Shown here: piece by piece, positions 1-56,577 of the stretch
Position numbering within the stretch: position 1 is the first letter of the stretch
Layout of the letters: each line of letters begins with the position of its first letter
Assembly (NCBI GenBank): GCA_017625835.1
Contig: JAGAKF010000103.1
Coordinates: 1-56,577, forward strand
Source of the DNA: Clostridia bacterium
Lineage (GTDB): Bacteria > Bacillota > Clostridia > Oscillospirales > Acutalibacteraceae
DNA length: 56,577 bases
Reading direction: 5' to 3'
Position numbers and translations under genes: made by a program
Notes under the pieces: generated by a model
Seen by the model: the letters and a program-made list of their open reading frames with translations, nothing else
The model's database searches: none
Told to the model about the DNA's origin: nothing

Positions 1-1
1 C

Positions 2-343
2 GATAATTTCGTTGGTAAAAACTCAGTAAGCCAGACGGTTCACTGCGCAGGTGTTGATGGTGTTCAGGAAGGCTTCCAGTCCAATAATCTCGGCGCTTTC
101 TACGGAAACAATATTTATAAAGAGTATAATACATACGGCCTCGAATGGACAGATGAAGAGTACATCTTCTATATAAACGGTGTTGAAACGCGCCGTACAT
201 CCTTCGGCAACGGTGTATCGGAAGTTCCCGAAGAGGTTATAGTTTCTCTTGAAATTCCCGCAGAGGAAGAGCTTAATAAGCTTGATAAGGATTCTTACAA
301 AACAGAGTATATTATTGACTACGTAAGAATTTATCAGAAATAA
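2..343 (+). CDS. GH16-family beta-glucanase/lectin-fold C-terminus (5' truncated)
   Basis: Only the last 113 codons are in the window; the gene enters from the left edge. The visible part has the hallmarks of the C-terminal half of a glycoside hydrolase family 16 (concanavalin A-like jelly-roll) domain: YNTYGLEWTDEEYIFYING, in which a beta-strand carries the conserved Trp-Thr and the 'FYxxG' turn, then a 'VIVSLEIP' strand, and it ends on the typical DYVRIYQK strand. GH16 enzymes cut beta-1,3/1,4-glucans, agar, carrageenan or related glycans outside the cell. The catalytic ExDxE segment lies outside the window, so activity and substrate cannot be judged. A bidirectional terminator follows directly. 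Confidence 0.8.
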   Translation, partial: DNFVGKNSVSQTVHCAGVDGVQEGFQSNNLGAFYGNNIYKEYNTYGLEWTDEEYIFYINGVETRRTSFGNGVSEVPEEVIVSLEIPAEEELNKLDKDSYKTEYIIDYVRIYQK

Positions 344-348
344 TAAAA

Positions 349-386
349 ATGCCGCAGTAGGTTTAAACTTGCTGCGGCATAACTTT
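349..386. terminator. Bidirectional intrinsic terminator
   Basis: A 9-bp stem (atgccgcag 349-357 with ctgcggcat 372-380) is followed by a T-rich tail on the plus strand and by TTTTTATT on the minus strand. It separates the converging GH16 and nitroreductase genes. Confidence 0.8.
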
Positions 387-388
387 TG

Positions 389-907
389 TTAAAAGCTTTC
401 ATAAAAAACGATTTCGTTTTCATCCCTGAATTCATTATGCAGGTGCATTGGTTCGGTATCGTCAGCAGGGTATCCCATAACAAGCAGAGCTACGGGCTCA
501 ATCTCTTCGGGAATGTTGAATTCTTTACGCATTGCAAAAGGATCGAAGTGCATAACCCACGTCGAGCCGATTCCGATTTCGGCTGCTTTGAGAATCATAT
601 GCGTTGTAACAATGCTCGCATCAACGATTCCGCAGGTTGCACCGTCATATTTTCTCGTCCAGCATTCGTTTTTATTGTAGCAGACAAGCATTGCGGTCGG
701 TGCGTCAAAGTGACACTTGGTACACTTTTTAAGCTTTTCGCAGGATTCATCGGTGTTGATTACAAGGATCCTCTGCGGCTGATAGTTGCATCCCGTAGGC
801 GCAAGGTGACCTGCTTCGAGAATTTTATCAATTATATCTTTTTCAAGATGAATGTTTTTGAATTTACGGACAGAATATCTGTTTTTTGCAAGCTGTGTGA
901 AATCCAT
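389..907 (-). CDS. Nitroreductase-family FMN oxidoreductase
   Basis: 172 residues, the normal length for a small nitroreductase-fold protein. The N-terminus NRYSVRKFKN is the classic family opening (R-S-x-R-x-F, FMN phosphate binding). 'AGHLAPTGCNYQPQRILVI' matches the A-P-S/T-x-x-N-x-Q-P motif, and 'GIGSTWV' plus 'VALLVMGYPADD' are the later FMN-site motifs. Such proteins use NAD(P)H and FMN to reduce nitro or quinone compounds, or act as ferredoxin-linked flavin enzymes; the true substrate is not deducible. The extra Cys residues around position 62-66 (KCTKCH) are often seen in clostridial members. An AAGGAAGG ribosome site precedes the ATG. It diverges from the GH29 gene. Confidence 0.85.
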   Translation of the reverse strand: MDFTQLAKNRYSVRKFKNIHLEKDIIDKILEAGHLAPTGCNYQPQRILVINTDESCEKLKKCTKCHFDAPTAMLVCYNKNECWTRKYDGATCGIVDASIVTTHMILKAAEIGIGSTWVMHFDPFAMRKEFNIPEEIEPVALLVMGYPADDTEPMHLHNEFRDENEIVFYESF

Positions 908-943
908 AGAACCTTCCTTTCAATATGAATGTTTGCTTCAACT

Positions 944-972
944 ATATTACAGCAAATCCAGTGTTTTAGCAA
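944..972 (-). promoter_or_regulatory. Candidate promoter of the nitroreductase gene
   Basis: On the minus strand TTGCTA and TAATAT are separated by 17 bp. The -35 match is moderate, so this is tentative. It lies back to back with the GH29 promoter. Confidence 0.35.
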
Positions 973-980
973 GAGATTTA

Positions 981-1009
981 TTGACTTTGACCACGCTAAA
1001 TGTTATATT
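981..1009 (+). promoter_or_regulatory. Promoter of the GH29 gene
   Basis: TTGACT and TATATT are separated by exactly 17 bp. Transcription would begin near 1016, giving a leader of about 30 nt before the fucosidase ATG. Confidence 0.5.
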
Positions 1010-1045
1010 TTACCTGTTAAGATTTTTCGCAAAGGAGCGTTAATT

Positions 1046-2329
1046 ATGTACGAAAATAATTGGGAATCTCTTAATTCCCGTAAAGTGCCCGAATGGTTTG
1101 AGGATGCAAAATTCGGTATCTTCATTCATTGGGGTTTATATTCTGTCCCTGCATACACTAAGAAGGGCGATTATGCCGAATGGTATATGCGTCAGATCGA
1201 GGATGAAAATTTTGAAACCCATGCTTTCCATAAGCGTGTATACGGAGAAAATGCAAAATATGAAGATTTTGTAAGCGGCTTCAAGGCTGAGCTTTTTGAT
1301 GCTAAGAAGTGGGCAGATCTTTTCCAGAAAAGCGGTGCTAAGTATATGAACATCGTTTCAAAGCACCACGACGGTTATTGCCTTTACAAGTCGGATTATG
1401 CTTGGAACTGGAATTCTGTTGACGTAGGTCCTCACCGAGATTTCCTTCAGGAGCTCAAAGACGCTCTTGCGGATACTGATGTACGTTTCGGTGTTTATCA
1501 TTCTGTTTATGAATGGTTCCATCCTCTTTACCTTAAGAATCCCGAAGAGTATGCAACCGAGCACCTTATACCGATGCTTAAGGAACTTATCGAAAAATAT
1601 CAGCCGAACACTCTATTCACAGACGGTGAATGGGAGCACACTTCGGATGTATGGCACTCAACAGAGTTCTTACAGTGGCTTTATAATGAATCCAGCGTAA
1701 AGGATTTTATCGTTCCCAATGACCGTTGGGGCAAGGAGACAAGAGGACGCCTCGGCGGTAACTTTACTACTGAGTACGGCTACATCGAAGCTGGACGTAA
1801 GATTGAAGACGTCGAGCTTGACAGACCGTTTGAGGAGTGCCGCGGTATCGGCCGTTCATTCGGCTTTAACCGTAACGAAGACCTTGCTGATTATCTCAGT
1901 GCAAAAGAGCTTCTTGAAATGCTTTGCGACCTTGTTTCAAAGGGAGGAAACTTCCTCCTCAATATCGGTCCTGCCGCTGACGGAACGATCCCTGTTATTA
2001 TGGAAGAAAGACTTCTTCAGATGGGTGATTGGCTCCGTGTGAACGGTGATGCAATTTACGGCACACGCCTTTACTCAAAGGCTCAGCAGGAGGGCGTTTA
2101 CTATACGAAGAAGGGTGACGATGTTTATGCAATTATAAACCGTTTCCCGTTCGGCTCGCAGGTGCTTGAGCTTGTTGATTATGATGCCGACCTCAAGGCT
2201 TCGCTCCTCGGCAGTGATGCTGAGCTTGAAATCGTTGATAACAACGGCAAGGCTGAAGTCAAATTCCCTGCAATCAATCCCGATACTGTTGACAGTAACT
2301 GGCTTTATACAATAAAGATTTCTAAATAA
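1046..2329 (+). CDS. GH29 alpha-L-fucosidase
   Basis: 427 residues. The opening 'PEWFEDAKFGIFIHWGLYSVPAY' region and 'EWYMRQI' are diagnostic of the GH29 (beta/alpha)8 barrel, and 'YMNIVSKHHDGYCLYKS' carries the conserved HHDGF/Y substrate-binding loop. The nucleophile region is 'TLFTDGEW' (usual WFDG), with Asp near residue 194 as the likely nucleophile. 'GGNFLLNIGPAADG' is the conserved strand near the barrel end, followed by a short beta-sandwich tail. No signal peptide is visible, so it probably acts in the cytoplasm on imported fuco-oligosaccharides. I chose the ATG at 1046 because AAAGGAG lies 8 bp upstream; an upstream in-frame ATG at 929 precedes the promoter. The neighbouring GH3, GH4 and GH16 genes fit a glycan-degrading lifestyle. 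Confidence 0.93.
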   Translation: MYENNWESLNSRKVPEWFEDAKFGIFIHWGLYSVPAYTKKGDYAEWYMRQIEDENFETHAFHKRVYGENAKYEDFVSGFKAELFDAKKWADLFQKSGAKYMNIVSKHHDGYCLYKSDYAWNWNSVDVGPHRDFLQELKDALADTDVRFGVYHSVYEWFHPLYLKNPEEYATEHLIPMLKELIEKYQPNTLFTDGEWEHTSDVWHSTEFLQWLYNESSVKDFIVPNDRWGKETRGRLGGNFTTEYGYIEAGRKIEDVELDRPFEECRGIGRSFGFNRNEDLADYLSAKELLEMLCDLVSKGGNFLLNIGPAADGTIPVIMEERLLQMGDWLRVNGDAIYGTRLYSKAQQEGVYYTKKGDDVYAIINRFPFGSQVLELVDYDADLKASLLGSDAELEIVDNNGKAEVKFPAINPDTVDSNWLYTIKISK

Positions 2330-2333
2330 AACA

Positions 2334-2365
2334 AAGCCTCTGACCTTTTGTCGGAGGCTTACTTG
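2334..2365 (+). terminator. Weak hairpin after GH29 gene
   Basis: aagcctc (2334-2340) pairs with gaggctt (2354-2360) around a short loop. There is no T-run, so it may attenuate rather than end transcription; the next gene begins only 20 bp later. Confidence 0.4.
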
Positions 2366-2379
2366 AAAGGAGAACGGTT

Positions 2380-2940
2380 ATGAGAAAGAATTTCGGCTCA
2401 AAACCTATGACATATCCGCAGCCGGTTTTCATCGTTGCAGCTTATGATGAAAACGGAATCCCGAACGCGATGAATGCTGCCTGGGGCGGTATTGCGGAAT
2501 CTGATTGTATTACAATGTGTCTTTCTGCAGGACACAAAACCGTAAAGAACATCCTTGCAACAGGAGCTTTTACGGTAAGTATGGCGGATGCAAAGCACGT
2601 CGTTGAATGTGATTATCTCGGCGTTGAATCGGGCAATAAAGTTCCCGATAAGCTCGAAAAGGCAGGACTTCACACATTTAAAAGCGAGTTTGTAAACGCA
2701 CCGCTTATTGAAGAATTACCGATGGCACTTGAGTGCAAGCTCATAAGCTTCGACAAGGAAACGGATTGCCTCATCGGCGAAATCGTCAATGTCAGCGCAG
2801 ATGAAAGCATCCTTGACGATGCAGGAAATATTGATTATAAAAAGCTTGATCCGATAACTTTCGACCCGATGTATCACACGTACATCACTCTCGGCGAAAG
2901 AGTAGGAAAGGCATTCAACGACGGAAATTCCCTGAAATGA
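2380..2940 (+). CDS. Flavin reductase-like (FMN-binding split barrel) protein
   Basis: 186 residues. 'YPQPVFIVAAYDENGIPNAM' followed by 'NAAWGG' and 'HKTVKNILATGAFTVSM' are the signature blocks of the flavin reductase-like domain (PF01613): a split barrel binding FMN, with the T-x-x-N-I motif. Members of this clostridial subgroup act as flavoproteins in electron transfer or as flavin reductases; the partner is unknown. AAAGGAG lies 8 bp before the ATG. It is followed at a distance of 10 bp by a hydrolase, so the two are probably cotranscribed, perhaps also with the fucosidase upstream. Confidence 0.88.
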   Translation: MRKNFGSKPMTYPQPVFIVAAYDENGIPNAMNAAWGGIAESDCITMCLSAGHKTVKNILATGAFTVSMADAKHVVECDYLGVESGNKVPDKLEKAGLHTFKSEFVNAPLIEELPMALECKLISFDKETDCLIGEIVNVSADESILDDAGNIDYKKLDPITFDPMYHTYITLGERVGKAFNDGNSLK

Positions 2941-2950
2941 AGGTGAAACA

Positions 2951-3895
2951 ATGCTTTTTTACAATACCGTTAAAAAGATATATAACAAACTGATTTTTGC
3001 ACGTTGTGACGATACGGGAGTTGCACGTTATTTCTCTGCAAAAGATTTTGAGGGGATAAAATGCGAGCCTTATGCTTTCAAGGGCTCAAAAGGTCATAAA
3101 CTGCAGGGATATTTTTATTCCTACGACGGTGCAGAAAAAGACAGAATTATCGTCTTTGATCACGGAATGGGCGGCGGACATCTTTCTTATATGAAAGAAA
3201 TTGAAATGCTTGCCCGTCACGGATATACTGTCTTTGCTTACGACCATACGGGTTGCATGGAATCGGAGGGTGAGTCAACAGTCGGTTTTACTCAATCTCT
3301 CTGCGACCTCGACTGTTGTCTGAAAATTCTGAAAGCAGACGAAAGCTTTAAAGACAAAAAATTTGCTGTTATAGGGCACAGCTGGGGTGGATACGCGAGC
3401 CTTAATATCTCATCATTTCACCCTGATTTAACGCACGTTGTCGTATTGTCAGGGTTTGTGTCGGTTGCGAAGATTGCCGAACGCTTCGGTGCTTTGAAAA
3501 AGTATATTTACTCGATAGAAAAAGAAGCGAATCCGAAATATGTTGACTGTGATGCGGTGAAATCGCTTAACAATTCAAAAGCAAAGGTTCTGCTTGTTTA
3601 TTCAGATAACGATGCAATGGTAAACAAAGAACAGAATTTTGATTATCTTAAGTCATCACTTTCGGGAAGAAAGGATACGTTTTTTGTACTCGAAAGCGGT
3701 AAATCGCACAATCCGAATTACACATCCGATGCTGTGGCTTTCCTGAATGATTATCTTGCAAAGCTTAACAAAACGAAAAAGTCTTTGAAGACAGCGGAGA
3801 AGAAGAAAGCGTTTGTCAACAGCTTCGATTGGGACAGAATGACACAGCAGGACGATAAAGTCTGGAACCGGATTTTTGAAATTTTTGATAATTAA
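2951..3895 (+). CDS. Alpha/beta hydrolase (serine hydrolase)
   Basis: 314 residues. The alpha/beta-hydrolase core is visible: 'IIVFDHGMGGG' (oxyanion strand, near residue 70), 'YTVFAYDHTGC', the nucleophile elbow GHSWGG with Ser144, the acid in 'VYSDNDAM' (Asp219 or Asp221), and the His of 'GKSHNPNYT' (His253). It resembles cytosolic esterase/lysophospholipase-type members; the substrate is unknown. A Lys-rich C-terminal extension (about 270-290) follows the catalytic core. No signal peptide is obvious. It lies 10 bp behind the flavin reductase-like gene and ends in a strong terminator. Confidence 0.85.
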   Translation: MLFYNTVKKIYNKLIFARCDDTGVARYFSAKDFEGIKCEPYAFKGSKGHKLQGYFYSYDGAEKDRIIVFDHGMGGGHLSYMKEIEMLARHGYTVFAYDHTGCMESEGESTVGFTQSLCDLDCCLKILKADESFKDKKFAVIGHSWGGYASLNISSFHPDLTHVVVLSGFVSVAKIAERFGALKKYIYSIEKEANPKYVDCDAVKSLNNSKAKVLLVYSDNDAMVNKEQNFDYLKSSLSGRKDTFFVLESGKSHNPNYTSDAVAFLNDYLAKLNKTKKSLKTAEKKKAFVNSFDWDRMTQQDDKVWNRIFEIFDN

Positions 3896-3898
3896 GCC

Positions 3899-3934
3899 AA
3901 AGCCTTGAGAATTTTCTCAGGGCTTTTATCTTTT
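3899..3934 (+). terminator. Intrinsic terminator after the hydrolase gene
   Basis: agccttgaga (3901-3910) pairs with tctcagggct (3915-3924), one G-T wobble, followed by tttatctttt. The T-tail overlaps the -35 box of the next promoter. Confidence 0.8.
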
Positions 3935-3959
3935 ACAAATACAATTTTTGTGTTATAAT
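3932..3959 (+). promoter_or_regulatory. Promoter of the MATE gene
   Basis: TTTACA (5/6 match) and a perfect TATAAT are separated by 16 bp. The predicted start lies near 3966, about 26 nt before the ATG. Confidence 0.55.
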
Positions 3960-3991
3960 GTCTGCGTTTTAAGAAAAGAGATGTTGAATTT

Positions 3992-5365
3992 ATGCAAAAA
4001 ACGCAAATCAAAGATTTCACAAAAGGCGGAATAACAAAACCGCTTCTTGTCTTTGTCTGGCCGCTGTTTTTGTCCAATCTTCTGCAGGTTGTCTACAATA
4101 TGGTGGATATGATTGTCGTCGGCAATGTGCTCGGCAAAGAGGGTATATCAGCAGTTTCGGTCGGCGGCGATGTCACGCATCTGCTTACCTTCATTGCTAT
4201 GGGTTTTTCAAATGCGGGTCAGGTGCTTATCGCGCGGTACATAGGAGCAGGCGAAAGACAAAAAATCGGCAGATTCGTGGGTACAATGTGCGGATTCCTG
4301 TTCTCGTGTGCGGTGTTGCTGAGCGTAGTCGGTATCGGTCTTCAGGACGTGATGCTGAAACTTATGAACACTCCCGAAGAAGCGATGCAGGGTGCAGTAA
4401 GCTATTCCACTGTATGTATGATCGGTCTTGTTTTTATTTACGGTTATAATATGTCCAGCGCTATTCTGCGCGGAATGGGCGATTCAAAGCATCCGTTTGT
4501 GTTTATCAGCATTGCTGCTGTGCTTAATCTGATACTGGACCTTATTTTTGTTATCGGATTCAGATGGAAGGAAACAGGTGCCGCGCTTGCAACGATAATA
4601 AGTCAGGCGATCAGTTTCATTTCCTGCGCATTTTTTCTGGCGAAAAACAAACAACGCTTTGAACTCGATATCAGGGTGAAAGACTTTTTAAAATGGGATA
4701 AAGAGATGCTTGGTGCGCTCGTAAAACTCGGCACGCCTATGGCGATTAAAACAGCATCAATTCAGGTTTCAAAGCTGTTTGTCAATTCGTGGATCAATTC
4801 CTACGGTGTTGCGGTTTCTGCCTTCGCGGGTATTGCGAATAAAGTCTCAAGCATAAGTAACCTTGTCTCTGCCGCGATGAATACAGGCGGTTCGACAATG
4901 GTAGGGCAGAATCTTGCTGCACGAGAATTTGGCAGAGTTAAGTCAATTCTTAAAAATCTTGCAGTTATCACTCTGTCGGTTGCAACATTTTTCTCCGTGC
5001 TGATAATTGCTTTCCCGACTCAGATTTTCGGTATATTCACGCAAGAGCCTTCCGTTCTTGAAATCTCGGGGAAATATGTACCGATCGCGGTATTGCTGTT
5101 CTTCGGCGGTGCGATGAGAGCAATAATGAATGCATTGCTTAACGGAAGCGGAAACTATAAAATCAACTTCGTTACGGCAATTCTTGACGGAATAGTGATG
5201 CGTATCGGACTTGCAATTCTCTTCGGTCTTGCACTTCAGATGAAGCATTACGGCTTCTGGCTCGGCGATGCTATTGCAGGCTTTACTCCGTTCTTCATCG
5301 GCGTTGTATACTACGCAACGGGAAAATGGAAAAAAGACCAACAAACCAACCGTAACGGTAAATAA
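3992..5365 (+). CDS. MATE-family multidrug/Na+ (H+) antiporter
   Basis: 457 residues with twelve hydrophobic segments, typical of the MATE family (DinF/NorM-like). 'GGITKPLLVFVWPLFLSNLLQVVYNMVDMIVVGNVLG' gives the characteristic first helix pair (P-x-x-x-x-x-L-x-Q-x-x-Y-N-x-V-D), and the second half repeats the pattern: 'LGTPMAIKTASIQVSKLFVNSWINSYG'. MATE proteins export cationic drugs or metabolites by ion antiport at the inner membrane; the substrate cannot be assigned. It has its own promoter and is monocistronic. The ATG is preceded by a purine-rich agaaaagag 11 bp upstream, weaker than most ribosome sites here. Confidence 0.9.
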   Translation: MQKTQIKDFTKGGITKPLLVFVWPLFLSNLLQVVYNMVDMIVVGNVLGKEGISAVSVGGDVTHLLTFIAMGFSNAGQVLIARYIGAGERQKIGRFVGTMCGFLFSCAVLLSVVGIGLQDVMLKLMNTPEEAMQGAVSYSTVCMIGLVFIYGYNMSSAILRGMGDSKHPFVFISIAAVLNLILDLIFVIGFRWKETGAALATIISQAISFISCAFFLAKNKQRFELDIRVKDFLKWDKEMLGALVKLGTPMAIKTASIQVSKLFVNSWINSYGVAVSAFAGIANKVSSISNLVSAAMNTGGSTMVGQNLAAREFGRVKSILKNLAVITLSVATFFSVLIIAFPTQIFGIFTQEPSVLEISGKYVPIAVLLFFGGAMRAIMNALLNGSGNYKINFVTAILDGIVMRIGLAILFGLALQMKHYGFWLGDAIAGFTPFFIGVVYYATGKWKKDQQTNRNGK

Positions 5366-5374
5366 TAACATAAA

Positions 5375-5410
5375 ACGACCGGTCACGAATCAGTGACCGG
5401 TCGTGCTTTT
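5375..5410. terminator. Bidirectional intrinsic terminator
   Basis: A perfect 12-bp stem (5375-5386 with 5393-5404, acgaccggtcac) with a 6-nt loop serves both the MATE gene (tail gctttt) and the converging TPM gene (tail TTTT on the minus strand). Confidence 0.85.
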
Positions 5411-5415
5411 GTATC

Positions 5416-6225
5416 TCAAAATCTTCCTCCGCCACCGCCGTGGCTTCTGCCTGAGGAACCTATACGGACTCCTCCGCCTTTTGAAGAGGACTGTGTCTGT
5501 TTCGGGGTTCGCGAAACGTGCTGATAGAGGAACATTTCGCTTTGGTGAGTTATATGCATACTGTCGGGAACCTGATAGTCCTGCGCCGCAGACTTTCTGC
5601 GTACTGTCTTAAGCTGACTTCGGAAACCGAGCATTATCAAAAATGAAATTCCCATTCCGATAAGGATTGATCCGGGAATCCACATAAGGCTGAGCTTTTC
5701 GCGCGGCAATGTACTGTTGGTATAAGCTTCTCCGTTTTCTGCCTGAACGAGGAAATCGTCACAAAGAACAATGAATGTTTCAAAAGCCCTGTAATAATTA
5801 CCGTCGCCGAGTATCGGTTCAATCTGCTTTCCGATGTATTGCCAGCCGTCGTCATTGAATGCGGTCATACCGTATCCGCTTGTTGAGATAAACCATTCGC
5901 GGCCGTCCATATCAACGAGAAGAAGAATGCCGTCGCCCTTATCGCCGAAGCCGAAGTTGTTGTAATCATAGAGGTCATCGGCAAATTCCGCAATCGTCAT
6001 TCCCGAACCGTTAAGCGTTTCAACCGTGACGATAACAACGTCAAAACTGTGTTTTTCGCTTACGGTATCAAGGTTCTGCAAAAGCTCTGCTTCCTCGCTG
6101 TCTGTAAGGATATCTGCACCGTCAACAAGTCGTGGCATAATTTCTTCACCAAGCGCAAAAGACGACACCATAAACGCAAGGCAGAGAAGAACGGCTGTAA
6201 TTAAACAAGAAATTTTCTTAATCAT
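5416..6225 (-). CDS. TPM-domain membrane protein with Gly-rich tail
   Basis: 269 residues. A signal/anchor segment (5-24) is followed by a TPM domain (about 30-160; 'ADILTDSEEAELLQNLD', 'VVIVTVETLNG', 'GDGILLLVDMDGREWFISTSGYG'), a second transmembrane helix (about 179-201) and a basic tail ending SHGGGGGRF. This is the YgcG/TPM_phosphatase architecture: an extracytoplasmic Rossmann-like domain whose function is unsettled. I start at the ATG with GAGGAGG just upstream; the longer frame begins inside the upstream gene and does not look like protein. It is the last of a three-gene operon with a zinc-ribbon protein (14 bp away) and an SPFH protein. Confidence 0.85.
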   Translation of the reverse strand: MIKKISCLITAVLLCLAFMVSSFALGEEIMPRLVDGADILTDSEEAELLQNLDTVSEKHSFDVVIVTVETLNGSGMTIAEFADDLYDYNNFGFGDKGDGILLLVDMDGREWFISTSGYGMTAFNDDGWQYIGKQIEPILGDGNYYRAFETFIVLCDDFLVQAENGEAYTNSTLPREKLSLMWIPGSILIGMGISFLIMLGFRSQLKTVRRKSAAQDYQVPDSMHITHQSEMFLYQHVSRTPKQTQSSSKGGGVRIGSSGRSHGGGGGRF

Positions 6226-6239
6226 ATAACCGCCTCCTC

Positions 6240-7322
6240 TCAGGTCAATAGGAGCCAGGCGAGGGCGTATACTGCCGCGCTGAGTCCTGCTCCGACACCG
6301 ATAACACTTTTCCAAAAAGCCTTTTTATCAACAGGCAGGTCGCCGATAAACTTACCTGTCTGCCCGTTCATTGCAAAAGTAAACTTTTCTCCCTGCCACG
6401 TTGTGTTAAGAATCCAGACAGGGTAGAGGGCATATTTTGCCGTTCCGTTTTCAAGCTGAACGGAGCTGTTTTCGGTTATAACGCTGTTGTAACCCGTAAC
6501 GGTCTGAGCAAAAAGCTGTTCCGTACTTGTTTTGATTCGCTCGTTGGCGCGTTCAATGCTGTCTTCGGGACTTACGTCGTATTTATCAGCAAGATAGCCT
6601 GCGAGATATGCTGTCCGGAAATCAACAGCATCCTTGAAATCGAAAGGTTCAATGGATTCCATAAGGTCATCTGCCATTTTTGAAGATCCGTCAACAGGCA
6701 CGTGCTCAAAAGCAACATTTCCGCTTCTTCTTACTCTGTATGTGCTTGTGCGTGTGTAGTTGTACTTTGTATCACTCCACATCTGAACACGTGTTGCTTT
6801 GTAATTAATATTTGCATTGGAGTTTGCATCAAAAAGCCAGAAGGGGACATAAATTCCCTTGATTTCATTTATGCGGTTTTCATCTTTGAATGTTTTAGGG
6901 ATAAACTTTTTACCTGAAACGTGCTTTTTGAGTGCAGCTTTTGCTTCCTCTTTGCTGACCTTGAACGGAATTACAAGGTCGGGCTTAAGCGTTCCCGAAA
7001 CCTTGCCTGAAATAACGACCGGGTTGTCGCAGTAAGGGCAGGAGGTTGCCGCAGTGTTTTCATCAGCGACGATTTCACCACCGCAGGATTGGCAGACGTA
7101 GCTTCTGAATGTGTCTTCTTCACCGTCCTGCCACTGTGTGCCTGCGGATGTGTCCCACGTCATATTGTCGGGCACGGAATTCTGATCTTCTTCATGAAGA
7201 GTTTTGATAACATCCATCTCAAATTCACTGTCACAGTAAGGACACTTCATCTTCTGGACGGAGCTGTTGAATTCTATCGCACCGCCACAGGACGGACATT
7301 TATATTCTAAGGTTGTTGACAT
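6240..7322 (-). CDS. Zinc-ribbon membrane-anchored protein of unknown function
   Basis: 360 residues. Two zinc ribbons open the protein: CPSCGG...CPYCDSEF (about 9-34) and CQSCGGEI...CPYCDNPV (about 78-100). A long middle domain ('DLVIPFKVSKEEAKAALKKH', 'IKGIYVPFWLFD') resembles the TFIIB-type zinc-ribbon family found beside SPFH and TPM genes in Firmicutes. The C-terminus has one hydrophobic helix ('SVIGVGAGLSAAVYALAWLLL') that would leave the bulk in the cytoplasm. The biochemical role is not known to me. GAGGTGA precedes the ATG. It sits 24 bp after the SPFH gene and 14 bp before the TPM gene. Confidence 0.75.
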   Translation of the reverse strand: MSTTLEYKCPSCGGAIEFNSSVQKMKCPYCDSEFEMDVIKTLHEEDQNSVPDNMTWDTSAGTQWQDGEEDTFRSYVCQSCGGEIVADENTAATSCPYCDNPVVISGKVSGTLKPDLVIPFKVSKEEAKAALKKHVSGKKFIPKTFKDENRINEIKGIYVPFWLFDANSNANINYKATRVQMWSDTKYNYTRTSTYRVRRSGNVAFEHVPVDGSSKMADDLMESIEPFDFKDAVDFRTAYLAGYLADKYDVSPEDSIERANERIKTSTEQLFAQTVTGYNSVITENSSVQLENGTAKYALYPVWILNTTWQGEKFTFAMNGQTGKFIGDLPVDKKAFWKSVIGVGAGLSAAVYALAWLLLT

Positions 7323-7346
7323 GAAATCACCTCGTTGAAAAGAGAT

Positions 7347-8678
7347 TTATTTAACGTCGTTTTCGTCAAATCTGTCACCGCATTCGGGGCAGAACTTCGG
7401 AGGATTGTGCGGATCTTCAGGTTTCCAACCGCATTTGTCGCACTGATAAAGAGGTGCTCCTGCAGGCTTCGGTGAGCCACAGTTTGAGCAGAACTTACCT
7501 TTATTCACAGCTCCGCAAGAGCAGTTCCAGCCTTCTTCTGTCGGCTTCTTTGCTCCGCATTCTGTGCAGAAGTTTCCGCTGACCGTTGCACCGCAGGTAC
7601 ACTTCCAACCGTTTGCAGGTGCAGTGGGTGCTGCTGCCTGCTGCTGTGCAAACTGCTGTTGCTGCTGCATTCCTGCCTGATACATCTGCTGTGCGTTGAA
7701 TCCGCCGTTTGCTCCCATTGCCATATTCATTCCCATAAAGCCCATCATTGCTCCGTTTTCGTTTGCGGCGGCTGTCTCCATTGCACTTGCCTGTGCATCT
7801 GTCATTCTGCCTGCCATCATAAACGGATTTGAACCCATTGTTGCGGCATCTTCCATCTGTGTAATCTTCTTCATATCCTCTTCTGTGAGGGTAATCGGAT
7901 TAAGGGCAATAGACTCAACAGATATACCTCGTCTGTCTGTCCATTCAACCTTGAGTGCCGCGTTCATTGCATCTTTCAATTCAGTGGTATGTGCGGGAAT
8001 CTGTGCAGGACGAAGCTCAAACTCTGTAAGTCTTGCAAATGCAGGCTGAAGAGCTGAGATGAACTCAGTCTTGAGCTGAGAGTCGATATCTTCTCTTGTA
8101 TATTCATCGCTTACGTTACCTGCAATCTTTGTGTAGAAGAGCATCGGATCTGTGATTCTGTAAGAATAAACACCGTTACATCTTACCTGAACTGTTCTTG
8201 ACATACCGATACGCTTATTTACAACCTCAAACATAAACGGATTCGGTGTGCCGAACTTGTTGTCCATTATTTCTTTTGTGTTGAAATAATAAACTCTCTG
8301 ATCCTTACCTGTATCTCCGCCGTAAGTAAATCTCTTGCCTACTGTTCTGAAAGTCTCCTTGATTGTGTCACCGAGCTTGCCTGTAAAGATACTCGGCTCT
8401 GTTGATGAATCGTAAGTGAATTCACCGGGCTCAGCGCAGAATTCTACAACCTTGCCCTGTTCAACGATAATCATACACTGACCGTCAGCAACAGCAATGC
8501 CTGAACCGTTTGAAATGATATTATCGTTTCCCTTTGTGTTTGATGAACGGCCGCCGACTCTCTTTGAGCCTTTGGTCATTAATACATCATTTTCAAGTGA
8601 ATCGCAGTAGAAAAACTCCTTCCACTGGTCAGCCAGAGTACCGCCCAATGCTCCGATTCCTGCTTTAATAAGTCCCAT
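7347..8678 (-). CDS. SPFH-domain protein with three C-terminal zinc ribbons
   Basis: 443 residues. The N-terminal two thirds is an SPFH/'virion core protein'-like domain (about 40-290; 'SGIAVADGQCMIIVEQGKVV', 'VRCNGVYSYRITDPMLFY'), followed by a Met/Gln-rich linker and three tandem zinc ribbons (WKCTCGA...CTECG, WNCSCGA...CSNCG, YQCDKCG...CPECG). SPFH proteins make ring- or scaffold-like membrane assemblies. Here the operon partners are another zinc-ribbon protein and a TPM protein. The start at 8678 follows AAAGGAG; the 29 extra upstream codons lie in the leader. The 5' leader also contains a long imperfect inverted repeat (gggag at about 8711 with ctccc at about 8758). There is no transmembrane helix. 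Confidence 0.82.
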   Translation of the reverse strand: MGLIKAGIGALGGTLADQWKEFFYCDSLENDVLMTKGSKRVGGRSSNTKGNDNIISNGSGIAVADGQCMIIVEQGKVVEFCAEPGEFTYDSSTEPSIFTGKLGDTIKETFRTVGKRFTYGGDTGKDQRVYYFNTKEIMDNKFGTPNPFMFEVVNKRIGMSRTVQVRCNGVYSYRITDPMLFYTKIAGNVSDEYTREDIDSQLKTEFISALQPAFARLTEFELRPAQIPAHTTELKDAMNAALKVEWTDRRGISVESIALNPITLTEEDMKKITQMEDAATMGSNPFMMAGRMTDAQASAMETAAANENGAMMGFMGMNMAMGANGGFNAQQMYQAGMQQQQQFAQQQAAAPTAPANGWKCTCGATVSGNFCTECGAKKPTEEGWNCSCGAVNKGKFCSNCGSPKPAGAPLYQCDKCGWKPEDPHNPPKFCPECGDRFDENDVK

Positions 8679-8781
8679 ATTAATAACTCCTTTCGGTATA
8701 AAAACAAAATGGGAGCACACAGATGTCATATAAGCCGCAAAACATCCGCAATACTCCCACCTCACTATTATAATTTAATTC

Positions 8782-8810
8782 ATTGTATCATATTCCGACA
8801 AATTAATCAA
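8782..8810 (-). promoter_or_regulatory. Promoter of the SPFH / zinc-ribbon / TPM operon
   Basis: On the minus strand TTGATT and TACAAT are separated by 17 bp. The -35 box overlaps the stop codon of the upstream GH3 gene, so no separate terminator for GH3 is visible. Confidence 0.5.
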
Positions 8811-11217
8811 TATAATCAAGGCATAATGTCAGAACATTCCTTGCGCTTCGCTGTATTTCGCCAAGTGTGATTCCGTTTGGTTTGTCAAGATTTTCCAGAA
8901 GCGTCGGGTCAGGATGCTTCGTTGAACCGAAACGTCCGTTAACCCCGGGCATAAGAACGTCAACCTGTGCGCGAACACGGTAAGCATTGTCACGAAGACC
9001 GGGGAATTCAGGGCTCTTTGTGTGCTTTGTCCACCAGTCTGTCATAACGTTACCGTTGTAACCCCATTCACCGCGAAGCACTGTTGTTACCATATCGTAA
9101 TTGTTGTAGCTGTAAACAGAATTTACCTTATTGTAAGAAGTCATAATGTTCTTTGGCTGAGACTCCTTGACAACGATTTCGAACGGTTTAAGATAAATTT
9201 CGCGCAGTGCTTTTTCGCTTACTCTTGAATCGTTTTTGTTTCTGTTGACTTCCTGATTGTTGCAGGCGAAATGCTTCGGACACGCACTTGCACCCTGGGA
9301 CTGAACACCCCTTACAACAGCAGCGGCGCATTTACCGCTGGCTACGGGATCCTCGGAGAAGTATTCAAAGTTTCTTCCGCACAACGGATTTCTGTGAATG
9401 TTCATTCCGGGAGCAAGTAAAATGTCGGAACCGCATTCTTTCATTTCCTCTGCGACGAAAGAATAAACCTTTTCGATAAGCTCGGTGTTCCACGAAGCCG
9501 CCATACAAGCACCTGTCGGAAGAAGTGAACGCTTCTTTGTAACTCTTATTCCTGCAGGGCCGTCGGTTGTGCTGAGCGGAGGAATACCCTTATTCCTCAG
9601 AGAGGAGAGAACACCGCCGAATACGCCTGCGTTACCGCTTGTGCCGAGCGGACTGTGCATAGTGTAGTCACCTCGTGTTATCGCCTCAAGCTCTGTGAGT
9701 GTAAGCTGTGAAACAAACTCATCCATCGAAACTTTTCCGCTCTTTACATCGGAAAGCTTATATCCCTCGTCAAGAGAGTGGGGGAGAGCTTTCGGTATGT
9801 TTTTAAGAACGCGGTCTTTAAGATCAACGTTATTCATCGGAACAGTCTCTTTAGCCATTTTGCCGTCTGTTGATCGTGTCATTCTCTCAAAGCCGTTTTT
9901 AACGGCACAGACAGCTTCAAGCTTTTCAAGGCAACGGTTTTCGCTGTTACTGTAAATGCCTGCTTCGATTCCTCCACGTACACAGTCTGAAACAAAGAAT
10001 CTGTAATCACCTTTGAGAAGAACATAGGAGTTTTTGAAGCCTGTGTCTCCCTTGTCGTCATATGAGCTGACACTGTAAAGAGGGACATTGAAATTCAACA
10101 CACAGCTTTCACCTGCTTCGAGCAATTTTGTCTTTGCAAAATTGCAGAGCACTCTCTTGGCAGTTGCAGTTTTTCCTGCAGGAAGATCACAATAAATCTG
10201 AACGATTTCCTTGCCGCTTATTGCGCCAGTATTTGTAACCCTAACAGAAAGCGATGCCGCAGTGCCGTCACAGCTGAAGTTTTCAATTTCTGTTCTGAAC
10301 GATGTATAGCTGAGACCGAAGCCGAAAGGATAGAGCACTTTTTCGGGCGCAAATGTCTCGAAATATCTGTATCCTACGAAAATATCTTCTGTGTAATTGT
10401 TGAAATCTTTACCGCCGAAGTTTTCTGCACTCGGATAGTCGCAGTAATCATAAGCGATTGTATCAGTCAGCTTTGCGCACGGATTAACCTTGCCTGATAG
10501 AACATCATAAAGTGCTTTTCCGCTTTCCATACCGCCCTGAAAAGCGTAGAGAATTGCAGAAACCTTGTCACCGTATGAAGCGATTTTCTCCATATCAATT
10601 ATGTTACCGCAATCAAGGACAACAACCGTTTGCTTGAAATTACCCGTAACGGTATCGAGAAGTTTGATCTCGTCGTCTGTAAGGTAATAACTTCCCTTTG
10701 TGAGCTTGTTTTCTCTGTCTTCACCTGCGGCACGACCGATTACAATAACCGCAACGTCAGATTCGGAAGCTGCAGATTTAACAAGATTTTTTTCGGGAAT
10801 GAATTCAGGAAAATTGAACGGCCAGTGTCCCCAAAAGCCTTCATCGGGAGGATTTTTTTCGGACATTTCTCGGTAAAACTTGTCGATATCCTTGTTTATG
10901 ATTATTTCATTCCGGTTATGTAATGCCTCGGCAAGACTTACCTTGTAAGGGATGTTTACGTCGCCACCGCTGCCGTATCCGCAGTAGAAATAATCGTACT
11001 GACAACGACCGAAAACAGCAACCTTCTTGCCTGAGAGGGGAAGTGTATTTTCATTTTTAAGCATAACAATGCCCTCAGCGGCAAGCTGACGCAGATCTTT
11101 TCTTGCAGATTCGGGCACATCGTAGGCTTCTTCTGCCCATTTTGCCTGCTCCTGCGAAAGACCTCCTTCAAAGATACCTATTGCTTTTCTGATTATTTTA
11201 TTCAAAACATTAGCCAT
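8803..11217 (-). CDS. GH3 beta-glycosidase with inverted domain order
   Basis: 804 residues. Both GH3 domains are present but in reverse order. The alpha/beta sandwich domain comes first ('AAEGIVMLKNENTLPLSGKKVAVFG', then 'EDRENKLTKGSYYLTDDEIKLL' and 'GGMESGKALYDVLSGKVNP'), then an Fn3-like part ('GLSYTSFRTEI'), and the TIM-barrel domain last ('STTDGPAGIRV', 'LLAPGMNIHRNPLCGRNFEYFSEDP', 'KHFACNNQEVNRN'). The catalytic nucleophile is Asp727 in NVMTDWW. Reversed GH3 order is known from Ruminococcus albus and Butyrivibrio beta-glucosidases. The enzyme has no signal peptide, so it is probably a cytosolic beta-glucosidase or related hydrolase. The ATG follows TAGGAGTG. It is divergent from the ThuA-like gene. 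Confidence 0.92.
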   Translation of the reverse strand: MANVLNKIIRKAIGIFEGGLSQEQAKWAEEAYDVPESARKDLRQLAAEGIVMLKNENTLPLSGKKVAVFGRCQYDYFYCGYGSGGDVNIPYKVSLAEALHNRNEIIINKDIDKFYREMSEKNPPDEGFWGHWPFNFPEFIPEKNLVKSAASESDVAVIVIGRAAGEDRENKLTKGSYYLTDDEIKLLDTVTGNFKQTVVVLDCGNIIDMEKIASYGDKVSAILYAFQGGMESGKALYDVLSGKVNPCAKLTDTIAYDYCDYPSAENFGGKDFNNYTEDIFVGYRYFETFAPEKVLYPFGFGLSYTSFRTEIENFSCDGTAASLSVRVTNTGAISGKEIVQIYCDLPAGKTATAKRVLCNFAKTKLLEAGESCVLNFNVPLYSVSSYDDKGDTGFKNSYVLLKGDYRFFVSDCVRGGIEAGIYSNSENRCLEKLEAVCAVKNGFERMTRSTDGKMAKETVPMNNVDLKDRVLKNIPKALPHSLDEGYKLSDVKSGKVSMDEFVSQLTLTELEAITRGDYTMHSPLGTSGNAGVFGGVLSSLRNKGIPPLSTTDGPAGIRVTKKRSLLPTGACMAASWNTELIEKVYSFVAEEMKECGSDILLAPGMNIHRNPLCGRNFEYFSEDPVASGKCAAAVVRGVQSQGASACPKHFACNNQEVNRNKNDSRVSEKALREIYLKPFEIVVKESQPKNIMTSYNKVNSVYSYNNYDMVTTVLRGEWGYNGNVMTDWWTKHTKSPEFPGLRDNAYRVRAQVDVLMPGVNGRFGSTKHPDPTLLENLDKPNGITLGEIQRSARNVLTLCLDYID

Positions 11218-11237
11218 AAAATCACTCCTATAATGTC

Positions 11238-11266
11238 ATTTTACAATTTAAGATTGTCAAAGTCAA
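11238..11266 (-). promoter_or_regulatory. Promoter of the GH3 gene
   Basis: On the minus strand TTGACT and TAAAAT are separated by 17 bp, placing the start about 14 nt before the ATG-proximal ribosome site. Confidence 0.5.
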
Positions 11267-11295
11267 TGCACAGTGTAAAAATCCTTCTGTGTCTA

Positions 11296-11324
11296 TTGAA
11301 AATAAGAGCAATTTGTGATACCAT
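11296..11324 (+). promoter_or_regulatory. Promoter of the ThuA-like gene
   Basis: TTGAAA and TACCAT are separated by 17 bp, upstream of GGAGGTG and the ATG at 11347. It lies back to back with the GH3 promoter, so shared control is possible. Confidence 0.42.
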
Positions 11325-11346
11325 TTTAACAACGGAGGTGCAGATT

Positions 11347-12075
11347 ATGATAAATGTAACAGTATGGAACGAACATATACAGGATAAAACCGACGAAAAT
11401 GTTATTAAGGTTTATCCCAACGGAATCAATGCCTGTATCGTGGGTTTCCTCGGAAGAGATGAAGAACTCAACATAAGATGTGCAACCCAGGATGAGCCTG
11501 AGTGCGGTCTTCCCGATGAAGTTCTTGACAACACGGATGTACTCATCTGGTGGGCACATTGCGGCCACGCTGATGTACCCGATGAGCTCGTTTCAAAAAT
11601 TCAGGACAGAGTTCTAAGAGGTATGGGTATAATTCTTCTTCACTCTGCACACTATTCGAAGATTTTCCAGCGACTTATGGGAACAACTTGTTCGCTTAAA
11701 TGGCGTGAGGGCGACAGAGAACGTATCTGGAACATTAACCCGAATCATCCGATCGCAAAAGGCATCGGAGAATTCATTTACCTTGACGTTGAAGAAATGT
11801 ACGGCGAGCGTTTTGATATCCCAGAACCCGACGAGCTTATCTTCCTGGGTTGGTTCGGCGGCGGAGAAGTTTTCCGTTCGGGTTGCTGTTGGAACAGGGG
11901 TCTCGGAAAGGTGTTTTATTTCCAGCCAGGTCACGAGACAAGCCCGACTTTCCACAACAGCGATATTCAGAGAGTTATAACAAATGCTGTTCACTGGGTA
12001 GCTCCTGAAAAAATAAAGGCTGAGCCGATTGATGCTCCGTGGAGCGAGTCTCCCGAAAAACTCCTCAATGCATAA
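11347..12075 (+). CDS. ThuA-like domain protein (trehalose utilisation family)
   Basis: 242 residues. 'VTVWNEHIQDK' at the start, 'LDNTDVLIWWAHCGHADV', 'LRGMGIILLHSAHYSKIF' and 'NPNHPIAKGI' are typical of the ThuA family (PF06283), which has a class I glutamine amidotransferase-like fold. The closing 'GLGKVFYFQPGHETSPTFHN' contains the conserved GHE. ThuA proteins are implicated in trehalose and other sugar catabolism, with no firmly settled reaction. I chose the ATG at 11347 because GGAGGTG sits 7 bp upstream; the longer frame extends through the promoter. Its position, divergent from GH3, suggests a role in sugar use. Confidence 0.85.
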   Translation: MINVTVWNEHIQDKTDENVIKVYPNGINACIVGFLGRDEELNIRCATQDEPECGLPDEVLDNTDVLIWWAHCGHADVPDELVSKIQDRVLRGMGIILLHSAHYSKIFQRLMGTTCSLKWREGDRERIWNINPNHPIAKGIGEFIYLDVEEMYGERFDIPEPDELIFLGWFGGGEVFRSGCCWNRGLGKVFYFQPGHETSPTFHNSDIQRVITNAVHWVAPEKIKAEPIDAPWSESPEKLLNA

Positions 12076-12082
12076 AATTACT

Positions 12083-12112
12083 GACCTCCCGGAAAACCGG
12101 GAGGTTTATTCA
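12083..12112 (+). terminator. Intrinsic terminator
   Basis: acctcccgg (12084-12092) pairs with ccgggaggt (12097-12105) around an AAAA loop, followed by tttattc. Confidence 0.75.
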
Positions 12113-12126
12113 AGTGGTGATACTTA

Positions 12127-12951
12127 ATGAAAGTAAATTTCAGATGTCCCGTCTGCGGCAACATTCTCAATGAGGACGGTAAAACGTACCGTTGTGAAAA
12201 TAACCATTGTTTCGATAAAGCAAAGCAGGGCTATGTAAATCTTCTTCAGTCTCAGAAGTCTTCGAAAAAGCGTCACGGTGACGACACACTTATGGTAAAG
12301 GCAAGGCAGGATTTCCTCGAAAAAGGTTATTATCAGAACCTTTGTGACGAGCTGATAAATGCCGTTATTAAAACCGAATCCGACGAACCTGTGCTGGTGG
12401 ACTTAGGTTGCGGCGAATGCTGGTACACGGCGCAGTTTTACGAAAGCCTTGTGGCTGAAGGGAAACATCCTGCAGTTTTCGGAATAGATATTTCAAAGCA
12501 GGCTCTGATAACGGGCTCAAGGCGCTTCAAGGATCTGAAGCTTGCCGTTGCAAGCACATCGGATATTCCTTTACCCGACGAAAGCTGTGATATTGTGGTA
12601 TGTGTCTTCGCTCCTTATTCGGAATCGGAAGTGCTTCGCGTGCTTAGAAGCGGGGGAGTGTTCATAAAAGCATTTCCGCTTGAAAATCACCTCATGGGGC
12701 TCAAAAGTGCGATTTATGACAAACCGTACAAAAACGAAGTAAGCTGTGAGATCTGTGACGGATTTGAAGAAACAGATTTTGTAAAGACGTACAATAAAAT
12801 CACGCTTGAGACCAATGAGGACATAATCAATCTTTTCAAAATGACACCGTATTATTATAAAACAGGCAGAAATGACCAGATAAAGATCGAAAATCTTTCG
12901 TTCCTTCAGACGGAAACAGAATTTGGGATCATTACTTACAAAAAAGTGTAA
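12127..12951 (+). CDS. rlmA: 23S rRNA (guanine-N1) methyltransferase, RlmA type
   Basis: 274 residues. The N-terminal zinc finger is clear: CPVCGN at residues 8-13 and CENNHCFD near 24-30, followed by 'AKQGYVNLL', the hallmark of RlmA. The SAM-binding Rossmann domain follows ('VLVDLGCGECWYT', then 'VFGIDISKQAL' and 'CDIVVCVFAPYSESEVLRVLRSGG'). In Gram-positive bacteria the homologue methylates G748 of 23S rRNA (TlrB/RlmA-II); Gram-negative RlmA acts on G745. Which site is used here is not certain, though G748 fits the lineage. The ribosome site is AAGTGGTGAT. It follows a terminator with only 15 bp between, so the start of its transcript is unclear. Confidence 0.88.
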   Translation: MKVNFRCPVCGNILNEDGKTYRCENNHCFDKAKQGYVNLLQSQKSSKKRHGDDTLMVKARQDFLEKGYYQNLCDELINAVIKTESDEPVLVDLGCGECWYTAQFYESLVAEGKHPAVFGIDISKQALITGSRRFKDLKLAVASTSDIPLPDESCDIVVCVFAPYSESEVLRVLRSGGVFIKAFPLENHLMGLKSAIYDKPYKNEVSCEICDGFEETDFVKTYNKITLETNEDIINLFKMTPYYYKTGRNDQIKIENLSFLQTETEFGIITYKKV

Positions 12952-12958
12952 AAAACAG

Positions 12959-12987
12959 TTGTTTTTATTGTGCGGATAATGTATAAT
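12959..12987 (+). promoter_or_regulatory. Promoter of the kinase-GH4 operon
   Basis: TTGTTT and TATAAT are separated by 17 bp. The start is predicted near 12994, leaving a leader of about 90 nt before the kinase gene. Confidence 0.55.
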
Positions 12988-12992
12988 ACTTA

Positions 12993-13015
12993 CGTACGTA
13001 TTGTGAATACGTGCG
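12993..13015. promoter_or_regulatory. Inverted repeat at the transcription start (operator or 5' hairpin)
   Basis: cgtacgtatt (12993-13002) and aatacgtgcg (13006-13015) form a 10-bp inverted repeat with a GTG centre and one T-G mismatch. It starts at the predicted +1 of the kinase-GH4 transcript, a normal place for a repressor operator; it could equally be an mRNA-stabilising 5' hairpin. Confidence 0.4.
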
Positions 13016-13083
13016 GGCTGCTTCGGCAGGTACAACTCATTTACTTTTAAAGTTTTTGAAATAAAATCAAAGGAGATACCGAA

Positions 13084-14022
13084 TTGAGTTATTACATTGG
13101 TGTTGACGGCGGCGGAACAAAAACCGCTTATGCCCTTTTTGATGAGGACAAAAAAATTGTTGCTATGGTCAAAGGACCCGGCAGCAACCACGAAAATATG
13201 GAAGGTAGCTTTGATGAGGCGGCAGATATCATCTGGGACGGTCTTAAAAAGCTTGTAAAGGAAGCAGGCATTTCTCTTAAAGAGGTTTCTTTTACCCTTA
13301 TGGGACTTGCAGGTATCGACCACCAGTATCAGCACGACGAGATGACAAAGCGTCTTCTTGACTACGGCCTTGAAAACTTTGAAATCTACAACGACGGTTT
13401 TATCGTTGTTAAGGCAGGCTCAACTGGCCCTGCAGCAATCGGCTTCAACTGCGGTACAGGTACTTGCTGTAACGCAATTGACTCTGACGGAAAAATGCTT
13501 CAGCTTGCAGGTCTTTCAGAGTATTCGGGCGACGTAGGCAACGGTCATTGGATCGCATCGCAGACATATAAGATCGTTTACGATGATGTTTATCTCGGAC
13601 TCAGAAAAACTGCAGTTACAAAGATGGTATTTGACGAGTATTCAATCTCTTCAAAAGAGGAGTTCCTTTCACTCGTTTCAAAGTTTGAGGAAGAGGATGC
13701 AGATACATTTATCATGCGCCTTATCGACTTCTTCTTTGATGCAGCTAAGCTTGGCGACAAGGTAGTTCTTGATATCATCGACGAAATGGCAGAAAGAGGA
13801 GCAGCACTTATTACTGCACATCTTAATACACTTAATTTCAAGGATGAGGTTGTTGAAGTTGTTCTTTCAGGATCAATTCATACAAAGCTTCCGTCAGAAA
13901 TTTACCTTAAGGCTCTTATGGATAAGGCAGTTAAGGCAAGCGGCAGAAAGCTTAACTTCATCAAGCTTACTCAGCCTCCCGTTACAGGTTGCGTAAACTG
14001 GATTTTCCAGCAGTATAAATAA
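13084..14022 (+). CDS. BadF/BadG-type ATPase, N-acetylglucosamine/sugar kinase-like
   Basis: 312 residues, with the ASKHA (actin/hexokinase) fold. The phosphate-1 loop is 'YIGVDGGGTKTAYALFD' (residues 4-20), 'MGLAGID' gives the connecting strand, and 'GFNCGTGTCCNAID' the phosphate-2 loop; 'EVVLSGSI' is the adenosine motif region. This BadF/BcrA family group (PF01869) includes N-acetylglucosamine kinases and other sugar kinases. It lies 15 bp before a GH4 phospho-glycosidase, which suggests that it phosphorylates the sugar or disaccharide cleaved by that enzyme (inference). The start is a TTG at 13084, with AAAGGAG 8 bp upstream; no better ATG exists. Confidence 0.85.
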   Translation: MSYYIGVDGGGTKTAYALFDEDKKIVAMVKGPGSNHENMEGSFDEAADIIWDGLKKLVKEAGISLKEVSFTLMGLAGIDHQYQHDEMTKRLLDYGLENFEIYNDGFIVVKAGSTGPAAIGFNCGTGTCCNAIDSDGKMLQLAGLSEYSGDVGNGHWIASQTYKIVYDDVYLGLRKTAVTKMVFDEYSISSKEEFLSLVSKFEEEDADTFIMRLIDFFFDAAKLGDKVVLDIIDEMAERGAALITAHLNTLNFKDEVVEVVLSGSIHTKLPSEIYLKALMDKAVKASGRKLNFIKLTQPPVTGCVNWIFQQYK

Positions 14023-14037
14023 GAAAGGGTTTTTCAG

Positions 14038-15318
14038 ATGAAAGAAATTACAGTTGCCGTTATCGGCTCAGGTAGTACATATTGTCCCGAGCTTGTGGAC
14101 GGTTTCCTCAAGGCACAGGATACTCTTAAGCTCAAGAAGATTTCTTTTATGGATATCGACGAGAGAAAACGCAATATAGTAGGTAATCTTTGCATCCGTA
14201 TGCTTGAAAAAGCAGGCGTTGACTGCGAAGTTGTTATAACAGACGACGTTGATACAGCTCTTCAGGGCGCAGATTTCGTTGTTACACAGATCCGTGTAGG
14301 TAAGCTTCCTGCTCGTCACCTTGACGAAAGCATTCCGAAGAAGTACGGTCTCATCGGTCAGGAAACAACAGGTATCGGCGGTATGTTCAAGGCTCTTCGT
14401 ACAATCCCTGTTATCAAGCACATCTGCGAAAGAATCGAAGCAATCTGCCCCGATGCATGGCTTATCAACTTCACTAACCCCTCAGGTATCATCACAGAGT
14501 TTGTTCTTAACCACACAAACGTAAAGAACATCGGTCTTTGCAACGTGCCGATCGATATGCTTGACGACGTTAAGGAAATCACAGGCGAAGATGTTGATAT
14601 TGAATACGTTGGTCTTAACCACCTCAGCTGGATTACTTCAGTTAAGAAGAACGGCGAAGAGCTTCTTCCGGGTCTTATTGAGTCAGGCTTCTCACCGAAG
14701 GTTATGGCAAATATCAAGGACGACGGATTTGACCTTGAATGCCTCAAGGCTGTACAGGGCCTTCCCTCATCTTATCTCCAGTATTATTACTGCAGAGAGG
14801 CTAAGCTTGAGCATCAGAGAACTGACGACAAGACAAGAGCTGAAGTTTGTATGGAAATCGAAGAACAGCTTCTTGAAATGTACAACGATGAGGAGCTTTG
14901 CATTAAGCCTGCTCTTCTCGATAAGCGTGGCGGTCACAAGTATTCACTTGCTGCTGTGTCGCTCATCAACTCACTTGCAAACGATGTAAACGACATTCAG
15001 GTTGTTAACGTTAAGAATAACGGCACACTTGATTTCCTCGATGACGATGCAATTATCGAGGCTCCGTCAGTAATCGGTGCAGACGGCGCAAAACCCGTCA
15101 AGGTTGAAAACTTCAATAATCAGCACATTATCGCTCTTATGAGAGTTGTTAAGGCTTACGAAAAGTTTACCGTTGAAGCTGCAACAACAGGCTCAGACGA
15201 GGCTGCTATCAAAGGCTTGCTTGTTCATCCGCTTGTCGGCGACTGGGAAAAGGCAACAAAGTGCTATGCAGAAATGAAGGAAGCTCATAAGGATTATCTT
15301 CCCGAGTTTGAGTTTTAA
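14038..15318 (+). CDS. GH4 NAD+/Mn2+-dependent 6-phospho-glycosidase
   Basis: 426 residues, a usual GH4 length. The NAD-binding motif 'VAVIGSGSTYCPELVDGF' opens the protein. The metal ligands are Cys168 in 'GLCNVP' and His195 in 'GLNHLSW'; 'INFTNPSGI' and 'GQETTGIGG' are conserved catalytic segments. The sequence is closest in character to 6-phospho-beta-glucosidases (LicH/CelF/BglT). The reaction is oxidation at C3 followed by elimination, cleaving a disaccharide 6-phosphate in the cytoplasm. It is cotranscribed with the BadF-type kinase. No PTS component is visible in the window, so the phosphate may come from that kinase rather than from transport. Confidence 0.92.
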   Translation: MKEITVAVIGSGSTYCPELVDGFLKAQDTLKLKKISFMDIDERKRNIVGNLCIRMLEKAGVDCEVVITDDVDTALQGADFVVTQIRVGKLPARHLDESIPKKYGLIGQETTGIGGMFKALRTIPVIKHICERIEAICPDAWLINFTNPSGIITEFVLNHTNVKNIGLCNVPIDMLDDVKEITGEDVDIEYVGLNHLSWITSVKKNGEELLPGLIESGFSPKVMANIKDDGFDLECLKAVQGLPSSYLQYYYCREAKLEHQRTDDKTRAEVCMEIEEQLLEMYNDEELCIKPALLDKRGGHKYSLAAVSLINSLANDVNDIQVVNVKNNGTLDFLDDDAIIEAPSVIGADGAKPVKVENFNNQHIIALMRVVKAYEKFTVEAATTGSDEAAIKGLLVHPLVGDWEKATKCYAEMKEAHKDYLPEFEF

Positions 15319-15331
15319 TAATTAAAAATTT

Positions 15332-15368
15332 AAACGCAGGTTTCGCTTTTTGAAACCTGCGTTTTTTG
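15332..15368. terminator. Bidirectional intrinsic terminator
   Basis: A 13-bp stem (aaacgcaggtttc 15332-15344 with gaaacctgcgttt 15352-15364) and a T-run follow the GH4 gene. On the minus strand it ends the histidine kinase gene. Confidence 0.88.
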
Positions 15369-16931
15369 TTATTCATTTTCCGCTTTTGGCGGATTGCCTT
15401 TTGCAATATCGAACCAGAACTCAACACCGCCGTTAGTGTTGTTAACGCCGCATTGCTGCGAATGTGCATCCTGCACAGCCTTGACAATTGAAAGACCGAG
15501 ACCGAAATGTCCTTCGGAACGAAGTCTGGCGGCATCTCTGCGGTAGAAGCTGTCCCAGAGCTTCTGTACGTCTTCCTGAGGAACGGGATCACCTGTGTTG
15601 AATACGTAAATCCTGTAACACGTTTCCGTTTCTTCAAGGTGTATTTCAATTACTCTTTCTTCACCGCCGATATATGAAACAGCATTTGAAATAAGGTTAT
15701 TGAAAACAAATTGAAGTCTTGAAACATCAGCATATCCGTAAAACTTATCTTTGATACTGTTTATGGCATAAATTCCGTTTTTCTCGAAGATTTTAGTGTG
15801 AAGCTTCATTCGTTCATCAATGAAATCATTTATAAGGAAATTTCTGAGTTCAAGCTTGCCCGTGTGCTGTATGTTTGAAAGGCTCATCATATCAACAACA
15901 AGATCGGTCATTCTGCCGCATTCTTCAATGATTGTATCGCAGTATTCAGATGTAGCTTCCTTGTCATCGAGGACGTATTTTATACCCTCTGCATAGCCCT
16001 GGATAATAGAAATCGGGGTTTTAAGCTCGTGCGAAGTGTCTGCAATAAACTTGGCTCGCGACTTCTGCTCGATATCTTTTTCTTCAAGCTGTGCGGCGAG
16101 AACCTCCGATTTTTCGAGAAGCCTTTCCTGCGTAAGCATAAGTGATTCGTAAAGAGTGTTAATATTTACAATAGCATCTTCTGTTTCTATTCGGAAAACA
16201 CTTTTTCTTACAGGGATACGGATATTCTTATCCTTTTCTTCCGCCATAATTTTTGTGCCGTAAACGATGTCATCAAGCGGTTTAGTGATTCGGGAAATAT
16301 AAAAATAAACAGCGATTGAAACCGCGATGAATATGATTATTGCAATAATTACTGAAGCTCGCGAAATTGATTTAACCATAGAATCGATCAACGAGTAATC
16401 GACAGCGGTTACGTAAATATATTCACCGTTATCCGACGGAGAAACAAAGACGAAAAAGCTTTTTTCATAAACGTCTTTCCTAAGAATACCTGAAAAAGAG
16501 TTGTCGTCATATTCATAAAAAAGCTCAAAATCAGAGGCAGAATACCCGACTACAGGATTGAAATCTTCTTTGATTTCATAGTCATTGGTGGAGTTGAATA
16601 TGATACCGTGGTAGCTTTTTGAATAAACGCTGTCAGTGTATTCATCTGTTACTGGGTTTTTAGAATATATTTCGACCATAACATCGTGGTCGATTTCAAC
16701 TTCAAAGATTCTTTCCAGAACATCGTCAGCCAAAAGATCAATATCCTTCAAATTTTTACAGGCTTCCTGCAACTGCAATATCTGTGATCCTTCAATTATA
16801 TGCACATAAAATGAGCCTGAGGAGAAAAGGGTGACAGCTATTACAAGGAAGAAAATCAGAATAAACTGAACGAAAACCTGAATATGGATTTTTGGAAAAA
16901 TTCTGGAAATTTTTCGTCTGTGAAAACTCAA
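15369..16931 (-). CDS. Sensor histidine kinase of a two-component system
   Basis: 520 residues. Two transmembrane helices (about 17-38 and 192-212) enclose an extracellular sensor domain of about 150 residues. A HAMP linker ('SRITKPLDDIVYGTKIMAEE') leads to the HisKA domain with the phospho-acceptor His301 in 'ADTSHELKTPIS'. The HATPase part has the N box 'FNNLISNAVSY', the G1 box 'VFNTGDPVP' and G2 'GHFGLGLSIV'. It autophosphorylates and passes phosphate to the adjacent OmpR-type regulator. The start is TTG at 16931, 2 bp after the regulator's stop, with GAGGTGA at the right distance; no ATG exists before the sensor domain. The signal is unknown. Confidence 0.92.
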   Translation of the reverse strand: MSFHRRKISRIFPKIHIQVFVQFILIFFLVIAVTLFSSGSFYVHIIEGSQILQLQEACKNLKDIDLLADDVLERIFEVEIDHDVMVEIYSKNPVTDEYTDSVYSKSYHGIIFNSTNDYEIKEDFNPVVGYSASDFELFYEYDDNSFSGILRKDVYEKSFFVFVSPSDNGEYIYVTAVDYSLIDSMVKSISRASVIIAIIIFIAVSIAVYFYISRITKPLDDIVYGTKIMAEEKDKNIRIPVRKSVFRIETEDAIVNINTLYESLMLTQERLLEKSEVLAAQLEEKDIEQKSRAKFIADTSHELKTPISIIQGYAEGIKYVLDDKEATSEYCDTIIEECGRMTDLVVDMMSLSNIQHTGKLELRNFLINDFIDERMKLHTKIFEKNGIYAINSIKDKFYGYADVSRLQFVFNNLISNAVSYIGGEERVIEIHLEETETCYRIYVFNTGDPVPQEDVQKLWDSFYRRDAARLRSEGHFGLGLSIVKAVQDAHSQQCGVNNTNGGVEFWFDIAKGNPPKAENE

Positions 16932-16933
16932 GG

Positions 16934-17617
16934 TCAGCTCACCTCGATTTTGTAACCGATACCGTAAATAGTCTTAAGGTGTGTCACACCCCAGTTGCCT
17001 AACTTTCCGCGCAGACGGGCAACGTGGGAGTCAACGTTACGTGCATCACCGACGTAATCATAACCCCAGATGTCGTCAAGAAGTTGCTCTCGTGTGTAAA
17101 CTCTGCCACGACTGGAGATAAGCTTCAACAGAATGTTATATTCTTTAAGAGTAAGCTCGACAGGTGCACCGTCAATGGTAACCTGATGCGCTTCGTTGTT
17201 CATAACAAGACCGTCAAGAGTGATGATATCCTTGTCGTTTTTTATTACTCTTGCATTAACGCGCCTGAGAAGAGCGTCAATTCTTTTCATAAGAACTGTG
17301 GGGCTGAAAGGCTTTGTAACGTAATCGTCAGCGCCCGCATCAAAACCTGTGATTTCATCAAACTCTGCACTTCTTGCAGTCAGAAGAATAATCGGAACGG
17401 AAGATGATTTTCGGATCTGTCGGCAAAGCTCCCAACCGTCGATTTCGGGGATCATAATGTCAAGAAGACAAAGTTCGATTTTAGGATCTGCGTTGAAAAT
17501 GTCCAGAGCTTCCTTTCCGGTGGAAGCTTCAACGGGTTCGTGACCTGAACGACGTAAAAAGTCACATACAAGGCGTCTGAGCTTGCTTTCGTCGTCAGCA
17601 ATAAGTACTCGTGCCAT
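16934..17617 (-). CDS. OmpR/PhoB-family response regulator
   Basis: 227 residues. The receiver domain has the acidic pair Asp8/Asp9, the phosphorylation site Asp53 in 'CLLDIMIPEIDGWEL', Thr in 'IILLTARS' and Lys in 'YVTKPF'. The C-terminal winged helix ('VELTLKEYNILLKLISSRG', 'LLDDIWGYDYVGDARNVDSHV') is of the OmpR/PhoB type and binds direct-repeat DNA. It is the first gene of an operon with the kinase and has its own promoter at 17653-17681. Targets cannot be identified from the sequence; no obvious direct-repeat box is seen nearby. Confidence 0.95.
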   Translation of the reverse strand: MARVLIADDESKLRRLVCDFLRRSGHEPVEASTGKEALDIFNADPKIELCLLDIMIPEIDGWELCRQIRKSSSVPIILLTARSAEFDEITGFDAGADDYVTKPFSPTVLMKRIDALLRRVNARVIKNDKDIITLDGLVMNNEAHQVTIDGAPVELTLKEYNILLKLISSRGRVYTREQLLDDIWGYDYVGDARNVDSHVARLRGKLGNWGVTHLKTIYGIGYKIEVS

Positions 17618-17652
17618 AAAAAATACTCCTTATCTTTAAAACTATGCCAACT

Positions 17653-17681
17653 ATTTTACCATATTTTATGATTTAAGACAA
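17653..17681 (-). promoter_or_regulatory. Promoter of the two-component operon
   Basis: On the minus strand TTGTCT and TAAAAT are separated by 17 bp, followed by AAGGAG and the ATG at 17617. Confidence 0.5.
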
Positions 17682-17684
17682 GCA

Positions 17685-17717
17685 TAAAATAAAACCGCGG
17701 CAGAACCGCGGCTTTAA
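17685..17717 (-). terminator. Terminator of the NfeD-SPFH operon
   Basis: On the minus strand a stem built from two ccgcgg hexamers extended by A/T pairs (17691-17716) is followed by TTTTATTTTA. Confidence 0.75.
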
Positions 17718-17727
17718 AATGAAAGAT

Positions 17728-18657
17728 TTACTTTTTAAGTGTTTCCGTAATTCCTGCGGCAAGACCTGCAGCGCCCTGAATCTCTGACGGAATAATGATT
17801 TTGGTTGCCTGGCCGTCAGCGGCTTTTTCAAACGCTTCAAGCTTTCTGAGTGTAAGATAACCCTCACCCGGCTGTGCCTGATTGATATAATCAATTGCCT
17901 GTGCTTCTGCCTGCTGTATTGTGCGGATTGCTTCTGCTTCACCCTCAGCCTCGCGGATTTTAGACTCCTTAACAGCTTCTGCGTGAAGAATAGCGGCGCG
18001 CTTATCAGCTTCGGCAGCGAGAATAAGCGATTCTTTCTTACCCTCGGCAACGAGAATCTGGCTGGCCTTTTCGCCTTCGGCACGGAGAATGGACTCTCGT
18101 CTTTCTCTTTCAGCCTTCATCTGCTTTTCCATAGCGTCCTGAATTTCGCGGGGAGGAAGAATGTTTTTAAGCTCAACTCGGTTTACCTTAATGCCCCACG
18201 GGTCAGTTGCTTCGTCAAGTATTCCTCTGATTTTTGCGTTGATAGTGTCTCTTGAAGTAAGAGTATGGTCAAGTTCAAGCTCACCGATGATGTTACGGAG
18301 AGTTGTTGCCGTAAGGTTTTCGATCGCTGAAATCGGGTTTTCAACGCCGTATGCATAAAGCTTCGGATCAGTTATCTGGAAAAACACAACCGTGTCAATC
18401 TGCATGGTAACGTTATCTTTTGTAATAACCGGCTGGGGAGGGAAGTCGACAACCTGCTCTTTGAGTGAAACATTTCTTGCAATTCTTTCAAAGAAAGGAA
18501 TTTTAACGTGAAGACCTGTCTGCCATGTTGTCTGATAAGCACCGAGACGTTCAAGAACATAAGCTCTTGACTGAGGAACGATCTTGATATTTGAAATAAC
18601 AAGAATCATAACTATAGCCACAAGAAAAACAATAATTAAAATACCGATTAACTCCAT
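17728..18657 (-). CDS. SPFH/Band 7 (stomatin/QmcA-like) membrane protein
   Basis: 309 residues. An N-terminal hydrophobic anchor (about 3-24) precedes 'NIKIVPQSRAYVLERLGAYQTTWQTGLH', the canonical SPFH opening, then 'VVDFPPQPVITKDNVTMQID' and 'DHTLTSRDTINAKI'. A long coiled-coil region (about 165-260) is rich in repeated 'ILRAEGEKASQILVAEGKKE'-type units. Such proteins form large oligomeric cages that organise membrane microdomains and interact with proteases. It is 14 bp downstream of the NfeD-like gene, the usual genetic partner. It is distinct from the zinc-ribbon SPFH protein at 7347-8678. Confidence 0.92.
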   Translation of the reverse strand: MELIGILIIVFLVAIVMILVISNIKIVPQSRAYVLERLGAYQTTWQTGLHVKIPFFERIARNVSLKEQVVDFPPQPVITKDNVTMQIDTVVFFQITDPKLYAYGVENPISAIENLTATTLRNIIGELELDHTLTSRDTINAKIRGILDEATDPWGIKVNRVELKNILPPREIQDAMEKQMKAERERRESILRAEGEKASQILVAEGKKESLILAAEADKRAAILHAEAVKESKIREAEGEAEAIRTIQQAEAQAIDYINQAQPGEGYLTLRKLEAFEKAADGQATKIIIPSEIQGAAGLAAGITETLKK

Positions 18658-18671
18658 AAATTACACTCCTT

Positions 18672-19094
18672 TTATTTTACTTTAACAATAAGCTTTGCGC
18701 CTTCAATCGCTTCGACGGTCACAATTTCGTCTTTTTCGATTACCGTACCGTCAGTCGTGCGGGCTGTCCATTCCAGACCGGCAATTTTAACGGCTCCTTT
18801 TGAATGTATATTATCGATGGGTTCAACGACAATTGCATTCTTACCGATGTAACGGTCAGCATTCATAGGTTCTTTTCGAGAACCTGTAAACCGTTTGACA
18901 AACGGCCTTGTCGCCAAAAGCGTGATAGCTGACACTGCAACAAAGACCAGAACCTGGATCCATATGTCAAGATTTAATGCACTGGCAATAAGACCGCCGA
19001 TTGAGCCGACTGCAAACCATATAGTCACAAGTTGTACTGTTACAGCTTCAATTACCACAAAAGCGACAATAAGCGCTATCCATAACCACAGCAC
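18672..19094 (-). CDS. NfeD-like membrane protein
   Basis: 140 residues. Three or four hydrophobic segments (about 2-22, 25-45, 48-68) are followed by a C-terminal OB-fold domain ('IGKNAIVVEPIDNIHSKGAVKIAGLEWTART') typical of NfeD. 'RYIGK...GxVxIxGxxWxA' is the family pattern. The OB domain is cytosolic and is thought to bind the partner SPFH protein, here the next gene. The start is GTG at 19094 with GGAGGTGAT upstream. A palindrome overlaps its -10 box. Confidence 0.9.
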   Translation of the reverse strand: MLWLWIALIVAFVVIEAVTVQLVTIWFAVGSIGGLIASALNLDIWIQVLVFVAVSAITLLATRPFVKRFTGSRKEPMNADRYIGKNAIVVEPIDNIHSKGAVKIAGLEWTARTTDGTVIEKDEIVTVEAIEGAKLIVKVK

Positions 19095-19128
19095 GCTATC
19101 ACCTCCATTTGTTATTCACCGTAACTGC

Positions 19129-19151
19129 GATGTTATAGAAATTATAACATC
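19129..19151. promoter_or_regulatory. Palindrome over the -10 box of the NfeD-SPFH operon
   Basis: gatgttata (19129-19137) and tataacatc (19143-19151) form a perfect 9-bp inverted repeat with a 5-nt centre. It covers the -10 box (19141-19146), a typical operator position. The binding protein is unknown. Confidence 0.45.
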
Positions 19152-19169
19152 TTTATTCGGAAAAAGCAA
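19141..19169 (-). promoter_or_regulatory. Promoter of the NfeD-SPFH operon
   Basis: On the minus strand TTGCTT and TATAAT are separated by 17 bp. The rest of the 19095-19271 gap holds no gene; it also has an AT-rich 7-bp inverted repeat (19247-19266) that could weakly end the DUF4363 transcript. Confidence 0.5.
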
Positions 19170-19271
19170 TGAATAAAGTGTGAATTTCGGAAGATGTCGT
19201 GCTCATAAAAGGATGGTATACAATATATAGTGTTTATTGTGCGCGATTATACACGGACTTGTATAAGAGTG

Positions 19272-19649
19272 TCAGAAAATATTTTTAACGTCAGGTCTTT
19301 CGGTTTCCTTTAAGTGTTCAAGCTGATTGATACACTCGTTAAGGGTTTTTATATATTCCTCGGTTATTCCTTGGTCCATATAATTTTCAAGGCACCTTAT
19401 GCCGATTTCAACCTCTTCAAGCTCATAATGTGTAAGCATCGAAACAAGAAAAACTTCGTGTCTGTTCCATTTTTTCAGAATGTTTTCAGTACGCGCAGGT
19501 TCGATTTTTCCCTCTGATACAGTTATTTCACGATCGTTTTTCATAAGTGTGATTACAGAGTCGATCCGATTGCATATTGCAAAATATCCGGAAACCGAAA
19601 AAATTACGGTAAAAACTAAAATGCATAAGGCAATTATTAATCTTTTCAA
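19272..19649 (-). CDS. DUF4363-like small membrane-anchored protein
   Basis: 125 residues. A single N-terminal hydrophobic segment (about 4-25) is followed by a helical, charged extracytoplasmic part with 'LKKWNRHEVFLVSMLTHYELEEVE', a pattern of the DUF4363 family, which commonly accompanies DUF421 (YetF-like) genes in Firmicutes. Its function is unknown. The start is a TTG at 19649 that overlaps the DUF421 stop codon (TTGA), with AAGGAG 8 bp upstream, so translation is probably coupled. Confidence 0.75.
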   Translation of the reverse strand: MKRLIIALCILVFTVIFSVSGYFAICNRIDSVITLMKNDREITVSEGKIEPARTENILKKWNRHEVFLVSMLTHYELEEVEIGIRCLENYMDQGITEEYIKTLNECINQLEHLKETERPDVKNIF

Positions 19650-20323
19650 AGGTGCTTCTCCTTCCTGACGATAGTATAATTTCCTTCAGTGTCCGCTAGC
19701 ATAAAAAGTATTTCGCCGAGCTTTACTTTGTTGTTCTTCAGAATGTTTCGGAGCTTTTTTTCGTCCATATTACAGTCGCGGAAGGCTTTTTTCAGTATTC
19801 TGCCGTCGTTTATAACCATAGCCTGAAAGCTCTTGTTCTTTGCTTTGGAATCAAGGACTTCGGGAGTTACGGGCTGTTTTTCGTCTTTGAGCATAACGCT
19901 TAGCTGACCGTTTGTTTCGACGATAGCGAATTTTACATCGTTTATGTCAAAAACATCTTTCTGGCGCAGCTGTTCAACGAGATCCGTAACTGAAAAGCGA
20001 AGTTGTTTCAATGTCTTTTGTTCAACGACTCCGTTGCGGATGACAATCATAGGGTTGCCCTCAATGACGGTCCTGATCCGTGTGCTTTTAAGACAGATGG
20101 CAGAATTTATAATTTCCAACGAAACAAGCAGAAGTACTGCGAAAACGGAATTGACAAGCGGTACGCCGTTATCCTGAATGGGGATTGATGCGATTTCCGA
20201 AAGCAGTATTGTAATAACAAGCTCGGTCGGCTGCAATTCGCCGAGCTGCCGTTTGCCCATCAGCCTCATGCAGATTATGATGAAAACATAAAGAATTGTT
20301 ACACGGATTAATGTTATAAGCAT
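19646..20323 (-). CDS. DUF421 (YetF-like) membrane protein
   Basis: 225 residues. Three transmembrane segments (about 1-75) include 'MRLMGKRQLGELQPTELVITILLSEIASIP', the diagnostic DUF421 motif. The cytosolic part contains 'STRIRTVIEGNPMIVIRNG' and a second conserved block, 'LRQKDVFDINDVKFAIVE'. In bacilli YetF/DUF421 proteins influence spore membranes and germination; the role here is open. I prefer the ATG at 20323, which has AGGTGAT just upstream, over the GTG at 20332 that lies within that ribosome site. The protein is followed by its DUF4363 partner. Confidence 0.85.
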   Translation of the reverse strand: MLITLIRVTILYVFIIICMRLMGKRQLGELQPTELVITILLSEIASIPIQDNGVPLVNSVFAVLLLVSLEIINSAICLKSTRIRTVIEGNPMIVIRNGVVEQKTLKQLRFSVTDLVEQLRQKDVFDINDVKFAIVETNGQLSVMLKDEKQPVTPEVLDSKAKNKSFQAMVINDGRILKKAFRDCNMDEKKLRNILKNNKVKLGEILFMLADTEGNYTIVRKEKHL

Positions 20324-20390
20324 AGCGATCACCTATGAATATTTTGGTCCGTTTTCTTTAAAAGATACGGCCGCACTAATAAAGCTTTGT

Positions 20391-20419
20391 TTGACATCAG
20401 ATAGAGTAAATGGTATAAT
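20391..20419 (+). promoter_or_regulatory. Consensus promoter of the radical SAM cluster
   Basis: A perfect TTGACA and a perfect TATAAT are separated by exactly 17 bp. The start is predicted near 20426, 37 nt before the first gene. It is the best sigma-A-type promoter in the window. Confidence 0.8.
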
Positions 20420-20462
20420 AACTTGATAAAATGCGCTAGTTTCGTCTGCGGAGGTGATTGTG

Positions 20463-22382
20463 TTGGAAAAGAAAAAAATATACCTTGTGCAAGCTAATTA
20501 TACTTATTCGGGAAGTGCACATCTTCCTTATGCCGTAGGTATGCTTCAGGCTTTCTCTATGAAAGATGAAAGAATAAACAATATCTATTCTTTTGAACAG
20601 ATTATTTTCGAACGCAAGTCACCTGAAGATATAATGTCTGTGATTTCGGATCCTGCAGTTATCGGCTTTTCCTGCTATGTGTGGAACTATGAATTCAACA
20701 AGAAAATTGCTTCAATGGTAAAGGAAAAATACCCCGAATGTAAAATAATCTTCGGCGGTCATCACGTGCGTGACGGTCATAGTCAGCTTGAAAAATACAG
20801 CTTTATCGATGTGCTTATTCACGGTGAGGGTGAGGAAGCCTTCCGTGATGTACTGCTTTGTTTTGCAGGTGAAAAGGATTTAAACGAGGTCAGAAATATT
20901 TCGTACAGAGACGGCGACAGCTTTGTTGATACACCGAAGGCTCCGTTCCTACTTCGTGATTATCCGTCGCCGTACATTGAGGGAGTTTTTGATTCGATAA
21001 TTGCCGACCATCCGCAGTATGAATTTATTGCTTTGCTTGAAACCAACCGAGGATGTCCCTATTCCTGCGCTTACTGCGATTGGGGTTGCCTTGCTTCAAA
21101 ATTACGTCTTTTCCCGATGGAGAGAATCCAAAAAGAGATTGACTGGCTTTGCGACAACAAAATTGTCGGCTGCGGTGGTACGGATTCCAATTTCGGTATC
21201 ATTGAGCGCGATGAAGAGATAACCGATATGCTCGTTGAAGCAAGAATGAAGAGGGGATACCCGAAAAAGTTTCAGACTTCGTATGCTAAAAACAGCAACG
21301 ACCGTGTATTCAGAATCGGCAAGAAATTTGAAGACAGCGGTATGAGCAAGGGCGTTACGATTTCCTATCAGACTATGTCACCGATTGCGGCAGAAAATGT
21401 TCTTCGTAAAAATATTCCCGTAGAAACATTTTCTCAGCTTATGAATAAATACAACGAGTGCGGAATACCGACCTATACCGAGCTTATTCTCGGCTTGCCC
21501 GGTGAGACCGTCGAAAGCCTGAAGTCAGGTATTGATGAGTTGTTAAGAGCAGGTCAGCACTATTCTCTGTATATCCATAACTGTGAGCTCCTCCCTTGCT
21601 CAACTATGGCTGATCCCGATTATATGAAAAAATTCGGAATTTCCGCAACGAAGCTTCCGCTTAACGAACCTCATCGCGAAGCAGGGGCGGATGACGGGGT
21701 GGCTGAATTTTCACACCTTGTAACGAAAACTTATTCAATGACGAATACGGACTGGATTGAGATGAATGTTTTTTCATATTTTGTCCAGAGTTTTCATCAT
21801 CTCGGACTTTTGCGATTCGTTGCACTTTATTTATACAATTCTCTTTCAGTAAGCTACAAGGATTTTTATTCTTCTCTTATAGATTTCTTTAATAATAACC
21901 CCGAAACCGTTGCAGGAAAAGCGATGAAGCTTGTGGAAGAAAAGCTTCACGGTGTGATTGAAAAAAGCGTTTCGATTACTCAGGCGGATTATCGCTTCGG
22001 CAGTGTCGAATGGCCGTTGGAGGAGCTTGTTTTCCTTATGACGGTTTATGAGCGAGACCGTTTCTACGAAGAGATAAAGCCTTTAGTGTACAGCTTTATC
22101 AGCGATAAAGTCTTTGCGGACGAGCTTCTGGAATATCAGAAATTCCTGATAAAATATCCCGAGATCTCCTGCGAAGAGAAATGTTTCAATTATGATTTCC
22201 CTTCGTACTTTGAAACTGTGCTTAATTCCGATAACGCAGATTTGGAAGAAAAGGAAATCAAGCTTGTTTTGGACAAGAAAGGCTTTCCACTCTCGTGGGA
22301 AGACTATGCTCGTTTCGTAGTGTGGTACGGCAGAAAATCAGGAAGCAATTTTTATAAATTCAGAAAGGAAGTAAAGCTGTGA
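20463..22382 (+). CDS. B12-binding-domain radical SAM enzyme, paralogue 1
   Basis: 639 residues. The N-terminal 150 residues resemble a cobalamin-binding Rossmann domain ('PAVIGFSCYVWNYEFNKKI', 'GGHHVRDGHSQLEKYSFIDV', 'LIHGEGEEAF'). The radical SAM core carries the cluster motif Cys198-x3-Cys202-x2-Cys205 in 'ETNRGCPYSCAYCDWG', with 'ELILGLPGET' as a later SAM-barrel motif. A C-terminal region of about 230 residues contains a helical part and ends near 'FVVWYGRKSGSNF'. The likely chemistry is a SAM-dependent radical reaction, perhaps methylation; the substrate is unknown. I start at TTG 20463, 8 bp after GGAGG; the GTG at 20454 overlaps that site. It is followed by two paralogues. Confidence 0.85.
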   Translation: MEKKKIYLVQANYTYSGSAHLPYAVGMLQAFSMKDERINNIYSFEQIIFERKSPEDIMSVISDPAVIGFSCYVWNYEFNKKIASMVKEKYPECKIIFGGHHVRDGHSQLEKYSFIDVLIHGEGEEAFRDVLLCFAGEKDLNEVRNISYRDGDSFVDTPKAPFLLRDYPSPYIEGVFDSIIADHPQYEFIALLETNRGCPYSCAYCDWGCLASKLRLFPMERIQKEIDWLCDNKIVGCGGTDSNFGIIERDEEITDMLVEARMKRGYPKKFQTSYAKNSNDRVFRIGKKFEDSGMSKGVTISYQTMSPIAAENVLRKNIPVETFSQLMNKYNECGIPTYTELILGLPGETVESLKSGIDELLRAGQHYSLYIHNCELLPCSTMADPDYMKKFGISATKLPLNEPHREAGADDGVAEFSHLVTKTYSMTNTDWIEMNVFSYFVQSFHHLGLLRFVALYLYNSLSVSYKDFYSSLIDFFNNNPETVAGKAMKLVEEKLHGVIEKSVSITQADYRFGSVEWPLEELVFLMTVYERDRFYEEIKPLVYSFISDKVFADELLEYQKFLIKYPEISCEEKCFNYDFPSYFETVLNSDNADLEEKEIKLVLDKKGFPLSWEDYARFVVWYGRKSGSNFYKFRKEVKL

Positions 22383-24307
22383 AAAACGTCTATTTTGTCC
22401 AGACAAACTCTGTTTTCGGCTCCGGTGTGAAGTCGGCTTATCTTCCTTATTCAATCGGTACGATTGCCGCATATGCGTGGGCAGATGAGAGGATCAGAAG
22501 TGAATACTGCCTTAAGAAGTTTATCTTTATGCGTGAAGATCCGCAGAAAATTGTCGACGGTATGGAAAATCCGTATCTCGTCGGGCTTTCCTGCTATGTA
22601 TGGAGTATGGAGTTCAATAAGGTTCTTGCGCAGAAGATTAAAGAGAAATATCCCGAGTGCTTCATTTTAATGGGCGGACACAGTATTTCACCCGATGCTG
22701 CAGAAATGGAGAAATATCCTTATATAGATTTCCTTACTCACGGCGAGGGTGAAGTGCCGACGAAAGAACTGTTGCTTGCGCTTTGTGAAGACTCTCCTCT
22801 TGAAAATGTAAACGGACTTTCTTTCAGAAAAAACGGTGAGGTTATAACTACTTCACCTGCACCCGTATGCGATATTTCGGATTTTCCGTCACCGTATCTT
22901 GAAGGATATTTCGACGAAATCCTTGAAGACACAAGTATAAAATATTCGGTTATCTGGGAAACAAACCGCGGTTGTCCGAACCGCTGTGCTTACTGTGACT
23001 GGGGTGTGCTCAAGTCAAAAGTACGAATGTTTCCGATGGAAAGGCTGAAAGCCGAAATCGAATGGATGGCAAAGAACAAAATCGAATACATCTACTGCAG
23101 TGATGCGAACTTTGCACTTTTTGACCGTGATGAGGAGATAACAGACCTTATGATAGAGTCAAAAAGAAAGACGGGTTATCCCGAAAAGTTCAAAACGAAT
23201 TTCACAAAAAACAGAGATGAATTCGTTTTCAAACTCAGCTGTAAAATGTTTGACGAGGGCTTGGGAAAATCACCGACGCTTTCGTTCCAGACGATGTCAC
23301 CGGAGGCTCTTAAAAATATCGGCAGAACAAATATGAGCCTTGAACATTTCAAGAATCTTATGCAGATGTATACGAACAGGGGAATAATGGCTTATTCCGA
23401 GCTGATTCTCGGTCTGCCGGGCGAAACTTATGAAAGCTTTTCCCAAGGAATTGCAACTCTTTTTGAGTGCGGACAGCATAAGAGCGTAATTGTTTACCCG
23501 TGCGAACTTCTTCCGAATTCTCAGCTCGGAAGCAGGGAGTCGGTTGAAAAATACAAAATTGAAGTATGCCGTACTGAATTCAGACAGCACCATTCCGCTG
23601 TGGATAACAACGCCGTCAGGGAGTACAGCGACAATATTATTTCAACTTACTCAATGAATCTTGAGGACTGGAAAAAGTCTTATATCTTCGCGCTTTATGC
23701 GCAGGGACTGCACACAATGTGCCTTACGATGATGATTGCAGTTTATCTGTATAACGAAAAAGGTGTGGGATATAAAGATTTCTATGAGGGACTTATTGAA
23801 TGGAGCAAGAATAATCCCGATACGTTGTGCGGTGAGCTTTACAGCGAGTGTGTGAAGTTTGTTGACGACGTAATTGACGGCGAGGATTCATTCAAAAGTG
23901 TGTTCGACGGTTTCGGTAAAACTACATGGGGATTTGACGAATATCTCTTTATGAAAGGTGCCGTAAACCCCGAAAAGTTTTATTCTGAAATCAGAGAATA
24001 TATCAAGCTCTATTCTTCAGACAGCGAGATAACAGATAATCTTATCAGATACCAAAGCGGTATAATTAAGAAGATGAATATGACAAAGCTTGATATTGAG
24101 CTTGAATACGACTTTGAATCGTATTTTGATGCGATTCTTAATAACAACTATATTCCTCTTGAAAAACGCAGAAACACCGTCACGGTCACGGAGGAAAAAC
24201 CTGTTGCTACGATTGATGAGTATGCAAGAGAGTACGTCTGGTACGGCAGACGTGATGATGCACCCGTTTATTCCGCAAAGAGGAACAATCTTAAAGTAAC
24301 TTATTAA
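22379..24307 (+). CDS. B12-binding-domain radical SAM enzyme, paralogue 2
   Basis: 642 residues, same layout as its neighbours: the B12-binding-like domain ('SCYVWSMEFNKVLAQKIKEK', 'MGGHSISPDAAEMEKYPYID'), the radical SAM cluster Cys199-x3-Cys203-x2-Cys206 in 'ETNRGCPNRCAYCDWG', 'SDANFALFDRDEEITDL' and 'ELILGLPGETYESF', and the shared tail ending 'EYVWYGRRDDAPVYS'. The GTG start overlaps the previous stop codon (GTGA), so the two are translationally coupled. It is clearly homologous to the genes on both sides but not a recent copy, since the sequences differ throughout. The substrate is unknown. It is expected to be cytoplasmic. Confidence 0.85.
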   Translation: MKNVYFVQTNSVFGSGVKSAYLPYSIGTIAAYAWADERIRSEYCLKKFIFMREDPQKIVDGMENPYLVGLSCYVWSMEFNKVLAQKIKEKYPECFILMGGHSISPDAAEMEKYPYIDFLTHGEGEVPTKELLLALCEDSPLENVNGLSFRKNGEVITTSPAPVCDISDFPSPYLEGYFDEILEDTSIKYSVIWETNRGCPNRCAYCDWGVLKSKVRMFPMERLKAEIEWMAKNKIEYIYCSDANFALFDRDEEITDLMIESKRKTGYPEKFKTNFTKNRDEFVFKLSCKMFDEGLGKSPTLSFQTMSPEALKNIGRTNMSLEHFKNLMQMYTNRGIMAYSELILGLPGETYESFSQGIATLFECGQHKSVIVYPCELLPNSQLGSRESVEKYKIEVCRTEFRQHHSAVDNNAVREYSDNIISTYSMNLEDWKKSYIFALYAQGLHTMCLTMMIAVYLYNEKGVGYKDFYEGLIEWSKNNPDTLCGELYSECVKFVDDVIDGEDSFKSVFDGFGKTTWGFDEYLFMKGAVNPEKFYSEIREYIKLYSSDSEITDNLIRYQSGIIKKMNMTKLDIELEYDFESYFDAILNNNYIPLEKRRNTVTVTEEKPVATIDEYAREYVWYGRRDDAPVYSAKRNNLKVTY

Positions 24308-24323
24308 AAAAGGAGGATGTGCC

Positions 24324-26261
24324 GTGAAAAAGATATATTTTGTTCAGGCAGGGTTTGCTTTTGATAAATCTGTTTATCTGCCGTATGCAACAGGTTGCCT
24401 TGCGGCATATTCGTTACAGTTTGAAGATTTCAGGTCACAGTATGAACTCGGCGGATTCTTCTATAAAAGGGAGAAAACGGACGATATTCTCAACCGTATG
24501 AAAAATCCTGCTGTAGTAGCTTTTTCAAACTATGCCTGGAATGTTGAGTTCAATAAAGCCCTTGCCCGTAAGGTGAAAGAAAAATATCCTGAATGTATAA
24601 TTGTTTACGGTGGACACAGTGTAAGAAATGACAGCGCTGAGCTTCTTGAAGAATGCGGTTTTATTGATTATCTTATCTTCGGTGAGGGTGAAGAGCCTTT
24701 TTACAATCTTCTTATGGCTCTTGCGAACTCAACTGATTTAGAAGAAGTTGAAAATATTGCCTACCGCAAAAACGGTGCGGTAGTGTGTACAAACAGAAGC
24801 ACCTGCAAGGATATATCAGAGTATCCTTCGCCTTATCTTACAGGTCTTTTCGATCCGATCGTTAAAACTGAAACAGTAGAGCTTCTTTCAGTAATCGAAA
24901 CGAACAGAGGCTGCCCGTATAAATGCGCTTATTGCGATTGGAGTGCCAAGAGTAAGGTGCGTTTCTTCCCGATGGAAAAAATCAAGGGCGAGCTTAAATG
25001 GCTTTCGGACAACAAGATTGAATACTGCTTCTGTGCTGATGCCAATTTCGGTATGTTCAAGCGCGACATCGAGGTAGCCGATTACTGCATAGAACTCAAA
25101 AAATCAACAGGTTATCCGGATGTATTCCGTCCTTGTTACGCTAAAGAAAACGACGAGAATGTCTTTGAAATCTGTTCAAAATTCAATGAATACCATATCG
25201 ACAAGGGTGCAACGATGGCATATCAGAGCCTGTGCGAAGATGCCCTTTCGAATGTAAACAGAAGCAATCTGACAATGGAACATTTTGCTGATATTGTAAA
25301 AAAATATAATCAGGCTAAAATTCCGACTTATTCCGAGCTTATTCTTGGTCTGCCGGGCGAGACTTATGATTCGTTCTGCGACGGACTTTGCAAGCTGCTT
25401 GAAGCAGGTCAGCATAATTCAGTGAGCGTTTATCACTGCGAAGTTTTGCCGAACTCTATAATGGGAAGTAAGGAATACATCGAAAAGTATTCAATAAAAT
25501 CAAATAAAGTAAAGTTCAATCATATTCACAGTGCGGAGACACAGGAGGAAGTGTCCGAGTATTCTGAAATTGTAATGGGTACAAGCACTATGACGAAGGA
25601 GATGTGGATTAAATCAAATCTCTTTTCTGTTACTCTCCAGTGTTTCCACAGCCTCGGTCTTTTAAGATGCTTTGCGCTTTATGCGCACTACGAAAAGGGT
25701 ATGAGCTACCGCGAATTTTACGATAAACTGTTCAAATTCGTGATCAGTAATCCCGAGACAGTATTCGGCAAGGTTCTGGCACGGTATGAGGATAGGCTGA
25801 CTCATTCGCTTGAGGGGGATTGGAACTATCATAACCCTGTTTTCGGAAATATTGTCTGGTTTTTCGAAGAGGGAATGTTCCTCGAGTGTATGTATAACGA
25901 TGAAAAGTTTGATGAGGAAATTTTACCGTTCCTTGTTTCTCTTGATATTGAACCCGAAATCTTTAACGAACTGAAAAAATATCAGAAAGCCGTTCTTCGC
26001 CGTCCGAATAAAAACGGAGAACAGCTTGAACTTAACTATAATTTTACGGAATATTTTGATTCAATCTATGCAGGTGAATATAAACCGCTTGAAAAATGCC
26101 CTGTAAACCTTGATTTTGCCGAAAACCGCGTTTTTGAAGATTGGTACTCCTTTGCTAAAAACATCGTCTGGTTCGGCAGAAGAAAGGGTGCTACGATGTA
26201 TACCTCTGATAAATCAATGTACAGCATTGAGAAAAAGGAGGAGGCCACTTATGAATCGTAA
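24324..26261 (+). CDS. B12-binding-domain radical SAM enzyme, paralogue 3
   Basis: 645 residues with the same architecture. The cobalamin-binding-like N-terminus has 'VAFSNYAWNVEFNKALARKV' and 'YGGHSVRNDSAELLEECGFI'; the cluster motif is Cys197-x3-Cys201-x2-Cys204 in 'ETNRGCPYKCAYCDWS'; 'ADANFGMFKRDIEVADY' and 'ELILGLPGETYDSF' follow; and the tail ends 'NIVWFGRRKGATMYTS'. GGAGG lies about 9 bp before the GTG start. Its last 11 bp overlap the next gene, a YdcF-like membrane protein. No precursor peptide gene is visible in the cluster. Confidence 0.85.
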   Translation: MKKIYFVQAGFAFDKSVYLPYATGCLAAYSLQFEDFRSQYELGGFFYKREKTDDILNRMKNPAVVAFSNYAWNVEFNKALARKVKEKYPECIIVYGGHSVRNDSAELLEECGFIDYLIFGEGEEPFYNLLMALANSTDLEEVENIAYRKNGAVVCTNRSTCKDISEYPSPYLTGLFDPIVKTETVELLSVIETNRGCPYKCAYCDWSAKSKVRFFPMEKIKGELKWLSDNKIEYCFCADANFGMFKRDIEVADYCIELKKSTGYPDVFRPCYAKENDENVFEICSKFNEYHIDKGATMAYQSLCEDALSNVNRSNLTMEHFADIVKKYNQAKIPTYSELILGLPGETYDSFCDGLCKLLEAGQHNSVSVYHCEVLPNSIMGSKEYIEKYSIKSNKVKFNHIHSAETQEEVSEYSEIVMGTSTMTKEMWIKSNLFSVTLQCFHSLGLLRCFALYAHYEKGMSYREFYDKLFKFVISNPETVFGKVLARYEDRLTHSLEGDWNYHNPVFGNIVWFFEEGMFLECMYNDEKFDEEILPFLVSLDIEPEIFNELKKYQKAVLRRPNKNGEQLELNYNFTEYFDSIYAGEYKPLEKCPVNLDFAENRVFEDWYSFAKNIVWFGRRKGATMYTSDKSMYSIEKKEEATYES

Positions 26262-27015
26262 ACTTCGCATAGCCTTGCTTGTGTTTTTTGATTTAATGGC
26301 AATGTGGTTTATTATTCCGGTTGCTTTCAGCAGAATTGTGAATATCGGCAATATAACGGGTATAGTGTTGTTCGAATCTTTGTTTTTGTTGACTTATTTT
26401 TCGGAGAAGGTTCTGAATTTTATCAAGAAAATGCGCACAAAAAAGTCCGGAAAGATTATCACAAATTTAGCTTGTATTGCATTGGTTGCTGTGTTCCTTC
26501 TTGCAACGACTGAAACAGCTTTGATGGTTGGTGCTGCAGCAAAAGATCCTGAACCGTCCGCGACTGTGGTTGTGTTGGGCTGCCGTGTTTATGGTGAAAG
26601 ACCGAGCAGAATGATGGTTGCTAGACTTAAGGCGGCGCAGAAGTATCTGGAAGAAAATCCTGAATCAGCCTGCATACTTTCAGGTGGTCAGGGCGAGGAT
26701 GAGGATATATCCGAAGCAGAATGTATGTACAGATATCTTGTTGCAAACGGTATCTCACCCGACAGGCTTTATAAAGAGGACAAGTCGACATCAACCCGGG
26801 AAAACCTTCTTTTCTCCAAAGAGATAATCGAGAGAGAAGGATTGAACAAAAGTATTGCCATTGCAACAAATGAATTCCACGAATACAGAGCGCAGAGAAT
26901 TGCCTCGTCTCTTGGATTTGAAAGCGGTGCAGTTTCGGGCAAGACAGAAATATGGGTAGTTCCTACATATCACATCAGGGAGCTCTACGGCATTCTTTAC
27001 GAATGGATAGTATAA
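26251..27015 (+). CDS. YdcF/SanA-like (DUF218) membrane protein
   Basis: 254 residues. Three hydrophobic segments (about 6-29, 32-52, 69-92) precede a DUF218 domain: 'ATVVVLGCRVYGERPSRMMVARLKAA', then 'ACILSGGQGEDEDISEAECM', 'LYKEDKSTSTRENLLFS' and 'IAIATNEFHEYRA'. DUF218 proteins (YdcF, SanA, ElyC) act near the cell envelope, often linked to peptidoglycan or undecaprenyl-lipid metabolism; YdcF binds SAM in vitro. The ATG follows GGAGGAGG, which lies inside the third radical SAM gene, and the 11-bp overlap suggests coupled translation. It closes the cluster before a terminator. Confidence 0.85.
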   Translation: MNRKLRIALLVFFDLMAMWFIIPVAFSRIVNIGNITGIVLFESLFLLTYFSEKVLNFIKKMRTKKSGKIITNLACIALVAVFLLATTETALMVGAAAKDPEPSATVVVLGCRVYGERPSRMMVARLKAAQKYLEENPESACILSGGQGEDEDISEAECMYRYLVANGISPDRLYKEDKSTSTRENLLFSKEIIEREGLNKSIAIATNEFHEYRAQRIASSLGFESGAVSGKTEIWVVPTYHIRELYGILYEWIV

Positions 27016-27018
27016 AAA

Positions 27019-27057
27019 ACGGAGATACTTCAGTCAAGAAGTATCTCCATATTTTTT
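27019..27057. terminator. Bidirectional intrinsic terminator
   Basis: ggagatactt (27021-27030) pairs with aagtatctcc (27039-27048), followed by atatttttt. On the minus strand it follows the GtrA gene with a TTTTTTATAC tail. Confidence 0.85.
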
Positions 27058-27577
27058 AGCTTTTATATGCCCAGAATTTATTAACAGCAAAGTTAATCGG
27101 TGTAAGTATCAATACCGTAATAACAGAAGCAATCGGTTCCGCAATCCATTCGTAAACGGGTGTGTTATTTCCTTTTGCAATAAGGCTGTTTTCAATCGCA
27201 GGGATGATTCCTGTAAGGTTCAACGCCTCAATCCAGGATTCTGTAAATCTCGAAAGTTTTACGACATCAAGGAAAAACCAGAGAAGTAAACCTGAAAGAA
27301 GTACGCCCGTAATTGCATAAACGAAGTACAGTTTAAGGAAAACTTTCCACCATACTCTTTGTTCATTTTCTTCCTTCCTGAAAATAACTGTTCCGTTAAT
27401 AATGTAAGAAGAAACAACGCTCGCGGAAAAAGCAATAAAGTTGCAAAGTATGGTGTTTAATCCGAATGAAGAGCAGAAAGTGAAAACTACCTGCCTTAAA
27501 AGAAAGTTCAGCGCACCGACCGTAAAAAAGAGGATGAACTGAACTGAAGTTTTGTTGTTTGATTTTTTATTAGTCAT
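27056..27577 (-). CDS. GtrA-like small membrane protein
   Basis: 173 residues with four hydrophobic helices. 'QFILFFTVGALNFLLRQVVF', 'NFIAFSASVVSSYIINGTVIF' and the closing 'PINFAVNKFWAYKS' are the hallmarks of GtrA (PF04138), proteins often linked to moving undecaprenyl-phosphate-bound sugars across the membrane. It carries an extra loop between helices 3 and 4. The ATG at 27577 follows AAGGAT, 10 bp after the upstream stop codon. It is the last gene of an operon with a small multidrug-export-like protein and a Nudix fusion protein. Confidence 0.85.
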   Translation of the reverse strand: MTNKKSNNKTSVQFILFFTVGALNFLLRQVVFTFCSSFGLNTILCNFIAFSASVVSSYIINGTVIFRKEENEQRVWWKVFLKLYFVYAITGVLLSGLLLWFFLDVVKLSRFTESWIEALNLTGIIPAIENSLIAKGNNTPVYEWIAEPIASVITVLILTPINFAVNKFWAYKS

Positions 27578-27587
27578 ATGAAAATCC

Positions 27588-28079
27588 TTAAGCAAAAAGT
27601 CCGAAAGAAATTCCGCCGACGATAAGCCCTGCGATAAGAACACCTAAAGTGATTGCAGGCATTGCACGGCGCATACGAAGGTCCATAAGTGCGGCAACAA
27701 GAGCACCTGTCCATCCGCCTGTACCGGGAAGGGGAACTGCAACAAGAACAAGAAGACCCCAGAATCCGTATTTTTCTATTTTTCCGCGATGCTTTTCTGC
27801 CTTGGCTTCCATTTTTGCGACAATTCTTGCGGTGTGCTTCCATTTTCTCATCCAGTCGAAAATCTTGCGGATGAAAAGAAGAATAAACGGCATCGGAAGC
27901 ATGTTTCCGACAAAGCAGAAAAAGAAAGCGCTCCATACATTCATTTCAAGCAAACGGGCGGCAATCAGACCGCCGCGAAGCTCAAGTATCGGCAAAACTG
28001 AGATAACAAAAACCGTGAGCTCTTTCGGAATTGTAGTTCCGAATAAAGTGACAAGAAAATCAACTATACTGTCGACCAT
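27588..28079 (-). CDS. Small multidrug-export-like membrane protein (COG2426)
   Basis: 163 residues. 'PKELTVFVISVLPILELRGGLIAARLLEM' and 'KYGFWGLLVLVAVPLPGTGGWTGALVAAL' are the two defining motifs of the Sm_multidrug_ex family (PF06695), which has the same E-L-R-G and P-x-P-G-T-G pattern as DedA-like half-transporters. The protein has about four transmembrane helices and re-entrant loops. The name reflects an old annotation; the function is not proven. It lies in the middle of an operon (6 bp after the Nudix gene). Confidence 0.85.
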   Translation of the reverse strand: MVDSIVDFLVTLFGTTIPKELTVFVISVLPILELRGGLIAARLLEMNVWSAFFFCFVGNMLPMPFILLFIRKIFDWMRKWKHTARIVAKMEAKAEKHRGKIEKYGFWGLLVLVAVPLPGTGGWTGALVAALMDLRMRRAMPAITLGVLIAGLIVGGISFGLFA

Positions 28080-28084
28080 ATTTT

Positions 28085-28825
28085 TTACTCCGTAATAACT
28101 TTATTTTTCACGAGATAATTGTAGGATTTTGTGAGAATTGTTTTGTCGTTATCAAAACGTAATTTTGTCAGGGCTTTTTCGTAGCCGAGCCAGATATAAT
28201 CTTCTATTTCTTCTTTCTGGATTATAGTCTGTGTGTCCTCGGTAGAGGCGAGGTAAATCGTGACGTTTTTCTCGACCTTGCCCTGAATGGTATATTGGCT
28301 CTTTGTGATGAAATCAGGATGAATATTAATATGTATTCCTGTTTCTTCAAGTACCTCACGGTAGGCTGTCTGACTGTCACTTTCGCCAAGCTCAACGTGA
28401 CCCTTAGGGAATCCCCAGTGTGCGCTGCGACGGTTTTTGATAAGAAGAAAACGAATCATTCCGCCGATATTTCTGTAAACGACTGCACCGCATGAACGTT
28501 CATAAAGGCAGTCAAGTGTGTGTTCGCGGTCTCTTACCGCGAAGTCAATTGCATTGATGACATCAATGTTGATAAATCTTGTACTCTTCGGTGCTACAAT
28601 CCAATCAATTTCCGCGCAATCTTTGTAATGTACAATTCCGATTACTCTGCCGTCAAAGCTGCGAACAGGGTGATTGATACCCATAATGAATGCGCCCTTT
28701 ACGGGTGCATTATACTGCTTTGCGCCCTCAACTTCACCGTAGTTGAGCTCATAAGTAAAACCTTGCTCGTTGCTGTAAGAATGAATTGGATGAGTCACCT
28801 TGATACGAACATATTTTCCAAGCAT
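28085..28825 (-). CDS. Nudix hydrolase with an N-terminal pyrophosphatase-like domain
   Basis: 246 residues. The C-terminal part holds a complete Nudix box (Gly142 to Ile164; GHVELGE, then 7 residues, then REVLEETGI) within 'HWGFPKGHVELGE', similar to bis-nucleoside tetraphosphate hydrolases. The first ~105 residues ('MLGKYVRIKVTHPIHS', 'GAFIMGINHPVRSFDGRVIG', 'EIDWIVAP') resemble the small pyrophosphatase-like domain seen in Clostridia. This is a fusion of two hydrolase modules, presumably for cleaning up nucleotides; the N-terminal assignment is less sure. It starts with ATG after GGAGGAG and has a hairpin in its leader (28842-28858). Confidence 0.82.
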   Translation of the reverse strand: MLGKYVRIKVTHPIHSYSNEQGFTYELNYGEVEGAKQYNAPVKGAFIMGINHPVRSFDGRVIGIVHYKDCAEIDWIVAPKSTRFINIDVINAIDFAVRDREHTLDCLYERSCGAVVYRNIGGMIRFLLIKNRRSAHWGFPKGHVELGESDSQTAYREVLEETGIHINIHPDFITKSQYTIQGKVEKNVTIYLASTEDTQTIIQKEEIEDYIWLGYEKALTKLRFDNDKTILTKSYNYLVKNKVITE

Positions 28826-28841
28826 GTTCCTAACTCCTCCA

Positions 28842-28858
28842 CCGCACCTTCAGTGCGG
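28842..28858 (-). promoter_or_regulatory. Leader hairpin before the Nudix gene
   Basis: ccgcac (28842-28847) pairs with gtgcgg (28853-28858), a compact 6-bp hairpin a few bases upstream of the ribosome site of the Nudix gene. It may affect translation or mRNA stability. Confidence 0.4.
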
Positions 28859-28922
28859 ATTTACAGCAGACGTTACCAACAAAATACATTGTTTTATATG
28901 TCTGCATTCTTTTTACCATAGT

Positions 28923-28951
28923 ATTATACATACTATTCAAAAAAAATACAA
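28923..28951 (-). promoter_or_regulatory. Promoter of the Nudix-export-GtrA operon
   Basis: On the minus strand TTGTAT and TATAAT are separated by 17 bp, leaving a leader of about 90 nt. The remaining bases up to 29008 hold no gene; no clear promoter is seen for the divergent gene at 29009. Confidence 0.5.
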
Positions 28952-29008
28952 TAGTAAATTTCGAATTTAACGTTCTATTTTGACATATAATTCACCGAGG
29001 TGAGACTT

Positions 29009-29680
29009 TTGAGGTGTTTTATACTGCACAAAAGAAGGATTTTTTTGTTTTTATACGTCATTATCGCTTTGTCTGTTGCTGTTTTTTCGGGAATCGGTGC
29101 TCTTGCGTACGGTCTGAGCAACAGCGAATATCGTATGCCGATAACGTCGGTTAAAACTGAAGACAAAGTAATTGCATTGAGTGTGAATGTTTATGAATAT
29201 ACCGACACAAATGTTTTGATAAAAAATCTTGGCAAAAATAAAGCTACTTTTTTCATTAGCGAAGCTTTTCAGGAAATGTTTTCCGATAAAGTCAGGTCAA
29301 TTATTCAGGCAGGGCACTCAATAGGAATTCTTGAAGATGAGCCCGAAAATTTTTCCAAAAACGAACTCTATGACAGACTCGCAGTCCGCATTGAGCGGAT
29401 GGCAAGGCTTACGGGGAAGAACACGGACTTAATACGTTTTGATACGGAGAATGCAGATGAGGCTCTTGTAAAAACTGTTTATTCTTTGGGCTTGTTTCCG
29501 ATACAATGGAATGATCCGGAACAGTTGTCTGCCGGTAATATAGTATTGATAGACGAGAAAACAGCAGAAGAGTTTACTAAAAAATCAGCCACCGACGGAC
29601 TTAAAACAGTAACCGTTGACGAGTTGATTTTGAAAAACGGATTCAAAGTAGATTTCAGCGGGGTTCAGTCAGCCTTATGA
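29009..29680 (+). CDS. Degenerate polysaccharide deacetylase-like membrane-anchored protein
   Basis: 223 residues. An N-terminal signal/anchor (about 10-32) leads to a NodB-like fold. 'KVIALSVNVYEYTDTNVLIKNL' sits where active enzymes have 'TFDDG', and 'GKNKATFFISEAFQEMF' then 'IIQAGHSIGILEDEPENFS' correspond to the next two strands. The catalytic Asp-Asp and the H-x3-H/S-x2-H metal site are absent (only the single His of QAGHS remains), so it probably cannot deacetylate. It may be a structural or regulatory sporulation protein. I prefer TTG 29009, 8 bp after GAGG, to the GTG at 29000 overlapping that site. Its 3' end overlaps the converging Na/Pi gene by 26 bp. Confidence 0.7.
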   Translation: MRCFILHKRRIFLFLYVIIALSVAVFSGIGALAYGLSNSEYRMPITSVKTEDKVIALSVNVYEYTDTNVLIKNLGKNKATFFISEAFQEMFSDKVRSIIQAGHSIGILEDEPENFSKNELYDRLAVRIERMARLTGKNTDLIRFDTENADEALVKTVYSLGLFPIQWNDPEQLSAGNIVLIDEKTAEEFTKKSATDGLKTVTVDELILKNGFKVDFSGVQSAL

Positions 29681-30629
29681 TTTTTCCTGAGAGGTGAACA
29701 ATCTGCCCGTAAAACGGAAGCATAGTGAAAGTTGAAAAAATATTGAAAGCCGTATGAAAGTTTGCGATCAAAGTACGGGTGGCGGGTATATCTGAAGTAC
29801 TGTCAGGCAATAGGAAGAAAAACAAGCCGACGATTATGCACCCTGAAACACTTACAATAAGATCCGAAAGCATAACTGTTCTTGTTTGTTTACTCATGCT
29901 CAACGAAGCAATGAATTCAGGCAGACATTTGCCGACGTTCATTCCGAGTATTATCGGTACGGCAGACGAAAAGCTGAGCAAACCTGTTGTTGAAACGGTT
30001 TGAAGAATGCCGACAGAAACCGAGGAACTTTGCAGAACGGCAGTTAAAACAATTCCGCTGATAAACAGTATAAACGGGTTGTCAAAGCGCAGTAAGGTAT
30101 TATGAAAGTATTCGGAATTGCCGAGTGGGCGTAAGTTTATTTCCATTTGTTCAATGCCGTAAAAAAGAATACCAGCACCAAGAAAAAGAGAGGCTGACTG
30201 TAAAGCTTCTCTTTTTTTTGAAAACATTTTCTGAACTGCACCGATAAGTATAAAAAACGGTGAAAGTGAGGATGGCTTAAGCACAGAAAGAAGAAAGTTT
30301 GAGGAGTCAATATCAGCGAGCCTTATGATTTGTGCCGTTACGGTTGTGCCTATATTCGCGCCCATAATTACGGGAACGGCTTGATAAATCCCCATAAGAC
30401 CTGACTCAACAAACCCCAGGGTCATGAGCGTTGTTGCAGTTGAGCTCTGTATAATTCCCGTTACGCCTGCCCCCAAGACAACGGATTTCATCGGTTTATC
30501 CGTAGCTTTACTAAGCAACGTAGCGGCTTTTGTTTCTGCCGATTCTTTCAACGAATCGGAAAGCAATTTCATACCGAAAAGAAAAAATCCGAGACTGCTC
30601 AGAAAACTTAAAAAAGAAGAAAGCGACAT
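29655..30629 (-). CDS. Na/Pi cotransporter-family membrane protein
   Basis: 324 residues. The two inverted repeats of the Na/Pi symporter fold (PF02690) are present, each with the QSS motif: 'GIIQSSTATTLMTLGFV' and 'AVLQSSSVSVGILQTV', and also 'IMGANIGTTVTAQ' and 'ILGMNVGKCLPEF'. It lacks the C-terminal PhoU-like domain found in many members, so it is a short form. It probably takes up phosphate or a related anion with Na+. The ATG lies inside a strong hairpin (see 30619-30672). The gene's end overlaps the converging gene at 29655-29680. No clear separate promoter is visible, so it may be read through from the rubredoxin gene. Confidence 0.88.
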   Translation of the reverse strand: MSLSSFLSFLSSLGFFLFGMKLLSDSLKESAETKAATLLSKATDKPMKSVVLGAGVTGIIQSSTATTLMTLGFVESGLMGIYQAVPVIMGANIGTTVTAQIIRLADIDSSNFLLSVLKPSSLSPFFILIGAVQKMFSKKREALQSASLFLGAGILFYGIEQMEINLRPLGNSEYFHNTLLRFDNPFILFISGIVLTAVLQSSSVSVGILQTVSTTGLLSFSSAVPIILGMNVGKCLPEFIASLSMSKQTRTVMLSDLIVSVSGCIIVGLFFFLLPDSTSDIPATRTLIANFHTAFNIFSTFTMLPFYGQIVHLSGKIIRLTEPR

Positions 30630-30672
30630 TTTAAACCCCTCCGTTTTAATATACGGGTAAAATGTCGCTTTT
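30619..30672 (-). promoter_or_regulatory. Hairpin that encloses the start codon and ribosome site of the Na/Pi gene
   Basis: On the minus strand a 14-bp stem (aaagcgacatttta at 30671-30658 with taaaatgtcgcttt at 30633-30620) plus 3 G-C pairs encloses the GGAGG in the loop (about 30637-30642) and the ATG (30629-30627) in the 3' arm. A U-rich tract (tcttctttttt) follows. It can block translation, or serve as an intrinsic terminator before the gene. Confidence 0.6.
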
Positions 30673-30686
30673 ATATCAGTATTAAT

Positions 30687-31298
30687 TTATTTTATTTTCT
30701 CAAAATCAGAGGCACCGTGCTTGCAAAGGGGACAGATGAAGTCGTCAGGCAATTCACCCTCGTGAACATAACCGCAGATTTTGCATCTGTATGCACTCTC
30801 TGCCTTAACTTCAACGGTCTGCGGCTTCGGCTTGATGTTCTGATGATAGTAGTTGTATGTTACGGGTTCATCTTCGTTGAGAATTTCGCCGTCAACAACG
30901 TTTGCGATAAACATTGTGTGTGTGCCGAGGTCAACGCACGAATAAACCGTTGCGCTTAAAAACGCACAGCTTCCCTGCGTGATATAGGCAATGTTATTTT
31001 CACTGTTCTCGGTTGCATCGAAGTCTGCAAATTTATTAACTGTCTTTCCGCTTTGGAAGCCAAAGTGCCTGAACAGGTCAAAAGGCGCATTGACCGAAAG
31101 AACGGAAACGTTGAATTTTCCCGAATCAACAATCATATCGTGAGTCTTGTTGGCTTTATTTACGGTAACGGCAATTCGGTTCGGAGTTGTTGTTACCTGG
31201 ATTACTGTATTGACGATACAGCCGTTTTTGCTGCCGTTTACATTTGTTGTAATGACGTAAAGTCCGTATCCGAGCTTGAACATAGCATTGTTATTCAT
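30687..31298 (-). CDS. Flavin reductase-rubredoxin fusion (Hrb type)
   Basis: 203 residues. The first ~155 residues are a flavin reductase-like FMN domain ('LYVITTNVNGSKNGCIVNTV', 'VTVNKANKTHDMIVDSGKFNVSV'). The last 38 are a rubredoxin with CKICG and CPLCK Fe ligands ('YRCKICGYVHEGELP', 'DDFICPLCKHG'). This high-molecular-weight rubredoxin (Hrb) passes electrons from NAD(P)H to flavodiiron proteins such as FprA, which reduce O2 or NO in strict anaerobes. No FprA gene is in the window. The ribosome site is AGGAG. It is divergent from the GHL6-type gene. Confidence 0.92.
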   Translation of the reverse strand: MNNNAMFKLGYGLYVITTNVNGSKNGCIVNTVIQVTTTPNRIAVTVNKANKTHDMIVDSGKFNVSVLSVNAPFDLFRHFGFQSGKTVNKFADFDATENSENNIAYITQGSCAFLSATVYSCVDLGTHTMFIANVVDGEILNEDEPVTYNYYHQNIKPKPQTVEVKAESAYRCKICGYVHEGELPDDFICPLCKHGASDFEKIK

Positions 31299-31359
31299 AG
31301 CAATTCTCCTGAAATTTTATTTTTACTTATTATATCTTATTTTTTTACAGAAAAAAAGA

Positions 31360-31388
31360 TTGAAATGAAAAATTTTTTATATTATTAT
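31360..31388 (+). promoter_or_regulatory. Promoter of the GHL6-type gene
   Basis: TTGAAA and TATTAT are separated by 17 bp in an AT-rich stretch. GGAGG follows at about 31411. Confidence 0.5.
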
Positions 31389-31419
31389 ATCATTAATATA
31401 TAAAACCCAGGAGGTCAAT

Positions 31420-33372
31420 ATGAAAGATTTCAGATTCAGACAGGTTCATCTTGATTTTCACACTTCACCTGCAATTCCGGGTGTAGGCGAAAAATTTGAT
31501 AAAGAGGAATGGCAAAAAATTATAAAGCTCGGTCACGTTGACTCAATAACAGTTTTCTCAAAGTGCCATCACGGTTATTCATTCCATCCGTCAAAGGTAA
31601 ATGAGATGCATCCGACTTTAAAGTTTGATTTGCTTAAGGCCCAGCTTGATGCCTGTGCTGAAATCGGAGTAAAGGCACCTGTATATATATCGGCAGGCTA
31701 TGACGAAAAGGACGCTGTTGCGCATCCCGAATGGCTTCACAGAAGAAAAGAGGACTATAACGAAACGGGAGATTTCTTCAGAGCTACATTCCATCTTATG
31801 TGCCTGAACACAGCATATCTTGATAAGCTCCTTGCCGAGATTGAGGAGGTTATGCAGGTGTATAATCCCTGCGAAATTTTCCTTGATATCGTTGGTGAAA
31901 GAACTTGCTACTGTGCAAAATGCCGTGCAGATATGGCAAAGGAAGGCCTCAGCTATCTTAACGAGGATGATGCACGTGCTTTCGGCAAGAAAGTTTACAG
32001 ACATTACCTTGACGAGGTTGAACGCGTTGTAAGAAAGTACAGCGACACAACCGTTATTTTCCAGAATTCAGGCCATCTTACAAAGGGCAGACGTGACCTT
32101 GTGGATACAATGTCTCATCTTGAGCTTGAAAGCCTCCCGACAGGCGGCTGGAGCTACGATCATTTCCCGATGTCTGCTTCGTATGCAAGAACGCTCCGCG
32201 AAGATTACCTTGGTATGACGGGCAAGTTCCATAAATCCTGGGGCGAATTCGGCGGATTCAAGCACCCGAATGCTTTAAGATATGAAGCTGCTCTTTCTCT
32301 TGCAGTCGGCGCAGGTTGCTCAATCGGCGACCAGATGCACCCGAACGGACAGCTCAACGCTTCGACGTTCGGACTCATCGGTGCTGCATATGCAGAGGTA
32401 GAAGAAAAAGAACCCTGGTGTAAGGGCGCAAAAGCTGTTACAGATATCGCAGTTCTTTCAACTGAGGTTAAGGGCGGAAGCTGGTTCAGCGACAGCGTTA
32501 AGCCTGATGTCGGCGCAAACAGAATCCTTTTTGAAACACACCGTCTTTATAATTTCATTGACCTTGAAGAGGACTTCAATAAGTATAAATTGCTTATTCT
32601 TCCCGATTCATGGAGATTTGACGATAACCTTAAACAGAAGGTTGATGCTTTCCTTGCTAATGGCGGTAAGCTCCTTCTCTCGGGTGTATCGGGACTTGAT
32701 GCAGACAATAATTTCTGCGTTGATACAGGCATAAAATATAAGGGCAAAAATGAATTCAACCCGACTTATTATATACCTGATTTTGAAACAGTAAACGGTA
32801 CGACAGAATACCTTATGCGTACTCCGTCACATCTTTTCGAAAATGTTGATGCAACGGTTGTTGCCTACGGTCAGGATCCGTATTTCAACAGAACTCCTGA
32901 CAGATTCTGCTCGCATCAGCACTCACCGAATAATGACGATTATTCTTATCCCACAGCAGTAATCAAGGGCAATATCGCATACATTGGCTGGGATGTATTT
33001 GCAGGTTACGGCAAGTACGGCGACTTCCACCAGAAGGAAATGGTAAATCATATCATCAATATTCTTGTGGGTGATGAGCTTACACTTGAAACATCAATGC
33101 CGGACCGCGGTGTCGCAACTCTTATGCAGCAGGAAGGCAGAAAAATTGTTCATCTTCTCTTTGCTCATACAACAAACAGGGGAGACAACACTGAGGTTAT
33201 CGAGGATATAGTTCCTCTTTACAATATCAGCGTTTCTGTTAAGTGCGACAAGCCTTCAAAGGTAGTGCTTGTACCGCAGAATGAAGAAATAGACTTTGCT
33301 TATGATGACGGAAAAGTATCGTTCAACGTTCCGAAAGTAAATGTTCATCAGATGGTAAGTATAGAGGTGTAA
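31420..33372 (+). CDS. Putative glycoside hydrolase (GHL6-like barrel with trimerisation-like domain)
   Basis: 650 residues. The N-terminal barrel ('FRQVHLDFHTSPAIPGVGE', 'DSITVFSKCHHGYSFHPSK', 'FHLMCLNTAYLDKLLAEI') matches the hypothetical glycosyl hydrolase 6 group (GHL6), related to GH42 and GH29 barrels. 'PCEIFLDIVGERTCYCAKCR' holds the likely catalytic Asp/Glu pair and a Cys cluster. The middle (about 345-465) resembles a beta-galactosidase trimerisation domain ('KLLILPDSWRFDDNLKQKVDAFLANGG'). There is no signal peptide. The true substrate is unknown; a role in intracellular glycan cleavage is inferred. GGAGG lies 8 bp before the ATG. A small membrane-protein gene follows 2 bp later. Confidence 0.75.
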   Translation: MKDFRFRQVHLDFHTSPAIPGVGEKFDKEEWQKIIKLGHVDSITVFSKCHHGYSFHPSKVNEMHPTLKFDLLKAQLDACAEIGVKAPVYISAGYDEKDAVAHPEWLHRRKEDYNETGDFFRATFHLMCLNTAYLDKLLAEIEEVMQVYNPCEIFLDIVGERTCYCAKCRADMAKEGLSYLNEDDARAFGKKVYRHYLDEVERVVRKYSDTTVIFQNSGHLTKGRRDLVDTMSHLELESLPTGGWSYDHFPMSASYARTLREDYLGMTGKFHKSWGEFGGFKHPNALRYEAALSLAVGAGCSIGDQMHPNGQLNASTFGLIGAAYAEVEEKEPWCKGAKAVTDIAVLSTEVKGGSWFSDSVKPDVGANRILFETHRLYNFIDLEEDFNKYKLLILPDSWRFDDNLKQKVDAFLANGGKLLLSGVSGLDADNNFCVDTGIKYKGKNEFNPTYYIPDFETVNGTTEYLMRTPSHLFENVDATVVAYGQDPYFNRTPDRFCSHQHSPNNDDYSYPTAVIKGNIAYIGWDVFAGYGKYGDFHQKEMVNHIINILVGDELTLETSMPDRGVATLMQQEGRKIVHLLFAHTTNRGDNTEVIEDIVPLYNISVSVKCDKPSKVVLVPQNEEIDFAYDDGKVSFNVPKVNVHQMVSIEV

Positions 33373-33374
33373 AA

Positions 33375-33794
33375 ATGGAATTTATTAAAGAAATACTTGC
33401 TTCAAATATCCCGGCAAGTGTGGCGGTTATCTGCCTTATAGGTTATTTCTGGGGTATGGCAGTTGTTTTTATCTCAAGTCCGTTGAAAAACGCAGAGTCG
33501 TTTTCAATCAAACCGGTTGACAATGCAGGCAAGACTGAAATCAGAGTTTATTACGGAGGAATTTCGTTTGCTCTGGGTGCATTTCTTCTTTATCTCACAC
33601 TTGCACTTAAAACTCCGGTGTACTCACTTGTCGGCGGTCTGTTCTTCGCAACGACAGTTTTTGTGACGCGTTCAATTTTCCTTTGTGTTGATAAGGGATG
33701 GAAATGTCCGTACACAAAGCTTGCAATTCCCGCAGAAGGATTTTTCGTAATCGCGCTCTGGACTTGCTTCATACTTTCAAAAGTTTTATACTAA
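33375..33794 (+). CDS. Small membrane protein (DUF4345-like, tentative)
   Basis: 139 residues with four hydrophobic segments (about 14-34, 59-78, 82-102, 116-136). 'RVYYGGISFALGAFLLYL' has the 'YGG' pattern seen in DUF4345-type proteins, but I would not assert the family. It starts 2 bp after the GHL6-type stop codon, with GAGGTG inside that gene, so it is cotranscribed. The function is unknown. Confidence 0.6.
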   Translation: MEFIKEILASNIPASVAVICLIGYFWGMAVVFISSPLKNAESFSIKPVDNAGKTEIRVYYGGISFALGAFLLYLTLALKTPVYSLVGGLFFATTVFVTRSIFLCVDKGWKCPYTKLAIPAEGFFVIALWTCFILSKVLY

Positions 33795-33799
33795 AAGAA

Positions 33800-33826
33800 A
33801 ACGGTGCGTTTAACGCACCGTTTTTT
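33800..33826. terminator. Bidirectional intrinsic terminator
   Basis: aacggtgcg (33800-33808) pairs with cgcaccgtt (33814-33822) followed by TTTTTT. On the minus strand it directly follows the frameshifted gene. Confidence 0.85.
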
Positions 33827-34009
33827 AGTCTTCAGTTATTTGTGTAATAATCGGTTTTCCGTTTTTATCAAGCAGGGGAGTAAGACCGCCCGAGTAACCG
33901 GAAGAATGGTAAAATAATTAATACCTGTTTCCTTGTCTACCCATATTTCATTTCCGCTGGTTCCGCCTTGTGAATAAGTCTTTACAAATCTTTTTTCTTT
34001 TTTATTCAT
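33825..34009 (-). pseudogene. Frameshifted DUF6440-like small protein gene
   Basis: Read from the ATG at 34009, the frame gives 'MNKKEKRFVKTYSQGG' and 'IWVDKETGINYF', then runs into unrelated sequence. Shifting frame by one base at about 33917-33920 gives 'HSSGYSGGLTPLLDKNGKPI' and a natural end at 33825. Together they make the ~62-residue DUF6440 pattern (KRF, VDKETGVNY, SGYxGGLTPLLDKxGKP). One base missing from a short T run (minus strand TATTTTACC) explains it. The gene lies 16 bp after the tyrosine phosphatase gene on the same strand. It may be a true pseudogene or an assembly error. Confidence 0.7.
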
Positions 34010-34025
34010 ATCCTTTTACCTGCTT

Positions 34026-34730
34026 TCAGCAAAGCTTGTTTTTTATGCTTTGTATTTCTTCGTCAGTAAGACCGAGACTTTTGATATAAGATAACACTGA
34101 GCCGTACTTTTGATTTATCATATCAATAACATTTTCTATCGTTTCGGGAAGAGAGAAATGCTTCTCGCTGTTTTTGTCCCAAAGGATGTCAGCGTTAGCC
34201 TTGATATAACTTTTAACGTAAGTATATGTCTGCTGATAGTCCGCAATAATATCATCTTCTGAAACTCCTGCGATGCTCAGAAGAAGCATTGTGAGAATGC
34301 CAGTTCTGTCCTTTCCAAAGAAGCAGTTGTACATTATAACTCCGTCTTTTGCTTCTGCGATAGTCCTGAGTACCTTAAGTATATGCTCTTGCTGCGTGTT
34401 GATAATCATATCGTAGATCTTATCAAGCGGAAGATCCATTCCTTCCTTGGTTGCAACGTTGAACTCATAAAGCGGCAGATTGTAAACGTCAGCATCGGGG
34501 ATTCTGTCAAGATGAAGCGGAGTAAGCTCGGATTCATAGATTCCTCTGAGGTCGATGACCGTTTTCACGTTAAGCTCGGCTAGTTTTTCAATCTCCCAGT
34601 CTTCGGGAGTTTTGACAATACCGCAACGGATAAATCTGCCGAATTTTGTTGAACCGTTTTCTGTCGGGTATCCGCCTATATCGCGGCAGTTCAGAATGTT
34701 TTTAAAAACATATCGTCTGAGAATATCCAT
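34026..34730 (-). CDS. Tyrosine/dual-specificity protein phosphatase (Y_phosphatase3)
   Basis: 234 residues. 'NILNCRDIGGYPTENGSTKFGRFIRC' is the typical N-terminal block of the LipA/Y_phosphatase3 family, 'VIDLRG' the second, and the active-site CX5R loop is Cys136 to Arg142 in 'YNCFFGKDRTG'. Such enzymes remove phosphate from phospho-Tyr/Ser/Thr or phosphoinositides; a native target cannot be named. It begins 6 bp after UppP and shares its transcript. The active-site residues are intact. Confidence 0.88.
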   Translation of the reverse strand: MDILRRYVFKNILNCRDIGGYPTENGSTKFGRFIRCGIVKTPEDWEIEKLAELNVKTVIDLRGIYESELTPLHLDRIPDADVYNLPLYEFNVATKEGMDLPLDKIYDMIINTQQEHILKVLRTIAEAKDGVIMYNCFFGKDRTGILTMLLLSIAGVSEDDIIADYQQTYTYVKSYIKANADILWDKNSEKHFSLPETIENVIDMINQKYGSVLSYIKSLGLTDEEIQSIKNKLC

Positions 34731-34736
34731 AATGAA

Positions 34737-35582
34737 TTACCTTCCGACAAAATAAGCAATAAGAACGATTGCACCGAGAATAATTCTGTAAATTCCGAAA
34801 ATGTTGAAGTTGTGCTTCTTGATAAAGTTCATAAGAAATCTTATGCAAAGCAACGAAACGGTAAACGCAACGATCATTCCGTTGATAAGGATAACGAATT
34901 CCATAACGGAAAAATTGAATCCGAATTTAAGAAGCTTGAGTGCTGATGCACCGAGCATAGCGGGTACGGCAAGGAAGAATGTGAATTCAGAAGCAACAGT
35001 TCTTGAAGTGCCGATTGAAATACCGCCGAGGATTGTTGATCCTGAACGCGATGTGCCGGGGATAAGCGAAAGGGCTTGGAAAAGACCGATAAGAAACGCA
35101 TCTTTATAAGTAAGCTCTGTGAGTTTTTTTACTCTGGGACGTCTTTTTTTGTTAAAGTGTTCAATAACAATGAAGAGCACACCGTAAATGATGAGAGTTA
35201 TAGCAACAGTGATGTGATTGTAAAGGTATTTATCAAGAAGATCATCAAAGATAAGGCCGAGCACACCTGCCGGAATTGAGCCGACAAGGACCTTAAGCCA
35301 GAGGTTAATGCTTATCATACGAACCTTGATTACTTTCTGAGTGTCAGAAACAGCAACGCGTCTGAACGGCCAGAGCTTGTTCCAGAACATAACGATGACT
35401 GCCATAATCGCACCAAGCTGGATAACAACAAGGAACATTTCAAAAAATTCGGGTTTGACTTCCTTGAATTGGCATATTTTTTCAAGAAGAATCATATGTC
35501 CGGTACTGCTGATCGGCAACCATTCCGTAATGCCTTCAATGATTCCGAAAAGAATAGATTTAAGAACGTTAAGAATATACAT
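34737..35582 (-). CDS. uppP: Undecaprenyl-diphosphatase UppP (BacA)
   Basis: 281 residues, standard length. 'FGIIEGITEWLPISSTGHMIL' (first motif, with catalytic Glu and the SSTGH signature) and 'IPGTSRSGSTILGG' (second motif) are the defining features of the UppP/BacA family. Eight or so membrane helices are visible. It dephosphorylates undecaprenyl diphosphate to recycle the lipid carrier for cell wall synthesis, and can give bacitracin tolerance. It is the first gene of an operon with the tyrosine phosphatase and the DUF6440-like remnant, with its own promoter. Confidence 0.95.
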   Translation of the reverse strand: MYILNVLKSILFGIIEGITEWLPISSTGHMILLEKICQFKEVKPEFFEMFLVVIQLGAIMAVIVMFWNKLWPFRRVAVSDTQKVIKVRMISINLWLKVLVGSIPAGVLGLIFDDLLDKYLYNHITVAITLIIYGVLFIVIEHFNKKRRPRVKKLTELTYKDAFLIGLFQALSLIPGTSRSGSTILGGISIGTSRTVASEFTFFLAVPAMLGASALKLLKFGFNFSVMEFVILINGMIVAFTVSLLCIRFLMNFIKKHNFNIFGIYRIILGAIVLIAYFVGR

Positions 35583-35628
35583 AAAAAGCCTCCCTATGAG
35601 TTTCTATATTTATACGTCGATTACTAAG

Positions 35629-35657
35629 AGTATACAACAACAAACAGTATTTTTCAA
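35629..35657 (-). promoter_or_regulatory. Promoter of the uppP operon
   Basis: On the minus strand TTGAAA and TATACT are separated by 17 bp; GGGAGG follows before the ATG. Confidence 0.5.
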
Positions 35658-35666
35658 TCGTTTTAC

Positions 35667-35700
35667 AAAAGAAAAAGAGCGACGTTCTCGCGTCGCTCTT
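35667..35700 (-). terminator. Terminator of the repeat-bearing protein gene
   Basis: aagagcgacg (35675-35684) pairs with cgtcgctctt (35691-35700); on the minus strand it is followed by TTTTCTTTTG. Confidence 0.8.
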
Positions 35701-35716
35701 AAATAGTTTAATTAAC

Positions 35717-36817
35717 TTACCACTTGATTTCGTAGATTGACTTTGAACCGAGAGGAATAACAGCGCCCATCTTGTCAAAGTTGATTGTCCACTTGAGGTC
35801 GTAGTTAGCTGTAAGAACATTACCTGTTGCAGCATCAACTGTGATAACGATTGTTGATGAAGGATATGCCATTGAAGCTTTACCAACAAGGCTTACTGCA
35901 GGACCGGGGATGTTGTCGTTAACAACGCCGGGAAGGATAACGTTGTGAGCCTTCGGGTTGTGACCTGTGCCGTGCTTGTGAGATTCTGACTTAGCGTCAT
36001 CAAGTGTTACGATTGTGATTGTGTAGATACCGTCTTTCTCTGTGCATGTAGCTGACTTAACGTCTGACGGTGTAAGCTTACTTGCGTAGCTTTCACCTTC
36101 AACAGGGAACTTAGCCTTGATGTCAGCGCCTGTGTATGTAGCTGCACCCTGGGAATTCTTCTTGAGTGTATCATCCAACCAGCCGTCGCCGCCGAGCATC
36201 TTATAAATGCCGTTAAGAGCACTGGGGATTGTGGGAGTTGAAGCAAGGTAGTTTGTAACTGACTTCTGGTTAACTGACTTAGCACCTGTCTTTACTTTGT
36301 TAACAGCTGTGTTGAAGTAGTTGAGTGTTTCAACACCGTCAGCGGGCTTGCCACCCTTGTTAGCTGTGTCAGCGGGTTTGCTTGTGTCTGTTGTACCTGC
36401 ATCGCCTGCGTTTGCATCGGGTGTTGTGTCTGTTGCACCAGCGTCAGGAGTTGTGTCTGTTGCGCCTGCGTCGGGAGTTGTATCAGCAAGGCTGTCACCG
36501 CCGAGACCTGAGTCAAGACCTGCATCGAGGCCTGCACCTGAGCCTGAAGATGAACCTGTTGAAACAACAGTTGATTCAGTAGCTTTGATCATCTCAGCAA
36601 TCTTATCGAAAGCTGAAGAAATATTAAAGAAGAAAAGAACTGCGCAAAGGATAGCTGCGATGCACTTGATAGCAAGTGTTCTGTTAGCTGCCTTGATTTC
36701 CGGATTCTTTCTGTCTTCTTTTCTCTGTGCTTTTCTGGCAGCCTTCTTCTCAGCTTTTTCAGCCTTGATGGTTGCCTTATCTTTCTTTACTTTAGGAGCT
36801 TTTTCCTTTTTACTCAT
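35717..36817 (-). CDS. Membrane-anchored protein with Lys-rich N-terminus and DTTPDAGAT repeats
   Basis: 366 residues, no recognised family. A highly basic cytosolic N-terminus (1-45, Lys/Ala-rich) is followed by one transmembrane helix (about 48-66), a Ser/Gly/Asp/Thr linker with three tandem 9-residue units (DTTPDAGAT, DTTPDAGAT, DTTPDANAG; about 112-138), and an extracytoplasmic domain of ~210 residues. That domain has 'NPKAHNVILPGVVNDN' and ends 'VIPLGSKSIYEIKW'; it has the look of a secreted beta-rich domain. The ATG at 36817 follows AAAGGGCG. The base tract at about 36406-36486 has a period of 27, giving the unit repeats. Confidence 0.72.
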   Translation of the reverse strand: MSKKEKAPKVKKDKATIKAEKAEKKAARKAQRKEDRKNPEIKAANRTLAIKCIAAILCAVLFFFNISSAFDKIAEMIKATESTVVSTGSSSGSGAGLDAGLDSGLGGDSLADTTPDAGATDTTPDAGATDTTPDANAGDAGTTDTSKPADTANKGGKPADGVETLNYFNTAVNKVKTGAKSVNQKSVTNYLASTPTIPSALNGIYKMLGGDGWLDDTLKKNSQGAATYTGADIKAKFPVEGESYASKLTPSDVKSATCTEKDGIYTITIVTLDDAKSESHKHGTGHNPKAHNVILPGVVNDNIPGPAVSLVGKASMAYPSSTIVITVDAATGNVLTANYDLKWTINFDKMGAVIPLGSKSIYEIKW

Positions 36818-36848
36818 AAGTAGTACGCCCTTTCCATAATTTTTTGCT

Positions 36849-36877
36849 ATTATACTACATAAAAAGATATTTTGCAA
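36849..36877 (-). promoter_or_regulatory. Promoter of the repeat-bearing protein gene
   Basis: On the minus strand TTGCAA and TATAAT are separated by 17 bp. The gap up to 36960 is AT-rich and shows no gene. Confidence 0.5.
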
Positions 36878-36993
36878 TAGAATGTTTACATTTTGTTAAA
36901 ATTATTTGCAGAAATACAAAATATTGGTTTGATATAAAGTTATCGTTTATACGTAAACCCAATATTGTAAGTAAAGAACTTTTACTAAAAATC

Positions 36994-37021
36994 TTGACAG
37001 TGATACTAAAAGTATTATAAT
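36994..37021 (+). promoter_or_regulatory. Promoter of the marR-ABC exporter operon
   Basis: Perfect TTGACA and TATAAT separated by 16 bp. The spacer contains a small inverted repeat (atact/agtat, 37003-37015). Confidence 0.75.
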
Positions 37022-37027
37022 AAACAT

Positions 37028-37043
37028 TGTTGAATATCCAACA
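37028..37043. promoter_or_regulatory. Candidate MarR operator
   Basis: TGTTG at 37028-37032 and CAACA at 37039-37043 flank ATAT, forming a 16-bp palindrome with one mismatch exactly at the predicted transcription start. MarR-type repressors often bind such palindromes in their own promoter; binding here is inference. Confidence 0.45.
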
Positions 37044-37060
37044 TTGTCGGAGGGATGATT

Positions 37061-37528
37061 TTGAAAAAAGACAATGATAAATTTGTAAGCACGCAGTTGC
37101 GCGGACTGTCGCACAGGATCCACCGTTTTCTTGAAAACAGTCCTAATAAAAAAACCATTGATTCAATAACAGGTACCCACGGCTGGATAATCGCCTTTTT
37201 GTCCTGCCACAGGGACGTTGATGTTTTTCAGAAAGATATTGAAAAGGAATTTGATGTAACGCGTTCAACAGCATCAAAGGTTATTGATCTTATGGAGCAG
37301 AAGGGGCTCGTAAGAAGGGAAAAGGTTGCCTGCGATGCACGTTTGAGAAAGCTTGTGCTGACTGAGGAAGCGGAAGCTCTTTCGAAGCTGTTTGAGCACG
37401 ACAGAATCCATCTTGAAGAAACACTCACCCGTGGTTTTACGAAAGAAGAAAAAGAAACATTAAATAATTTTATTTCAAGAATGAAAAACAATCTTGAAAA
37501 AGAGAATGATAGGGAGGAAAATGAATGA
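37061..37528 (+). CDS. MarR-family transcriptional regulator
   Basis: 155 residues. The winged helix-turn-helix is visible: 'HGWIIAFLSCHRDVDVFQKDIEKEF' leads into 'TRSTASKVIDLMEQKGLVRRE' (recognition helix) and the wing 'ACDARLRKLVLTEE'. The protein is a dimeric repressor that usually responds to small aromatic or drug-like ligands. Its own promoter has a palindrome at the start site. I prefer TTG at 37061, 7 bp after GGAGG; the ATG at 37055 abuts the ribosome site. It overlaps the next gene by 4 bp and so probably controls the exporter pair. Confidence 0.88.
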   Translation: MKKDNDKFVSTQLRGLSHRIHRFLENSPNKKTIDSITGTHGWIIAFLSCHRDVDVFQKDIEKEFDVTRSTASKVIDLMEQKGLVRREKVACDARLRKLVLTEEAEALSKLFEHDRIHLEETLTRGFTKEEKETLNNFISRMKNNLEKENDREENE

Positions 37529-39273
37529 ATGTGATAAAAACACTTATGAAGTGCATAAGAGAGTATAAGCTTCAGACAATACTCAGCCCTCTTTTTATTG
37601 CACTTGAAGTTCTTATCGAAGTAATGATACCTTTTGTTACGGCTCAGTTGATTGACTGCATTGAAGCACAGTCCGAAATTTCCGTAATAGCGAAATACGG
37701 CGGTGTTCTTGTACTCCTGGCTGTTCTTTCGCTTACGTGCGGAGCTTTGTCCGGTCATTTCTGCGCGGTAGCATCAAGCGGATTTGCAAAAAATCTCCGC
37801 CACGATCTTTTTTACAAGGTTCAGAGCTACTCTTTCTCAAATATCGATAAATTCTCAACCTCAAGCCTTGTTACACGTCTTACCACGGACGTTACAAACG
37901 TGCAGAACTCATTTATGATGATAATAAGAACGGCAATCCGAAGCCCGATGATGCTTGCGTTTTCCGTCATAATGACGATGAGAATAAGCAAAAAGCTTAC
38001 TCTTATTTTCCTTACTGCAGTTCCGTTTCTTATAATCGGTGTTACCTTTATGCTTAAAAAGGTATTGCCGCTGTTCAGAAGCATATTTAAAAAATATGAT
38101 GCTCTTAATAACTCAGTTCAGGAAAATATCAGCGGAATCCGTGCTGTTAAATCTTTCGTAAGAGAAGACTATGAAAAGCAGAAGTTTGCAAAAGCATCGG
38201 ACGATGTCTGCGACAACTTCACAAAAGCTGAAAAGCTTATGGCTCTTGCAAGTCCTCTTGTGCAGATGGCGATTTATGTTGTTATGCTCCTTATCTGTTA
38301 TATTGGCGCAAAGCTTATAATTACAAGCAATAACACCGAGCTCACCGTCGGCGGACTGTCTTCAGTTATGACCTATGGTATGCAGGTTCTTATGAGCCTT
38401 ATGATGTTTACCATGATTTTTGTTATGATAACAATGTCTATGGCATCTGCTAACCGAATTGTTGAAGTACTCAACGAGGAAAGCTCAATTCAGAATCCTG
38501 AAAACCCTGTTATGCAGGTGAAAGACGGCAGTGTTAAATTTGATAATGTAAGCTTTTCTTATTCTTCGAAAGCAGAGCGAAAGACTCTTGAAAATATCAG
38601 CCTGGAAATTAAATCGGGCGAAACCGTCGGAATAATCGGTGCAACGGGAAGCAGTAAAACTTCTCTGATTCAGCTTATTTCAAGGCTTTATGACGTTAAC
38701 GAAGGTTCGGTAAGTGTCGGCGGTATTGACGTCAGAAAATATGACGTAAAAATACTCCGAGATGCAGTTTCGGTAGTGTTGCAGAAAAATATTCTCTTCT
38801 CTGGAACGGTCAGCGAAAATCTTTGCTGGGGTAATAAGGATGCAACGGACGAAGAAATCCGTCGTGCCTGTGTGCTTGCTCAGGCTGATGAATTTGTTTC
38901 TGCAATGCCCGACGGATATAACACAATGATCGAGCGCGGCGGAACCAACGTTTCAGGCGGTCAGAAGCAGCGTCTGTGCATCGCACGAGCTTTGCTTAAA
39001 AAGCCGAAGATCCTGATTCTTGACGACTCCACGAGCGCAGTTGATACAAAGACCGATGCTCTTATAAGAAAAGCATTCAGGGATGAAATCCCCGATACAA
39101 CAAAAATTATCATCGCACAGCGAATTTCTTCAGTCCAGGATGCCGATAAGATTATCGTACTTGATAACGGTACAATAAACGGATTCGGTACACACGACGA
39201 GCTTATTCAGACAAACGAAATCTATCGTGAAGTGTTTGAAACACAGACAAAGGCAGGTGACTTTGATGACTAA
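37525..39273 (+). CDS. Heterodimeric ABC exporter, subunit 1 (degenerate catalytic residues)
   Basis: 582 residues: six transmembrane helices (about 20-310) and a nucleotide-binding domain. The Walker A is GATGSSKT (372-379), the signature VSGGQ (476-480), and the Walker B 'KILILDDS' has Asp501 where the catalytic Glu belongs. The H-loop is Gln532 ('IIAQRIS') instead of His. This matches the non-catalytic half of TM287/288- and BmrCD-like heterodimers. The next gene supplies the canonical half. Substrates are likely amphipathic drugs or peptides. Coupled to marR by an ATGA-type overlap. Confidence 0.92.
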   Translation: MNVIKTLMKCIREYKLQTILSPLFIALEVLIEVMIPFVTAQLIDCIEAQSEISVIAKYGGVLVLLAVLSLTCGALSGHFCAVASSGFAKNLRHDLFYKVQSYSFSNIDKFSTSSLVTRLTTDVTNVQNSFMMIIRTAIRSPMMLAFSVIMTMRISKKLTLIFLTAVPFLIIGVTFMLKKVLPLFRSIFKKYDALNNSVQENISGIRAVKSFVREDYEKQKFAKASDDVCDNFTKAEKLMALASPLVQMAIYVVMLLICYIGAKLIITSNNTELTVGGLSSVMTYGMQVLMSLMMFTMIFVMITMSMASANRIVEVLNEESSIQNPENPVMQVKDGSVKFDNVSFSYSSKAERKTLENISLEIKSGETVGIIGATGSSKTSLIQLISRLYDVNEGSVSVGGIDVRKYDVKILRDAVSVVLQKNILFSGTVSENLCWGNKDATDEEIRRACVLAQADEFVSAMPDGYNTMIERGGTNVSGGQKQRLCIARALLKKPKILILDDSTSAVDTKTDALIRKAFRDEIPDTTKIIIAQRISSVQDADKIIVLDNGTINGFGTHDELIQTNEIYREVFETQTKAGDFDD

Positions 39274-41194
39274 ACCGAATAAAAAGCAACCTCCGATGCC
39301 TCACGGTAAAAGACCTAAGCCGAAGAAAGGCACGCTCAAAAGAATTTTGAAAATGCTCTTTGCGGAGTATAAGGTAATGCTCATAATAGCGATTATCTGT
39401 GTTTTATTCTCAACGCTTGCATCAACGTCAGCCAGCCTTTTCCTCAATCAGATTGTTGCACGTATTGAGGAAGGTCTTAAAATCGGCTGGAATAATGGTG
39501 CGTCTCAGAGTATCGTGTCCTTGATTGCGATTATGTGCGGCATTTATGTCCTTGGTATTATTGCCAGCTTCACTCAGGCGCGCATTATGGCGGTTGTTAC
39601 TCAGGGCTTCCTTAACAGCACGAGAAAAAAGATGTTTTCGAAGATGCAGAATCTTCCCATAAAGTATTTTGATACTCATCCCCACGGCGACACGATGTCC
39701 TATTATACAAACGATATCGATACCTTGCGTCAGCTCGTTTCTCAGGCTGTGCCGTCATTGATAATGTCAGCTTTGACGATTACGGTGCTTGTGGCATATA
39801 TGTTCTACCTGAGCATATGGATGACACTCGTTGTTTTCGGCGCAGTTGTTATTATGATGTTTGTTGTAAAGCACGTCGGCGGAAATTCGTCAAAATACTT
39901 CCTCCGTCAGCAGAAAGCGATCGGTGAGACCGAAGGCTTTATTGAAGAAATGATGAGTGGTCAGAAAGTTGTTCAGGTCTTCAATCACGAGGAAGAATGC
40001 TGTAAAGACTTTGACGAAATCAACAACAGACTTTTCTCAGAAGCTTCGAAGGCACACAGCTTTGCGAATATCCTTATGCCGATTATGGGTAATATAGGAA
40101 ACATCCTTTATGTTTTCATTGCTTTCATCGGCGGTGTGCTTATCCTTACACCGGGTGTTACAAACGTATCCCTTTCGGGTCAGGCTCTCGGTCTTGCAGT
40201 TGTCATTCCGTTTATCAATATGACAAGGCAGTTTACAAATAACATTACTCAGATTTCACAGCATTTCAACCATATCATTATGGCTCTTGCAGGTGCTGAA
40301 AGAATATTTGAACTTATGGATGAAGAACCCGAAGTTGATGAAGGTTACGTTACTCTCGTCAACGCAAGGGAAGTCAACGGTGAGATTGTTGAATGTAAGG
40401 AAAGAACGGGTATGTGGGCATGGAAGCACCCCCACGAGGACGGCACAACGACCTACACAAAGCTCATGGGCGACGTAAGAATGGAGAATATGGACTTCGG
40501 TTATACACCCGAAAAGCTCGTTCTTCACGACGTTACGCTCTATGCTGAACCCGGTCAGAAAGTCGCTTTCGTCGGTGCAACGGGTGCAGGCAAAACAACG
40601 GTTACAAACCTTATCAACCGTTTCTACGACGTTGCAGACGGCAAGATCAGATACGACGGTATCAATATAAACAAAATTAAAAAGGACGATCTTCGCCATT
40701 CTCTCGGAATCGTTCTTCAGGAAACAAACCTCTTCACGGGTACTGTAATGGAAAACATCCGTTACGGTAAACTCGATGCAACAGATGAAGAGTGTATTGC
40801 GGCGGCTAAGCTTGCAAATGCGCACGATTTTATCACACGACTTCCGGAAGGTTACGACACTATGCTTACTTCAAACGGTTCAAACCTTTCGCAGGGTCAG
40901 CGTCAGCTTCTCTCAATCGCACGTTGTGCGGTCGCAGACCCGCCTGTAATGATCCTTGACGAAGCAACTTCATCGATCGATACACGTACAGAAGTCATCG
41001 TGTCCAAGGGTATGGATGCGCTTATGAAGGGCAGAACGGTATTCGTTATTGCGCACAGACTGTCTACAATTCAGAATTCCGATGTTATTATGGTTCTTGA
41101 AAACGGCAGAATAATCGAGCGCGGAAACCACGATAAGCTGATCGAAGAACAGGGTAAGTATTATCAGCTTTATACGGGAAATTTCGCGAAATAA
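39266..41194 (+). CDS. Heterodimeric ABC exporter, subunit 2 (catalytic)
   Basis: 642 residues. After a basic N-terminus come six transmembrane helices and a nucleotide-binding domain with canonical 'GATGAGKT' Walker A, 'MILDEATSSID' Walker B with catalytic Glu, and 'VIAHRLST' H-loop. The signature is LSQGQ rather than LSGGQ; this signature completes the degenerate site formed with subunit 1. An insertion of about 50 residues between the two domains ('VECKERTGMWAWKH') is typical of the longer BmrD/YheH half. It overlaps the previous gene by 8 bp, so the two are made together. Confidence 0.92.
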   Translation: MTKPNKKQPPMPHGKRPKPKKGTLKRILKMLFAEYKVMLIIAIICVLFSTLASTSASLFLNQIVARIEEGLKIGWNNGASQSIVSLIAIMCGIYVLGIIASFTQARIMAVVTQGFLNSTRKKMFSKMQNLPIKYFDTHPHGDTMSYYTNDIDTLRQLVSQAVPSLIMSALTITVLVAYMFYLSIWMTLVVFGAVVIMMFVVKHVGGNSSKYFLRQQKAIGETEGFIEEMMSGQKVVQVFNHEEECCKDFDEINNRLFSEASKAHSFANILMPIMGNIGNILYVFIAFIGGVLILTPGVTNVSLSGQALGLAVVIPFINMTRQFTNNITQISQHFNHIIMALAGAERIFELMDEEPEVDEGYVTLVNAREVNGEIVECKERTGMWAWKHPHEDGTTTYTKLMGDVRMENMDFGYTPEKLVLHDVTLYAEPGQKVAFVGATGAGKTTVTNLINRFYDVADGKIRYDGININKIKKDDLRHSLGIVLQETNLFTGTVMENIRYGKLDATDEECIAAAKLANAHDFITRLPEGYDTMLTSNGSNLSQGQRQLLSIARCAVADPPVMILDEATSSIDTRTEVIVSKGMDALMKGRTVFVIAHRLSTIQNSDVIMVLENGRIIERGNHDKLIEEQGKYYQLYTGNFAK

Positions 41195-41200
41195 GTAAAA

Positions 41201-41240
41201 ATCCGATGCATTTGAGTTGAATTTTTCAGATGCATCGGAT
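41201..41240 (+). terminator. Large hairpin after the exporter genes
   Basis: A 15-bp stem (41201-41215 with 41226-41240, one G-T pair) with a 10-nt loop. There is no clear T-run. It overlaps the promoter of the next gene. Confidence 0.5.
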
Positions 41241-41245
41241 ATAAT
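41217..41245 (+). promoter_or_regulatory. Promoter of the plsC-like gene
   Basis: TTGAAT and TATAAT are separated by 17 bp. The 3' arm of the exporter hairpin forms its spacer. Confidence 0.5.
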
Positions 41246-41280
41246 ACTTTCCGACAAATAATTTATGGAGAATTTTGGCT

Positions 41281-42096
41281 ATGCTACAGTTATATTGGTC
41301 AATAGCGGCGATTATTGACGCATTGATTGTCTGTAAATTTGATCTGGTAAATACAGCGTGGGATTTCTGGATTCCGTTGTTGTTACATATCGGCATTCTT
41401 GCTCTGATCTGCGGAATTCATTTCCTTTTTATAATTGTATATTCTTTTGTGGTTGATAAGAATAAAGAGGTAACGAATATCCACAACACGCACAGACTGG
41501 TTCTTCTTTACTCTTTGAAGCTGTATTTTCAGCTGGCGCAGGTTACAATACGCGTAACAGGTGCGGAAAAAGTGCCGGACGACGGAAAATTCCTTTTCGT
41601 CGGAAATCACATTTCGAGCTACGACCCGATGGTAGCTCTTTGGACACTCAGGAAAAAGAACCTCGCATTTGTCTCGAAAAAAGAAAACCTGGATATAAAA
41701 TTCGGCGGAAAATACATTCATAAATCAGGTTGTATCGGCCTTGACCGAGACAATGCCCGTGAGGCTGTAAAAACGATCAACGAAGCCGCAAGACGAATCA
41801 CCGACGGCATAAGCGCTATGGGCATTTATCCCGAAGGCTGGGTTAATAAAACGGGCGAGGGACTTCTTCCGTTCAGAAACGGCTCTTTCAAAATTGCGAA
41901 AAAAGCAAAAGTTCCTATTGTTATCGGCGTAGTGAATAACACGCGTTCAATTGATAAAAACAGATTCAGAAGAAGAACTGAAATCAGGTTCAATATCGTT
42001 GATGCTATTCCGTATGAAGAAATCGCAGACCTTAAAACAAATCAGATCAGCGAAATTGTATATGAGAAAATATACAATGCTTTGGAAAAGAAATAA
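41281..42096 (+). CDS. 1-acyl-glycerol-3-phosphate acyltransferase-like (PlsC)
   Basis: 271 residues. Two N-terminal membrane segments (about 5-25 and 31-55) precede the acyltransferase domain: 'FVGNHISSYDPMVAL' carries the HX4D catalytic motif, 'SGCIGLDRDN' the second block, and 'GIYPEGWVNKTGEGLLPFRNG' the EGxR-like third. It transfers an acyl chain to lysophosphatidate in phospholipid synthesis. The ATG at 41281 is preceded by GGAG 10 bp upstream; a TTG at 41275 is an alternative. The PHP gene follows 11 bp downstream. Confidence 0.88.
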   Translation: MLQLYWSIAAIIDALIVCKFDLVNTAWDFWIPLLLHIGILALICGIHFLFIIVYSFVVDKNKEVTNIHNTHRLVLLYSLKLYFQLAQVTIRVTGAEKVPDDGKFLFVGNHISSYDPMVALWTLRKKNLAFVSKKENLDIKFGGKYIHKSGCIGLDRDNAREAVKTINEAARRITDGISAMGIYPEGWVNKTGEGLLPFRNGSFKIAKKAKVPIVIGVVNNTRSIDKNRFRRRTEIRFNIVDAIPYEEIADLKTNQISEIVYEKIYNALEKK

Positions 42097-42107
42097 AAGG
42101 TGATATT

Positions 42108-42827
42108 ATGTACAATCCGAAAACAGTTGCAGAAGAATTGAAAAAAATTTATCCTTGCAGAATAGAACTTCACGCTCACTCTTCACCTGCAAGCGGATGC
42201 TCTGAAGTGCCCGCTGACGAGCTTGTTCGTGTTTTCCATGAGGCTGGATATGACGGAATTGCAATAACAAATCATTTTATCTCTGACGAAGAACATTCTG
42301 CTTCAAAAGAGCAGGCGATCGAAAAGTTTAAGAAGGATATGTACCTCGCTTACGAAACAGGTGATAAGCTCGGAATCAAGGTTTACACAGGCGCGGAGCT
42401 CAGATTTTATAAACACAGCGATAATGATTACCTCTTCTACGGTTTTTCTTTCGACGAGCTTCCCGATATCTATGATTATCTTAATACAAACCTTGAAACG
42501 TTTGTAAAAGAGTATAAGAAAGACAGCTCACTTCTCCTTCAGGCTCATCCGTTCAGAAACGGAATGATAAGAATGGATTCTGATTTGCTGGATGCGATCG
42601 AAGCTTTTAACGTTCATCAGAACCATAACAGCAGAGTAGCTGTTGCGGCAAAATACGCGGCAGAGCAGGGTAAGGTTATGACAGTCGGTTCGGATTATCA
42701 TCATCCGACATTTGAAGGCATTTCGGCTACAAGAACGAAAGTGCTTCCGAAAGACGAATCCGAACTCATATCAATCATCAAAAACGAAGATTTCTTAATA
42801 GAAATCGGCGGAAGAATAATGTTATAA
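42108..42827 (+). CDS. PHP-domain metal-dependent phosphoesterase
   Basis: 239 residues. 'RIELHAHSSPASGCSEVP' (motif I, HxH), 'GYDGIAITNHF' (motif II), 'TGAELRF' (motif III), 'QAHPFR' and 'TVGSDYHHP' form the PHP domain, which binds several metal ions. Members include phosphatases of the histidinol-phosphatase/YciV kind that act on nucleoside or sugar phosphates. The substrate is unknown. The AAGGTGAT ribosome site precedes the ATG. It is cotranscribed with the plsC-like gene and ends in a bidirectional terminator. Confidence 0.88.
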   Translation: MYNPKTVAEELKKIYPCRIELHAHSSPASGCSEVPADELVRVFHEAGYDGIAITNHFISDEEHSASKEQAIEKFKKDMYLAYETGDKLGIKVYTGAELRFYKHSDNDYLFYGFSFDELPDIYDYLNTNLETFVKEYKKDSSLLLQAHPFRNGMIRMDSDLLDAIEAFNVHQNHNSRVAVAAKYAAEQGKVMTVGSDYHHPTFEGISATRTKVLPKDESELISIIKNEDFLIEIGGRIML

Positions 42828-42832
42828 AATAA

Positions 42833-42862
42833 AAACCACGGAGCAATCCGTGGTTTATTTTA
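42833..42862. terminator. Bidirectional intrinsic terminator
   Basis: aaaccacgga (42833-42842) pairs with tccgtggttt (42847-42856) around GCAA; T-rich tails on both strands serve the converging PHP and FliB-like genes. Confidence 0.85.
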
Positions 42863-43876
42863 TATCAGATTAATAAGATCTTCTATATCGAAATTTCTGT
42901 ACAAAGCCTCATCCAGCAGATCCATATTTACGTCTGAATATTCAACCTCTTTTGAATAACTGTACATAATTTTAACCCTTTTTTCAAAATCGGGGTTCCC
43001 GAAGTGCGCGTAAATTCTGCTGATAACGATGCAGGCGAAAACACCGTATTTTACGGGAGTAACAACATCGTAATCATATCCGCAGGCAAGAAAATACCTG
43101 AAAAAATAATATTTCATCAGCTTTTCAAAATCGCTTCTGTAAAGATTCAATGCGTTTTTGGAAAGCTTTTCATTTTTCAGCGAAGATACAAAATCCTTGC
43201 GTTCGGGTCTGATGTATTCCATTTTTTCAAGGATTTCAATGCATTCGTCAAAGCCTTTAAACTCTGAACGGGTGCCATTGTAAGCCTCTGCGTCAATCTC
43301 TTCCTGAAGAGCTGTTACAAGCTTAAATATGCTTTTAATCTTATTTCTGAAGCTCAGGTCACCATCTTCAAGGACGGTAAAAATTTCTGCCCTCAGTTCA
43401 ATAAGCACCGAAAGAAAATCTTCGTCGATGTCTTCAACTTCGTCAACGCACTCTTCATAGAAGCAGAGTGAAAAAGGCTCGTCATCCTCCAGCATTATTC
43501 TTGCCGCTTCAGGACATCCGAATCCGAGACCCATTTCGCGTATCTTTCCGAAATCCTCAAAAAAACGCGGGAAAAGGGAACAAGTATTGCTCAGGAATTC
43601 TTCGCCGTGTGTCGCCTGAATGTCGCAAAGATTGCAACTGTTCAGAAAAGGACACCTGCCGTTTTCGCAAAGGGCAAAAATATCGCAATCGGCTTCGTCT
43701 TTCGCAAGGCTCTGTTTTATCCTTTCACCGAGCTCACCGTCGATAGTTTTATATTTTTCAATTATCTCACCGTCAAGGTCAGCTTCCCAACCTGCGCAGC
43801 ACGTGTCGGGACACTTGTCAGCAATACATCTGAATTTATCAAAATATGTAGGAACAAAGGTTTTAATAATAATCAC
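42860..43876 (-). CDS. FliB-like Cys-rich protein (flagellin lysine-N-methylase family)
   Basis: 338 residues. The N-terminal 'FRCIADKCPDTCCAGWEADLD' with further Cys at 'NGRCPFLNSCNLCDIQATHGE' and 'NTCSLFPRF' gives the Cys-rich metal-binding motif of FliB/YkgJ-type proteins. FliB methylates flagellin lysines in Salmonella, and its family is widespread in Clostridia, often without flagella; no flagellar gene is in the window. A Fe-S cluster is likely. The start is unusual: GTG at 43876 lies only ~5 nt after the predicted transcription start, leaving no room for a normal ribosome site. Confidence 0.8.
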   Translation of the reverse strand: MIIIKTFVPTYFDKFRCIADKCPDTCCAGWEADLDGEIIEKYKTIDGELGERIKQSLAKDEADCDIFALCENGRCPFLNSCNLCDIQATHGEEFLSNTCSLFPRFFEDFGKIREMGLGFGCPEAARIMLEDDEPFSLCFYEECVDEVEDIDEDFLSVLIELRAEIFTVLEDGDLSFRNKIKSIFKLVTALQEEIDAEAYNGTRSEFKGFDECIEILEKMEYIRPERKDFVSSLKNEKLSKNALNLYRSDFEKLMKYYFFRYFLACGYDYDVVTPVKYGVFACIVISRIYAHFGNPDFEKRVKIMYSYSKEVEYSDVNMDLLDEALYRNFDIEDLINLI

Positions 43877-43887
43877 CGCCTGAATGA

Positions 43888-43916
43888 ATTATATCATTTA
43901 TGACGGGTTATTTCAA
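43888..43916 (-). promoter_or_regulatory. Promoter of the FliB-like gene
   Basis: On the minus strand TTGAAA and TATAAT are separated by 17 bp, giving a start near 43881 and an almost leaderless transcript. Confidence 0.55.
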
Positions 43917-43970
43917 TACAATCCCGAAACGGGCACAGTCCCCAAAACCGTACTCTGCTAAAATTTGCCG

Positions 43971-43999
43971 TTGAAGCAGAATCTGCTTTGTGCTATATT
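43971..43999 (+). promoter_or_regulatory. Promoter of the HIRAN gene with an inverted repeat in the spacer
   Basis: TTGAAG and TATATT are separated by 17 bp. A perfect 7-bp inverted repeat, aagcaga/tctgctt (43974-43988), fills most of the spacer and is a candidate operator. The rest of the gap back to 43877 holds a short cccg/cggg hairpin and no gene. Confidence 0.45.
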
Positions 44000-44049
44000 C
44001 GTTTCAGGGGAAAGTAAATGATACACTAAAATTAAAGGAGGTGCTGCAA

Positions 44050-44379
44050 ATGGAAGAAGTATTTATTACGATTACAGGTATTGACTACTATCTCGGCAAG
44101 AAACCTTTTAAGGTCGGACGTAAAGTTCGCTTGGTAAAAGAGGAAGAAAACGAGTATGATGCCGAGGCTATCCGTGTTGAATTGCCATACATAGACACGG
44201 TAGGTTACGTTGCGAACAGTACACATACGGTCTATGACGGCACACTGAGTGCAGGCAGAATATACGAGAAAATTGGCGAAAAAGCCGTTGCACAGGTTAT
44301 GTTTATCACTCATTCTGCCGTTATCGCCAAGGTGTTGTCAGAAAATTCGGAAAAGGTTTTCGAGAACGAAGAACTTTGA
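44050..44379 (+). CDS. Stand-alone HIRAN-domain protein
   Basis: 109 residues, almost all one HIRAN domain: 'GKKPFKVGRKVRLVKEEENEYDAEAI' with the family's 'G..V.L..E..N.YD..AI.V' core, then 'DTVGYVANS' and 'VMFITHSAVIA'. HIRAN domains bind DNA 3' ends in eukaryotic fork-reversal enzymes such as HLTF; bacterial stand-alone forms have unknown partners and may sense damaged DNA. I use the ATG at 44050, which follows GGAGGTG; the longer frame begins inside the promoter. It lies ahead of the spoIIID leader. Confidence 0.85.
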   Translation: MEEVFITITGIDYYLGKKPFKVGRKVRLVKEEENEYDAEAIRVELPYIDTVGYVANSTHTVYDGTLSAGRIYEKIGEKAVAQVMFITHSAVIAKVLSENSEKVFENEEL

Positions 44380-44385
44380 TTTTTC

Positions 44386-44468
44386 TTTGGCTTAATCCGT
44401 CGTTTGCACAATGACGGTGGGCAGAGAAACAGGGTGTTGCACAGCTCTGTTTTGTTCTGCCAAGCATA
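44386..44468 (+). ncRNA. Possible structured RNA region between the HIRAN gene and spoIIID
   Basis: This gap holds nested complementarity: ccgtc/gacgg (44398-44402 with 44413-44417), ggcaga/tctgcc (44420-44425 with 44456-44461) and acag/ctgt inside it. ttggc (44387-44391) can also pair with gccaa (44459-44463), which competes with the tctgcc pairing. That gives two alternative folds just before a terminator. It matches no RNA family I recognise, and could be coincidence. Confidence 0.35.
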
Positions 44469-44493
44469 TTTGAACCCTCTCGGGCATATCAAT
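44464..44493 (+). promoter_or_regulatory. Candidate sigma-E-type promoter of spoIIID
   Basis: GCATATT (44464-44470) matches the sigma-E -35 consensus, and CATATCAAT begins 14 bp later (44485), a partial match to the CATACAxT -10. In Bacillus spoIIID is transcribed by sigma-E. The start would be near 44499, inside the hairpin loop of the terminator. Confidence 0.35.
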
Positions 44494-44526
44494 TTTGTGA
44501 TATGTATTCCGGGAGGGTTGTTTTTT
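44472..44526 (+). terminator. Terminator whose 3' arm contains the spoIIID ribosome site
   Basis: aaccctctcgg (44473-44483) pairs with ccgggagggtt (44509-44519), and catatca (44485-44491) with tgatatg (44498-44504), followed by TTTTTT. The GGGAGGG ribosome site of spoIIID (44511-44517) is fully inside the 3' arm. Confidence 0.75.
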
Positions 44527-44782
44527 GAACGATTTGACTCAGTTGAGAGCTGTTGAAATAGGTGAGTATATTGTAAAAAATCAGACTACGGTAAGAGTTG
44601 CCGCCAAGGCCTTCGGTATATCAAAATCAACTGTACATATGGACGTTACAGATAAACTTGAAAAAATAAATCCCATCCTGTTCAGGCAGGTAAGGAGCGT
44701 GCTGGATGTCAACAAAGCGCAAAGGCATATAAGAGGGGGACTCGCGACAAGAGAAAAATACAGAAAAAATTCAACGAGGTGA
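44525..44782 (+). CDS. spoIIID: Sporulation transcriptional regulator SpoIIID
   Basis: 85 residues, the normal length. 'VEIGEYIVKNQTTVRVAAKAFGISKSTVHMDV' is the SpoIIID helix-turn-helix, and the C-terminal 'HIRGGLATREKYRKN' is a family signature. SpoIIID activates and represses many mother-cell genes during endospore formation, so the organism is spore-forming or descends from one. The start is TTG at 44525, 8 bp after GGAGG. The ribosome site lies in the 3' arm of a terminator hairpin (see 44472-44526). It is followed 4 bp later by asnB, an unusual partner. Confidence 0.96.
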   Translation: MNDLTQLRAVEIGEYIVKNQTTVRVAAKAFGISKSTVHMDVTDKLEKINPILFRQVRSVLDVNKAQRHIRGGLATREKYRKNSTR

Positions 44783-44786
44783 TATT

Positions 44787-46619
44787 ATGTGCGGAATTTG
44801 CGGACAGATATCTTTTTGCAGAAATCTCAATGATTATACTGAGTATTTTTACAATATGCAGAATAAACTCATTTCCCGAGGCCCCGATCAGCACGGTGAG
44901 TATTTTTCGCCCGATGCTGTACTGATGCATCGAAGACTTGCTGTCATTGATATAGATCGCGGACGGCAGCCGATGACGTATGCAGTCGGTGATGAAGTTT
45001 TTACAATCTGCTATAACGGTGAGCTTTACAATACCCTTGAAATTCGGAACAGGCTCGAAAGCAGGGGCTACAACTTTTTCAGCCATTCCGACACTGAGGT
45101 AGTTCTGAAAGCGTACTGCGAGTACAGGGAAGAATGTGTAGAGCTTCTGAACGGCATTTTTGCATTCGGTGTCTGGGAACACAGCAGTAAGCAGTTGTTT
45201 CTTGCACGGGACAGAATGGGAGTAAAACCCTTGTTCTATTCGCAGACGGAAAGCGGACTTGTGTTTGCCTCGGAGATAAAGGCCTTACTAGAACATCCTG
45301 AAATCAACGCGCAGATGGATATAAATTCCCTTGCTGAAATTATGCTTATCGGTCCGGGCCGTACTCCGGGTTGCGGTGTATTCAAGGGTATAAACGAGAT
45401 TAAGCCTGCGTGCTGTGCAGTATTTGACCAAAGCGGTCTGAATATAACACAATATTGGAATCTTACGGCGCAGGAGCATACGGACGACTTTGAAACGACC
45501 GTTGAAAAGGTGCATTTCCTCGTAACGGATTCGATAAAACGTCAGCTTGTTTCCGATGTCCCTTTGGGTACTTTCCTTTCAGGCGGTCTGGATTCAAGCA
45601 TCATTTCATCCGTTGCCGACAGTATTTATAAAGAAAACGGAAAGACGCTTCACACATTTTCCGTTGACTACGAAGACAATGACAAATACTTTAAAGAAAG
45701 TAAATTCCAGCCTAATTCAGACTCAGGTTTTATCGAGGTAATGAAAGATTATCTCGAATCAAAGCATCATAGGTTGGTGATAGGAACAGAAGAGCTGAAG
45801 GACGCTCTGTTCTTTGCGGTCGATGCCAGAGATCTGCCCGGTATGGCGGATGTGGATTCCTCGATGCTTCTGCTGTGTAAGTTTATAAAAGAACATGTAA
45901 CCGTTGCGTTGTCGGGCGAATGTGCGGATGAAATCTTTGGAGGATACCCGTGGTACAGGGACAAAACAATACGTATGATCGACGGCTTCCCGTGGGCGCA
46001 GTCAACAGCTTACAGGCATTCTTTCCTGAAAGATGAATTTGCCTCGCAGATAAATGCGGAAGAATACGTCTATTCGCGTTATAAGGAAACGGTCGAAAGC
46101 ACTCCGAAATTTGACGGTATCGGTGAGGAAGAAAGCCGTATGGCGGAGATGATGAAGCTTAATACAGACTGGTTTATGCAGACTCTTCTGGACAGAAAGG
46201 ACAGGATGAGTATGTACTCGTCGCTTGAAGTTAGGGTTCCTTTCTGTGACCACAGAATTGTCGAATACCTTTTCAATGTTCCGTGGAAAATGAAAGATCA
46301 TAATAATTCTGAAAAGGGGCTTTTACGCTGTGCTATGAAAGATTATCTTCCCGATGAAGTACTGTGGCGAAAGAAAAGTCCGTATCCTAAAACCCATAAT
46401 CCTGCTTACAGAAATGCAGTTTCGTCTTTGTTGCGTGATATTATAGCAGATGACAGCTCACCGCTTCTTCAGTTCGTAAAAAAGGATGAACTCGAAAAGC
46501 TTCTGCAAACAGAAAAAAGCCAGCCGTGGTACGGCCAGCTTATGACAACTCCGCAAACAATAGCCTACTTCATTCAGTTCAATTATTGGCTCAGTAAGTA
46601 TAACGTCATCTTCAGATAA
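44787..46619 (+). CDS. asnB: Glutamine-hydrolysing asparagine synthase AsnB
   Basis: 610 residues. Met-Cys-Gly at the start gives Cys2, the Ntn-type glutaminase nucleophile ('MCGICGQISF'). 'LISRGPDQHGEYF' and 'NGELYN' are glutaminase motifs. The synthetase domain has the ATP pyrophosphatase loop 'FLSGGLDSSIISS', 'LSGECADEIFGGYPW' and 'RKDRMSMYSSLEVRVPFCD'. It converts Asp plus Gln and ATP to Asn and Glu in the cytoplasm. GAGGTGAT precedes the ATG. It shares a transcript with spoIIID, so it may be induced during sporulation, perhaps for cell-wall or metabolite purposes (inference). Confidence 0.95.
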   Translation: MCGICGQISFCRNLNDYTEYFYNMQNKLISRGPDQHGEYFSPDAVLMHRRLAVIDIDRGRQPMTYAVGDEVFTICYNGELYNTLEIRNRLESRGYNFFSHSDTEVVLKAYCEYREECVELLNGIFAFGVWEHSSKQLFLARDRMGVKPLFYSQTESGLVFASEIKALLEHPEINAQMDINSLAEIMLIGPGRTPGCGVFKGINEIKPACCAVFDQSGLNITQYWNLTAQEHTDDFETTVEKVHFLVTDSIKRQLVSDVPLGTFLSGGLDSSIISSVADSIYKENGKTLHTFSVDYEDNDKYFKESKFQPNSDSGFIEVMKDYLESKHHRLVIGTEELKDALFFAVDARDLPGMADVDSSMLLLCKFIKEHVTVALSGECADEIFGGYPWYRDKTIRMIDGFPWAQSTAYRHSFLKDEFASQINAEEYVYSRYKETVESTPKFDGIGEEESRMAEMMKLNTDWFMQTLLDRKDRMSMYSSLEVRVPFCDHRIVEYLFNVPWKMKDHNNSEKGLLRCAMKDYLPDEVLWRKKSPYPKTHNPAYRNAVSSLLRDIIADDSSPLLQFVKKDELEKLLQTEKSQPWYGQLMTTPQTIAYFIQFNYWLSKYNVIFR

Positions 46620-46639
46620 AATACTCTGCCGAATTTATC

Positions 46640-46655
46640 TGTTGAAATATCAACA
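46640..46655. terminator. Weak hairpin between asnB and dapA
   Basis: tgttga (46640-46645) pairs with tcaaca (46650-46655). It lies between convergent genes but has only weak T-rich flanks. Confidence 0.35.
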
Positions 46656-46657
46656 AT

Positions 46658-47548
46658 TCAATTTATCAACTTTTGTTTTCTTAATGCATCTCGTATATGC
46701 CTTTTATTAATTTCGCTCGTATCGTTAAGCGGCAGGCGGTAAACTCCGCTGTCAAGCTCCATAACCTTCATTGCATACTTCACGGGAATCGGGTTTACGT
46801 CGCAGAAAAGCACGTTCGCGAGGTCGAGAAGTTCTGTCTGTTTTGCAACGCTTTCTGCTGTCTTACCCCCAAGCGCAAGCGAAGCTAACCCGTGCATTCG
46901 GTTCGGAATAATGTTAGCAAGCACGGAGATAACACCCTTTGCTCCCATAGCCATAAATGCTGCGGTCTGGTCGTCGTTCCCGCAGTATATGTCAAGTTCG
47001 TCTTTGCAAAGGCTTATTGTTTTCATAAGTGCCGAAATATTGCCGTTTGCTTCCTTGGTTGCAACCACGTTTCTGATTTTGCTCAGTTCCTTGTATGTCT
47101 CGGGTTTGATGTCGACTCCCGTTCTTGCAGGGACGTTATAAACGATAACGGGCAGGGAAGTGCGCTCGCTGATGTAATCGTAATGCTCAATCAGCCCTGC
47201 CTGGGAGCATTTGTTGTAATAAGGTGTAACGATAAGCAATGCATCTGCACCGACGCTTTCTGCCGAACACGACCGTCTGACTGCGCTTTCGGTGGAGTTG
47301 CTTCCCGTTCCTGCGATGACAGGAACGCGTTTCTCAACGTATTTAACAACTGACTTAATAACCTGACGGTGTTCACGTGTGTTGAGCACGGAGCTTTCGC
47401 CCGTAGTGCCACAGACAACAATGGCATCCGTTCCGTTTTCAATCTGAAATTCAACCTGTTTTTTCAGCTTCCTGTAATCTACTTTTCCGTCGGAATCGAA
47501 CGGTGTGATGATTGCACACGCCGAACCCGTAAAAACAGTCTGATTCAT
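46658..47548 (-). CDS. dapA: 4-hydroxy-tetrahydrodipicolinate synthase DapA
   Basis: 296 residues. The barrel carries 'VVCGTTGESSVL' (Thr-Thr relay), Tyr137 in 'VIVYNVPARTG' and the Schiff-base Lys165 in 'NVVATKEANGN'. It condenses pyruvate with aspartate semialdehyde in the lysine/diaminopimelate pathway. In spore formers the product also leads to dipicolinic acid. It lies downstream of asd on the same strand but is separated by a strong hairpin (47572-47605); no other promoter is visible, so it may depend on read-through. Confidence 0.95.
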   Translation of the reverse strand: MNQTVFTGSACAIITPFDSDGKVDYRKLKKQVEFQIENGTDAIVVCGTTGESSVLNTREHRQVIKSVVKYVEKRVPVIAGTGSNSTESAVRRSCSAESVGADALLIVTPYYNKCSQAGLIEHYDYISERTSLPVIVYNVPARTGVDIKPETYKELSKIRNVVATKEANGNISALMKTISLCKDELDIYCGNDDQTAAFMAMGAKGVISVLANIIPNRMHGLASLALGGKTAESVAKQTELLDLANVLFCDVNPIPVKYAMKVMELDSGVYRLPLNDTSEINKRHIRDALRKQKLIN

Positions 47549-47571
47549 AAAAAACCACCTTGAATAAAAAT

Positions 47572-47605
47572 AAGCCGTATCAGACTTTTTACGTCGATAC
47601 GGCTT
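47572..47605 (-). terminator. Hairpin between asd and dapA
   Basis: On the minus strand aagccgtatcgac pairs with gtctgatacggctt (one bulge), followed by ATTTTTATTC. It could be a partial terminator or an attenuator, since dapA has no clear promoter of its own. Confidence 0.75.
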
Positions 47606-47626
47606 TAAACATTGTTTTAAAATTTA

Positions 47627-48715
47627 TCAGTCCATGTAACCCTTAGCAGCAAGAAGCTCAGCAAGAAGAACTGCACCGCCTGCAGCACCGCGGAGAGTGT
47701 TGTGTGAAAGGCATACGAACTTGTAGTCGTACTGTGTGTCCTCACGGAGTCTGCCGATGCTTACAGCCATACCGCCTTCGAGGTCACGGTGAAGCTTTGT
47801 CTGCGGCATATTATCTTCAACAAAGTAGTTGAGGAATTTCTTCGGTGCGCTCGGGAGTGCAAGCTCCTGCGGAACACCCTTGAAGTTTTCCCATACGTTG
47901 AGGATTTCTTCCTTTGAAGGTGCCTTGTCTGCAAACTTCATAAATACAGCACCGAGGTGACCGTTTGAAACGGGAACGCGGATGCACTGTGCTGTAAAGT
48001 GAGGCTCAACAGCGTTAACGATTTCGTCGCCTTCAACCTTACCCCAGATCTTAAGCGGCTCCTGCTCGCTCTTTTCCTCTTCACCGCCGATGAAGGGGAT
48101 TACGTTGTCAACCATTTCAGGCCATGTTTCAAATGTCTTACCTGCACCTGAGATTGCCTGATATGTGCAAACGAGAACGTCGTCTACTTTATAGCCTGCC
48201 TTATCAAGCGGATAAACAGCAGGAACATAGCTCTGAAGAGAGCAGTTTGACTTAACAGCGATGAAACCGCGGCTTGTGCCGAGACGCTTCTTCTGTGAAG
48301 CGATAACTTCGATGTGGTCAGCGTTAAGCTCAGGAACAACCATCGGAACGTCAGGTGTACCTCTGTGAGCGCTGTTGTTTGAAACAACGGGACACTCAGC
48401 CTTAGCATATCTTTCCTCAAGAGCCTTGATTTCGTCTTTCTTCATGTCAACTGCGCAGAATACGAAGTCAACAAGCTTTGCGATTTTTTCAACGTCAGCA
48501 GTTGCATCGTAAACAACAAGGTCTGCCATGCTCTCCGGCATCGGAGTGTCCATGCACCAACGGCTGCCTACAGCTTCCTTATATGTTTTGCCTGCTGAAC
48601 GGGGGCTTGCTGCAACAAGAACAACCTCAAACCAGGGATGATTCTCAAGAAGAGAAGCAAATCTCTGGCCAACCATACCTGTTGCGCCGATAATACCAAC
48701 TTTGTAAGTTTTCAT
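47627..48715 (-). CDS. asd: Aspartate-semialdehyde dehydrogenase (archaeal/fungal-type subgroup)
   Basis: 362 residues. The NADP-binding motif 'VGIIGATGMVGQRFASLL' starts the protein, and the catalytic Cys158 lies in 'AVKSNCSLQSYVPA'. His in 'RVPVSNGHLG' is the second catalytic region. The sequence belongs to the subgroup first seen in archaea and fungi (asd_EA type) rather than the usual Gram-negative type; it is common in Clostridia. It reduces aspartyl phosphate to aspartate semialdehyde for lysine, threonine and methionine. Its promoter faces that of queA. Confidence 0.93.
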   Translation of the reverse strand: MKTYKVGIIGATGMVGQRFASLLENHPWFEVVLVAASPRSAGKTYKEAVGSRWCMDTPMPESMADLVVYDATADVEKIAKLVDFVFCAVDMKKDEIKALEERYAKAECPVVSNNSAHRGTPDVPMVVPELNADHIEVIASQKKRLGTSRGFIAVKSNCSLQSYVPAVYPLDKAGYKVDDVLVCTYQAISGAGKTFETWPEMVDNVIPFIGGEEEKSEQEPLKIWGKVEGDEIVNAVEPHFTAQCIRVPVSNGHLGAVFMKFADKAPSKEEILNVWENFKGVPQELALPSAPKKFLNYFVEDNMPQTKLHRDLEGGMAVSIGRLREDTQYDYKFVCLSHNTLRGAAGGAVLLAELLAAKGYMD

Positions 48716-48749
48716 ACTGAATCACCTGTAAATAAAAATTAAAAATGTA

Positions 48750-48778
48750 TTGCGCATTCAAGTTTTATGTAATATAAT
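48750..48778 (+). promoter_or_regulatory. Promoter of queA
   Basis: TTGCGC and a perfect TATAAT are separated by 17 bp. It overlaps the asd leader, giving a divergent region with a ~93-nt queA leader. Confidence 0.45.
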
Positions 48779-48807
48779 ACAAATATGAACACGAATATTT
48801 GGTGAAT

Positions 48808-48836
48808 ATGATACCATTATAAATATTTAAAGTCAA
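48808..48836 (-). promoter_or_regulatory. Promoter of asd
   Basis: On the minus strand TTGACT and TATCAT are separated by 17 bp. Its transcript begins near 48801, which would run through the queA promoter. Confidence 0.5.
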
Positions 48837-48877
48837 TACCAATGTTCAGGAAACATTAAAAATTTTGAGGTTTTATA

Positions 48878-49939
48878 ATGAAAAAAAGCGACTTTTTTTA
48901 CGATTTACCCGAAGAACTTATTGCACAGCACCCTATAGAGCCGAGAGATGCTTCTCGTTTGCTCGTTCTTGACAAGAAAACAGGGGACATTGAGCACAAA
49001 CATTTCTACGATATCCTCGATTATCTTAAAGAGGGCGATTGCCTTGTTCTTAATAATACGAGAGTTTTGCCGGCAAGAATGTACGGCGTAAAAGTCGGCA
49101 CGGGAGCTGTAGTTGAATTCCTTCTGCTCAACCAGCACGATGCCCTTGAATGGGAAGTTCTTGCAGGACCCGGCAAAAAGGCGAGAGAGGGCTCTGAATT
49201 CATCTTCGGCGACGGTCTTATGAAAGCAACTGTTCTTTCTGTTATGGAAAACGGTAACCGTGTTGTAAGATTTGATTATGAAGGCAATTTCTATAATGTA
49301 ATCGATGAAATCGGTGAAATGCCGCTTCCTCATTATATAAAGGAACGTCTTGAAGACAGCGAGAGATACCAGACTGTTTATTCAAAAGAACTAGGTTCGG
49401 CAGCCGCTCCGACGGCAGGACTTCATTTTACCCCCGAAATCCTTGAAAAAATCAAGGCAAAGGGCATCGAAGTCGGCTTTGTTACGCTTCATGTCGGAAT
49501 CGGTACTTTCAGACCAGTAAAGACGGAAAATATTGAAGAGCATCAGATGCACTCCGAGCATTATTCGATTCCTGCAGAAACTGCGGAAATTATTAACCGC
49601 ACGAAGAAAAACGGCGGACGTGTTATCGCGGTCGGAACGACTTGCTGCAGAACACTTGAATCTGTCTGTCAGGCAAAGGGCGAGGTATGCGAATACGACG
49701 ACTGGACAAGTATATTTATCTACCCGGGATATGAGTTTAAATGTATTGATGCGCTTCTTACAAATTTCCACCTTCCGGAAAGCACACTCATTATGCTTGT
49801 AAGTGCTTTCTGCGGATATGAAAACACGATGAATGCATACAAAATTGCAGTGGAAGAAAAATACAGATTTTTCAGTTTTGGCGATGCAATGTTTATCCTC
49901 GACAGGATGGACAAAAATTTTGATGATACCAAAAGGTAA
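48878..49939 (+). CDS. queA: S-adenosylmethionine:tRNA ribosyltransferase-isomerase QueA
   Basis: 353 residues. '[28 protein letters not shown]' is the diagnostic start; '[16 protein letters not shown]', 'TAGLHFTP' and '[10 protein letters not shown]' and '[20 protein letters not shown]' complete the pattern. It moves the ribose of SAM onto preQ1 at tRNA position 34 to make epoxyqueuosine. GAGG lies 8 bp before the ATG. Tgt follows. The leader (about 48785-48877) does not look like a preQ1 riboswitch. Confidence 0.96.
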
Positions 49940-49943
49940 TTAT

Positions 49944-50000
49944 GATGTGTAAAAATTACTGAAAAGTACACATCCTGCGTCCCGTGATAAACGGGGATGC
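49944..50000 (+). other. Two hairpins between queA and tgt
   Basis: gatgtgta (49944-49951) pairs with tacacatc (49967-49974), and a second imperfect hairpin lies at cgtcccgt/acggggatg (49978-50000). Neither has a T-run; a processing or attenuation role is possible. The 93-bp gap holds nothing else. Confidence 0.35.
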
Positions 50001-50032
50001 AATGTTTATAGCAAATAAATAAGGAGAAAAAT

Positions 50033-51169
50033 ATGGCTTCTTTTAAAATAATAAAACAGCAGGGTAAAGCACGTCTCGGAGAATTCACAACGGTTCACGG
50101 TACCGTTAAGACACCAGCTTTTCAGAATGTTGCAACCTGCGGAGCAATAAAAGGTGCACTTGATGCTTACGATCTTAAGGATGTCGGCGCTCAGGTTCAG
50201 CTTTGCAACACCTATCATCTTCACGTAAGACCCGGTGACGAGCTTGTAAAGGAGCTCGGCGGTCTTCATAAGTTCACTGGTTGGGACGGACCGATTCTTA
50301 CTGACAGCGGCGGATTCCAGGTGTTCTCCCTTGCAAAGCTTCGCCAGATCAAAGAAGAAGGTGTTACCTTCGCATCGCATATTGACGGTAAAAGAATCTT
50401 TATGGGACCGGAAGAAAGTATGCGGATTCAGTCAAACCTCGGCTCAACTATAGCTATGGCTTTTGACGAGTGCGTTGCCAATCCGTCTACACACGATTAT
50501 TCCGAAAAATCCTGCGAAAGAACAACGCGCTGGCTTATCCGCTGTAAAGAGGAAATGGAAAGGCTCAATGCTTTGCACGATACAATCAATAAAGATCAGC
50601 TTCTTTTCGGAATCAATCAGGGCTGTGTATACGATGACCTTCGTATAGAGCATATGCAGCGAATCGCAGAACTTGACCTCGACGGTTATGCGATCGGTGG
50701 ACTTGCCGTCGGCGAGCCGAAAGAGGATATGTACAGAATTATTTCGGCAGTTGAACCGTATGCACCGAAAGACAAAATCCGTTATCTTATGGGTGTCGGC
50801 ACTCCGGGCAATATCATCGAAGGTGTAAGCAGAGGCGTTGACCTTTTCGACTGTGTAATGCCGAGCCGTAATGCACGTCACGGCCACCTGTTTACGATGA
50901 ACGGAATAATCAACATCAACAATGCCAAGTATATGAAGGACGATACTCCGATTGACCCCGAGTGTAATTGTCCGACCTGCCAAAAGCATTCAAAGGCGTA
51001 TATCCGCCATTTGTTCAAGGCGAAAGAGATGCTTGCGATGCGACTTTGCGTAACGCATAATCTCTACTTCTATAATACGCTGATGGAGAAAATCCGTGAT
51101 GCTCTGGACAACGGAACTTTTGACGAATTCAAGGAAAAATACGTGAATTTGCTTGATACAAGAATTTAA
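50033..51169 (+). CDS. tgt: Queuine tRNA-ribosyltransferase Tgt
   Basis: 378 residues, standard length. 'LCNTYHLHVRPGDELV' and 'TDSGGFQVFSLAKL' hold the substrate-binding and catalytic Asp motifs; 'GVGTPGNIIEGVSRGVDLFDCVMPSRNARHG' is the nucleophile region (Asp of LFDC), and the zinc site is CNCPTC plus His ('ECNCPTCQKHSKAYIRHL'). In bacteria it exchanges guanine for preQ1 at the wobble position of GUN tRNAs. AAGGAG lies before the ATG. The tgt-yajC order is typical. Confidence 0.97.
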   Translation: MASFKIIKQQGKARLGEFTTVHGTVKTPAFQNVATCGAIKGALDAYDLKDVGAQVQLCNTYHLHVRPGDELVKELGGLHKFTGWDGPILTDSGGFQVFSLAKLRQIKEEGVTFASHIDGKRIFMGPEESMRIQSNLGSTIAMAFDECVANPSTHDYSEKSCERTTRWLIRCKEEMERLNALHDTINKDQLLFGINQGCVYDDLRIEHMQRIAELDLDGYAIGGLAVGEPKEDMYRIISAVEPYAPKDKIRYLMGVGTPGNIIEGVSRGVDLFDCVMPSRNARHGHLFTMNGIININNAKYMKDDTPIDPECNCPTCQKHSKAYIRHLFKAKEMLAMRLCVTHNLYFYNTLMEKIRDALDNGTFDEFKEKYVNLLDTRI

Positions 51170-51180
51170 GAAAATTTAGC

Positions 51181-51209
51181 TTGCAAATTCATTTAAAGTA
51201 CTGTATAAT
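51181..51209 (+). promoter_or_regulatory. Promoter of yajC
   Basis: TTGCAA and TATAAT are separated by 17 bp, with AAGGAGG further on. Confidence 0.6.
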
Positions 51210-51239
51210 ATTGACATTGTTTTTAAGGAGGAAGAAAAC

Positions 51240-51629
51240 ATGGGAAATATGTTTGGCGATCCTAAAATGCTCATTATGTTAGGCGCAATGCTTGCATTAA
51301 TGTATTTTATGATGATCAGACCGCAGAAGAAAAAGCAGAAGGAAGAGCAGTCAATGCGCGACAACCTTCAGAGCGGTGACGAAATCACAACAATCGGCGG
51401 TATCATCGGCAGAATTGTTACTGTTAAGGACGACACAATCGTTATCGAAACAGGTGCAGACAGAAACCACATCAAAATCACACGTTGGGCTGTCAGCCAG
51501 AACAACACTGCTAACGAAAAGCTTGCAGCTGAAAGAGCAGCAGCAAAGGAAGCTGCAGACAAAGAAAAAGCAGCTCGTCTGGAAGCTAAAGGCAAGGCAG
51601 ACAAAAAGAAGAAAAAAGAAAAGTTTTAA
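51240..51629 (+). CDS. yajC: Preprotein translocase accessory subunit YajC
   Basis: 129 residues. One transmembrane helix (about 8-25) is followed directly by 'MIRPQKKKQKEEQ', the YajC hallmark, then 'SGDEITTIGGIIGRIV' and a charged Lys/Ala-rich tail (about 95-129) longer than usual. It associates with the SecDF-YajC complex in the cell membrane. AAGGAGGAA precedes the ATG. It has its own promoter but sits right behind tgt. Confidence 0.93.
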   Translation: MGNMFGDPKMLIMLGAMLALMYFMMIRPQKKKQKEEQSMRDNLQSGDEITTIGGIIGRIVTVKDDTIVIETGADRNHIKITRWAVSQNNTANEKLAAERAAAKEAADKEKAARLEAKGKADKKKKKEKF

Positions 51630-51635
51630 TTTTTT

Positions 51636-51667
51636 ACAACCTGCTTCACGGCAGGTTGTTTTTTTAT
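51636..51667 (+). terminator. Terminator of yajC
   Basis: acaacctgc (51636-51644) pairs with gcaggttgt (51651-51659), followed by a T7 run. Confidence 0.88.
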
Positions 51668-51677
51668 CTAAAAGTAA

Positions 51678-51712
51678 AACCGCGAGCTGTTATAAAACAG
51701 TCCGCGGTTGAA
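51678..51712. terminator. Terminator of the acn operon
   Basis: aaccgcgagctgt (51678-51690) pairs with acagtccgcggtt (51697-51709), two mismatches. It lies just after the EEP gene on the minus strand, followed by TTTTAC. Confidence 0.7.
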
Positions 51713-51715
51713 TTT

Positions 51716-52471
51716 TTATTTAAAATCAATATCAGCAATAACAGGGCAGTGGTCAGACGGGAAAGCTCCGTCGATCTTATCCTGAATTACGTGATAAACA
51801 GCGGCATCAAAACCGTCATTGATAAAGACGAAGTCGATAACGCTTCTCTCACCGTTGTGGTGGAAAAATTCGTGGAACGTGAAAGTGTCTTCCGTAACGG
51901 GAGCAACATATTTCGTATCTCTGAAAACACCGTAACCTATCATATCAGGATAACAGTCGGTCTTTTCGGGGATGTTGAAGTCTCCTGTAATAACAACGGG
52001 ACAGTCAAGCTTCTTTGCAAATTCATTGATAAGTCGAACACCGTTTTTACGTGCCTCAACGCTTACGTGGTCAAGGTGAGTATTCATTGCAATGAATTCC
52101 TTGCCGCTTGCTTTGTCGCGGAGCTTTGCATAGGAGCATACACGTGTGCAGGCCGTTTCCCAGGATCTTGAAGGTACATCGGGAGTCTCACTTATCCAGA
52201 AGGTATTGCCTTCAATGAAGTCGAACTTGTTCTTTTTATAGAAAACGGGAGAAAATTCACCGTCTTCCTTACCGTCGTCACGGCCTACGCCGACGTAACC
52301 GTATTCGGGCATATTGTTCCAGAACGCCTTCATCCAATCAAGATGAGCTTCCTGAAGACCGAAAATATCCGGCATATAGTTTCGTACCGTTGAGATAACA
52401 TCATCCTGACGGTCGAACCAGTCGTGTCCTTCGCAGCCGTGGCAAAGAACGTTAAAAGTCATAACCTTCAT
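51716..52471 (-). CDS. Endonuclease/exonuclease/phosphatase-family protein
   Basis: 251 residues. 'MKVMTFNVLCHG' (N-x motif), 'PDIFGLQEAHLDW' (catalytic Glu), 'AMNTHLDHVSVEAR', 'VVITGDFNIPE' and the closing 'SDHCPVIADI' are the conserved blocks of the EEP superfamily. The substrate is not known; many in this subgroup act on sugar-phosphate or lipid substrates rather than DNA. The start overlaps the rex stop codon by one base (TAATG), so it is the last gene of the acn-idh-rex operon. Confidence 0.88.
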   Translation of the reverse strand: MKVMTFNVLCHGCEGHDWFDRQDDVISTVRNYMPDIFGLQEAHLDWMKAFWNNMPEYGYVGVGRDDGKEDGEFSPVFYKKNKFDFIEGNTFWISETPDVPSRSWETACTRVCSYAKLRDKASGKEFIAMNTHLDHVSVEARKNGVRLINEFAKKLDCPVVITGDFNIPEKTDCYPDMIGYGVFRDTKYVAPVTEDTFTFHEFFHHNGERSVIDFVFINDGFDAAVYHVIQDKIDGAFPSDHCPVIADIDFK

Positions 52472-53121
52472 TATTCAACACCACCGTTATTTGTAATGTG
52501 ATAGCTCAGTGTCATAAGGCTGTCGTTGAGATGTACGTTTTCAACATTAGCCTGCGGATATGCTGAGTTGATATCGTAATGGCTGAAGTTCCAGAAATTT
52601 GTGATACCGAGATTAATGAGTCTGTCAACGATGTCGGGTGTTGCAACTGTCGGCGTACAAAGCACTGCAACAACAGGCTCGACCTCTTTACAGTAAATCT
52701 CCAGTTCCTCAATAGGGGAGATGGAAATACCCTTGATTCTTACGTCCTGCATCTCATCAGCTCTCTTGTCGAAAATGCCGACAAGCTCAAAGCCTCTGTC
52801 CTCAAAAGCCATATGAGAAGCGATAGCCTTACCGAGGTTACCGCAACCGATAATGATTGTTTTAAAATCGTTGTCCACGCCGAGGATTGAACCGATTTCG
52901 GTGCGAAGCTGGTCAACGTTATATCCGTAACCCTGCTGACCGAAGCCGCCGAAACAGTTTAGATCCTGTCGTATCTGTGATGCCGTGAATCCCATCATCT
53001 GTGAAAGCTCACGGGATGATATTCTTGAAACATTTTTCTTTTTAAGCTCACCGAGAAAACGGTAGTATCTCGGAAGACGCTTTATTACGGACATCGAAAT
53101 GTCTTTTTTTTCTTTTGGCAT
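52471..53121 (-). CDS. rex: Redox-sensing transcriptional repressor Rex
   Basis: 216 residues. The N-terminal winged helix has 'RISSRELSQMMGFTASQIRQDLNCFGGFGQQGYGYNV', a Rex signature, and the C-terminal Rossmann domain has 'IIGCGNLGKAIASH' (NADH/NAD+ binding) and 'GIFDKRADEM'. Rex represses fermentation and energy genes until NADH is high. It is 24 bp downstream of isocitrate dehydrogenase, with no separate promoter visible, so it is cotranscribed with aconitase and IDH and may regulate that operon. Confidence 0.95.
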   Translation of the reverse strand: MPKEKKDISMSVIKRLPRYYRFLGELKKKNVSRISSRELSQMMGFTASQIRQDLNCFGGFGQQGYGYNVDQLRTEIGSILGVDNDFKTIIIGCGNLGKAIASHMAFEDRGFELVGIFDKRADEMQDVRIKGISISPIEELEIYCKEVEPVVAVLCTPTVATPDIVDRLINLGITNFWNFSHYDINSAYPQANVENVHLNDSLMTLSYHITNNGGVE

Positions 53122-53145
53122 AAATTTATCTCACTTTCGTTAAGA

Positions 53146-54315
53146 TTATGCGCGAAGCTTTTTAACAGTTTCCATTACGTAGTCGCCGAATTCTTCACAG
53201 GTACAGCCTGTGTCGCGGCCTGTAATCTGGAGCTTCTTTTCTTCATACATACAGATGTCGAGAGCTCTTTCAAGAAGGTCTGCACTTTCCTGCTCACCGA
53301 TGTGAGAAAGAAGCATAACTGAAGCACGGAGCATTGAGCAAGGATCAGCGTACTGACCTCTGCCTTCGCGCATCATACGGGGAGCAGAACCGTGGATAGC
53401 TTCGAACATTGCGTATCTCTTACCGATATTTGCGCTGCCTGCAGTACCTACGCCACCCTGGAATTCAGCAGCCTCGTCTGTGATGATGTCACCGTAAAGG
53501 TTGGGAAGAACGAAAACCTTGAAATCCTTACGACGCTTGGGGTCGATAAGCTTTGCAGTAGTGATATCGATGTACCATTCATCTGTTGTGATTTCGGGAT
53601 AATCCTTACCGATGTTTTTGCAAAGGTTGAGGAATTTACCGTCAGTTGTCTTAATGATGTTTGCTTTTGTGATGATTGAAACTCTGTCTTTCTTGTTTCT
53701 TCTTGCATAGTCATAAGCAAGCTTTGCAATTCTTTCTGTACCCTCAGTTGTTGTAACAACGAAGTCAACAGCGAGGTCGTCAGTAACGTTGAAGCCCTTT
53801 GAACCGACAGCATATGCACCCTCTGTGTTCTCGCGGAAGAATGTCCAGTCGATGCCCTCATCGGGAACCTTAACGGGACGAAGGTTAGCAAAAAGGTCGA
53901 GTGCCTTTCTCATTGCAACGTTTGCGCTTTCGATGTTCGGCCACGGATCGCCTGCCTGAGGTGTTGTTGTTGGTCCCTTAAGGATAACGTGACAAGTCTT
54001 GAGCTCTTCAAGAACATCGTCGGGAATAGCCTTGTTTGCAGCAACACGGTTTTCAATTGTAAGTCCGTCGATAACCTTGAATTCTACCTTGCCTGCCTTA
54101 ACCTTGTCAGCAAGCATATATTCAAGAACGCGTGCGCTTTCCTTTGTAATAACAGGACCGATACCGTCACCGCCGCAAACGCCGATGATGATTGTGTCGA
54201 GCTTGTCGTAATCAACGAAATCGCCCTGTGCCTTTATTTTGTCTGAACGGTCACTCTGCTCACGCATAAGTGCTTCAAACTTTTCCAATGCATTTTTAAT
54301 CTGTAATTCAGTCAT
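53146..54315 (-). CDS. Isocitrate/isopropylmalate dehydrogenase-family enzyme (likely NAD-isocitrate dehydrogenase)
   Basis: 389 residues. 'IIIGVCGGDGIGPVITKESARVL' is the family opening. 'GPTTTPQAGDPWPNIESANVAMRKALDLFANLRPV' has the isocitrate-type Ser-x-Asn-x-x-x-R substrate motif, 'TKANIIK' and 'DIITDEAAEFQGGVGTAGSANIG' are the Lys and metal (Asp) sites. It lies behind aconitase, which supports isocitrate to 2-oxoglutarate conversion for glutamate synthesis. Cofactor choice (NAD or NADP) is not settled by the sequence; the acn partner suggests NAD. It is 11 bp after acn. Confidence 0.9.
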   Translation of the reverse strand: MTELQIKNALEKFEALMREQSDRSDKIKAQGDFVDYDKLDTIIIGVCGGDGIGPVITKESARVLEYMLADKVKAGKVEFKVIDGLTIENRVAANKAIPDDVLEELKTCHVILKGPTTTPQAGDPWPNIESANVAMRKALDLFANLRPVKVPDEGIDWTFFRENTEGAYAVGSKGFNVTDDLAVDFVVTTTEGTERIAKLAYDYARRNKKDRVSIITKANIIKTTDGKFLNLCKNIGKDYPEITTDEWYIDITTAKLIDPKRRKDFKVFVLPNLYGDIITDEAAEFQGGVGTAGSANIGKRYAMFEAIHGSAPRMMREGRGQYADPCSMLRASVMLLSHIGEQESADLLERALDICMYEEKKLQITGRDTGCTCEEFGDYVMETVKKLRA

Positions 54316-54326
54316 GATAGTTCTCC

Positions 54327-56258
54327 TTATGAATTTTCTCTTGTGTAGTCAAGAAGGCTGCCTGCAAGAATTATTTCTCTCTGACGCTCTGAAAGCTGAT
54401 AATCAAGAGCATATTCTTCGCCTGTTGTAAGGTTCTTGAGTGTAACCTCGCTGCCGTTTGCGATTGCATCGCGGATTGCAGGGAGGCAGAGCTCATCGTT
54501 TACGCTGATTTTATCGTAGTCAGCCTCGTTTTTGAATGTGAACGGAATGATACCTGCATTAACAAGGTTTGCACAGTGAATACGTGCAAAGGATTTTGTA
54601 ACAACAGCCTTGATGCCGAGGTAGAGAGGAACAAGAGCAGCGTGCTCTCTTGATGAACCCTGACCGTAGTTGGCACCGCCGATGATGATTCCCTTGCCAG
54701 CTTCTTTACAATGCTCTGCAAACTTCTCGTCGCACTGCTTGAAGCAGAAGTTTGAAAGGAACGGGATGTTTGAACGGTAGGGGAGAATCTTCGCACCTGC
54801 AGGCATAATGTGGTCAGTTGTGATGTTATCGCCAACCTTGAGAACTGCCTTTGCAGTGATTTCTTCGGGAAGAGCCTCTGTCTTCGGGAAGGGCTTTATG
54901 TTCGGACCGTACATGATTTCAACGCTGTCTGCATCTTCGATGGCTGCAGGCATTGCGATCATATTGTCGTTAATGATGAATTCGTCAGGCATTTCGATCT
55001 CGGGCATTTCGCCGAGCTTGCGAGGATCTGTAAGAACGCCTGTGAGAGCTGATGCAGCAGCAACTTCGGGGCTTACAAGGTAGATACCTGCATCCGCAGT
55101 GCCTGAACGGCCTTCAAAGTTACGGTTGAATGTACGAAGTGACACACCTGCTGAGTTGGGTGACTGACCCATACCGATACACGGACCGCAAGCAGATTCG
55201 AGGATTCTTGCACCTGCGTCAATCATATCGGAGAGTGCACCGCTGAGAGCGAGCATATTGAGAACCTGCTTTGAACCCGGAGCGATTGAAAGGCTGACCG
55301 ACGGACAAACTGTCTTTCCTTTAAGAATAGCTGCAACCTTGAGCATATCCATAAGTGAAGAGTTTGTGCATGAACCGATACAAACCTGATCAACCTTGAT
55401 TTCACCGATTTCTTCAACCTTCTTTACATTGTCGGGCATATGAGGCATAGCTGCAAGGGGAGCGAGAGTTGAGAGATCGATTTCGATAACCTCGTCGTAT
55501 TCCGCACCTTCATCGGCTGAAAGCTCGATCCAATCCTTTTCACGGCCCTGAGCCTTAAGGAATTCGCGTGTGATATCGTCAGACGGGAAAATTGATGTAG
55601 TAGCACCGAGCTCAGCACCCATATTTGTGATTGTAGCTCTTTCGGGAACGGAAAGTGTCTTTACGCCTTCTCCGCCGTATTCAACAATCTTGCCTACGCC
55701 ACCCTTAACGGACATAATGCGAAGAACTTCGAGAATGATATCCTTTGCAGCAACCCACGGTGAAAGCTTACCTGTAAGGTTGACTCGTACCATTTTAGGC
55801 ATAGTAATATAGTATGCGCCGCCCCCCATAGCAACAGCGACGTCAAGTCCGCCTGCGCCCATTGCGAGCATACCGATACCGCCGCCTGTGGGGGTATGTG
55901 AGTCGGAACCGATGAGTGTCTTGCCGGGAGCACCGAAACGCTCTAGATGTACCTGATGGCAGATACCGTTACCGGGACGTGAGAAACGAAGACCTCTCTT
56001 CTTTGCAACGCTCTGGATAAAGCGATGGTCGTCAGCGTTCTCAAAGCCTGTCTGAAGTGTGTTATGGTCAATGTATGCAACTGAAAGCTCAGTCTTTACT
56101 CTTTCAATTCCCATAGCCTCAAACTCAAGGTAAGCCATTGTACCCGTAGCGTCCTGAGTAAGAGTCTGGTCGATTCTGAGTCCGATTTCACTTCCAACTG
56201 TCATATCACCTGAAAGCAGGTGGTTTTTAATGATTTTTTGTGCAATAGTGTAGTTCAT
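54327..56258 (-). CDS. acn: Aconitate hydratase (clostridial/Aquifex-type, short form)
   Basis: 643 residues. 'YIDHNTLQ' and 'GNGICHQVHLERFGAPGKTLIGSDSHTPT' come near the start, then the three Fe-S Cys: 'VCIGSCTNSS' and 'ESACGPCIGMG'. The swivel domain ends with 'YGQGSSREHAALVPLYLG'. This is the short single-chain form common in Clostridia and Aquifex. It converts citrate to isocitrate. It is the first gene of an operon with IDH, Rex and an EEP protein, and its leader holds a Rex-like palindrome. Confidence 0.95.
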   Translation of the reverse strand: MNYTIAQKIIKNHLLSGDMTVGSEIGLRIDQTLTQDATGTMAYLEFEAMGIERVKTELSVAYIDHNTLQTGFENADDHRFIQSVAKKRGLRFSRPGNGICHQVHLERFGAPGKTLIGSDSHTPTGGGIGMLAMGAGGLDVAVAMGGGAYYITMPKMVRVNLTGKLSPWVAAKDIILEVLRIMSVKGGVGKIVEYGGEGVKTLSVPERATITNMGAELGATTSIFPSDDITREFLKAQGREKDWIELSADEGAEYDEVIEIDLSTLAPLAAMPHMPDNVKKVEEIGEIKVDQVCIGSCTNSSLMDMLKVAAILKGKTVCPSVSLSIAPGSKQVLNMLALSGALSDMIDAGARILESACGPCIGMGQSPNSAGVSLRTFNRNFEGRSGTADAGIYLVSPEVAAASALTGVLTDPRKLGEMPEIEMPDEFIINDNMIAMPAAIEDADSVEIMYGPNIKPFPKTEALPEEITAKAVLKVGDNITTDHIMPAGAKILPYRSNIPFLSNFCFKQCDEKFAEHCKEAGKGIIIGGANYGQGSSREHAALVPLYLGIKAVVTKSFARIHCANLVNAGIIPFTFKNEADYDKISVNDELCLPAIRDAIANGSEVTLKNLTTGEEYALDYQLSERQREIILAGSLLDYTRENS

Positions 56259-56279
56259 AAAATAAGTGGAACCTCCGAC

Positions 56280-56298
56280 TTGTTTAATTTTTTAACAA
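56280..56298. promoter_or_regulatory. Rex-like palindrome in the acn leader
   Basis: TTGTT (56280-56284) and AACAA (56294-56298) enclose an A/T core. The clostridial Rex consensus is TTGTTAANNNNTTAACAA; here the inner spacing is one base longer. It sits at +1 to +18 of the acn transcript, next to the -10 box. Confidence 0.32.
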
Positions 56299-56303
56299 AG
56301 TTT

Positions 56304-56332
56304 ATTTTATTCCAATAAAGGACCTTTGTCAA
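56304..56332 (-). promoter_or_regulatory. Promoter of the acn-idh-rex operon
   Basis: On the minus strand a perfect TTGACA and TAAAAT are separated by 17 bp. The remaining bases to 56450 are AT-rich with no gene. Confidence 0.6.
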
Positions 56333-56454
56333 TATTTTGACGATACTTTTTGACAATTATTTTATATCATTAATATCACATACAACCACAAATACAATAC
56401 AGTTGCCTGATGTAACGGATATGATATAAGAATTGTCAAATTCGGGTTTGTAGA

Positions 56455-56544
56455 GCAAAGGCGATGCCTTTGCAATGATGCATCCGCTGTGCGGATATGA
56501 TGAATGATGTTCGCTACGCGAATGATGTGTTTGCATTGCAAACA
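56455..56544. repeat. Array of four hairpins with ATGATG spacers
   Basis: Four hairpins with 3-nt loops stand in series: gcaaaggc/gccttttgc type (56455-56473), atccgc/gcggat (56482-56496), ttcgc/gcgaa (56510-56522) and tgtttgc/gcaaaca (56528-56544). The links are made of ATGATG units (56474-56480, 56497-56509, 56523-56527). It has the look of a dispersed multi-hairpin repeat of gut Clostridia. It may continue past the right edge. Confidence 0.6.
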
Positions 56545-56577
56545 TTAAGGGTCTGCGACGCTAAAATATAACACCTC

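Follow-up and report, generated by a model that had tools for sequence, protein, structure and literature searches.

The window, i.e., the whole 56,577-nucleotide stretch of Clostridia bacterium DNA analyzed here, contains three tandem genes (A, B, and C) for large radical SAM proteins followed by a DUF218 (YdcF) gene, which raises the question of what chemistry three enzymes of one layout perform side by side and on which substrate. A check of the open reading frames placed the four genes head to tail between 20463 and 27015 on the forward strand, encoding proteins of 639–645 residues (A, B, and C) and 254 residues (YdcF). The first-pass annotation had described the genes as coupled, with the last radical SAM gene running into the YdcF gene, and this agreed with the junctions found: A and B overlap by 4 bases, B and C are 16 bases apart, and C overlaps YdcF by 11 bases. 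Each of B, C, and YdcF is preceded by a purine-rich Shine-Dalgarno-like stretch. For A, the Shine-Dalgarno sequence GGAGGTGAT occupies 20450–20458 and covers the mechanically listed GTG start at 20454, so that translation most likely starts from the TTG at 20463 (639 residues) or the GTG at 20460. The promoter ahead of A had been called the best of the window; the perfect site is real, but a second exact TTGACA-(16 to 18)-TATAAT site is located at 36994 (+), directly ahead of an ORF at 37055, making two exact sites where 0.03 are expected per window-sized simulation. A terminator-like hairpin ends the unit, so the transcript is probably limited to these four genes, which would form one transcription unit. 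No cobalamin riboswitch matched Rfam at the gathering threshold anywhere in the window, and ARAGORN detected no tRNA in it.

Table 1. Positions of the genes, motifs, and putative signals of the A-B-C-YdcF locus within the window.
Feature	Position	Strand	Basis or remark
Promoter-like TTGACA-17-TATAAT, TG before −10	20391–20419	+	12/12 consensus positions
Gene A, TokK-type cobalamin-dependent radical SAM, subfamily A	20463–22382	+	ORF, Pfam, trees
Trp of CYVW in A, TokK Trp76 equivalent	20682–20684	+	Alignment to TokK
CX3CX2C cluster motif of A, then DW (TokK Trp215 equivalent)	21054–21077	+	Alignment to TokK
Gene B, TokK-type, subfamily B	22379–24307	+	ORF, Pfam, trees
Trp76 equivalent of B	22601–22603	+	
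CX3CX2C motif of B	22973–22996	+	
Gene C, TokK-type, subfamily C	24324–26261	+	
Trp76 equivalent of C	24537–24539	+	
CX3CX2C motif of C	24912–24935	+	
DUF218 (YdcF/ElyC-like) protein	26251–27015	+	PF02698, 89.9 bits; hydropathy
Bidirectional intrinsic-terminator-like hairpin	27019–27050	both	Closes the operon
GtrA/DPMS transmembrane-domain protein	27059–27643	−	PF04138; converges on the operon

The B12-binding and Radical_SAM domains scored above the Pfam gathering threshold in A, B, and C, and each protein exhibited the layout of TokK-type class 1 enzymes, consisting of a Rossmann B12 domain, a radical SAM barrel, and a TokK-like C-terminal domain, together with CX3CX2C and the equivalents of Trp76 and Trp215. 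The Cys and Trp columns of the cluster and Trp76 motifs are invariant in all 24 aligned sequences, as is the Trp of the C-terminal VW[YF]GR motif carried by A, B, and C, which are themselves among the 24. According to two reports, Trp76 of TokK sits under the cobalt (PMC9692996, PMC13331322), and the first of these also deals with the functional role of Trp215 (PMC9692996). All three proteins belong to the TokK type (class 1) of cobalamin-dependent radical SAM enzymes, and the common layout of about 640 residues that had been read from the sequence was confirmed in all three. Identity is 40% between A and B and 42% between A and C; they are therefore not recent duplicates, as had also been proposed. 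PHROGs gave no match for C or YdcF at 0.001.

Structural alignment gave 28% identity to TokK/ThnK, which methylate C6 of carbapenems, and 22% to CysS, which makes the tert-butyl group of cystobactamid and was solved with pantetheinylated arenes according to the structure entry titles. The best NCBIfam model for each of A, B, and C was KedN5 (NF033712; E-values 4e-73 to 3e-78), for which scores of 263.6, 258.0, and 246.7 bits fall below the cut-off of 700 and the match spans only residues 10–20 to 407–497 of A–C. On the grounds of fold, conserved catalytic residues, and the linkage described below, A, B, and C are most likely C-methyltransferases. A non-methylating reaction on the same surface sugar that is proposed below, such as dehydration, epimerization, ring contraction, or bond formation, appears unlikely, because TokK and CysS, whose folds are the closest, both methylate their substrates, and A–C retain the Trp beneath the cobalt that is common to TokK and likely CysS. 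Weak superfamily matches to radical SAM models of ribosomal peptide maturation were also detected; the scores for TIGR03975 were 43.9, 67.5, and 59.4 bits against a cut-off of 281.85, and TokK and CysS match much better, which leaves a ribosomal peptide role highly improbable and bears out the doubt already expressed about it. The carbapenem pathway of ThnK and TokK proper was rejected, as no carbapenam-forming genes occur from the promoter to the terminator, and none of the four genes of the operon is a beta-lactam gene. A ThnK-like protein encoded at L048 lacks the C-terminal VW[YF]GR, unlike A–C; it is so labeled by homology (430 bits) and because the thienamycin cluster is located on that plasmid, whose record carries no annotation at this place.

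A scan of genome contigs gave 35 loci, nearly all of them in MAGs of Clostridia or Oscillospiraceae and most of ruminant gut origin, and near full-length relatives were present in 32; three with distant partial matches (L042–L044) were left out of the neighborhood and tree counts. TokK-type rows above 300 bits numbered 109, of which three of 550 residues or fewer were excluded from the tree, as were L052, L054, and L055, which repeat other loci. Two trees were constructed, one from 120 rows and a more careful one from a chosen 69-row subset. A, B, and C fell into three distant, well supported subfamilies (100/99, 100/99, and 100/98), each forming a tight clade of its own with its same-genus orthologues. 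Two further subfamilies were designated D (97/96) and E (100/99), the latter sister to C; the deep forks among subfamilies are open in both trees, and several rows are long-branched. A simple local triplication was ruled out by this separation. The first-pass annotation had suggested building a tree to see whether the three form fixed clades, which they do, and had suggested that each diverged enzyme may have a step or substrate of its own; a separate step for each is probable given the separate subfamilies and a gene order kept in five genomes. The window genome, a MAG of 77% completeness, carries five TokK-type genes at E 1e-60, namely A, B, and C here and D and E on contig C102 (L045). It holds one of each of A–E, with the reserve that D consists of two subclades, the D of the window genome grouping with L022, L034, and one of the two D rows of L023 and not with the D of L018. 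Ten TokK-type paralogues per genome were counted in G089, G190, and G209, and first-look candidates reached 26 in G118.

TokK-type genes were found in 10 of the 18 genomes of the genus. The search across genomes that had been called for showed that the three-paralogue arrangement recurs: A-B-C-YdcF with the same flanks is present in four other genomes (L010–L013, corresponding to G004, G013, G009, and G012), so that, with the window genome included, five share the A-B-C order at the same site. In a sixth genome (G016), a fragment of A adjoins YetF at the end of one contig (L081) and B-C lies at the end of a second contig (L053), consistent with A-B-C order across a contig break, and a polymerase IV-like gene takes the place of YdcF after C on L053. 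Two genomes (G014 and G001) keep the YetF-NfeD-SPFH backbone with no A-B-C adjoining it; therefore the operon, as judged from gene order, is one that was gained or lost at the YetF site. The YdcF protein contains PF02698 (89.9 bits against a gathering score of 27.6) and about three hydrophobic N-terminal segments by hydropathy, features in common with ElyC/YdcF, and it scored 20 bits against the ElyC equivalog NF007794 (cut-off 205). It had been regarded as a partner of the three enzymes, and it does follow the array in five of the six same-genus A-B-C loci, but it does not follow C in the sixth, and no phmmer match at 1e-5 was detected in L014–L041 or L045; its profile likewise had no match at 0.01 among PDB sequences. 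YdcF is a clade-specific extra and at most accessory, because it is limited to these five loci, all in a single genus, with no copy detected in the other surveyed arrays. ElyC, which also belongs to DUF218, is an inhibitor of the synthesis of phosphoglyceride-linked enterobacterial common antigen (PMC8609368), and by analogy it is reasonable to guess that YdcF regulates the assembly of a lipid-linked glycan. The GtrA-like protein encoded convergently (Table 1) is a possible flippase for polyprenyl-phosphate sugars, and its cluster was called at all five same-genus loci except L013.

The substrate is better approached from the arrays as a whole. Contig C102 of the window genome carries D, E, a GT2 glycosyltransferase gene, and genes for two radical SAM proteins of about 610 residues, and contig C65 (L051) carries genes for a multi-TM protein, two epimerase-type proteins, an HddA-like kinase, and a nucleotidyltransferase/phosphatase; the window genome thus has the parts of an array, in dispersed form. 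Elsewhere the parts lie together: L018 and L023 hold A–E and these other parts within one stretch of less than 22 kb, and L030 holds A, B, C, and E. The statement that no glycosyltransferase gene is adjacent is locally true but misleading, since one adjoins D and E in the window genome and members of subfamilies A, B, and C in L018, L023, and L030. The linked GT2 matched 5mlz at 4e-15 over residues 5–235 of 244 and ArnC (9hwj) at 3.8e-10, and by homology it is a polyprenyl-phosphate glycosyltransferase of the DPMS/ArnC type. A linked 10-TM protein may be GT-C-like, to judge from the fold of a relative.

Among 200 genomes of the family, 22 carry TokK-type genes, in 1–10 copies each. With a GT2 profile built from TokK-linked copies and at most six TokK candidates scored per genome, GT2 was detected in 20 of these 22 and in none of the other 178 (p 1.4e-25, a value uncorrected for kinship and hence inflated); at the genus level the counts are 15/16 against 0/119. 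A TokK-type gene has a GT2 gene no more than 5 kb away in 19 of the 20 genomes, the exception being the fragmented MAG G016. A wider draw of 394 genomes from the order, in which scoring with the TokK profile covered three candidates per genome, was positive for TokK-type genes only in G000 and G114, the same two being GT2-positive; the result is in line with the linkage without being independent of it, because both genomes were already in the family draw. The earlier guess of an envelope role is thereby supported in a sharper form, namely linkage to polyprenyl-phosphate glycosylation genes.

Whether the enzymes act on the sugar or on the lipid of such a system was judged mainly from the kinases. 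The HddA-like kinase was found in 14 of the 22 TokK-type genomes against 4 of the 178 others and is adjacent in 7 genomes; within the genus the numbers are 8/10 against 2/8 (p 0.054), and all six A-B-C genomes have it. Two kinase types occur, an HddA-like one of about 325 residues and an FKP-like one (fucokinase/guanylyltransferase) of about 820 residues. Typing was by length (>500 residues, FKP-like), a 137-residue fragment cut by the end of L030 included, and genes cut by or beyond contig ends were counted as missing. In the 120-row tree, loci with the HddA-like kinase contribute 37 TokK-type rows within A–E and 1 outside, and loci with the FKP-like kinase 2 within and 27 outside; loci with no kinase in view account for 46 rows within and 7 outside, including outgroup rows L048–L050. 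Such a switch of subfamily with kinase type is what sugar-specific enzymes would give, the loci being related and the events not independent. A sugar is preferred over a lipid substrate chiefly for this reason, and nothing puts a lipid or peptidoglycan substrate ahead of it. The guess of the first-pass annotation, in the form that the polyprenyl carrier or some other lipid of the membrane is C-methylated and YdcF is the envelope partner, draws on the lipid-linked intermediates implied by the DPMS-like GT2 and the GT-C-like protein, on the YdcF and GtrA-like proteins at the locus, and on the control of a lipid-linked glycan by ElyC (PMC8609368). We consider it improbable, as a shared lipid leaves the 37:1 versus 2:27 switch unexplained and YdcF was not found in the other surveyed arrays.

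For the sugar itself, a heptose is tentatively suggested by homology. This caution is due to HddA and GmhA scores below curated cut-offs and to GmhA matches that are mostly partial. HddA gave 129.7 bits for L051 and 138.9 for L015 against 600, though it is still the best NCBIfam model for both, and the phosphatase GmhB (TIGR00213, cut-off 149.6) gave 150.4 bits for L015 and 131.2 for L051. GmhA (TIGR00441) matched 56 of the 200 family genomes at 1e-20, none above the cut-off; the matches mostly span about positions 41 to 154, that of the window genome is partial, and the two best (G199 and G089) have TokK-type genes at most 2 kb away. As a marker, the HddC model NF049965 was tried and discarded; it matched all 18 genomes of the genus and all 14 controls, none above its cut-off.

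We infer, with somewhat better than even confidence, that A–C belong to a five-member set A–E that modifies, by C-methylation, a sugar of a polyprenyl-phosphate-dependent cell-surface glycan or glycolipid. By homology, the GHMP sugar kinase, HAD phosphatase, and nucleotidyltransferase would produce a GDP-activated heptose-type sugar, which the dolichol-phosphate-mannose-synthase-like GT2 would load onto polyprenyl phosphate. The cytosolic TokK-type enzymes would then abstract hydrogen from unactivated sugar carbons and add a methyl group from methylcobalamin by the two-SAM radical route of TokK, acting on the activated or lipid-linked sugar before export, and fold, conserved catalytic residues, and linkage suggest that each may have its own position or intermediate. 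After flipping, a membrane enzyme, to judge from the GT-C fold of a relative, could transfer the sugar to the outer glycan, and YdcF may be a membrane-side regulator or accessory, in weak analogy to ElyC for enterobacterial common antigen. Radical B12 methylation of sugar carbons has a precedent in GenK and GenD1 of gentamicin synthesis, whose proposed chemistry on unactivated carbons is the same (PMC4340712). The likeness drawn here is one of chemistry, and theirs is a soluble antibiotic pathway in contrast to the lipid-linked glycan here.

Known TokK-type enzymes belong to antibiotic biosynthesis, in which they act on carrier-bound small molecules, and KedN5 also acts in making a secreted small molecule. 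An aminoglycoside-like, carbapenem-like, or enediyne-moiety-like secreted product, as for TokK, ThnK, and CysS, would accordingly suit the closest characterized relatives (PMC8992657 among the sources), the patchy arrays (22/200 family genomes), and a Streptomyces relative that adjoins adenylation-domain genes. This is nonetheless an unlikely reading, since the 46 Pfam-scanned products, selected from the operon, flanks, and arrays, include no carrier protein, adenylation domain, or beta-lactam-forming enzyme, and the DPMS-like and GT-C-like proteins suggest that a glycan is assembled at the membrane. Returning to the surface-sugar reading, the up to ten paralogues per genome allow a bolder and distinctly tentative proposal: gut Clostridia may have converted the TokK methyltransferase fold of antibiotic synthesis into a toolkit dedicated to surface sugars. 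In it, the recurrent A–E would equip a single heptose-type sugar, destined for a polyprenyl-phosphate/GT-C pathway, with several C-methyl groups by radical chemistry, and other subfamilies would do likewise for a fucose-type sugar, giving a hypermethylated, branched-carbon sugar coat of a kind not known from earlier descriptions.

The kind of enzyme is already known. As far as the literature on radical SAM/cobalamin enzymes was searched, no description of these arrays appeared in titles or the beginnings of abstracts among the papers listed, and the surface-sugar, polyprenyl-phosphate setting and the large paralogue sets of gut Clostridia were likewise not found there. The TokK fold is here linked with polyprenyl-phosphate glycosylation in gut bacteria that have received little study, with subfamilies that follow the sugar-kinase type. 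If lipid-linked or nucleotide sugars are C-methylated, radical B12 methylation would extend to surface glycans, the structure of the surface would be vitamin-dependent, and a set of catalysts ready for use in C-methylating sugars would be at hand. The linked GT2 and 10-TM proteins also gain testable functions, and the minimal sets for a reconstitution are defined as A–E with GT2 and the sugar module.

Several relatives and neighbors were observed besides. On plasmid p2 of Azospirillum sp. TSA2s (L049, 1–10949), a TokK-type gene lies among epimerase, GT61 glycosyltransferase, transketolase, and methyltransferase genes, a neighborhood that suggests a glycan role in another phylum. On a plasmid of Streptomyces sp. 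NBC_01546 (L050, 6611–17773), one stands beside genes for adenylation-domain proteins and an enduracididine hydroxylase, and the cluster is probably for an uncharacterized peptide natural product. The radical SAM proteins of about 610 residues (L045, 9578–11392 and 12137–13978, on C102; similar ones in L015, L016, and L027) form a second family with a long N-terminal part and a weak or absent B12-binding signal, which travels with TokK-type arrays and GT2; three scanned members reached no NCBIfam model at its cut-off. Some arrays also contain an amine-oxidase-like flavoprotein and a 2Fe-2S protein (L014, 9248–11891; L021, 17665–20264; L059, 10905–13477; families assigned from L014 only), a pair that adjoins GT2 in L014 and L021 and may serve in electron supply or further sugar oxidation.
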